DNA from: Neelides folsomi
Lineage: Eukaryota > Arthropoda > Collembola > Neelipleona > Neelidae
Reading direction: 5' to 3'
DNA length: 64,000 nucleotides
Assembly: GCA_034687125.1 (NCBI GenBank)
Contig: JAQGBZ010000002.1
Span: 620,001-684,000, forward strand
This document shows positions 1 to 64,000 of the stretch, piece after piece. The notes beneath the pieces were generated by a model. It ran no database searches, had not been told where the DNA came from, and worked only from the letters and a program-made list of their open reading frames with translations. The first letter of the stretch is position 1. The number at the start of each line of letters is the position of its first letter. The translations under genes and the position numbers were made by a program.

Positions 1-3000
1 CCAGTCTTTATGCGAGGGGATCAAGGCTCGTGCGGGAACTGGATTTGAATAATTAGAAGAAGCCAATATGTCACAGGTGCGCCCGCTCCCATCATCCCGC
101 TCCGAGAGTAATTAGACAGGAGATCTCTATCTTTTGACTAACTGCTTATTCCCTATTGATCCCAACAGAAACCCATCCCAAAGGAAAGGGAGGGAAGTTA
201 TTCGGGAAGTTTACAAACATTGTCGGGGCCTTTATGCAATTTACTTGTTCTTCAGGTCCCGGTGACTTCCCGGCCCAACGCCAATCATCCTTTAACTCCC
301 GCAGGCTTCAATCAAAAACGACGCTTCCTCAAAAATATCACACCAAGACCATTTTAAACAATTTGATCAAAACATTTCAAAAAACTTCACAAACATAAAA
401 GTTTGATCCATTCACTCATTTCAATATAAGGAATCAATCAATTAGAAATCAAAACTGACCATTGTCGACATTAAAATTAACAGACACTTATTTACACACA
501 TAAGGCTATGAATAATATCATCCATTAATACATATTGTTATAAGTATATTGTATGTGAAATTGGTATGTATTATTGCAGAATACAATTTTGTATATAAAA
601 GTAAGATACATATACTATACAGGTATGTATTTGAACCAATAAGTGGAATAAAAGTTATAGGAATGAAAAAAAGAATTGATTTGAGCAAAATTTGTATATG
701 CATTATATATAGAGAAAGGAATCTTTCAATTTTTAGACCAAACAAATCGGGTACTTGTCCGCGGGTGGAATTGTTTTCCCAAGTATAATGCGAAAAAGAG
801 AGGGGGCCGGGGATTAGATTCTATTTGCCCTTACTTTCTCTTATTTGTGGAGGAGAAGTGCGGAGGATCCTCGGGAGCTCCGAGAAGTCGCGTCCCATTG
901 ACACCCCATCATGGGAGGAAGATGAGGAAGATCCTCGAGGAAATCTCTCCATCTCCCCTTAATGGGACTCACAATGGGGGAAAGTCCCTACAATATTTCT
1001 TCAAATTCAAATTACACAAGAACACCACGAACCCCCATTAAATATACCTTAAGGCTAAGTCCTTTATCTTCATATCCTTATTAAACATTCAAATTCTCTT
1101 AAATTTCATATTTATCAATTTTCTCAATAACCTCAAATTAAAGAAAATAAAATATTAATAAAGCTTGACAATTACCATTTTTTACATTTTTATTAATCAT
1201 GAATGATAAATGTGTAAAATTAAAATATTTAGAGTTAATTATAAATTATGTTAATAAATATTATGTAAGGATATTGGGCAGGGTTTGAGTAATATATGGA
1301 ATTTAAATAAAAGGATGTGAAAAAATGTTAAATGTAAAGGGATTGTAAGGATAGTTTAAGACGATGATGGGAGTGGATGAGGGCGTTGTCGGAGAGTAAG
1401 ACAAGGAGGACTAATGGGCCATGAAAATGATCAGATCACCCTTGCCACTCTTCATTTTCATTAGGATGGCCCACCTTAAGTTTCTCCTTTTGGAAATGGC
1501 CCTCCACCGGAATCGGCCCCTTTGTCCACCCAAATTAAGACAGATGGAATGATCGTGGAGGAGTATACAAGTTGATTAGATCCCCAATTCACGGTCGACT
1601 CCTCTTCAATTAGGGAAGTAATGGGAGCCAATTTGTTCCTCCTCCCCCACCTCAGCTGAATAAATTCGCCAGGGCCAGGGAAATCCAAACAGAGCCGCAG
1701 TTCATATTTATCTGGACAGGGAAACCATTTGGGAGAAAAAAACCCTTCGACCCTTCCAACAAGCTTACAAAAATCCCCCACTTTTTGAACAAATAACAAA
1801 ACTTGGGACTTTTTTCCCATCCCTATTACCAGCTCCACTGGATTCAATCTTTAATCTCCGTCATCACTCATTTTTATTATTTTTTACAAATTCCAATTAC
1901 AACAATTATAAGTAAAAATAATGTTTTTTTACTTCCAACTTCTTTCCCTCCAAAAACGGACTCAGAGAGTCAAATGATGGGAATGGAGAGATTTTGTGTT
2001 AAATAACTTTGTGATTTTGGGATGGATTTCCATTTTATGAATAATTCATTTGCCACATGGCATAAATTGATGTTGAAAATGGAATGAAAATATTATTGTG
2101 CAATTGAATACCTAGTTTAATAATGAGTAATATGTTGGCCCATCGGACCGGATGTTCCTGGGCAGAATGGGAGGGATAATTGGGGTTGGGTTGTCCAAGC
2201 CCTCGAGGTTCATTATAGTAGTGTATACACAAATATATTTATGTAATGGATGTAATGCGAAGTGAAGGGAGTAATGGAGAGATGTTTTATGGGATGATGT
2301 ATGGAACATTCCTTATGCATGACTGACCAGGAAAATAATGCTTGAGACGGTTCATTAACGCCGTTCTCCGCTTTTTAATTCATTTACATCATCCCCCCTC
2401 CCTTTGGACGGAGAAATCTGGCGGAGTCTGGAAGTCTCCTAAAGAATGAATTATTATCCTCGGGGAGGAATTTATACATCTCGGATCCCCTCACACATCC
2501 ACTCTCGGATTTCCTTAAATTCCCAAATCCTCGGATTCCCTCTCTCTTTGGTTCAGTCTGTCAATCAAATGAGACGGTGATGGACTCCGCACACAACAAT
2601 TAGGAATTGCTCACTTTTTGAGTTATGAGAGGATTCAAAAAGATTTATTTTTTAATTTGATGCTTTATATTCCAATGTCTCATACTTATATACAGATTTA
2701 CATATATATTTAATATATATTACATATCTAGGAAAGATATAATATGAGATATGTTATGCAATAGGAATTTATTATCATAACTTGCATATACTAATAAGGT
2801 ATTCCTGATATGAAAGTTTTATATTTTCTGGAATTCAATTTTTCTTATTTGAAATTCGTTCAAAAACCATGAGGATTATTTTATATAAATTATGGAAAAG
2901 ATATTAAATAATTAAACTGACTTGGATTTATTGGGAAGAAGGGGGAAATTGAGAGGATTTTAAAAATGGAGTAAGGATTTGAATTGTGAAACGAGTGCTT

Positions 3001-6000
3001 CCGTTGAGAAAGTCCATTAATCTCGAATTCTTGACATGTGTCGTTGGATGACAAAGTCGGAGCATAAGAGGAACAAGGTGTAGTACAAAGGAGGAGGACG
3101 AATAAATTCATAAAGGATGGCCTTTACAATAAATCCTCGAACCACTTCATGCGAGAACCAAGGTGGATTTATGGAGGTAGTTGAGATAAAGTGGTCCATT
3201 GCATACATTACTGTCCATCCGACCCGCCGGATGAAATATTTTGAATAATATTCCAAAGTGCCGGGTAATGATCCTCACTGAGGATCTGAAAAAGTAAAAT
3301 ATTGACTGCGGTCCTCGCCGAATTCGAATTAATGGACGGCGTCTCATCACCCTTCCCCTCAAATGGGCCTGTAAAATCCGGGAGTTGGGAAACTTTGAGA
3401 TTTCATCTGCCTCTGAGGGTCATGTCCTAATGGTATTAGGAAACTTCCGGACTCTCCGCCACCTTCAACTTTCCTCAATCCCCATTTGCCTAATGGACTC
3501 ATCAATGAAGATCCCAAGTCAAATGAACCGAGAAGACAAAAGATATTTAAATCCCCTAAACAAATTCACAAATTCAATAAAAGGAAATTCATAAACTCAC
3601 TTTGATATACAAATTGATATGAATTCACATAAGTTGATACAAACTGCAATGAATTCATATAAGTTGATATACAAATTGAAATTGTTTGAGTTAACAATCG
3701 GTTTGTTTTTATCGTCATTTCCCCACTTTGGGTAAAGGGGATGATGATTGATGTGGGGAGAATAAAAAAAGTTTATGATTGTCGGTGGATCCCGTAATTG
3801 CTTTGTTTACGAAGGGATAAAAAAGTGTTTGTGATAATGAGCAGAGTCTGAGTATCGATATCTTTAATTAATGGTTGTAAGGTGAGATGAAGAGGGTCGT
3901 AAAAGTTGTTTGGGATGATTTTTGGCTTCTTGGAGCGAGGTCTCGTTAGTTGGGTTAATTTTGAAGTTTGAGATCTCCTCCATTGATAGCCAGATTAATG
4001 GAGGGATTAAAGTGGCGTAAATGGGGAATCGAGGGAGAGGGAATCAATCATGATTCCATTTTAGTCTTTTTATCACTCGGCCCCCGCCTTCCTTCCGCCC
4101 CCCGCACTTTTCAGAGGAACTGAGGCTCAATGTGTCGTAAAGGGTCACATAAAGATAGTTCCACTTGAGGCATAAAAGCCCAAGTTGTTTCCAAGGTTAT
4201 CATCCCACTCGGGTGACTCCAAGGGCCTGGGAAATAATTTCCGGGAGGGTCTTGAGCGATTTTTTGCTAAATTAAATAGAACCCCCATTAATGATCTCCG
4301 AGCGTAAAAGTTTGATTCGGGAGATTTAATCAACTATTTATGGCTCAATCAGCAGTAAAGATCTACGGTGGATCGGAGAGGTGGAAGTGGGAAGTTAGGG
4401 AAATTCACTTTCCGCTCCTTCCGCCTCCTACAACTTGGCGGACAATGGCCCTCGATTCCCTCAATGCCCAACTCCTACACAATGGGACAGAGACAATAAT
4501 GGGAATTGAACGGTCACCGCACCTCATCAATCTCCCCCCTCCCCCCCATTTGGTTAATTAAGATAAGGGGGGAGAGCTTAATGGCTCCCGCCACCTTCCT
4601 TTTCTTATCACCGCCCGATCAGGGAAGTTAGTTAATCCAAGATCAAAGGCCCAGGATTACATTTTTAATTATTCCTTCATAATTTAAAAACTTCTCAAAG
4701 AGGATCCCAAATGCAAATCCCCAGACCATTTGGGAAGTTTGTCCAATTCATTTTTAATTTTCCCCCATTCGACACCCTCCGCTTCACTCTGGATCTTCTT
4801 TCGCGGCATCGATAGGGGAAAGATGTAAATTTACTCATCTCCTCCCCCAATGGTTTTAAATGAGTTTTTAAAAGGGAGAACATTTATTTCCCCACCCATT
4901 AATTCTCCAAAGTGTAAATATGCATGAATCGAATCATTGAGTTTAATTGAGTTGACGCTCGAGAGATAATGAAGTTGAAGAGATTTCCGAAGAATTTCCC
5001 TTATTGATTCCCCAATCGAGGTCCCTATAAATCCTCCACGGTGACGGGAGAGAAAGTAAGGAAGCTGATGATGGGATTTCCTTGGTTCTATCTCATGTGG
5101 TGAGGACACTTATACAAAATCTTGTCTCGCACTTGAGAAAACTTTCCATGTTTTTTAAACTTTCCGACATCGGCTTTATGACCGGAAATTCCTCCAACTT
5201 TCTCACTCAAAACTTTTTCATAAAGAAGGCTAATAGACTTCCTCTCCCGCACATAGAAATTCAATAAATCCACATCGTCGACTAAAATGGTAATTCCACC
5301 CAAAAGAAATACACAACTAATTGCCTTTTAAATTGTTCCCATCCTAATTTCATTCATCACAAAATCACAATTCAATTCTTCTCAAAATTCCCCAAACAAC
5401 CCAAAACTTCATTTCAAACCATACACACATACTAAAAGTAAACATACAGTAAACATACAAGGTATAAGTTCGTATAAAAGATATAAATTTACACACTATG
5501 TTAGAATACTAAATAACTAAAACTACAATATTCAAACCTTTCTGGTCATTTCATCAAGTGAACCTAAACACTGCAATTACACACTTAAAGAAGGTTTCGA
5601 GTCATCGTGGAGATAAGAAAATGTCAAAATTTCAAATAATTTGAATCAATTAAAAAGCAGTTATCGACCCATCCGAAGCTGGAGATTTCGGAGATTTACA
5701 AGATGAGTTTTGAGCATTTTGAGAGAAAGTTGTGTCTGGGTGAGGATTATATGTATGGTATTGTATGGGTGTATGGATGATATTGTGAAATGTGTAGCGG
5801 TGGATTTTGGCGTGATGTGAGTCAGTTGGTTAGGTCGTCAGATTCCCGGTGATGGGTGACACGTGAGAGAGAGCTCTTGTTGTCTCGAACATCCTGTCAC
5901 TTTCCACTTACTGGGGGCAATCAATCTTGGGTCGGTTCCCCGGTCCCACTCTCCCACACACACACACACACTCGGATCATTATGATAAGAAGGAAGAGAT

Positions 6001-6950
6001 GAAAGCCACCTTCCATAAATATTTCATGGCCCACTCTCGCCGACCTCTCCGCCCTCGTTTGTCACTCGGCCGGAAGGAAGAAGGCACAACCCCTTTTAAT
6101 TACCATCTAAAGACCCGGAGATAAAAGATCATTTGGACTCATTATTTTAATCCTCATTGGACCAATCTTTCAATCCTTTTGTAAATTATCTCAACTTGGT
6201 TGGAAAACAAAAGTTAATTGTTTGCCCGAAGGTGGGAGAGTGATTTGGTGTTTTAATTCCACCATTTTCCACCGTGTAATTGTCCTATTGATTCTTACTG
6301 CAGTTGGCGTTCAGCCCTTTGGAGAGATCAAAAGGCGACTTCACCAAAAGACCTCCACAAACAAAGGAATCATTGGCGATTAAGCCTTAATGTATCACCA
6401 GTCCTTGAGATGGTCATTGACAAGATAAGCCCAGCCTGGCGGCCTTATCACAAGCCCTTTATTCCGAGAAATTGGAACGGGACGGTTGGACATTGCCAGG
6501 AGCATCATCTTATTGCCAAACAGGGTTACCACAAATATCCCAAAACTATCCGAAAAATCCATTTCTTCAATATTTGTATTCCCTTTACATAACGGTCATT
6601 TGTTAATTAACCTTCTGACCTAGCTTGTAAAGCTAATTGGGAAATTAAAGGGGAATTGAAATTTATGAAGTTCATTTGTTAAATGACCCTTCTTTTTAAG
6701 ATCGTATGAGAGAGAAATAGGGGTTTTTACTTTTATTGCTCCATGGGTTGAAGAGGACATTTCATTTTGATTTTCCTTCCGGGGAGAATGTGAGTTGGGG
6801 GATGATGAATGGGGAAGTTGGGAACCCTGAAAGTAAAAGTTGGGGCTGAGAAGTTGGGGGGCTGACAGGGAGAGATTCGGTAAATAAAAATAAACGAAGA
6901 ATGTCTCTGAGACTTCATGTGGCTCTCAGGGAGATTTACCCCCCGCTGGT
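1..6950. other. Non-coding DNA of mixed base composition, no gene seen
   Basis: No open frame here shows a recognisable domain, a splice-consistent exon chain or coding-like composition; the longest are short and low in complexity. The texture differs from the AT-rich DNA that begins near 6.95 kb: runs of G/C-containing words mixed with many TTAAT, CATTAA and TAATGG words. The same texture returns at 31-49 kb around Pax6. I infer distal regulatory DNA or a large intron of a gene lying to the left. A (CA)n run at 5955-5971 is the only clear microsatellite. Confidence 0.5.
5955..5971. repeat. (CA)n microsatellite
   Basis: An uninterrupted CA dinucleotide run of 17 bases within otherwise non-repetitive DNA. 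No gene is nearby. Confidence 0.85.
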
Positions 6951-8016
6951 CTGTCCACTCAAATCTCTCACTCCCATAATATCACAAATACGCCCCATTT
7001 ACCAACACTATACAAAATGACCATCCAAATGACACAAAAAATATAAGGAATTATTCAAATACACTAATCAACACTCAATACAAAATATCACGCTAAACTT
7101 CATCATCAAAATATTTTCATAACATATTATAATATACATGATTATAATACATGTGTATTATATATGATATAAGTATAATTATATATAATACACATTTTAT
7201 TCATATACAGTATCTGCAGACCTATCTGATATTTAATATTTTAGTATGGTTGCAAAAATACTAAAGTATATAATGTATACATTTAATACGTAACAGTATA
7301 ATGATAAAGTTTTGAAATTGAATGGGATTTAAATGACTTTTTCCATCTTTGATTAAATCTCAGATTTGGCTCTCAATTAATAGATAAAAGGAATTGGGAA
7401 AAGTATAGTTCTATGGTCTCATGAATTAATGAAAGAAAGTTTGTTTGAAGTAAAGGTGAGGGTTAAAATTGTAGGTTTTGAATTTGGAATGGGTGAATTG
7501 AACCATGTGGACATGTCCCGAAGTCAGGGTCCACAATGAGTGAATGGGATTGGCAGGTGGTGAGAGGGAGATGTAATTAATGTGACCATACAGCCACTGA
7601 CTCCATTCCTCATCTGTGGTTGAAATCCTTTCCGCCCTGCCGAATCAAATCTACCGGCCCAAATCCCAAAACACGGCCACTAATACATATATATATATTA
7701 TATATATCCTCAGAATCTCATAATCATCATCCAAGTAAAATGTCAATTTTATATATGTTATAAACTTACTAACTTAAACATTGAGATATGATTTCCTAAC
7801 AGGTGAGAAATGAAAGTTGCCAAAATACACATTATGAGATAATATGTATAATTAAAACAACAATGGTATTTAGTTATTGATCTTTTATCAATTTAATTTT
7901 CGATTTCTTCCAGTTTAATGTTTCAGTTTAATATAATAATAAGGTATATATTACAACGTGTACACGATTAAAACTTTATATATTATTAATTTTAATATTT
8001 ATATAGGTATATAATA
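6951..8016. other. AT-rich intergenic DNA
   Basis: Strongly AT-rich, with several TATA/ATAT microsatellite-like stretches (for example 7686-7707). I see no exon, RNA gene or inverted-repeat element here. Confidence 0.5.
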
Positions 8017-8051
8017 TATATTTATGTATATTTTAAAGTATCCATAATATA
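8017..8051 (+). repeat. Left copy of a 33-35 bp direct repeat flanking a MITE
   Basis: This stretch, starting TATATTTATGTATATT and ending at the element boundary, recurs immediately right of the inverted-repeat element at 8518-8550. The right copy differs by a 2-base deletion and one or two substitutions. The two copies bracket the element exactly. Confidence 0.7.
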
Positions 8052-8517
8052 CAGGGGTATTCACTTGATGATTTGGAACGCTACTTTGTTTGATCTTTGT
8101 TCATAAGGTATTTTCGATATGTCGACTTTTGTAGACGTTGACATTAAAGTCTTCTCCCCAACGCAGAATATATTTTGATCCTTCTTTCCCCTATAGATAG
8201 ACTAATAACGAAAAACTCATTGGATTTTTGAATTTCTTAATCCAATATGATTTTTAATTCTGGTAATTGTCACTAATCCAATATCATGGAAAACTTTAAC
8301 TTTAACTTGGACTTTTCGGTACGAGAGATTCAAACATAAATAAGGTTTTACTTCTAATTCGGAACTAAGTTTCTTCCCTATTCTATTTTAAAGACAATGT
8401 GACTTTTATTTTATAGAATAGAGTGTAGACAACGAAAAATGTCTACTTTCAGAAAATGTCATTTCGAAATTAAATCAAGAAATCAGAAGCGTTCCGAATC
8501 CAGTGAATACCCACCTG
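8052..8517. mobile_element. Non-autonomous inverted-repeat element (MITE), 466 bp
   Basis: The left end reads CAGGGGTATTCACTTGATG and the right end, reverse-complemented, reads CAGGTGGGTATTCACTGGAT. Both inverted ends then continue to a shared GGAACGCT about 30 bp in, so the terminal inverted repeats are imperfect over roughly 30 bp. Both ends abut TA. There is no open frame of note inside. The terminal CAGGGG(TG)TATTC resembles the end of the Harbinger-type element at 57328, so this may be a distant deletion derivative (inference). Confidence 0.75.
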
Positions 8518-8550
8518 TATATTTATGTATATTAAAGTATCCATATTATA
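8518..8550 (+). repeat. Right copy of the 33-35 bp direct repeat flanking the MITE
   Basis: Matches 8017-8051 with a 2-base gap and one or two substitutions. It is much longer than target duplications made by known cut-and-paste DNA transposons, so it more likely reflects insertion at a pre-existing tandem duplication. Confidence 0.7.
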
Positions 8551-9490
8551 TACTTATGTATAATAATATGCTAATATTTATATATATTCAATAATTTTAA
8601 TACAAGTATGCGTAATTAGATACCTAAATAAGAAATTACAACACGGAGAGTAAACGCAAGCAATTAATTGATTATACAGTGTTTTTCAATTCTCTAACAT
8701 TTACTCTAAATTGAACAACCACGCCTCGTTCCAGAATTGGTCGCGACCATTGAATTAAAAAAGGAACGACTCATACAAATTACGTTCTCTTCCCAGATTA
8801 ATACAAAATGAGAAAAATCTGAATTTGCGTTTCTTTCAAGTGTATGGATACAAATTATTGATAAGCTATTACATTCAGTGCATACGAAGTGTCATTATTG
8901 TATTTAATTAAAAATAAAATCTGTCGGTAGGTAAGAAGATTTAAATAGGTATATTTTTTAAATATCGTCGTATATTTAAAGGTGAAATTCACCAATTTCT
9001 TCTCAAATCTCTCTAAATGTCAGATAAATCGTCAATCTCTTTTAAGCACAGAGATTTTTTTTATTATATTACTTTAAGTCAATTTTCCTTATTGTGAAGA
9101 ACTTGTAGAAATTTAAAATAGTTTACCCGGTAAAAGAAGTATTACACTTTATTAATTTTAAAAATTTTTAAATACGAATTTTATAGTGATATCACTCATC
9201 CAATTTCGACATGGACAAATGCACCTATCCAACATAATATCTATATATATATAATCTATGATCTAAATCTCTATTTCATAATTTATGTACTCATGTACAC
9301 CGTTTCTTGGTATATTTAACACTTGCTTGTTTAAAGGGGTCATGAAGGGTCCAATTGGAATTAGGTTGGTTCTTTTCCGAGAAATTTAAATTTTGAATTT
9401 TTGAATGTCGTCTGCTCCACTTCTCCTCAGACTTGACGTGTCCCCTTAGTCGTCATCGTCATCATAGGAGGAGTGAGGCAGGACGATTCG
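8551..9490. other. AT-rich 3' flank and likely 3' UTR of AFF
   Basis: No gene seen. The part nearest 9490 should include the AFF 3' UTR on the minus strand. A minus-strand AATAAA lies at 9148-9153. Confidence 0.45.
9148..9153 (-). terminator. Candidate polyadenylation signal for AFF
   Basis: TTTATT on the plus strand reads AATAAA on the minus strand, about 340 bases beyond the AFF stop codon. In AT-rich DNA this hexamer also occurs by chance. Confidence 0.35.
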
Positions 9491-12400
9491 CTATAATAGC
9501 TCCGAAGTCGTCCGTTTCAACCGCGTCAAACCGGTCTGGACATAGCGGACGAGGTCAAGGAGTGAATTGTTCAATGTCAGTGGCCCGTGGACTCGGTCGA
9601 TCGATATGAGGAATTCTAAAAAATCATTTTTAAAATCAATCTTTTATAAAATATTATTAAAGATAAATATTAAAAACTTAATAAAGATAAAATGATATCA
9701 TTTTAAGATTACAATACTAATATTTATATAAGTAGATGTTTCCAATTTCATTTGAATTTATTTATTTTGATTGAAAATAAATAATTTCCATAAATATGCC
9801 ATGAAATTCCTCATTAGCTCATTTACTCATTCCTAATTTCTTATCTTACTTCATAAACATATTTGCATATTCTGATAAGGATTACAAATTGATAACTGTT
9901 AGTATTAAATAATATTTTCACACAATAAATATCGATAAGGTAAATTTGTTGTATATTCAAAATACAATTTTATAATGTTTTAAATAACATGTAAATAATC
10001 GAAAATTAAATTGTGGAAACGAATTGTTCACCATTTGATTTGAGTGGAAAATGTTGTCAATAAGCCTTGAACTATCTCAATGATCTGACCACTGTTAACA
10101 TTTTTATGATTATAAACATAAATGTAGATAATAAACACGGTATGATAAAATAATTAATTGGCTCATAAGTAATTATCCCATGAATTGTGCAGTTTAAAAA
10201 TGCTAAATAGAATAGCTATAGCACAATCATACCAACTATAATATTTAATGATACGATCATAACCTAAACATATGACATGTGTTAAGCCACGTTAATTTAA
10301 TCTTCTGTATAAATCATATACATAGCATTATATAATATTTTCTCCTTCTCGTAATATGAAAATTCTTAAGATTTAATTAACTTTAAAAGAAATTATATAT
10401 AATTTCAAATTGTTGGTTAATACCTTCTAAATGGTATCGTTCGACGAGACTGTCCCCGGCCTCCCATAGGTCGTGTGCCTGAATGAGGTTCATCGTGTTG
10501 GAACACTGTTTGTACATTTGAGAGTAAAGTGAGCGAGGGATGGTTGCCATGGAGTGATGGTTCGGCGGGTGATGTGACGGGGTGAGATGCGGCGGGCCGC
10601 TGGATCCCGCAGGACTCGAATGCGGACTCCTTGGCGAAGGCGTGCTAAGCTGCGGACTATTGATGACGGGGGCCGGCGGTGGAACCTCCGTCCCCGGTGT
10701 AGTCTTGTGGAAGTGGTCGTTCAGGTACTGAATGATATCCTTCGTTTCTTTAACCTTCATCTTGAAAAGACGCAGCGAGAGCATCGATTGGCACCTCATG
10801 CTAACAAAAATATGAATTAGGACAATATACAAAAAATAATAATTAATTATAATTATATATAGTACAGCATCAAGTATCTTTTTTAAATCTCTCACAACTC
10901 AAAAAAGATACTTAACTTTGACACACCCTGTATATAAAAATACCCTATAAACCCTGTAGTATTGCCTACCATATATATTTAGATATACCAGATATACTCC
11001 TCTGGTTCATATGAATTGAGACTTTTTATCTTCCTTTCCTGAGGCCGAGCCAAGGAAAAGGAAGGTAAAAAGCAGAATAAATAGTCTCAATTCATATGAA
11101 CCAGAGGAGTACAATAATTAATAATAATAATTGCAATTAAATCAAGTGCGTATGATACCTCAAGACGATGATTTTTGCTTCTAAGATGTTGGTGAAGTCT
11201 GTCCGATTTCTGAATCGTGATCCAATGTACTTGATGAGAGAGAGCGTGTCCTTGTACATCGTATAGGCTGCATTGGATCCGATGTTCCGATCCCGCTCCA
11301 TGGAGATCCCTGTTAAAATGAAGTACATGCCGGCCTCGAGGTAGGTGCTCGCTTGAGCTGTGCTCATCCGCTCATTGTCGGCCTTGTGCTTCAGTCGCTT
11401 TGCCTCTTCCAGGTACGTGTCCTGGTCCCTACAAACCCACGTCCATTAGCCCTGTTGAAAAGAAGGGTCAAGGGAGAACCTTGAGTAATACTCCTCATAG
11501 TGGGAATCATTTCTTTCGAAGTATGAGAAGTAGATTGGAGCCGGTGGTGGTGGCGGCGAAGGGACGTGGTTGAGGGACGAATCGGGGGCAACGGCTGGTT
11601 CGAGGTCTCCGCCTGGGCTCAAGCTGGTGCTCACAGAACCCAAAGCAGCGCTGTTGGAGTCGGGAAGGTACGTGGTACAGTCGAAGTTCACAAGAGACTC
11701 TTCCCCCTATAATAAATATTATACGGTCATCATCGGTCATTACAATTAATACAAAGAAAATTATTAAATATAGGATTCATAGTTTAAAATATGGAAAATT
11801 GCAACTTGAATCATTGACCTCATTCAATGAAGTTAAAAATATTGGAAATCAAATTTCAGCATAAAATTTATTTAAATAATAAATGTTGAAGAAAATTTAA
11901 CTTGAGTTGTAATATAAAACTTGAATGGAAATAAAGCAGAAAACCAAATAACCATTTGCATAAATAAATATACATTTAATTTTTCTCTGAATTGACTTTT
12001 AAGGTAGTAAAAATGGCAAATATAAAATTACGTTCGTAGACATATCTTATAGCCAGAAATGACGAAAACAATAAATCGAGATAAATGTTAAGATAAGCAA
12101 ATAAAAAAGGCTAGAGAAAAAATCCATACACCTAATATACATAAAAATATTTTACATGGGAATATACATAATGACAATGAGCTACATGATTGATTGATCG
12201 TAATTGAATAAATGTAATTGGTTAATTGTAATTAATAATATCACCTTGGAATGTGAATCCGCTTCGAGGTTCGTTTTTGATTTTTTAGGAGGCGGTCGGT
12301 CTTTTTTCTTAGGACGTTTCTTTCCCTTTGGCGATGACGATGGCAGCGGCTCCGGCGGATCGACCTTTCCCTTGATCGGAGTTTTCTTTGGCGGCGGTCC

Positions 12401-14815
12401 ACGGACTTCCCCTTTCTTCTCATTGTTGTCATAAAGAAGTCGGAGTGATCCGCCCGTCGGCCCCCGCCCTTTTTCCTTGTTCTCTTTGTCGACTTTTAGC
12501 TGCGGCGGTGGCGGGGCCGGCATGGCTCCTTCAACCCTCGGCTTTCTCACAATCTTGCTCAAAGGAATTCGGCACACAAGGGAAGTTGGGATTTTGTCAT
12601 CTTTCGCCTTCACGTCCTCCTTTGGTTTCACAGTCGTCAAAGGAGTCTTTGGTTTGTTCTTGGTCCCTGCAGAGACACTCGGAACCACAGGCTTGTCCTT
12701 CCCCACCGGCGTCTTCGGTTTTTGGCCACTTGAGGTTCTGCTACTGGAAGAGCTGGTGGAACTGTTGCTGCTGGTCGTAGTCGAGGCACCCGAAGTCGGT
12801 TTCTTCACACCTCCGTTCCCTTTCGCCTCGTTGTGGGATTTGATGGCTGCGGCGGCCGCCACGGCCTCCTTCACCTTCTCCTTCACTGCAGCCACATTGG
12901 CCGATGAGAGTTTCTTGGGTGAAGTTAAAGGTTTCGGCGGAGCCGGTTTCTTGTTGGTTGGGGTAGAGGTCAAAGTGGGGCCTTTGGCCTTCGCCTTCAG
13001 GTCACCATTCGACACGTGCGGAATTTTGGCAGAGGCTGAAAGTGAGCTCCCGCTTTTCCGTCCACTGTCCTTCCCAGACACCCTGTTGACCGTCCCAGAG
13101 GAAGATGCCAAGGAAGTGGAGCTTCGTGATCGACTCCCAGAGGTCCCGGAAGAAGAAGAGCTTTTTGCATTGGTTGAACTCTTCTTGGTTTCTGGAGGTC
13201 CCTTGGCCGGCGGAGTTTTCTTGGCCGGATCTTCTTTGCTGGTGGTTGAACTCTTCTTTGCATTGGTGGAGGAAGAGGCCTTCGAACTCGACCCTGACTT
13301 GCTCTTCACTGGTGGCGGAGTGGACTTTGGCTTTGGCGGAGGCGGTGGGTTCATTTCTGTGTCGACCGACGGGCTTTTCTTCTCGTTCTTCTTGGTTCGG
13401 AAAATGTTCCAGATGGTTTCGCTCTTCTTCCGGTCGCTTTTGTCCACCTTCTTCGCCTTGGCACCTTTAGACGGCGAAGCTTCCTCATCCTCGGTCTTCT
13501 TCTCCGAGGACGAGGACCGTCGTTTACGCTTCCCCCCGCCCGGGGTGAGCGGAGCGGGTGAAGTGGCCGATTTGACGGAACTTGCCGGCGAGGACGGGAC
13601 CGGCGGCGGGGTGTCGAGTCGGTCTTTGGCAGCGTTGCTTTGGGGTTTGCTTGGAACGGCCACAGGGATCTTTGGCTTGGCTGGCGAAGGAAGATTTGGG
13701 GCCTCGTCGGCCTCATCGGAAGACGTCCCCGAGAGCGAGGGCCCCTTGACGCTGAGGAGCGAAAAGGGCTCGGTGAGGGGCTTCTTGGGAAGCGGCTTCT
13801 CTTTGGAAGTGATTTGGTTGGGCGGAGTTGTCGGGGGCTTTGGGTGGTCCGGCGGGGCTGGCGGCGGGGCCTCGAGGGGTCGTTGGGCGTTCATCAAGTC
13901 CCATAGTCCCCAGGAAGTCTGTGGAACGGTGGGCTCGGGCGGCGGCGAGGGCGGCGGTGAGGAAGCCGGCGGGGCCGGACCGGAGACGGACGAGGAGTCG
14001 TCGGAAGAGTCGGAGGAGTCGTAGGAGGATGAAGACTCCTCGGAGGACTCGATGGGCAGGATCGGGTTGGGCACTGTGGTCATGCCGGAAGTGTTTACGA
14101 TCGAGACGATGTCGGGTTCTTCTTTTGAGGGCCGTCGGGGCGGAGGTTTCTTGTCCTTGATCGGTGAGCCGATCTCTGTGAGCGGGGCCTTAACGTCCAT
14201 CATCTCCCTCAGCATTCCTTCCAGCTCGGCCTCGCTCTCTCGCAGGTCGGGCTTTTTGGGCGGCGGGGCTGGGGGACGCACATGGTTCGGAGGCGGCTGG
14301 GGTGGCGGAAGGAGGGGACCACTCGGGACGGGTGTCCTCTTCGGCTGCAGGGGCTGGCGATGGAGGGACGGCGGGGTGCGTGGGCGGGGCGGGATTTTTT
14401 GTTGTCCGGGTTGTCGTGGGGGCGGAGTATTTTTTGGTGGCGGGCTGGGTCTCGGGAAGTGGTGGTTTGGGGGCGGGAGTGTTGTGGGTTGCGGGGGCAG
14501 CGGTGCCCGATGGGCGCTGTGTTGGTCCACACCGATGAGCCGGTACTGGCTCTTGTCCAAAATGTGGGGCTTCACTGTTTCGAACTTGCCCAACACTTCC
14601 ACGTATTTGGTGTCCTCTCCCGAAGGTTTCACTTTGACAGGGGCATGGAACAAATCCGCAGCATTGGAACTTCGGTCCTTGTCTTCGACGGGGAGCATCT
14701 GGGCCCTCTCGGCCCGCTGCTTCTCTTTTTCTCTCTGCCTGTCCCGCTCGTGTTCGGGGGCATTCCGTCCTCTCCCGATCCGGTCGTGGTCATGACGAGC
14801 AGAGCTGTGCATCAT
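9491..14815 (-). CDS. lilli: AF4/FMR2 family protein (Lilliputian/AFF), super elongation complex scaffold
   Basis: Nuclear scaffold of the super elongation complex, bringing P-TEFb and AF9/ENL-type readers to RNA polymerase II (family knowledge). Coding exons on the minus strand: 14815-12245, 11706-11480, 11428-11159, 10800-10424 and 9615-9491, joining in phase to 1189 residues. Seen in the protein: a basic N-terminal region with the family signature DLFHAPVKV followed by QYRLIGV (about residues 40-105); proline-rich tracts; an acidic-serine transactivation patch (about 255-280); Lys/Ser/Pro low-complexity sequence; an AF9/ENL-binding-like motif LVCRIPLSKI (about 743-752); and the C-terminal homology domain (about 857-1189), with YLEEAKRLKHKAD, YTMYKDTLSLIKY and, in the last exon, GPLTLNNSLLDLVRY. 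The ATG at 14815 is the first in-frame Met, but the frame is open upstream to 14905, so a longer start is possible. It is divergent from GLYR1. Confidence 0.92.
10863..10931. repeat. Small hairpin with a mariner-like end, in an AFF intron
   Basis: AAGTATCTTTTTT near 10872 pairs with AAAAAAGATACTT near 10901-10913, and the right end continues to ACACACCCTGTA (reverse complement TACAGGGTGTGT). This resembles a Tc1/mariner terminus. The left end begins TACAG. It is probably a remnant of a very small inverted-repeat element. Confidence 0.4.
10997..11109. mobile_element. 113-bp palindromic MITE in an AFF intron
   Basis: The first 27 bases (starting CTCCTCTGGTTCATATGAAT) are the perfect reverse complement of the last 27. 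TA dinucleotides flank both ends (10995-10996 and 11110-11111), as expected for a TA target duplication. The middle also folds back imperfectly (ATCTTCCTTTCC against GGAAAAGGAAGGT), so the whole unit can form one long hairpin. It lies in the intron between AFF coding exons 3 and 4. Confidence 0.8.
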
Positions 14816-15599
14816 TCTGGCCTTCAACTGCTCGTTCCCCGCCGTCGACCTCGCGAGTAGGCATTGAGCAGGGTCCCGGGCGATCCGCCTCCCTCCGTCA
14901 CCCACACCCCCTGCACCCCCACTGACACAGGCAGGTTGAAGGGCGAGCGAGCACCCTTGAAGGACAGTCTGGCGGGCCGGAAGAACACCGACCTATGACC
15001 AAGGCGGCCTCAATGCGGACATGGGGCGACTGCCTCCCGTCCTGGCTCACACTCAAGTGGACTTCCACCTCAGGGACCTGCTCAGCCCTGCTCCCACTGC
15101 ACCCTCCAAATCACCTCGTGCGCGCCCTCTGCCCCGCTCCACCACAACCCCGGCCGCCAGGGGCCGCCCTCCAGAGTCTCGCTTCGCCCGGGCAAACAAA
15201 CACTGTGAGTGGCGCCAGAAGGGACGCAGCTTCCCTCGTCCCACAACCCGCCCTTGGTCCCTACCCTTTCCGTGGGCCGGTGGGGAGGTTGTTGTGGAAC
15301 CCCAACTGGCACTTTCTCACCGCGGCTAAAACCGGCCAATCTTCGCTTGTCTGCCACTCCAAGAGAAAAGCCTCTGTCTTTGCCAACAATCAAGGCCCTC
15401 CAGTTGTCGAAGTTCCACTTTGTTGACCTAACTTGACCCCAAGGATCCCCTTCAATAATCCGTCGACCAAGTAGGACCTTTTCCGGCGAGACGCTTTGCA
15501 TAAACTTGAAGCACAAGGAAAATATAAGAAATTCAAAAATTCAACAATTAACTAGCAGGATAATTATCAACGAGCGTTAAATTTTCGACACTTTCTGAG
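14816..15599. promoter_or_regulatory. GC-rich head-to-head promoter region between AFF and GLYR1
   Basis: This 784-bp interval separates the two divergent start codons (AFF at 14815 on minus, GLYR1 at 15600 on plus). It is far richer in G+C than the flanking introns, at least to about 15.5 kb, and carries CpG-containing words. Several open frames cross it but none has a recognised domain. It must hold both 5' UTRs and presumably both promoters. The AFF reading frame stays open to 14905, so part may be coding or 5' UTR. Confidence 0.55.
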
Positions 15600-18500
15600 A
15601 TGGCTGAGGAACTCAAGATTGGAGACCTTGTTTGGTTAGCTTTAAATATCTAATTTAATATTAGTTTTTATAAAGAATTCCCATTTTATAATTCCAACTG
15701 ACAACTCGCCAATTCATGTTGGAAACTTTCAAATGAACTTTTTCCCCAAAAAAATTTAAATTAATTTTAATATTAAATTAATTCTTTTCGATGTTTGTGA
15801 TAATTATAATTTTAATTATATTTCAATCATTATTTATTTTCCCCCATGTTGATCCAAATTTTTTAAAAAATAATCCAAAGGGGTATTTGTAAAAATCCAT
15901 CTTGAGTATAAATATTACATTATAAGATGAAAAAAATATTTTATAATTTGAAAATTCCTGTAATTTTAAATTATATTTTTTAAATGATTAATAATTTTTT
16001 TAGGGCGAAGATGAAGGGATTTTCTCCATGGCCAGGCAAAGTCTCTGAACCAAATGCTAAGATTAAGCGTCCAAAGTCCAACAAGACCCTTCATTGCATT
16101 TGGTTCTTCGGATCGAAGAACTTTGCTTGGATCGAAGAACACAATGTGAAGCCGTATTTACAATACAAAGATATTCTCTCAAAAGCCTGCAAAACTATTC
16201 AGTTCAAGGAGGCTTGTGCCGCCATTGACGATTTCATCAACAAGAGGAATCTGGGAGAGGAGGAAATCGAGGACGATTACACATTCAAAGAGGAAGAATA
16301 TGTAGAGGACATCTCAATGATCGACGCTTCACCTGCACCCTCAGAGAACAACGACATCAAGATTACAATTAAACAAGAGAAGTTAAGTCCAGTTAAGGAG
16401 AACCCAAGAAAGGTAATTTTCATTTTTATCCAAATTCCATAATCTCCATATGCGGCATGTTATAATTATTTAAAATGCTGGCAATTTAAATATTTTATAA
16501 AATAAAATGCAATATAATTAACATTATAACTAATAAATTTGAAATTTAATTTAACAAATATTAATTATAAAATTTAATTGTTCAGCCGGGTCGTAAAAAG
16601 AAGCTCAGTGTCGATGTGGAAAATGGAGAAGTTTCCAAGGGCGTGATTCCCAAAAAACGACGAACTTCTTCGGCTGCTGATAAAAAACCACCCGCTTCGT
16701 CCAAGTTTAACAACCATGCACCAAGGAAATCGGCCGTCACAAACTTTCTTGATCGACCAACGAGCGTTATTAAACCCGTAACTTCATTCTCATTTATTTC
16801 TTATTAATTAGTTAATTTTAAAAATATAGTTAAACACCTTTAAGATTATTTCCATCCTTTTAATTTCTCATTAATAATAAATAGTATTATTGTAATTTTA
16901 GGAAAATGAGCCGCTTAATGTTTCCCATGTAAGCCAGACATTAAAGGACAAGAAAATAAATCCATCAAAGCTACGATTTGGATTTTTGGGACTTGGCATC
17001 ATGGGCTCAGGAATGGTGAAAAATCTGATCAACTCTGGACACACTGTGGTGGTTTGGAATCGTTCTCCGGATAAGGTTAGAATTTTACAATTTTTATTTC
17101 TACCATTTATCAATATCATTATTATTATTATTATTTTTACTTTCATTCAATATGATATATATGAGAATTTGAAGGAAAAAAATGATGCATGAATTGATAA
17201 TGGTAGAAATCTGATTCAGAATAATTTGCTTTCTTTGTACAAGCTTACGTTGTCAATTTTTTAGTTCTGTCATTCTGGTCATTGTAGTTTAAAGTAGTTT
17301 TGTAGTAATATTAAAGTCCATTTATAATTAATTAGATTCACATTTGGATTTTTTAAAATTTGCTTGGATTATTAAAAACTGCCTTCATATCATTGCATCG
17401 GTGACGGTCATGCCAATAATAATATTATGAATTTAGAGAACAAATCACATAATTTTTATTTGACTAGTCAACATATATTTTTTCTTAATATAATACTTTG
17501 CACATTTAAAGACTACTTGAATATTCTCTAAAATTCGTCTACACAAAAGAATCTACTTACTTACGATTAGTTAGGTCAACTACACAATTATTTATTATTT
17601 CTCAAAATACATTTATTAGGTTCTTACAATTAATAAATATTTTACACAATTTTACGATTATGATGCGAATACGATCATTTAAGAGAAAATCTTTAGATGG
17701 ATTACAATTAGTGGAATTTTTTATTAGGTAATATTATATCATTACATATTTCATTAATAATTTCTATTCGTATATTTTTATTTACAAGTATGATTACCTC
17801 CTTGATTGATATTAAGAACATTTGAATATCTGAATGAACTTCTTGTTAAAATTTAGAATGGAAGAAATTAAATTCCATTTTAATAAATTTGATAAATCTC
17901 TAAATCCGGAAGCTGAATTCCTTCTAGTAATATATCTGATACTAATTCCTTCAATCTAATCAACACGTAAATTCAAATTTACAATTAGTCTAAAATAAAG
18001 AAACATGGATTTTAAATATAAGGGGTTAAACGGAATACAAAAAATAAGTTTTCTCTCAACATCTTTTACCGCAAAAGATGAAATTAAATATCTAGAACGA
18101 TTCAACGACTGAAGTCAAAACTTATATTAGGATGTAAAAAGATAATTAATACTAAATGTAAGGATGAGAAAATGAGAATGCGTGAAAGTCTTATTTATAA
18201 TACCTAATTACTATCCATTCCACTCAATTGAACTGAAACTCGACTAAACATTTTGGGGAAAAATAAACGGTCGAGGAGTGGAGTTTGAGATTTAAAGAAC
18301 TTATTTGCCCTGAATTGAAATTGACTTTTTTTTACTTCGTTGGAAATTGTTGTAATTGAATGTAAGGTTGAAAAGTAAAAATATAAGAAATTATAAATAT
18401 GGCTCATTGAAAAGAACAAACATTCACTAATTCACTTTGTTCCTATTTTCAACAAATTGGTTTAATGAAGATTTGTCATTAAATAGAAATATCCTAAAAG

Positions 18501-21500
18501 GGATTAAATATTTAAGAATAAAATGAGCGGGAATTGATAAGCAGCGTTTTGTATCGCTGGCACTTTCTTTGGCAGATCTTTCATTTTTTAAGCCAAATGT
18601 TGTCATTGAGTTATTTGTCAGCTCTTAAATTTTATTTTTTATTTAATTCGGTTGCGACCACCAATTTTACCAATTATTTCACAACGGTTGCACGCTGACT
18701 CAAAATTCATTTCCATTATTGATTTAAGTAGTTTGAAAATGAATTTTTGAAAATAAACCAACTGACTCAATTATGATAAAAGTTCTCTTTACAATATTTT
18801 ATCTTTCCATCCTTATCATTCAAATCTTTTCTTTTGCCTTAATTTTAAATAAGAATTTAATATGAGAATAATACATATTCCTTCGAGTAATTCTTCTAAA
18901 GTAAATCTCTTTTAATGATGAGATGCTTACAATAATAATTCGATAAATATGATTTACATAATAATGCTAACTGACTTAAAAGTTAATTTCTTATTACGAG
19001 TTTAATAGAAGTTCTATTCTCGTAGTTAATAATAAGTAATTAAGTATCTTTTATACGCATCGAATAACTATCACAATTTCGATCTTTACAGATTTATAAT
19101 GATGTTGGTTCATTTACAATTATTTTTTAATACGATCTATATTATAGTACCTTTTTTTAAACATGAAAACTTTCCTTTTATTCTTTCAATGGGATCTTTA
19201 AAGCCCCTAACTTGGTGGCTTTTTATTATAATATTTATATAGTAGTGATGCAATCGTGCTCATTTGTGTTCATTCCCTCGCTTAATCTTCATTAATTTCA
19301 TATAATTCTTTTTTTATATTGTTCACAATTTCTCTAAATACTACTTTTTTAAAACTTTTCCGCGAATATATATAGAATATCTCAAAAGTTATTGTTTTTA
19401 CAAATTGAATTTAAATCCCTCGATATTAATTCTAAACTATGAATATCATTGCTTTTTTAAAGCTTTAATCTTTTTTTAATGATTCGTGATGTAGTTTGGA
19501 AAATTGTTCAATCTCCTCTTTTAAAGCACTATTCTGCACCTTTACTGAAATAATCTTTACAAATTGAAATGAACTAAGTTTAAAATAAATCTAAAGAAAA
19601 AATCTCAGTCAAAATATTTTGTTGTATTTTTCCAACTAAAATGAAAGGATGAGGATCTAAAATGGATTTTTTTAAAATTCTATCTTTATTGACTCATATA
19701 TGCATTATTATTAATATAATGCAATCATTTGGATGGATGCTGGAAGTATTAACAGGAATTAAATAATAATAATCAAAATGTAATAATGGGGTTCTCGATT
19801 GGATGTAATTTTTACATTCGTGATTCCCCGCGTAATATTACCTCAGCAATTCATGATACAATGAGGATTTGAGTTGGAGGTCCCACTAGCAGAGTCCAAC
19901 ATGATAATTGTTTCAACTTGAGTTGAAGAACAGGCCATTTCTTCATCTTCTTCAATTTCTACGCGATGAGATGAACCAGGAGTCTTCTTTGGAGTGTAGT
20001 AGAAGTCTTTGTCTCGTTGAGCTTCAATTTCATCTTCATTATCCTCTTCAGCTGACTCAAAGGCTTCTTCCTCCTCTTCGTCCTCAGGAAGCGGCGGAGG
20101 GAGGAAGGATGGAAGCAAATGGATTGGGAAGGAGGATTGATGAAGAAAACTATCCATAAACTCAGGTGGAATCAAAAGTGAGACATTTTCCAATTTCTCA
20201 AGTGAAGAATCATTGAGAGCAAGCGGATCATGGGAATGATCTGATTCCCCAAATTCATCAAGATAAATTGAGTCACTTCGACCGCAAACTCCCATACCAC
20301 GACATGTATCAAAGTTGAGTGTCCTTGGAAGATTTTCAAGGATTTTATTCAACGTTGCCGCTTGCCACTTGTAAGTTTCTCTGAGTCGAAGTAGCTGATG
20401 ATTACTAAATTTCGACACACGATTCCGTTGGAATAAATAATTTTCCCTCACACGACAAAGTTGATTCGTAGAATAACTCGACACCCGTCGAATCTACACA
20501 AAAAATATAAAGTTTGAGATTTCTTGGAGAATTACAAACAGAGATTTAAATGTTTCATTGCAAGCCAGATGAAAATCCTTTGGCTCAATTTCAAAAATTT
20601 TGTCAAACTCTAAATAAACTCAAAGGAGGGAATTCTGTAAAGTTCATTTACTTAACAAAGGGTTTAAAATTGAACGTAGTTGTGGAATGGATTGAGTATT
20701 TAAAAAATTTAAATTTTACCTGATCATGATATTGATCCCGAAGGGTGTGTAGCTGCTGAGTCCCATATTCACGAATATCTGAGAGATTTTTGGTCTGAAA
20801 GGAGTAACTTTCACGAATCCGTTCCACTTGATAATAGCAGTTATCTTTGATTCGTTTCGCCTATAATAGATATAAAATAAATTAATTGAATGATTCTAAA
20901 TCCCAATGGAATTGAGCGGAGTTTTACTTTTTAAATTAATTTATACCTGAGAGTTATAATTATCACGCAACCAATCGAGTTGTGTGCTCTTGTGCTGTTC
21001 AAAGCTTTCGAAAAATGTTCGAAGACGACGAGCCTTGTACGCTGGTCGAATCCAACCAACTCCAAGTCTAAAAAATTAATCAATTTCAATTTATCAACTG
21101 AACAATTAAAAATATTAATTGTTATTAAATAATTAAAATATAATAATACGTACCTATTTAGGATGGCTCTGATGAATTGTACGAATAAGACTAAGGAGAG
21201 GAAACTAAAACTGGTTGCCCAACCTACAAAGATGCTCATTAGACGAATGTCTCTAAAAATCGAAGTGTCAATTCCCAAATGAACATAATGAGTGACATTG
21301 AGGTTCTCATAGGCAGCTGTACAGAAATAGACTCCAAAATCTTTCCTGGTCACTTTATCAATGAAAAGCCGACCATCATCTTTAACTTCATAATTGGCCA
21401 ATTCTTCATCTTCATCTCGAACTTGAGTTAGTTGACGCTTCCTCGGAGTGAGCCAATATATTTTAGGGAATGGATGACCAGCTGGGTGGCAATCAAGTAA

Positions 21501-24500
21501 TTTTCCTGATCCCACCTTTGCAAAATAATTCCTTGGACTTTTCCCGACAAGGTTCTTCACTGTGCAATTGAGCTCTTTGACGGTTTGAAGAATTGGAAGA
21601 CGTCTTGAGGATCCTTTGGAACACAAAGTGTCTCGCTTGAACTCCAATGGAATGGAAGAGAGCCAATGAGGAATCCAAGCGTCTCCACATGAACATTCCC
21701 ATTTATTCCCATGAGCCCCTAAGGAAGTGAGGGTTGGGAGATGAGCGAGGGGTTCTGGGAGGATTCTCATCCCATTGTAGGAAATATCCAAGTCTTTGAT
21801 TGAAGTATGAGCCAAAGAATCCAAAAGGAGATCCATTTCCAATGCTGACCTTCCTGAAGTATCTCGATTAGTAAAGAGACTTGGAGCCCATGTGTGAGTC
21901 ATAGACACAAACGAGAGCTTTGAATTTGAAATGAAATATGGTTCAAAAAATTGAATCACTTCGTTGTGCGAGAGGTCCAGGGAGACGAGTAATGGGAGAT
22001 GGGTAAAAACATCCGAGTCAACATAATTCACACGATTATGAGACACATTGAGATGAGTGAGGGAAAAAAGCCCAAAGAAGATTCCTTCTTGAAGATGGGT
22101 CAATGAATTGAAAGAAAGATCCAACTGGAGTAAGTTCCAAAGATTCCCAGCCGTCCTATATGGAAATTCTTGGAGGTCATTGTGAGCCAATGACAAATTT
22201 TGAAGTTTGAAGAGTGAAGCAAATGAGGCAGCTGAAATTCCTGGCACTTGACATCGCTCAATTTCCACTGAAAGAAGTGGCGGGAGGGCGGAGAGGAAAA
22301 AGGCGGCCAAATGTGGAGAGCTATCACAAATTACGAGACTCTCAAGACGACGAAGCGACAATAATCGCCCTCCACCAACTGGCCCATATTTCCCACCCAT
22401 AGGAATGGCTCCGACTGGAGAAGACCCAGAGATCCATAAACTTTCTAAAACTTCTCGTCCCTCGGCTATTACCCGAGAACCTCCAAGTGACATTGGGTCA
22501 AAGCGAGAATTGTGAATAGTGAGGGAACGAGTTGAGAAGGAGAGAAGAGTCGAAGCATCGATCTCTTCCTCCTCCCATCCTTCGATGATGAGCGATGTGA
22601 GAGTTTCGTTGATTGGAATCTCGTCCTCGTCAAACTTCCGTACAATTGTTGTTTCCGATGCATTTTGATTGATGAGGGTCAAAGCTTCATAGCTTGTTTC
22701 ACTCGAATTGGAACATGAGATGGTTAGGGCGAGAGTGGTGAGGTCGAAATTGCATCGACATGGACACTCCCATGCTCCACATGACACTTGGATGAGAAGG
22801 AGGACCCCAAGGACCCGTTCGATTCCCTTCACTTCCATATCCCCAATTCATCCATTAAAGGTCAAATCTCTTCCATGATCTTTTTCACATCTCTCCCCGA
22901 ATTGACCTAGAAATATTAAAAAAAATAAAGTTTTTCAAATTATGTTTAGATTATGGGTGTAATTGTAATATATTGGTTGATATATGTCCATGGAATTGGG
23001 ATTGGGATTCTCAGAAGGTTTTTAAGTTTTTACAAAAGGCTTTTGACTATGTGAGTCTTATATTAATAATAGTTGGGGTATATTAAAGAACCGATGGAGT
23101 CGAGAACTGGTTGTTAAACCTGAGGAAGGAAGGATCGATAGGGAAATCCTACAATTCCCCCGCCGTTCCTGTCGCAATCTCGGTTTTTTTTATTTCAGTA
23201 GAATGGCGATGTGTTTGCAGCCCCTACCTTGCACCAAAACAATTCCCAGAGATCAAGAAATGCACGATATATTTTTGAGCTTGGTTTAACATATAAGCCT
23301 TTTTAGTTTCACTTTCAATTCCTCTTCATTTCTTAATAATGAGACCTTGAGGCTTCATAGGGAAATGAATATAAGAATTTAGTAGAAGCGAGGATTGGCA
23401 TTAATCCTTTTACTGGATTAAACCAGGTGTTACTTGGATGGGGAGAGTCAACATTAAAAATCGATTTAGAATTAAATCAACTACAACTTGGTTTTTTATA
23501 TCTATATAATTCTTCAACCTTTAACATTCCTTGTCTTCTATTGGAAAGTGTAAAGAATTGGTTTAAGGAAAAAACGGTTCCTTTCACACCTTAATACAAT
23601 TTCTCTACATTTAGATAACCTACTGATGGTTAAAACTGAATGAGGCCAAGGGTCCTAATATGGAAATTCAAAGTTCATATATATATAAAATTGAATATAT
23701 TTCTAATACTTATTAATAATCTTTACCTTTATACAAGTTTTGTATATTAATTAATGTATATACATCTTGTTTCCCATTTTCTCTTTTCCAAATGGAATTT
23801 TTATGAATTTAAGAATGGAGGTTTGGGGTCCAAAAAAAGTATGTTGAAGGAGGCGGCAGAATGAGGGTGTGGTTTTAATTCTATATTCAATATCCTAACC
23901 GTTTGTGTTGGTCGGGACGGGAGGGAGAGTTTGTTTGACACACGACAGGGTTAATTGACTTACGAAGGTAGTTAAATTGTGTTGTGTGAGAGCGAACGAT
24001 GAATTGTCTTGCAAGGCCAAAGGAGGGGAGACGATTGGGAGGGCGGTGGACTTGGCGGAGAGATGGCATTATATGAACCTGCGCATAATATGCCAGGGAG
24101 ACCCAAACCCATTTCATACCATACACATCCCTTCAATTCATATTAAATGGACAATACTTATAATACACCAAATATACATCCGTATATATGTATATACGTA
24201 TACTTACATATAACATACATCATACGTATGTCGAACATATGCATATATATGGGATATTTATTCTGGATCATGTTATCCCCATAGTGGGGAAGGTTTTTGG
24301 TCCAGGTGTGTTGGAGGAGATCCAACTCACCTTCTTCAGCTACTCGTATATCTTGGATCTTCAGTCATTTACACAAGAATTTGTAAATGAGAGATCCCAA
24401 GGAGGAAAATCGATCCAGAAATGCGCAATGGGATGGGACCTATGGCCTCCTTAAAATAATGAAATACTATGATTGTTAGTTTATATACTTAATATTCATA

Positions 24501-26585
24501 TAAATTTATTAATGTTATTAATTTATTAGTTTATTGTTAATTTGACGTGTAGGTATTTTAGCATTATATAGGCATAAGTATAGGTATATTTACATATTAG
24601 AAATGTTTATGATTTGGAGCATTTATGATTATAATGATGAATATGATTAAAGTGAGTTGGGTTATTTAGGGGGGATTGGAATGAGGATGGGGAGATTCTT
24701 TAGCTGAGAAATTAATGTTATTTTTTAATTTAAAATGCTCTAGGTATGTTATTTAGTTTGAGGGGGAAGTAGTAATACGATTTCTTATGGACATTATTTG
24801 TAAGTTGGTTTAAGCAATTTTGTTATATCAATTAAATTAATGTGTAAAATGAGATTGTAATAGAATAGTGACAGGGATTAATGTTAGTCATATTTAGCAT
24901 AAATTGGGAATTGAGCATAGTTAAGCATTCTTGGTACAATAATTGTTTGTTTAAGCGTGGCGTGGAAAATAATTTTTCGTGATAAATGAGCTGAAAGAAG
25001 AACAAGATTGCGTCAACGTTTAGTGTCTGAGAATTGTTTAACTTCGAGTTTCCCTTCATATATTTCATATCAGAATCATTGAGCAATCAAACCCTTTAAT
25101 TACCTAATATGATTTAATTATTTGTTATTTATCAATGTAATGAAATTTGGACATACTTTCGAATAATTTACAGTTAATGGATATTTTATTTATTATGTTT
25201 ATGAATGCTTTTATTTGAGGTCTTTACATATTTAGAATATTGAATACTTATTGTTAGTTAATAGAATTCAAATTGTGGAAATCAATTATTGATTAAGTGA
25301 TAAATTCATTGGATTGTTTTTGTCTCTTGTCATTTCATGACCAAAGAGCTTTTAAGTGCTTTATGATAAGCTTTTATATATGACATCTCTTTCTATATTA
25401 TAAATCTATTGTGATGGTAAATATGTTTATTTATCTAATTTTCAGTGCAGGGACTTTGTGACTGCTGGGGCTGATCAAGGAATGACTCCATCAGACGTCA
25501 TCATTTCTGCGGACATTACTTTTGCTTGTGTTTCGGATCCCCAAGCAGCTAAAGACGTAATGGCTACAAATTGCTAATGATGAATGAAAATTATTAAATT
25601 ACTAATGAATGTATTTGAATATGGTTTTTAGATGGTTTTTGGTAATTGTGGAGTTCTCCAAGAAATGACGGCGAGTAAGGCTTATGTTGAGATGACGGGT
25701 ACAGACTCAGAAACGTCTCAGGACATTGCTGAAGCAATCGGGTCAAAGGGAGGAAGATACCTTGAGGCCCAAGTTCAAGGAAGTAAAACCGAAGCTGAGG
25801 AAGGAACATTGGTCATCATAGCAGCCGGAGATCGATCACTTTACGAAGAATGCCAGTCCACTTTCCAGGCTATGGGAAAACATTCCTTCTATCTTGGTTA
25901 GATAGTTTACTTTTTATATTTTATTAATTAGTATTTTATGTATAAAATGAATAATTCTTGTATCATTAATGAAAAAGAAATTATTTAATTGGACATTAAT
26001 TATTTATTCTATTATTTCTATATAATGGTCTTTTTTTATTAGAGAGAAATTATTTTATTTGGTTTATTATAATAAGTGTAGTGGTTAAACAATTGTTTAT
26101 TATTTTCCAATTTATAGGAGATGTTGGGAACGCGTCGAAGATGAACCTCGTTCTCCAAATGATTTCCGGGATTGCATTATCGGGCCTGGCAGAAGGAATG
26201 GCTCTTGCAGACAGAGCCGGCCTTCAACAACGAGACCTCTTGGAGATTCTCGACCTTACCAATCTTTCCTGTCCAGTCTTCAAAGAAAAAGGAGCTGGTG
26301 AGGATTTAATTAAACAATTATTTTAAATTTTTATTTTCTTAATATTGAATGAAGTGTTTCTAATATTTGGCTTTATTCTTTTTAGCGATTATCGATGGAA
26401 GTTTTCCGACTCAGCAGCCGTTGCAACACATGCAAAAAGATCTTAATTTGGCTCTGAGTATGGGACATACCTTGGAACAGCCTCTTCCTCTCGCCGCCTC
26501 TGCCAACGAGGTTTACAAACACGCCAAGCGACTCGGATATGGCGAACATGACGTGTCGGCTGTATACATCCGAGCACGCTTTTGA
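15600..26585 (+). CDS. GLYR1: GLYR1/NDF (NPAC): PWWP domain plus 6-phosphogluconate-dehydrogenase-like domain
   Basis: Nuclear chromatin factor; in other animals it binds H3K36me3 nucleosomes, eases RNA polymerase II passage and partners KDM1B/LSD2 (family knowledge). Coding exons: 15600-15634, 16001-16412, 16586-16777, 16902-17075, 25446-25556, 25632-25896, 26118-26297 and 26386-26585, in phase, 522 residues. Seen: [14 protein letters not shown] opening a PWWP domain with the core SPWPGKV and [13 protein letters not shown] (about residues 5-95); a Lys-rich linker with PGRKKK (about 150); a Rossmann dinucleotide motif GLGIMGSGM (about 240); [26 protein letters not shown]; and a C-terminal helical domain ending in [21 protein letters not shown]. 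The family is usually considered catalytically inactive; I cannot settle the active-site lysine here. The 8.4-kb fourth intron (17076-25445) hosts an antisense LRR-Ig gene. Confidence 0.95.
17076..19842. other. GLYR1 intron 4, left part: AT-rich, no gene seen
   Basis: Intronic for GLYR1 and 3' flank of the nested minus-strand LRR-Ig gene. AT-rich throughout. No exon, RNA gene or clear inverted-repeat element recognised. Confidence 0.5.
19843..22838 (-). CDS. LRR-Ig single-pass transmembrane protein with hendecad-repeat cytoplasmic tail
   Basis: Probable cell-surface adhesion or signalling receptor of the arthropod LRR-Ig group; exact orthology not claimed. Minus-strand coding exons: 22838-21154, 21067-20947, 20860-20720 and 20493-19843, in phase, 865 residues. 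Order: signal peptide (1-21, core [10 protein letters not shown]); cysteine-rich LRR N-cap (CPCRC near 25); leucine-rich repeats to about 385, for example [14 protein letters not shown] and [15 protein letters not shown]-cap ([11 protein letters not shown]); one Ig C2-type domain (LLDCHP to YFCTA, about 445-515); transmembrane helix (about 531-558); and a cytoplasmic tail. The tail starts with about ten 11-residue units of form hxRhRxxYxxQ, then ends in an acidic stretch and a Ser/Thr-rich C-terminus. The gene lies wholly inside GLYR1 intron 4 on the opposite strand, so it needs its own promoter near 22.9-23.3 kb. Confidence 0.9.
22839..25445. other. GLYR1 intron 4, right part: presumed promoter region of the nested gene
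   Basis: Mixed composition at 22.85-24.45 kb, then AT-rich. The nearest 500 bp should contain the 5' UTR and promoter of the antisense LRR-Ig gene. Open frames here are short and unrecognised. No other gene seen. Confidence 0.45.
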
Positions 26586-27611
26586 AGTCACTTCAAAATT
26601 CCTCACTCTTCTTTAATAAGTTTCACTATTATTTTTACTATATTTGAGATTAGTCCTTTATTCAACCAGCTCCTATATCTTGGTTAACATTTTCTAATAA
26701 TTGCTTAAATATCTTTCAAGTTTAAATTCACTTCCAACTGGTGAGTGAAATCAAAGTTGTAAATAATTCGTTTACACTAAAATGTTGTTGAGATCGAAAT
26801 ATTTAGTAATCGATCATTATTTCATTTCTTAATTCAATTCAATACTTAATAATATATGTAGTTAGGTAATCAAATATAATTTATTTCATATTAGCATTTA
26901 GATTTATGTATAAATAGACATTGATTTTTTTAAAATTGGTTTAAAAAGGTTGAAGGATGAAATTAATCCTTACCTCCCATAGACATATTTCATAATTTAG
27001 CAAACAGTTTAGAATGAAAAAACAAATGAATGAAGGAGAAATATTTTGAAAAATCGAAACAATGTCTTGATTTAGAATGAAGGGGAGCCAAAAATTAAAT
27101 GAAACAAGGAAAGTTTTCGAACAATTCGAACTTCATTTCTTGTATCATTAACTATGTATTTCATTCAAACCGAGTGTTTCGTGAAAACTTACGACGTTTT
27201 TCACAGGTTTCACGTAGTCTCATTTTGTTGACTAATGAATTATGCTTATGGGGGATAAGTTTTAAGTTCAATATTTCAAAAATTCATCCAAAATAACACA
27301 ATTTTATGAGAGTGATTGTCAAGTACTTTTTTTCCTATACTCATAGGTTTTTTATAGATACATAAATACTTAGAGAGACATAAGGACAATACAATTCCCC
27401 ATAGCTTAACAGGGCAATGAATATGAAAAGAGTACAAGTTCCCTCTTTGTTATCATTAAGCACATTTAAACAATTAGTGAATCAAAAAAATGTCACCAAC
27501 GACGACTGAATGTGAGATTTTTCTTCTTTAGAGTTCAAATAGAGTAATATTGTGAATTTGTTGTTCTAAATTCAATTTATGTTTCAAAATTTTGCTAATA
27601 TATTTTATCTA
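26586..27611. other. AT-rich 3' flank of GLYR1
   Basis: Contains the GLYR1 3' UTR and AT-rich spacer. No exon or RNA gene recognised; no polyadenylation site can be assigned with confidence. Confidence 0.45.
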
Positions 27612-28046
27612 CAAGGTGAGTCCGAGTTAACTCTGTTTTTATAATCAATAATAACATTAATATAACCAATGATTAAAATCTATTAATGTGGTCATTTGAA
27701 GTGGTTTGACAATTAAGTAGCAAACTATAAGTTGAAAAGCTTAAACCATTATTAAATGACAGACACTTATTGCCGATAAGGTTTACTGAAATACAATACA
27801 CATTTCATGTGTATAATTTCCTTGCGTTGCTATGTGCAATAAGGATTGCAATGCTCTTGATGTTCTTTGAAGAGCTGTATTGAAGCCAATGGAGTTCAAG
27901 TTTCATAATGATAATATTGTTATTATTAAATGATGTATGATGATTATGAAGATTTGTTTCGCATGGACAATTTTTCAGAAAATTGGAATGAAAATTAAAT
28001 AAGTTATATTAACATTAGAAAACAGAATTAACTTGAACTCACCTTG
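27612..28046. mobile_element. Tc1/mariner-type MITE, 435 bp
   Basis: The left end CAAGGTGAGTCCGAGTTAAC is matched by the inverted right end CAAGGTGAGTTCAAGTTAAT, and the match continues to TCTGTTTT, giving imperfect terminal inverted repeats of about 28 bp. TA flanks both ends (27610-27611 and 28047-28048). No coding capacity inside. Confidence 0.75.
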
Positions 28047-28218
28047 TATTATATAGTATATAGTAGATATGTATTAGTAAGTAATATATTTGATTATATA
28101 TGCTTAATTTATTAACTAAATTGCTTGTAAGTGAAACCAAGTTAACATCATTGGAATTGTTTAATTTCACGAATAATTTTTTTTAATTTCATGTACTTTA
28201 TTTAGATTTATATCCCAT

Positions 28219-28828
28219 CTCATCGGTATGTAAGTAAACATAGGATTATATACTATCATAAATTCATAAATATTACATACCGGTTTGGCTCGAAAGATAG
28301 CCTGGGCTATCTTTAAAATATCGTATCCCTACCATGGGCTATCTTTTGAGATGGGCTATGATAAAAAAAATTTGAGAATTTTTATCTCTCTGACTTGTTT
28401 AGGAGAGATACGAAAGTGAATTTTAGTTTGATTTCCAGAATAATTTTCACGATATTTAATAACTTTTAGCCTAAATGTGTTATTAGATCTTGTCTAGAAG
28501 GCATTTTAAAGCAATATTGCAGTTAAAAGTTTTTAATTTCAATCATTAACGCAATACTTAATTTGTCCATATTGGGGGTGGGCTATCTTTAGAGCATGGG
28601 CTATGTTTAAAAATTTCATGAAGACCCATGGGCTATCTTTTGAGCATGGGTCATCTTTCGAGCCAAACCGGTACTATAAACATACTATTACATGAATGAT
28701 TTGTTTCTTAATTATTTAATATGAATTTGAATTGAACTATCTATATTACCCTATTAGTTAATTATTTCATATTATCTTATTTCATAGATACTAAATTTAA
28801 ATCCTATGTTTACTTACATAACAATGAG
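28219..28828. mobile_element. Inverted-repeat unit containing a nested MITE
   Basis: The 28 bases at 28219-28246 (starting CTCATCGGTATGTAAGTAAA) and at 28801-28828 are reverse complements with two mismatches. They bracket the element at 28280-28671. The simplest reading is an older MITE split by a younger insertion; alternatively the short inverted repeat is an independent hairpin. Outer boundaries are defined only by the repeat itself. Confidence 0.55.
28280..28671. mobile_element. 392-bp MITE with internal copies of its own terminal motif
   Basis: The ends are CCGGTTTGGCTCGAAAGAT and its inverted copy (ATCTTTCGAGCCAAACCGG), flanked by TA on both sides (28278-28279 and 28672-28673). Inside, the words GGGCTATCTTT and GAGCATGGGCTAT recur several times near both ends (around 28303, 28337, 28578 and 28630). 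They echo the terminal AAAGATAGCC. No coding capacity. Confidence 0.8.
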
Positions 28829-28834
28829 ATTGTA

Positions 28835-29379
28835 CAGGGTGGCCCATTATGTACCCGGTTTTCTTAATCAAGAATCACTTTTTTTGTTTATGAACAAATA
28901 TTCATCAAAATTAAATGATAGACTCTTAATATATATTAAGCTATAAATGAGTAAACTTTATTTTGTGATTTGACCCCCGTTGACCTCAATGCAGGGATCA
29001 ATTACAATTCGACCTTCAACTGATTTGCAGGAATTTTTACATATTCTCAATAGGAATTTCATTAAACGCTTTTATGATTTTCAATTGTTAAGGTAAAGTG
29101 AAAGGTGGTCAAAAGAAAGTTTGATTTACCTACTATAAGATTTTCAGTTAATAGTCTGCTACATATAAAATTAACATATTTCCCATAATCATGTAACTCT
29201 GGAAGATTTAGTTATGGTGCTACATTAAGACAAACGGAGATCAAATCTCAAAATAAAGTTTAGTCATTTATAGCTTAATATATATTAAGAGTCTATCATT
29301 TAATTTTGATGAATATTTGTTTATAAACAAAAAAAGTTATTCTTGATTAAGAAAACTGGGTACATAATGGGCCACCCTG
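28835..29379. mobile_element. Mariner-type MITE with long terminal inverted repeats, 545 bp
   Basis: The left end CAGGGTGGCCCATTATGTAC is repeated inverted at the right end. The near-identical inverted repeat runs about 130 bp from each side (to roughly 28960 and 29250). TA flanks both ends (28833-28834 and 29380-29381). It starts 6 bp beyond the preceding inverted-repeat unit. No intact open frame remains in the short centre. Confidence 0.85.
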
Positions 29380-29469
29380 TATGTAGTATACCTAGCATAT
29401 AATATTAGAATATTTATAATTATTATTTTATTAACAGAATAAGATTCTGTTATGTTATGGGTAACTTGG

Positions 29470-29690
29470 TAAATTCAACTTTACGCCGTTCAACTTATTT
29501 ATTTATACTTGTTTAGTTTAAACTTGTACTACATTTTCCAATTAACTAACCATAGTCTCGAGGCGAAATGGTCCGATGAAAATAATGAAAAAAGTGGTAA
29601 TTTCCCGCTCAAGTTAAAATGTCACGACGACTTTTTGTTCTAAATTGTTCTAATTTTTTTTTACTGTTGAACGGCTAAGGGTGGATTTAT
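29470..29690. repeat. Weak inverted-repeat element
   Basis: CGCCGTTCAAC near 29484-29494 pairs with GTTGAACGGC at 29666-29675, with partial pairing further out over about 25 bp. It could be a degraded MITE; ends and target duplication are not clear. Confidence 0.4.
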
Positions 29691-29914
29691 TTTGTTATTT
29701 AAAATATAAATATGAATCATACAAAGAACTAAAGTAATGGTAACCTTTGGAGGTAGTTTATGGAAAAATATATGTTATTAATTGTGATTAGCACACTTTT
29801 TAAATATACTATACTTATTGTTTGGTTCTTAAATAAGTACATAATAAATACATGTAACTACAATGCGTATCATAAAATATAATATCTATAATTGTAATTT
29901 TGGTATTGAAGATA

Positions 29915-30276
29915 ACTAACCAGAAAACCCACATTCAAACATTTCCTCAAAATTTATGGAGAAACTATGGAGAAAATTGCCCATTTTTAAATCTTTCATA
30001 ATATTTCATTTGAACTCATTTAATGGAAAAATAATAATTTTATTTAATACACAAAGAACCACATATCTGTACATACCGAACCGAACTGTACTGTATAGGC
30101 ATCATTCAGAAATATAAAATATAGTAAAAAAACATTGATAAGCACAACATAATTCAATGGTGTTAAATTGTTTTTTAACTATTAATACAATAATTTGAAA
30201 GAGTTAAAAAATTTCAATTTTCTCCATAGTTTCTACATAAATTTTGAGAAATGTTTGAATGTGGGTTTTCTAGTTT
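29915..30276. mobile_element. MITE-like element with terminal inverted repeats of about 65 bp
   Basis: The left arm includes CAGAAAACCCACATTCAAAC followed by an ATTT, AAAATTTATG and AAACTATGGAGAAAATTG series. The right arm carries the same series inverted, ending GAATGTGGGTTTTCTAGTTT. The arms differ by a few substitutions and one single-base indel. The target duplication is not obvious. Confidence 0.7.
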
Positions 30277-33200
30277 GTGAGCGCCAATAACTGTTGATTA
30301 ATATTATGATAATGTTGGCTAGTTTGTGGAAGTGATATCTCCCCCAATTTTGTCTTATTTAATAGGGATAATGAATAACAATTAATGAAAAATCATGCTT
30401 AGCTATAAAATGAATAAGGGAATAATATTAATCATGATGTAAAATTAATTCTTGTAGAGCCTTAGAGATATATTCTACACTTGTAAAGTAACCATAAATA
30501 TACTATAGAAATAAAATCGGAGATCATTTAGCCTTGTTTCAAAACTGATAAATTATGAAAAAATAAATTGTGGGAAAGTTTAATTATTTATTTCTAATTC
30601 TTTTTGCAATGAGTAAAATTGATGGTTAAGAATGTAATGTATGAAGAACTAAGCTAATAATAATTTGCAGTTGACGACATTAATAATACTATTACATAAT
30701 TCATAATTTACCTTTACAATATAATAGATGGTAAAATCTTGATAAGAAATAAATGTACATTTATGAAGTTGAACATCTTTTATTTTACTGCATAAAGAAC
30801 ATATTTCATTTCTTTGTTTAAGATTTTTAATAATTAATCTGAATGAATATATTAAAAATACATATAACAGTATTTTAATACTTTCATTTTTAATGGATGT
30901 GAGTAGGAAATAAAAAAAGAAATGTTTCCCTTGGGTTAAATGTTTCCTAAATGGTATTTTCGCACAATGGTTTTTGGATTCCATGTTGTTCAATTGTTTT
31001 TCTCCTTGTAAGAGATGTGTGAGAAAGTTGTACCTGTCTCAGTGTGTGTCTGGGAGTTAGGATCGTTTTGTGTCGTGGGGCGAGGGCCGGCAGAGGCGGT
31101 CCCAACCCACCACCATCTCCCTTAAGGGCTCTTCAAGCTCCCCTGAGGGCCTCCGGTTCCTCCGCCTTAATTGTGGACTCGGTGGCTTAATTGGGGGCCT
31201 TTGTCCACGTTTTCCCAGCCTGCGCCCCGCGTCGCCTCCGCCTTTCTCCTAACAACAATCGGCCCACCTTTGTCCCTAGTTTGTCTTCTTGGTGAGAGAC
31301 GGAGACCTGCGGCTCTTAATCTCATTCCACCAGGTAGCTCCTTTCACAATTCAAACACATCCAGATCAAATTTACGCTCGGACAGTTCTCAAATATAAAA
31401 ATTCACTACCCAAGGATTTACAAACCCATTCAATGCTCTTTAACTACTTACAAATAAAAAACAGTTATATTCATCAATGAGAGATCGATATTAAATATAC
31501 GGTCCTTATATTTTATATATTATGTAATCTGTACTTGTAATAGGATTGATCCTTAAGATAACATTTATCCAGCTTAGAGTTCAAGCTTTAACACCATTAA
31601 TAGTAGAATAAATAGTATTATGTTCAAAATAGAGTTAAATTGAGATTGAGTAGAATTGGTTACTTTATACATAATATATTTATCTCTATGTTATATTTTA
31701 AGTATAAAAGAAATGATTGTCTGATGTTTCTTCTATTTTTTGGTTGGATGTTGAAGTAAATATGATTGATTGACAGTTGACTCGTTTGGACGGAGGGAGA
31801 ATTGAGATGAGAAATTCAGGACTCTCATTTTCCTTTCAACTCTCAAAGAGCCCAATAAAGAAAAATGTTCCAATGTTCAGAAACTTCGGAGTTGTGGAAG
31901 CATTTGAGCAGAAGTCCATCTGATGACTCATTCCCAACCACGTTCCAAATCATTCTCGATTACCATAAGGACTCAATCCCCAACAACTTACACATTTTAA
32001 TACCCTTCCTATTCCAAATGATCTCTCATGCCGACCACATGGCCAACATGATCATTATACCAATACAACTCATTTATATTAAGTGAAGTGCGTGGTTTCG
32101 AGTACACTACACATCTCATATTTAACCATATATACCACTTACAAATATATTGAAGGACAAACTCACTCGTTTGATTAAACACAACCATGGTGTTATTTCA
32201 ATAACGGAGTGGATAGAATATGCAAATTTGATAATTGAGTGATCCATATATTAAAATATGGATATACATATATTTTTTAATACATATGGTACTACATATT
32301 CTATTTGGTAAACATGTTATATACACATACATAATGCCATATATCATAGTACTTGTATTAGTATTATGCCTGTACCATATAGTATATATCTATAGTAGTA
32401 CATGTGTGTGTTAGGGAAATGAGTTAATGTGAATGATTTTGTAATATTAATATTTTTGTGTTTTTGATTGAGTGGTTGGTCCAACATTGATTTTGTGTCT
32501 GCGGGTTTTGTCCGCTTGAGTGGCCGTTGAGAGGTTTGGGGCGGAAAGTGTTGGATTTTCCGCACCAATCTCTCTCACCTTTCTTCTCCGTCCGGAAGAA
32601 TTTAATGAGCGAGGTTGTGAATGGATTCTGCCGGTCGGATGACCGGAGTGAATGAGACACCGTGGGGCGGGTCAAGTCGACAACCTGCTGCTTGCCCCCC
32701 GTCTCCCGCCAATGCCCTCCTGCGGACAACAACAACGGACAGACTTTTAATGGACGGCTCAATGGAAATTACTTAACCGCCTGTGTTCAACCCTATTATC
32801 CAACGACTCCGAGATGAAGATTCTTGTAAAGAGATCGAGGGAGGGATCGTCGCTTCAAGGAAAATTAAACACTTCCAAATCACCGCCCCTTGTTGGACAT
32901 TTTATTTCTTTACATCCTTACACAACTCTGCTCATTACACAACTTTTCCTAAATTCCTTCCTGGGTAAACAAATTAGCTAAAATTGGCAATTAAACCAAT
33001 TGAACCAGAATGCCAATCAAAGGAAGTAAAATGTTCAGTTTTTAATAAACTTGTTAAATGTGAATTTATTGAGTTAAAAATTATAATTTGACTTTATCGA
33101 GTTAGAAATAATAATTTGACTTGATTAATTGATTAAGTTAAAAAAACTCGTTTAGTTTTTCTTCATTAGACCCTTAATTCACTCAGAGTTTGAGGATGAG

Positions 33201-35370
33201 CAAAGAAGCGGAAATAATTTGCCTTTGAGCTTTAAAATGAAGGACTATAAAATGAAAATGTTACAATATGTGAGGAAAGGTATTTAGGATTGAAAGTTAA
33301 TAATGGTTTTTTCCATCTGGGCTTTTAATGTTGTAAATGGTCGGAATGTGTTAAGAATGTATAAAGTGAAAAAGTGAGGCCGAGGGTTGTTGAATTGTTT
33401 GCATCGATTATGACGAGAGGATTTTGACATTAGTTGAGGAATCTGTTATAATCGCCGTTTCGCATTTGTCTCTTTTGTGTTGATGGGGAGTCCCTTGAGT
33501 CCTCAAGTGGCGAGTCAATTCCTCCTCCCCGAAGGAGACAAAGGGGGGATAAAAAGAGCCAACACCCAACTGGATGTTCCATTCAGTCTCCACTATGAAA
33601 TAACATATGTATGGACGTACGAGTCCTTCATTGTAACATATCAATGTTCATATTTACCTTTGTTCGGGTGAGCTATAAGGGTCGCATTGTCGAGCTTTAT
33701 TCAATGTGTTCTTGAGGGTATGAGAACTTGACTCTTTCGTCCATTGACATCCCACAAGATATGTACCATACAATATATATTATATACATATAAGTACACA
33801 TATAAAATATTGTAGAGACTTCAATGACACTTTCCTGGGACTTTTCATTTCACACCCTTCAAAGGGTCCCTGAGCTGAAATCCGCTTTTGTGTCTCCTCT
33901 GGACCCTTCCGCGACCCTTCCGCACTCCCACTCGCCCTCGGACTTCAAAAGCCCCCCACGGGTCCACTGACCACTCAATTAAAACCCACTGAGTAGAACT
34001 GAGAAGTCCATTATCTCCCAACAACCTTTGTTTCACCTGAGGAAACCGGCCCTTTGAGAGCATTAAAATTCCATAACCCTCCTTTCTCTAAATGGAGATG
34101 TAAACAGAGATAAAATATACCCCAATTGATTAGCGGGACACTATGGACATTTTCTCAAATATTTCCAATTTCCCTTTCCTGACAACCTTCAGGATCACAT
34201 ACAGTTATGAATTTATGTCCATTATAGCCAGATATGTATGATATGTTTGATAAGGAGCCTTAACATAATGTAACCTATTAACGACATTTATAATATGGTA
34301 AAAAAGTGAAGAGGGAAAGGTGACAAAGGATTTAATGACCAGTGAGGGATTGTATACAAAATTACCCATCCTCATTTTTTCATTCCATCCGGATCCCGGA
34401 AATGTTTATTGAGCGGAGATTTGAGTCATAACAATTGTTCTTGATCAAGTTGCAACCGCCTCAAACATTAAATATGAAATTCGCCACAGGGAGACAAAGT
34501 CAGAAAGTTCTTTTCACTCCTCTGCTCAATCGTAAGTAATTTTATTAATCGACATCAAATTAAATTCATCGTCCCTTGGCCCTTCTCTCTCCCCAATACT
34601 TAAAATATACACCTAGAGTAGATAGCTGTATGTACCTATAGTACCACATATGTGAGATCTCATATTAATTCATCTCACTGGGTCTAAATTTCTCCCTTTT
34701 GAAGATCGTAAAAAATGTTTTTTTAAAAATCACGCTGCCATTTTCATTGAGGAAAATAACTTATCAAAAGTTAGCTCCTTTTACAAAATAAGTATATTCA
34801 TTATTAACAATTTAACAGTAAATAAAGTTACATATATGTTTGCTAAAATATCTGTAATTTTCGTTATATATTTTCTCGTGTTTGTACGTGTGAGGAATGA
34901 GTAATTGCGTTTAATTTGGTTATACAAAAGTAATAGTTATAGTTAGTTGTATATACAAAGTTAGTAGTTATTATAAAGTAGTGGTTATTATATAGTTATT
35001 ATTAAGGTGGGTGAATTTGTGTGAGTGTGGGATGGTAATAAGATAATTGAGGAATCGATCGGGTCTGTAAGATTTATAACTCTCTGACATCTTCATGGTG
35101 TGAGATGGGGGAAAGATGAAGAGGAGCCGTCGTAGCGGATCTGAGGCCGATTCCATTAAAAATGTGTCAGGAGAGGCCACGATAAGGGAAGGGCGACATC
35201 AATTGTTCCTCTCAACCCACACCCACTTCCCATTGGACGGGGACGGGAGGAGGGAGGGAGGTCTTTTCGGAGGCGGGCCGAAACTCCATCCGCTACCGGA
35301 GAGAAACCGCTCAGACCGGCTCCACTCATCAGGAAACAGTCGAGAGCCAAAGGCTCAAACCAAACACCTC
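30277..35370. other. Intergenic DNA upstream of Pax6; composition changes near 31.0 kb
   Basis: Up to about 31.0 kb the DNA is AT-rich and repeat-laden. From there it changes to the mixed texture also seen at 1-6.95 kb, with scattered AT-rich patches. No open frame shows a recognisable domain or exon chain. Candidate donors such as GTAAGT at 34531 could end untranslated Pax6 exons but cannot be proven. I infer promoter or enhancer DNA of Pax6. Confidence 0.4.
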
Positions 35371-35386
35371 ATGCACAGAGCCACAG
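35371..35386 (+). CDS. Candidate alternative first coding exon of Pax6
   Basis: ATG followed by five sense bases-worth of codons reads MHRAT plus the first base of a Gly codon, ending at a good donor (ACAG|GTAAAT). The phase matches the paired-domain exon at 39043 exactly, giving [15 protein letters not shown]. If instead it is spliced to the exon at 37031 it would be a short upstream reading frame ending at a TGA before the main ATG. The call rests only on phase and splice signal, so it is tentative. Confidence 0.35.
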
Positions 35387-37030
35387 GTAAATATACTTTT
35401 TAATACGGTGAAAGTGAAGTGAGTGAAAAAACCCCCAAAAACCCCACAATTAAAAACGAGGACAACCAAAGTAACAAAATTCATTTCATTGGGTATAATT
35501 AATTTCCATTATTATTGATACTTAATGTTAGGGATATTAATACTGAGGTGAAGATTGATAAATTAATAAATGTGATTATTACCAATAATTGTTATATCCC
35601 CATATTGGATAGTTATTTTATATACGTAGTTATTTTATTAAAATCTTAATATTTAATATTTATTGGTATATTAAGTATAGCCAATATTTGGGAAGAATTT
35701 TAAAATGGGATGAGGGAGGTAGAATGGATTCTCTATGGGAATTGTGTTTGGGCGTAGGAGAAAGATGTAAAGTTTGGAAGGGACGATGAATCTTTTATTG
35801 AAGTTTGGATGAGACTACAGGAGATGCAATTTGGGAGATGTATAGAACTTTCTATATTATATATATAAGTATATATAGTATGTAGGGTGAGTATATTGGA
35901 ATTATTCAAAAAGTGGGGATTCGTGGAGAAGCTGGAGGGCGAAATGATGAAAAGGATAATAGGGGAGTTGTTGGATCTTCGGAGGAGTTCTGGGAGGGGG
36001 AAGAAGTTATGAGATCAACTCTTTTCCTATTTCATCCACTCACAGACTTTTCTGGAGAGAATTGGAGAACCCTCAAGTCTGTTTACAATCTTCTATACAC
36101 AATATAGACATTCGATACTAAAAAAATCTGGGATTTTTTTTCAAATTTAAACCCCGACATTTAAGTTAAAAATTTAAATATTGTACAGTTAAATGGTATT
36201 GATATTACTATACACTTATATTTGTAGTTTCATCGTTGATTATAGTAATCGTTGATTTTGTATGATTTGAAATTGATGTTTGTGAGTCATTTTGAATGAG
36301 TCCGGAAGTGATTGGGGTGTTCGGACGTTGGAGGATGTTGATGCGTTGAGGGTCGGTGAGGGCGTCGGGCCGTGTCTGATGGCTCAGTCCCGTGACAGCT
36401 TCCCTTCCGGATCCGTCCGGAACGGTGAGGTTCAGTCCATTGATGGCGGGTAGCCGCAAGGAGCCCAATTCCCCTACCCTCATTACCATGAGGGTGAAAG
36501 CGAGGGAATCGGAGCCTAATGCTTCCGGAACTCCGGGAGACGAAACTCCCGGAAACTCCCGCCAGCTATGGACCAATCTTCAAAAAGAAACCCCTTCGTC
36601 TCCGTCGGCTCAGTTGAAATCCACACGTTCCGTATAATTCACCCTCAAATTGTTCCTTTTGTCCTTCCCATGCTAAATTACCTGTGAAGGCTGAAGGCCC
36701 ATAAGGATCACTTTCCGAAATTTGAAATCCAAAGCGAACATTTTTATATTTCGTGATGGGATAAATTTGTTTAATAGAAAGAGAAAACAATTTTAATGGG
36801 GAAATATTTAGTTGAAAGCATTCCAAAGGTTAAGACGGAGATTGATGATGTTTCTCCTATATTAGGGAAAAGGGAATTGGAAAACAGATTTAATTAGAAA
36901 CAAATTGTAAGTTTCTCACCAACTCATTCCAGACGAATGATTAGAAAGCTCCTTTACATTTAATTACTTTTCAAATCTTTGCAATTTAGTTAATTGATGA
37001 GATTTCTCAATGAGTTTTTTTCATTTTCAG
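35387..37030. other. Presumed Pax6 upstream or 5' UTR intron DNA
   Basis: No supported exon between the candidate alternative first exon and the splice acceptor at 37029-37030. Mixed and AT-rich blocks alternate. Confidence 0.35.
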
Positions 37031-37052
37031 AGAAGTGATCACCGTCGCCCTT
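37031..37052 (+). other. Pax6: Pax6 5' UTR segment just before the ATG
   Basis: An acceptor (CATTTTCAG at 37022-37030) precedes 22 untranslated bases and then the ATG at 37053. The start codon therefore sits in an internal exon, and the transcript must have at least one untranslated exon further upstream. Confidence 0.7.
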
Positions 37053-50552
<13,500 letters not shown>

Positions 50553-52403
50553 ACCCTCGGCACCCCTCAATTCATATCTCCCAAACACATCGATGAGGAT
50601 GATGAAGGAAGATTACATCAACACAATGGAATTACCATTTTATGATCAAATTGTCAAAACTCATTTGATATCTCTTGTTACAAGTTGAGTCAAACCCATT
50701 CATTGGATCTTCAATAATAACTTATTAACTATTCAGCTTCATTCGGTTTAAAAGACCCTTTGTTTAATATTTAATAAACATGTAATAATTAACACTAAAT
50801 TACTATTCAAATAAATTTACAAGACGTAATATTTTATATCATATATACTCATAGGGTAATATATGTAAGATACATAAATTATTATGGAAGGTTGATTTAT
50901 AAATCAATTTTATATTTACGTGTATTTGAATGTGTGTACATTGTAAGAGAATAAATATTAGATACTTACTATACTTATTAATTACATTACTTCTTATTTC
51001 TTTTACAATAGTTTATGCATTTTATTGGCTTAAGATTATAAATAATAAGTAGGTTAAATTTTTTAGAGACTTTCAAAAATTTGTAGCTAAATTGAGACAA
51101 CTTATTTTAGATATATATTTAATATATATATTATAAAGAAATCCGAAGATGAATTTTATTGTCATTATTTTTAGCTGTGGATTGGGTGCAATTTTAAAAT
51201 TTTAAACCCCTGTGGAAAACAATAATAAAGTAACTATTTATGTATGTAAGTACTCTAATAGTTATTTTTCGCAGTAATAACTGAAGATACTAGTAATACA
51301 ATTTTATTATCAGTTAAAAATTTATTTATTATAAGGATTTGCTATATCAATTGAACCGTTCATTGTTTAATGAAGTTTAATCATATTAGTACATATACTT
51401 AATCTATACAGAGTCGCTGTTTAATTAAACAAAGAAAAAGAATATTTAATAAAATATATAAAGAAAGCCAAATACAGACCTTAAATATACTTAACAGACA
51501 CAATATGTTTATTATATGTCATGTATCAATATTGATCAATACATTTTCTTAAGTGTAGTACATATATAGTGCCATTTTTTGATATTTTAGTAAAATTCAA
51601 GTCATTTACGTTTTCTATCAAATGAAGATTTATTTCATATTTCAGTTTTAACAATTAATTAATATAATCATGTATCAAACTTTAATATTTAAACTACCAT
51701 TGATTTTATCCCATTCTAGCTAATATTTGTAATGTAGGTAATTGTATGCTATATAGTACATTAAGTACGTATACTTATGTATACAATTGTAAATTATAAT
51801 TTGTATTTTAATCTAAAGATGATCGAAATTTTAAATTGTTTTCCTCAAAAAATTGAATTGAATTAACTTTTACATTAACTGATACATTTCATTACAAGGC
51901 AGGGTATTGTAACGTTTGAATAATTAGTAAAATATCCCTTCAGCCCTCAAACTCCATTTGTTATTTCAATTTATCAAACAATTTTTATTTTTATTTTTAA
52001 TAATTAAACTAATAAGAAGTTTTCATGTGTCAGATTTATAAATAAATTAATGAAATTTTATTAAACGCATATTTATTAATTCAAAGCCAACATGAGACCA
52101 AAAATGGTCAATGTAAAAGTGTAAGTGAGATGATTATAATGTAATATATATATAATATGTATTTAATTCAAATATGGAATTCGTCGTTTTAATTATCAAT
52201 AATAAGAACGGACAAAATGGAAATATACATATTCGAAATGGAGGAATAAGGAAAAAATGTGTTGTGTGTATTATAAGAAATACAAAAATGTGTACATTGA
52301 AAAAGGAGTGAAGACAATACGAATTTACTTCTCATCATGAAGTTCATCTCGATTAAAAATTATTTATTATTCAATATTAATTATTCATTTCAAGCATGAT
52401 GCA
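50553..52403. other. Convergent 3' flanks of Pax6 and annexin, AT-rich
   Basis: No gene seen. It contains the 3' UTR of Pax6 from the left and possibly the end of the annexin transcript from the right. Confidence 0.5.
50773..50778 (+). terminator. Candidate Pax6 polyadenylation signal
   Basis: AATAAA about 220 bases after the Pax6 stop codon, the first such hexamer on this strand that I see there. Confidence 0.4.
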
Positions 52404-52413
52404 TTTATTTATT
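52404..52413 (-). terminator. Candidate annexin polyadenylation signals
   Basis: TTTATTTATT on the plus strand gives two overlapping AATAAA hexamers on the minus strand, about 90 bases beyond the annexin stop codon. Confidence 0.5.
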
Positions 52414-52499
52414 AAAACCCGCTGGCATTCATATGTCCACCCAAATATCATAAATTGTGAATTATTAATTTGAATAATAATACGTCAAATTGTAAAAAC

Positions 52500-55400
52500 T
52501 CAACCGATCAAAGCAAGAAGAATCTTCTTGTAATCTCCGCTCGTATCACCCTGAAAATTACCAAAAGTTAATCAAATAAATATTTAAGATATTTAATACA
52601 GTAATATTATTATAATTATATAAAATGCGTTAAGTATTAGTGTTTTTTATATCTTACGGAAACGGCTGAAGCAAGGCTTTTCCCATACATTCTCTGATAT
52701 TCTTGTTTGATATTTTCCATGTCAATTTCAGCTCTGGTTACACACAACATGATCAAATCATCATCCTTTGTTCCAAATCCAGCGACTGAGTCATGCATCC
52801 GAGCAGCAAAATAGGCTGCACGATTATGGGCACTTCGCACTGTAAAATAATGATTAAAATCAATAATTTAATATTATCATTATCAGTACTTAATCTTTAT
52901 AAATTTCCTTTAGAATTTGAATATTAGACTTTTATAAACATGTTTAATAATTTAAATTGTTTGCTTACCGACTGCCAATAGTCCTTCTTTTACATCTCCA
53001 GAGAACTCGCTGGCAATTGCCTTTTCAAGTGAGCTCTTTGAAATCTTTTCATATTCTTGCATAACCATTCGGAGCTGTGGAAAACTTCGAGTTGCAAGAA
53101 CCATATTAAATGTCGATTCGTCCGTTCCCCATTTCTTTTCACCTGCAGTTAAACCAATTTAAATGAATAATTATAAATACATTTACCCAGACACATATTA
53201 AATATTTCAATTTCAAATGCCAATTGAAGTTAATGGATAAATTTAACATATAACTTCATGGCTTATAAAGGTTTTAACCTGCTTGATACAAATCTTGGGC
53301 ATCTTTCGCAGCAGCCGCTTGATTTGGCGGATGTTGTTCATTTCGTCCAGCCTGAAAAGAAAATCCATTTCACTCAATATATAACATACATGCATGTAGA
53401 ATACATTCCTAGGTATGTTACATATTAACTATCTAACTATTAAAATATATACGTACGTGTATTAATAAAATTGTTTAGCATTGTATTTTCAATTTGGAAC
53501 TTATTGATTGGTGATTAGAAGCTTATCACAGTAAATTTAAATACAATTGTATAATAATTAAATCAATTTCTTAATCTACCTCGTTATTCTTTATCTTTGT
53601 TAATTTATCTACGCTATTATTAACAATCTGGTATAAATAATATGTATGTGATAAAAGGAAATTAACACATTATTAAATACATAGATTATGTGGAGTATAA
53701 TTATTTGGAACGAATGCTGGAAACTGTTTGTACATGTTTAAATACTACATACATATGGTTTCAATTTATTATTAATTAAAAGCTTTATAATCAAAGCCAA
53801 TGTGGCAAAATGGTTTATGATAACACAAAACGGTATGAAGGAAAATTGAAACCATATGGGAATAATCATTGAAGTAAATTGCTAAGCATTTAAGCTTAAA
53901 GGCAATTAATTATTGAAAATCTTACAGTGGTCATTGAAACAAGGAGACGACGGAAATGTCCAGAAGTATCTCCAGTCAAATCCTTTTCAATCGAACGATT
54001 GTACACTAAAAATAAATATTTAAGGTTAAATGAGAAAATGAAAAATTAAACTTTTGAGCTTAAACAATATTTAAAGTTAAGTGTTATTTACTGCGATGGT
54101 AAGTTTGGTTTATCCACATCATTTCTTGATTGGTGGCTGTGCAGAGAATGTCAACCAAAACCTTTTCTTTCGTTCCAATTCCTGACATGGCTTTTTCCAG
54201 GCATTTGGCCAAATATTCATAAAGCGGAGTCATCATAGCAAGAACAACTTCTTCGAGACGACCGCCAAGTTCGCTTTTCAAATCTTTTATAAGGTCCTTT
54301 ATAGAAAAGAAATTTGAAAGGAGCATTAAATAACCATAAGAAAACATTAAGGATTGAAATAGATTAATAATAAATAAAATGTTAATTGAAGTATTTAGAA
54401 TAAAGTTACTTTTCCATAAGAGGCTTTAAAAGCTCTTGAAATTTCCATCCTTTGGGCATTTGTCCTCTTTGCCAAAATGTTGATAATGGCAGCTTCATCT
54501 GTTCCAAATCCTTTCATTGCCTTTCTAAGAACCGCTGCATCTGACGATGGGTCAAATTGACACGGCTTGATCGAAGGTGTTTCCTTTAATATTTAACTCA
54601 TAATTAATATAAAATCATAATTAGCTTTATTAAATTAATTAATTATTTTAATTAACCTGGTACATCTGCATATTGCTTGGGTTGTATGGAACTTTTGACG
54701 CTACTGAAGCGGAAGAATAGGCTGGATTAAAAGCAGTTGATGCGACAGCAACTGAACCAAAAGAAGTATGTCCTGGCGCTGGAGCGAATTGTCCAACTTG
54801 TTGTCCGTAAGGAGCGCTCTGCGGAGGTCCGTAAGGATTAACTGAATGACTTTGTTCTTGCAAATTTGGATACGATTGTTGTTGTGGTGGAGGAACAAAT
54901 GGTTGATTTCCAGGTGCAGATGGGAAAGTTTGTCCAGAAGGATAAGGCGAACTAAAGTTTCCAATTGGTGGCCCGGTTGGTGGAATCGGCGAAGCTTGAT
55001 AAGCCGGGTAAGGACTTGGATTTACGCTGAACCCAACACCTGGTGAAGGTGGATAAGGAACACTTCCTCCAGGTGGATATGGAGCACTTGAACTTCCTGA
55101 TGTCCAACCTAGTCCTCCGCTACCTCCAAATCCTAATTGATCCGATTGTGGATATGGTGCTTGCCCGGCTGGCTATTATAAGGAATAATGAGGAAAACGA
55201 ATTAATAAAATAATTATCCTTTACCAATCATTAGTCAATTTTTAACAAATATCTAAACCAATTTCATCATATTAAACCATCAATATTAATTATTAAATTA
55301 ATCATATTATTAGTATTGATTTTATTAAATTTTGCAAAATGTTTCCTTTCACCTTTAATTATTACAAAATTTTCCTTGTAAAGGAAACCGCATATTGTAT

Positions 55401-55576
55401 ATTTCAATGATAAGTCGATGGAAGGAAATGTCCAATATATGAATTGGTTAATATTATTATAATTAATAAGATTATGTGTATAATTAAAATGTTTTAAAGA
55501 CCTGTGGCGGAGCTCCTGGATAAGGAGGCTGCGGCGGATAACTTCTGTTCTGATCTCCGTAAGGATTTGGGTACAT
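52500..55576 (-). CDS. AnxB11: Annexin with proline/tyrosine-rich N-terminus (annexin B11 / A7-A11 type)
   Basis: Calcium-dependent phospholipid-binding protein of membranes and vesicle traffic. Minus-strand coding exons: 55576-55502, 55172-54657, 54583-54410, 54296-54092, 54005-53926, 53351-53279, 53142-52969, 52839-52658 and 52550-52500, in phase, 509 residues. Residues 1 to about 197 are a disordered PYP/PPG/Gln-rich region (starts [16 protein letters not shown]). Four annexin repeats follow, each with its calcium-loop signature: [21 protein letters not shown] and AGFGTKD. The end is [12 protein letters not shown]. The long PY-rich head is why I favour the B11/A7/A11 type over short-headed annexins. 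An acceptor (CATTCCAG) just upstream of the ATG implies a separate untranslated first exon. Convergent with Pax6. Confidence 0.95.
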
Positions 55577-57327
55577 TTAGAGCTGGAATGTAAAATAACA
55601 AACCCAGTTGAACAAAATTATTCATAACCTCAATTAGGACTTTAGGGATGGATATATTATTATCAAAGTGAACTACAAATTATAACAACTCCCACAATCT
55701 CAATTTATCATAATATGAATTTCACATATATATGCGTTTGTCTATGTTGAAAGGATTTGCCATTTGGCTTCATATGTAAGATACGTGTAGATATATGGTA
55801 TGAATTTTATGAGTATTTTAATAGAGGTTCAAAAAGCTCCTCGTGACATGAAATGAGATCATTAGGATAATAAGCTCCATTCTCACATCCTAATTTGAAA
55901 CTTTTGGAGGTCGAATGTCTTCCCAAGTCTTTTCCGGTTCTTTAAAACATTTTAAATAATTATATTCACAAAAGCTTGAGATTTACGATACAATTTAACT
56001 GAATATTTATGACATTAGCCCATATGCTGTTAAAAGGTCATTAATTGTAATCTCACTCAAAGTTGGTTAAAATTGTATGAAATGATAATTGGATTATTTA
56101 CCTGGTAATTTGAACAATTTTGAAAAATAAGGTGTGGGAATTGATCAATTAAATTATAGTAGAATTGGTTTAAATGTGTTTAATATCAGGATCTTAAATG
56201 AATTTATTTAAATCATTAAATTATAAATGTTTCGTTTTTCGTTTAAAATTTCATTTTGTTGTTTTTTCCTCAAAGCACAGCGCGACGTTTAGAATGTTAA
56301 TAGCATGAAATGAACAGAACCCATGGACCTTATTTAATGTTAAAAGCTATTTAATTTTTATCTCATTTAACTTCACATTATCACATTATTCAAATAACAA
56401 AATTAAATATTAGCTAAAGATAGACAACTTAATGTTAGTCAATATTTATAGTGTGAATTGTGTTATGGTTAACTTTACTCTTTTTCCAACAATAAACATG
56501 AATTTCAGATTTGGAATGAAAAATGCCATGCGAAAATGTAAAGTTGAAAGAAAAATAAATAATTTTCTTAATTTAAATAACTTACCACTCGAACCCCAAA
56601 TGTTTTTCTGCCTACAATTAAACTTCCTAATTTATTTATATTATAGTTCAAGGATTTAACTTCATATTCGAATTAACCTGTGTGAATATGACACTACACC
56701 TTTAAACTAAATATACATACAGTCACTTTAAGTATATTTGCAAAATATTGACTGTATTTATTTATTTGCACAATTGAGCTTATGCTTATTTTGAAAGTTA
56801 TTAAACTGATCGTGTGAGTAATCGATTTAACCCTTTATTCCGTTCCTATTAGAACTTCCAGTTTAATACATTCAGTTTATATTTTAAAAGGTATATAAAT
56901 TGGATCTGCGAGTTTTGGTGTGTTTCGAGATTTCCCCTCTCCCAATGCATTAAAATAGCGAAACTCGACTTATTTTGGTCCACCGGAATCTCGTGAGATT
57001 TTTTTCCTTTGTGCATGGGCGTGGTTGGTTAATTTAAACAGCTGGCTGACTCACTTATTCGGGTCAATTTATTCATCATTTATTTATATTTGTAGTTATA
57101 TGGGAGAATGAACTATTTGGGAAATAAAACACTTCCATTTTCATCATTTGTCATCATTTGAAATACATTTATAATTTTTTCTATACAAGTATTCTATTAA
57201 AAAAAATATTTCTAGTAAAATAAATTGTTATATTAGTGTAAACACACTACCTATATTATTTTATTGCTCTTACAAAACTTATAATTTAATTGGTTTATTA
57301 AATAACCTCATATGATTTTTAAATGTA
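55577..57327. other. Annexin upstream region, no gene seen
   Basis: Should contain the annexin untranslated first exon and promoter on the minus strand; the exact start is not visible. An open frame at 56432-56659 is AT-rich and unrecognised. Confidence 0.45.
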
Positions 57328-57614
57328 CAGGGGTGTATTCTTTCAATGCCGAAATCCGATTCCGGAAATCCCTAGAAACCGGATTTCGGAATCGTTTCGT
57401 CCCATCAACAATTTTGGCAAATATCGAAAATGGCTAAATTTCTAGGAGTGGTTTTCGGAGTGGCACAAGCGCGAATTTCAATTTCTTTAATTTAAAATAC
57501 GTTTTTCTTCATTTCCGATCTTTCTCTCATTAAACATTACACTTTCACGTTAAATATAATCCCATTTAAACTTTCAACTCGTATCAAAGGAAGAAACTCA
57601 AGCCTAAAGTAACC

Positions 57615-58354
57615 ATGCCGCAGAGGTAAAATATTTATGATTCGTTAATTAAATTATTTGAAAATTTAATGTAATTAAATGTAATTTATTAAATAATTCC
57701 AATTAGATGCTCGATAAAAATATCAAGATGGAAATATAGGAAAGCACCCTCGAGAAACGAGGTTCGGCAAATCAAACAACAAGGCTACCGATTTGGATCG
57801 TCAAAGGGAATGGTCATCGGTTCTTTTGGTTGCTCAATCGTATGGTTCTTTCCCTAAAAAAGTGTGACAGTTCATTCGGGACAAGAAGTGGGGAGAATGG
57901 AAGAAAGCAACTTTGGTAAATTTTTTAGGCAAAACGCAAGCGCCCGACAAAGACGAGTCGAGGGAGGAAAGGAATTCGAGTTAGACGCTACCGATTTAAA
58001 GATTTTTGAGATCATAGGTGAGGATTCATACATACTTGATGGAATGCCGATCGGCGAGAGCGGACGTTCTTCAAAGATCAAAATCTCCAGCGCCAAAAAA
58101 ATCCACCCGAAGAAAGCCAAGAGAATCAAAATGTGTCACCTTCTACTTCCAAGGCAAAAGCGATGGCCATTCAAAAGTCTTCGAATTTGAGCTGCCGTTC
58201 CCGATGCGATGACCAAGAATTGCGAAGCAAACGCATGAAACTCTCCATCAACCTCATGGAGATTCAAATTGCCAAAGAGAAAATCCTCCTTTTCGAGTTG
58301 GAGAAGAAGAACGACCTTCCGCCCTCAAAGCACACCGCAGAATATTATAATTAA
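57615..58354 (+). pseudogene. Broken second ORF of the Harbinger element
   Basis: Starts with a possible short first exon (ATG at 57615, donor near 57625, acceptor near 57706) and ends at the stop at 58352-58354. Good-looking sequence jumps between frames, with an in-frame stop near 57866 and at least one frame change between about 57960 and 58130. The last part is a charged helical segment (DDQELRSKRMKLSINLMEIQ). Harbinger elements usually carry a Myb/SANT-like DNA-binding partner protein, but I cannot identify that fold here; the assignment rests on position and element type. Confidence 0.55.
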
Positions 58355-58414
58355 TGGTGTTCATTCAAAATAACTCTTTAATTGTCAATTATTTTATTTA
58401 TGTGATGTGATTTC

Positions 58415-59368
58415 TTAAGTTTCCACTTCCTCTTCTTCCAAATCTTCCATTGCATCTTCCCTCTTGGTGATGTGAAGGGCGCAGCAAGCCATGATGATTC
58501 TTCCAGAAGTTTCAGGCTCATTCCTCAGGTACCGCAAGTATGGAAATTTCCGCTTCGGCGTTCCAATAGCCCTTTCGACAATTTGTCGTGTTCGGCGCGT
58601 TGTTGAAGCGCCTCACCGCTTCAGCGTCCAAGTTCCCTGTGCAGAGGATCGGCCTCATCAGCCATGGGCGTAGAGGGTAGGCTGAGTCTCCAAGTATCAC
58701 GGATCCTTCAAACGGTCTCCATCTATTCTCGAACTCTTCAAAAATTGACGTTTCTCGGAAGGCCCTCGAATCGTGCACTCGTCCCGGCATACGAGCAGAA
58801 ACAAAGAATGACAAATCGGGTTCGGCCATCAGATAAGCGTTGATTGAATGACAAATGTGTCTGTCCACAAAGTCTCGCTCTGCCTCTCCTCGTGGTGCTT
58901 GAATCTGAAACAGGCTCCCATCGACCGTTCCGCAAACGTTGGGAAATCCTCCATGGCCGAAAAATTTTATTGGCATTTGATTCACATTGGCTGGAAATTG
59001 CACAACGTCGTGAAATTGGTGATCAACAATGACTGCAGTGACCCTGTGCACGATTCGATGCACCGTTGGTAAATGCAGTCTTGCCAAACCTGTGAACATC
59101 GGAGACACGATTTTGAGACCCACAGCCGTACCAGTAGAGCCACCAAGAGTTGTTGTTGGGGAGAAAAAGGCCGATTCCTATTGCTTTTATGCACCAAAAA
59201 CCGCCCGAATCGATCCAATATGACTTCAGCTTCTTCGGTTGACACACGGAATCGCATCGTAAACACTGCTCCAACAAAGTGAAAGTTGATTCTCGCTCGA
59301 AACACTTTTGGCCTTCGAATTGGCAGCGATTCATTTTCCTCTTCGCTCTCCGAGTGATAAAAGTCCAT
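58415..59368 (-). pseudogene. Broken HARBI1-like DDE transposase/nuclease
   Basis: Minus-strand relic from the Met at 59368 (MDFYHSESEEENES) to the TAA at 58415-58417. Seen: an N-terminal helical part (FRVSTEEAEVILDRFG), the first catalytic Asp in GTVDGSLFQIQAP (near 58920), the second in ILGDSAYPLRPW (near 58690) and the Glu in VERAIG (near 58570). The catalytic triad is therefore present but split across frames: one break near 59125 and another near 58600. The C-terminus ACCALH corresponds to the usual AC.LHN.C ending. Very short introns are an alternative to frameshifts but no good splice sites are seen. Confidence 0.85.
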
Positions 59369-59806
59369 CTAACAAGTAACATTTTATAAATCTTCCATTT
59401 TTATCCCAAAAATAGCAATTAATTGTAATTGAAATTAAACGCGGTTAAACATTTTTAAAGTTTAATATTACCTTTTAAAGTTGTAGTTCAATAGTCAATC
59501 AACAGATTGGCTCATGTGGAAAATTAAAAATTCATTGTTTAATTTAATTAAACACGGTGTTAAATATTTTCCGGAGTGTCGAGATATTTTAGTGAGACTC
59601 CGAAAACTTTATGCAGTTTTAGTTTTACTCCGAAAACCCAACTCCGGAAACATTATTTCGATGGGACCAAAATGGGATTTTTACGTTGAGCCACTCCGGA
59701 AACCGAACTCCGATTCCGAAATCCGATTCCGATTTCCATGGGATGAAACGGTTTTTTTATTTTCGGATTTCGGAGTAAGAATCGGAGTTGAAAGAATGCA
59801 GCCCAG

Positions 59807-62800
59807 TAAATGGTAGAATCCTATGCTCTTCTTATGAGTAATGATTATATAAGATTAGTGATGGTTCTATTAATAAATATGAAGGCAATCACCTTGTTTA
59901 TTTGCAGAGAGGAAGAAAAATGTGTTTGACACAAACAGAGGGTAATAGACACGTCAAGTGAGCTGAATTAGAAAAAATCCAAAAGATTTCCTCTTCAACA
60001 AGGTTAGAATTTTGATGCGTAAAAGGTGTGAATCTACCTGTGAATATTATTTGATTCTCAATGTTAATATTACCAGTTATAGGATTTAATTATACGAGTG
60101 ATTTGTTGTGTAAACTCTAAGAGCCGACTGGTAGAATTGAAACTCCTAATGGCCCTAATGTCAAATTGTCAATTTAATCTAAAGAGCATGACTCATTTCG
60201 TCCACATTACCTTTACCATATATGGTTATAAATATGACGTTGGAAAGTGATAATAATAAAATTAAACACAACAATGGAAGACCTTTTTTTAATTCATTTT
60301 ATAACTAAAGATTGGATGTAACATATGTCTAATAGTCAATGACGTCTCTTGTTTGGTGCAATGCGCTATATGCATTGAAGTAAGTATGTTAATAAATACA
60401 GTCTAGCTATTATATAAACTACAGTAGTACATGGTTGCAAAACTATGTGCGAACTTGCTATGTATACTAAATATTAGTCTAGATATACCTTTATATGATA
60501 AATATCTTTACTATTATTTAGCCGGATATCTTTTTATCTTCAAGGAAAGGGGGGGAAATGTGGACAGGCGAGTTGAGATAATGTATCAATATTCTCATGA
60601 CTATACACCTCTGTCTGTACATATATTATGTATACTACCTACATATATGACGTATATAATGTTATACATCCAAAGATGTATAAAAGTGGTTGTTAAATGT
60701 AGCCAAAGATTCCGAGGGCAAGTCCAAGGATGAAAAAGTGATAATATGAAAACTGAATACACATTTGCACATTTGTACTATTTTGTTAAGGTTTTGAAGT
60801 GTTGAGATAAAATGGGGAAAATGGTTTATTAAATTTTCTAAAAAGATAAAAACTCACAAAAAAAGTCAGAGGCCCATGGCGAAGATCCAAAGTGAAGTAA
60901 AAGACTGAAGTCCACAAGACATTTCCAATAGCTTTTCTTCATGGTTTTCATGGTGCAGGAGATGATGCCAGAGGGTTAAATGACTCACGTTCACTCCCAT
61001 ATACACAAAAGAGTTAAAGGATTTAAAATCATCATCACATTTAAATGATGACTTCAACGGGGTGATTGACATACTAAACACGTGGATTTGGGTTAATTAA
61101 ACGTCATATCATTCTTGTGTCATTGTTGATTGACGATGATTCATAAAATTATAATTATTATTTTTAAATTAATTTTATTTTATTTAAATTAATAATTAAA
61201 AATGAGTGGGATGGATGAATTAATACAATACATAATATATGTTTATTTTCATAAACGACGTAGTTTATTTACTTGTGTAAGTAATTGAATATTATACAAT
61301 TATAATAAACAATTATATATGTATAATATTTATACTTATATATAATATATCCAAATCACGATTTCTATGATTAATCCATTATATTTAAATGATTAATATT
61401 TTGTAGGTATCTCGCATTGAATTGACGACAGTTTCTGCATTTTCCCTCTCTGTGAATTAATTAGATATTAATATTATAAAGTTGACGCATTTGACTAGGA
61501 AATGGTCATCCGATTAAACTTTTGATTATTTATATAGCAAGCACATTGATTAAACCTCCTTAAATATTCAAGTGCGGATTTAATGTGAAGAAGATTAAAA
61601 TTAATAAAAAGAGATAGATTTGTGGAATGGCGAGGAAATTCTTAAATTTAAAATCGATGTTTGTTTCAAGTTTCATACAAATTGATCAGAATTTTAGCAG
61701 CTAGAAATTTACAATTTCCCATTCGCTGATTTTAGTTGTCATAGCAAATAACCTAACTTAATAAGATTCTTTACACACGTCACACTTTTTATTCTAACGT
61801 TTACACATAATTACAATCTGTAATAGTTTTTTTACCCATTTCAAATTTTCACATCAAATATATGATCCATTTTCAAAATGTGGAAGTATAAAGTATTTAA
61901 GTGACGAGAAAATGGTCAATCAGTTCCATATTTTAAATTTATATATTTTTAAGTCCATCTTAAACACACTTTCAGATATTTTTGGTTACAGACACACTTT
62001 TTAGTTTGGGTTTCTAATGAGTCGCTGACTCAGGTTGATCCAAATCATAAATTCGAATTTGATGTGTGTACATTTAGAAATACATTTTTATTAATAATAT
62101 TAATTGTATTATTTAATTTTTGTATATTTCATTCTTGTGATAATAATGAATTAAAATCCCACAAAGGATAAAAATTTATCCATAAAAGTTTAAGTTTAAG
62201 TGAACAAAAAAATGTTTAAATGAAACCATTAATTAATAACCTAACCTAAATTATACAAAAACTAATAATAAAAATGAAAATGTCCATGAAAAAAATTAAA
62301 ATTTTTCTCCACTTCAATAAAAACTCACAAATACACTAATTAAACAATAAGTGAGATTTTGCTTAGGAAGTGAAGAAATATTTACAATATTTAACATATA
62401 AATGCAGGAATGGCAATTACAGTGAGACACTCGATATGAATTCATCAACTGATTAATTATATCTGACAGGAATCTCGTTGAGCAATTAATAAAATGACAA
62501 AAATTGTTTAATTCTAATTATAAAAAATTAACCCTCACAAGTAAGTCAAAAGTAAAGAAGAAAAATATTCTACAAATAAGGAAAATACAAAATGACTAAT
62601 TAAACTAAGCAAACACAAATTCAAAAAAACGAAATTAACAAAATGACTTTTAATGCATTTAAATGGAATATTAGTTTTTAAGGTACTTGAAGAGAATCAT
62701 ACGATATTTACTCTCGATTTAACAACATGTACATAATATATTTATAATACTTGTTGTAAATATGTGTATAAGTAACAGACCATGTAAATTATATAGTATA

Positions 62801-62850
62801 AATAAAGATGAAAATAAAATCAGTGCAGGTCGGAGAGTCTTTTTGGGGAA
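59807..62850. other. AT-rich intergenic DNA
   Basis: No exon, RNA gene or paired inverted repeat recognised. The rightmost few hundred bases should include the 3' UTR of the Goliath-type gene on the minus strand. Confidence 0.45.
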
Positions 62851-63718
62851 TCATTCCGATTTTTCATTTGATTCTGGTAGGGACGTATTTTCACTAGGGA
62901 TGGATTCTTTTGACTCCTCTGACTCTTTTTCCAATGGAATTTCTTCCATGGTCGGAGACGGTGTCAAACTCTCGTTTAAAATTTCCTCTTCTTCTTTCTT
63001 TTCTTCAATTTCCTACAAAAATAAAACCCAGGGGTCAATACAAAAATATTTTAATGGGGCAATGGCCAACATTTAAATTTGAGGTCATGGCTCACTTGAC
63101 TCGGCTGACATTCTTGACATTCTGTGGTGGGAGGAGTTTCAATGGAAGCCGTCATTTCTGGCGGAACTTGAATCTCGACATCTTCGGCGGGTGATTCTGA
63201 ACCCCGTGACTCCTCACTTGAATTGAGACCTTCTTCCATGTCAAGGTGGAGAATGCTCTCCTGGCTCCCCGTAAACTGAAATCAATCAGTTCTCTTTACT
63301 ATTCATACACTCCACAAATGTGGATCATTTCCGCCTTCCAATCACGCAGCTCAGGTCTCTGAATTATGTAAACCTGTGAATACTCCTCACAACTCTCCCA
63401 TTAAACATTCATTGGCTTAATAATAGGTTTAATAAAGGCAGTAAATCAAACTTTGTTTACGATAAATCCATAGAATTTGAGAATGTCCATTTTGCACATT
63501 GGGCAGGTGCGGTGCTCCAAGAGCCAGGGATCTACGCAGCCTTTGTGAAACTCATGTCTGGAATGATGATTAAACATTTGTTACACCAAAGGTTTCCTTG
63601 AGGAATTAAATTAAGAAATTATGATTTATCATTACTTGCAAGGGAGAGTTCTAAGGATATCTCCGGAACGGTATAGCTCGATACACACAGCACAACACTC
63701 ACCTTCGCCCACCAGCTC
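62851..63718 (-). CDS. gol: Goliath/RNF130-RNF150-type RING E3 ubiquitin ligase, C-terminal part
   Basis: Membrane E3 ligase of endosomes in the PA-TM-RING family (family knowledge). Four minus-strand exons in phase: 63718-63636, 63557-63461, 63275-63096 and 63012-62851. The first two encode a RING-H2 finger: [20 protein letters not shown], then [12 protein letters not shown] and [14 protein letters not shown], with all zinc ligands present. The [14 protein letters not shown] stretch is characteristic of the Goliath/GRAIL group. After the finger comes an acidic tail ([14 protein letters not shown], later [10 protein letters not shown]) ending at a TGA. The 5' part, expected to hold the signal peptide, PA domain and transmembrane helix, lies beyond the right edge. 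The first exon shown could start at 63715 instead, removing one residue. Confidence 0.9.
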
Positions 63719-64000
63719 CTCATGGAAAAATTTGATAAATTGAGTTTAAAATTGGAAATATTAAAAACAAATTAAAATGTAGGTTTTTGTTATATTTAGT
63801 TCATTTATTAATTAAATTTAATTATCTCAATAAAAGAAATAAAATAAAAAAATGAGATAAGATTAAATAAGAGATAGATATGAGAATAAAATTCTTTGAT
63901 GACTTTGTTGGATCAAAATGGTAACTCGTAAAAACATTACTATAAATATGAAGATTAATATTGTAACTTTACTTAATGTTCGTGACTCAAGAAGAACAAA
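63719..64000. other. Intron of the Goliath-type gene
   Basis: AT-rich and upstream of the first visible exon on the minus strand. No further exon can be supported before the edge. Confidence 0.5.

Follow-up and report, generated by a model that had tools for sequence, protein, structure and literature searches.

IGLR-2 of C. elegans has been described as a protein of 773 amino acids with five LRRs, one Ig domain and one transmembrane (TM) helix, in which the substitution G497D lies (PMC8088037, PMC4833288). These lengths imply a cytoplasmic tail of about 270 residues, called "large" in one account (PMC8088037) and "relatively short" in another (PMC4833288). A stop at Q593 in the worm protein, 96 residues beyond the substituted TM position, is likely to be a loss-of-function allele (PMC4833288), and it may act through loss of mRNA. 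IGLR-2 is required for PAQR-2, a worm AdipoR homologue, and the two proteins interact on plasma membranes (PMC4833288, PMC8088037); IGLR-2 is presented as the obligate partner with which PAQR-2 keeps worm membranes from rigidifying (PMC8088037). The TM domains of PAQR-2 carry the dependence on IGLR-2 (PMC7428288), and contact between the two is reported to be mainly through TM domains (PMC8088037, PMC7428288). A proposal published as speculative has the cytoplasmic domain of IGLR-2 displacing the N-terminal regulatory domain of PAQR-2, or IGLR-2 promoting multimerisation (PMC7428288). A 2021 review called action of the cytoplasmic domain speculative and stated that no functional IGLR-2 orthologue had been identified (PMC8088037).

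The worm gene ZC262.3, which is iglr-2 (PMC4833288), and fly CG16974 are apparent one-to-one orthologues (PMC2235866). The fly has nine LIGs, named as kek1-6, lambik, CG15744 and CG16974 (PMC5591008). In a neural RNAi screen in flies CG16974 was classed with cell adhesion (PMC2435276), it is possibly expressed in muscle precursors (PMC5591008), and IGLR-2 has been placed in worm host defence (PMC7734252). Here we describe, in a stretch of 64,000 nucleotides from the collembolan Neelides folsomi (the window), a receptor of this known kind whose tail carries, near the membrane, a repeat that is regular and, as far as we searched, unnamed.

Structure and placement of the receptor gene

The gene lies on the minus strand, and its four exons translate into 865 amino acids followed by a stop. 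Its parts, in window positions, are as follows.

21154..22838, minus strand: exon 1, with the signal peptide, LRRs at about residues 182-408, the Ig domain at about 433-517 and the TM helix at about 531-556 (translation, Pfam, hydropathy)
20947..21067, minus strand: exon 2, with a basic juxtamembrane stretch, weak unit 0 and unit 1 (translation)
20980-21012, minus strand: weak unit 0, residues 581-591, in exon 2
20947-20979, minus strand: unit 1, residues 592-602, in exon 2
20720..20860, minus strand: exon 3, phase 0-0, 47 amino acids, units 2, 3, 4 and 5 (translation; predicted by AlphaFold2 as a single helix)
19843-20493, minus strand: exon 4, with units 6-9, a degenerate trailing unit, the rest of the tail and the stop
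20362..20493, minus strand: units 6-9, at the start of exon 4 (predicted by AlphaFold2 as helices with breaks)
20329..20361, minus strand: degenerate trailing unit [11 protein letters not shown], residues 694-704
19843..20328, minus strand: rest of the tail, containing Cys, Gly and Ser, then Pro-rich and acidic stretches, then the stop; free of an 11-residue period

The introns, of 86, 86 and 226 nt, are GT-AG and have GC contents of 0.13, 0.21 and 0.27, against 0.41-0.45 in the exons. Pfam matched LRR_8 (E = 6.9e-20) and Ig_3 (E = 1.7e-8), a rough LRR pattern gave six matches, and hydropathy maxima near residues 9-27 and 533-556 point to a signal peptide and a TM helix. By Pfam and hydropathy the protein has the parts of a single-pass LIG receptor, namely signal peptide, LRRs, Ig and one TM helix. 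Its tail starts at residue 562 and comprises 304 residues.

The receptor gene (19843-22838, minus strand) is flanked by exons of the other strand, on one side a PWWP exon (15984-16439, plus strand) and on the other exons like NAD_binding_2 and NAD_binding_11 (25632-25898 and 26000-26323, plus strand; the last below the Pfam cut-off), and so looks nested within an intron of a plus-strand host gene that we take to be NPAC/GLYR1-like. Elsewhere in the window, one of two minus-strand ORFs (10386-10898 and 12185-14992) contains an AFF4 C-terminal homology domain (E = 3.1e-15); upstream of it is a Ser/Pro/Lys-rich ORF of 936 residues without a Pfam match, and we presume that the two perhaps form one AFF/Lilliputian-type gene. 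A DDE_Tnp_4 transposase-like ORF is found at 58521-59177 on the minus strand (E = 1.3e-15).

The genome (75 Mb, 840 contigs) has an arthropod character, with 39 matches to PF00379 (Chitin_bind_4), a cuticle-protein domain biased towards arthropods, of which 14 control genomes had none. To place the receptor, we intersected by eye the sites of Ig_3 and LRR_8 matches in this genome; of the candidates, 150 each were scored, out of 390 for Ig and 324 for LRR. Among the matches listed there were at least six LRR-plus-Ig loci including this gene. Each of the remaining five, L023-L027, is a stretch of 8.0-9.5 kb; three of them were judged by eye to be Kekkon-like, one LRIG-like and one peroxidasin-like, and in L026 the LRIG-like stretch is followed on the same strand by an ORF of 862 amino acids with, by eye, a RhoGEF-like end. 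Judged by its architecture and by this elimination of the other listed loci, the receptor most likely corresponds to Drosophila CG16974 and C. elegans IGLR-2. Few LRRs, a single Ig and a tail of several hundred residues match the published description of IGLR-2, a combination that is not specific to the CG16974/IGLR-2 group. The same genome has an exon (L021, contig C161) homologous to human AdipoR2 over 108 residues (E = 2.7e-43), and PF03006 matched at seven places on three contigs. The AdipoR gene to which these matches point is needed for the role proposed below and does not define the IGLR-2 group.

The repeat, its period and its exon borders

A sequence-only reading of this DNA had reported about ten units of 11 residues in the cytoplasmic tail, each ending in Gln and one of them bearing a three-residue insertion, and both points stood. 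Residues 581-693 divide into nine units of 11 residues and one of 14 ([113 protein letters not shown]), with Gln terminal in 10/10; the longer one is unit 4 (residues 625-638), with a TKN insertion. A weaker additional unit, at residues 581-591, lies upstream of those first noticed. The interval originally given for the repeat, 20493..21067, stops short, as units continue to 20362 and a degenerate part to 20329.

We compared BLOSUM62 self-similarity by lag with that of 500 shuffles. For residues 592-693, self-similarity was 1.36 at lag 22 and 0.57 at lag 11; the top value was reached in 0/500 shuffles, which had a maximum of 0.19. The first 130 residues of the tail likewise peaked at lag 22, with 0/500 shuffles as high. 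From residue 692 on, the tail was without an 11-residue period (181/500 shuffles reached the observed value), and the ectodomain gave 1/500 with a top lag of 24, as LRRs would give. The repeat of 11-residue units in the receptor tail is genuine. The period of 11 first claimed for it is present, but lag 22 is the stronger because two types of unit alternate: A units follow hxxhRxxYxxQ, and B units mostly have an aromatic residue at position 7 and a small one at position 8. Position 5 is Arg and position 8 is Tyr in all five A units; in B position, the four units carry C, G, S and S at 8 and, in three cases, an aromatic residue at 7, which is missing from [11 protein letters not shown]. Of 20,000 shuffles of unit order, 170 gave as large a contrast of same-parity with opposite-parity pairs as that observed, and similarity by unit lag was 17.9, 18.6 and 18.3 at lags 2, 4 and 6, against 5.5-8.2 at lags 1, 3, 5 and 7. 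The stronger period is 22 residues, that is, two hendecads (A+B) rather than one. An ungapped match of 33 residues between units 1-3 and 5-7 (42% identity) hints at duplication of a larger block, but the unit lags show an even/odd effect only and we do not claim a 44-residue unit. The consensus hxRhRxxYxxQ, proposed earlier for all units, describes the A units; among the nine units that make up residues 592-693, Tyr8 is present in 5/9, Arg5 in 6/9 and Arg3 in 6/9, and the regular spacing of tyrosines is thus a property of the A units and not of the others.

DNA identity among units 1-9 averages 44%, and identity by codon position is 43% at the first, 56% at the second and 34% at the third; the terminal Gln is encoded by CAG in five of these nine units and by CAA in four. 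The low DNA identity and the differing codons for the same residue rule out a recent DNA tandem array or duplication. Since third positions are the least alike and DNA identity is only 44%, the repeat looks old and maintained at the protein level.

Two phase-0 exon borders do fall, as first read, exactly after a terminal Gln (Gln602 and Gln649). Both follow an A unit of the same kind, LxxLRDxYxxQ, which favours the earlier suggestion that the repeat grew by whole units or exons. Exons often end in CAG, the usual intron context, and 5/9 CAG sites and 3/7 MAG|R sites in the coding sequence of the repeat are at unit ends. Because so many CAG sites coincide with unit ends, the register of the borders may mirror splice-site preference, and growth by whole exons is weakly supported. 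Exon 3 is symmetrical (0-0); a transcript that skips it would stay in frame and in hendecad register but lose four units, among them the one with the insertion.

The first reading knew of no named domain for the tail, and our searches with it agree: no match exceeded the cut-off in Pfam or NCBIfam, and there was no credible sequence relative in the PDB. The candidates discarded as weak and composition-like were MecR1 (the best in the PDB, E = 0.0048, judged spurious), CFAP20 and Sds3 from the PDB, FBF1 (E = 0.041) and PC4 (0.082) from Pfam, and the FlgB family model (0.28) from NCBIfam. Within the genome, a query of 172 amino acids from the tail matched its own three exons alone at E up to 10. 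A diverged second copy could escape such a search, the sensitivity of which was limited: a concatenation of the five A units (55 amino acids) matched nothing, its own gene included. The A-unit pattern was matched at five sites of this gene and nowhere in ORFs of at least 30 amino acids within L023-L027. Lag-11/22 scores alone did not separate the loci, as a Tyr/His-rich ORF of 51 amino acids in L024, which we read as non-coding, scored 0.39, equal to the best window of this gene. In collections of viral and prokaryotic contigs, 2 and 22 stretches, respectively, fitted the peptide pattern, none of them confirmed, a result that says little for an arthropod gene. No description of such a tail showed among the open-licence papers listed in our literature searches. 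Insect orthologues may have a similar tail, which would lower the novelty of the one described here.

Predicted helix geometry and competing readings of the repeat

Residues 581-704 contain one Gly and no Pro, against 9.4% Pro+Gly protein-wide. Columns 1, 4 and 8 of the units are the most hydrophobic, giving the 3-4-4 spacing of hendecads; plotted on an 11/3 helix, they cover an arc of about 65 degrees. The hydrophobic moment of residues 581-704 peaks at 99 degrees, at a value reached by 5/1000 shuffles on the Eisenberg scale and 0/1000 on the Fauchere-Pliska scale; within three shorter segments it was mostly no better than in shuffles (402 and 88, 428 and 202, and 107 and 13 of 1000 as high on the two scales). 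AlphaFold2, run on single sequences as monomers, predicted exon 3 as one unbroken helix passing through the three-residue insertion (pLDDT 94.1; five models at 70.4-94.1, three of them at 70-76). For exon 4, the initial 71 residues were predicted as helices with breaks (pLDDT 74.4; models at 50.1-74.4), with an unstructured start at 650-657 and interruptions at 675-679 and 691-693; two of these breaks lie within units of type B, namely 6 and 8, and the third falls where unit 9 ends. The repeat region is probably helical, with exon 3 behaving as a single predicted helix and the exon-4 part as a broken one.

The first reading had left a choice between a coiled coil and a rod lying along the membrane. 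Two features of a hendecad coiled coil, the 11-residue period and hydrophobic positions a, d and h, are found here, and because the hydrophobic columns span only about 65 degrees, the fit to such a coiled coil is somewhat better than to a membrane-lying helix. We prefer the coiled-coil rod with moderate confidence only. Its hydrophobic core would be discontinuous, since position h is small (C, G, S, S) in the B units.

An amphipathic helix of 11/22-mers parallel to the inner leaflet, possibly reading lipid packing, seems unlikely to us, though several features would suit it. Helices built of 11/22-mers are known from apolipoproteins, perilipins and synucleins, and the repeat here has a 22-residue (11+11) period, starts about 25 residues past the TM helix and is net positive in units 5-9 (11 K+R versus 4 D+E); its partner would also be linked to lipids if the receptor corresponds to IGLR-2. 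On a HeliQuest-type lipid-binding discriminant, with limits of 0.68 and 1.34, 11/117 windows of 18 residues scored at least 1.34 and 61/117 scored 0.68-1.34, so that 72/117 reached at least the grey zone. The hydrophobic stripe is narrow, however, with a mean moment of 0.32, and the eight best windows have moments of just 0.14-0.36, owing their score to charge. The repeat is also without the Pro punctuation expected of such helices.

The repeat could instead space six YxxQ motifs, a STAT-docking consensus of cytokine receptors, as an array for phosphotyrosine docking. A paper on a fly receptor gives YXXQ as the consensus site for STAT binding (PMC2914635). All six YxxQ motifs of the protein (6/6) are inside the repeat, and STAT_bind matches occur at four places on three contigs of the genome. 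In A units, however, YxxQ follows from Tyr at 8 and Gln at 11 and is for the most part a consequence of the repeat pattern, and Gln also ends all four units in B position, where YxxQ occurs in unit 4 alone. SH2 docking requires an extended peptide, and the region is largely predicted to be helical. We consider this reading improbable.

A further account makes the region a single stable helix or coiled coil with no special role in clustering, either an ordinary spacer or a strip on which a long cytoskeletal or adaptor partner docks. Hendecads have been described in many coiled coils, and the weak match to FBF1 (12.9 bits against a cut-off of 45) suggests generic coiled-coil composition. The unbroken series of terminal Gln and the A/B alternation exceed the regularity that a generic spacer needs, and we hold this account to be rather unlikely.

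A possible membrane-proximal rod and its comparison with known systems

We tentatively favour, while thinking it quite possibly wrong, a coiled-coil rod next to the membrane that clusters or couples an LRR-Ig receptor, the putative counterpart of CG16974 and IGLR-2. The helix in this proposal rests on the structure predictions; oligomerisation, orthology and the partner are further suppositions. The rod would be a helical segment of about 113-124 residues, made of hendecads in alternating A/B pairs. Its a-d-h core (positions 1, 4 and 8) could drive self-association as a nearly straight coiled coil, beside which the Gln residues at position 11 would form an unbroken ladder. Such a rod might cluster receptor copies or couple them rigidly and, if one helix at 1.5 Angstrom per residue, would hold the acidic, Pro-rich end of the tail about 17-19 nm from the first unit. 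Placed just below the TM helix, it would suit clustering or the relaying of a TM rearrangement. If the receptor is the IGLR-2 counterpart, the rod may be a cytoplasmic arm that clusters the AdipoR partner or acts on the AdipoR N-terminal regulatory domain.

That contact between IGLR-2 and PAQR-2 is mainly through TM domains counts against the tail rod as the acting part, and any of the adhesion, muscle-precursor or host-defence settings could be the true one. A bolder version strikes us as distinctly doubtful, namely that arthropod IGLR-2/CG16974 receptors conserve the rod as a cytoplasmic module not described before, which continues straight from the TM helix, responds to bilayer state and unlocks AdipoR; if true, arthropods would share the membrane-fluidity sensor pair of worms. 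The importance of the repeat rises if the IGLR-2/AdipoR link holds, and in an arthropod candidate a module of defined repeats would offer testable parts for receptor clustering and AdipoR activation.

Compared with described systems, the receptor shares few LRRs, one Ig, one TM helix and a cytoplasmic C terminus with IGLR-2; a hendecad repeat is not part of the published descriptions of IGLR-2 and CG16974 with which we compared it. The Kekkon, LRIG/lambik and AMIGO families share the LRR-plus-Ig ectodomain and single TM helix, and the stretches of this genome that we named Kekkon-like and LRIG-like by eye differ in being without the A-unit pattern in their ORFs of at least 30 amino acids. Like the apolipoprotein, perilipin and synuclein helices, the repeat has an 11/22-residue period, but it lacks their Pro breaks and has a narrower hydrophobic face and a modest moment. 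With hendecad coiled coils as described for the peripheral stalk of rotary ATPases, lamin segments and MOM1 CMM2, it has in common the 11-residue period and hydrophobic core positions; it differs from those descriptions in its 22-residue A/B alternation, in the Gln that ends every unit and in its place beside the membrane in a receptor.
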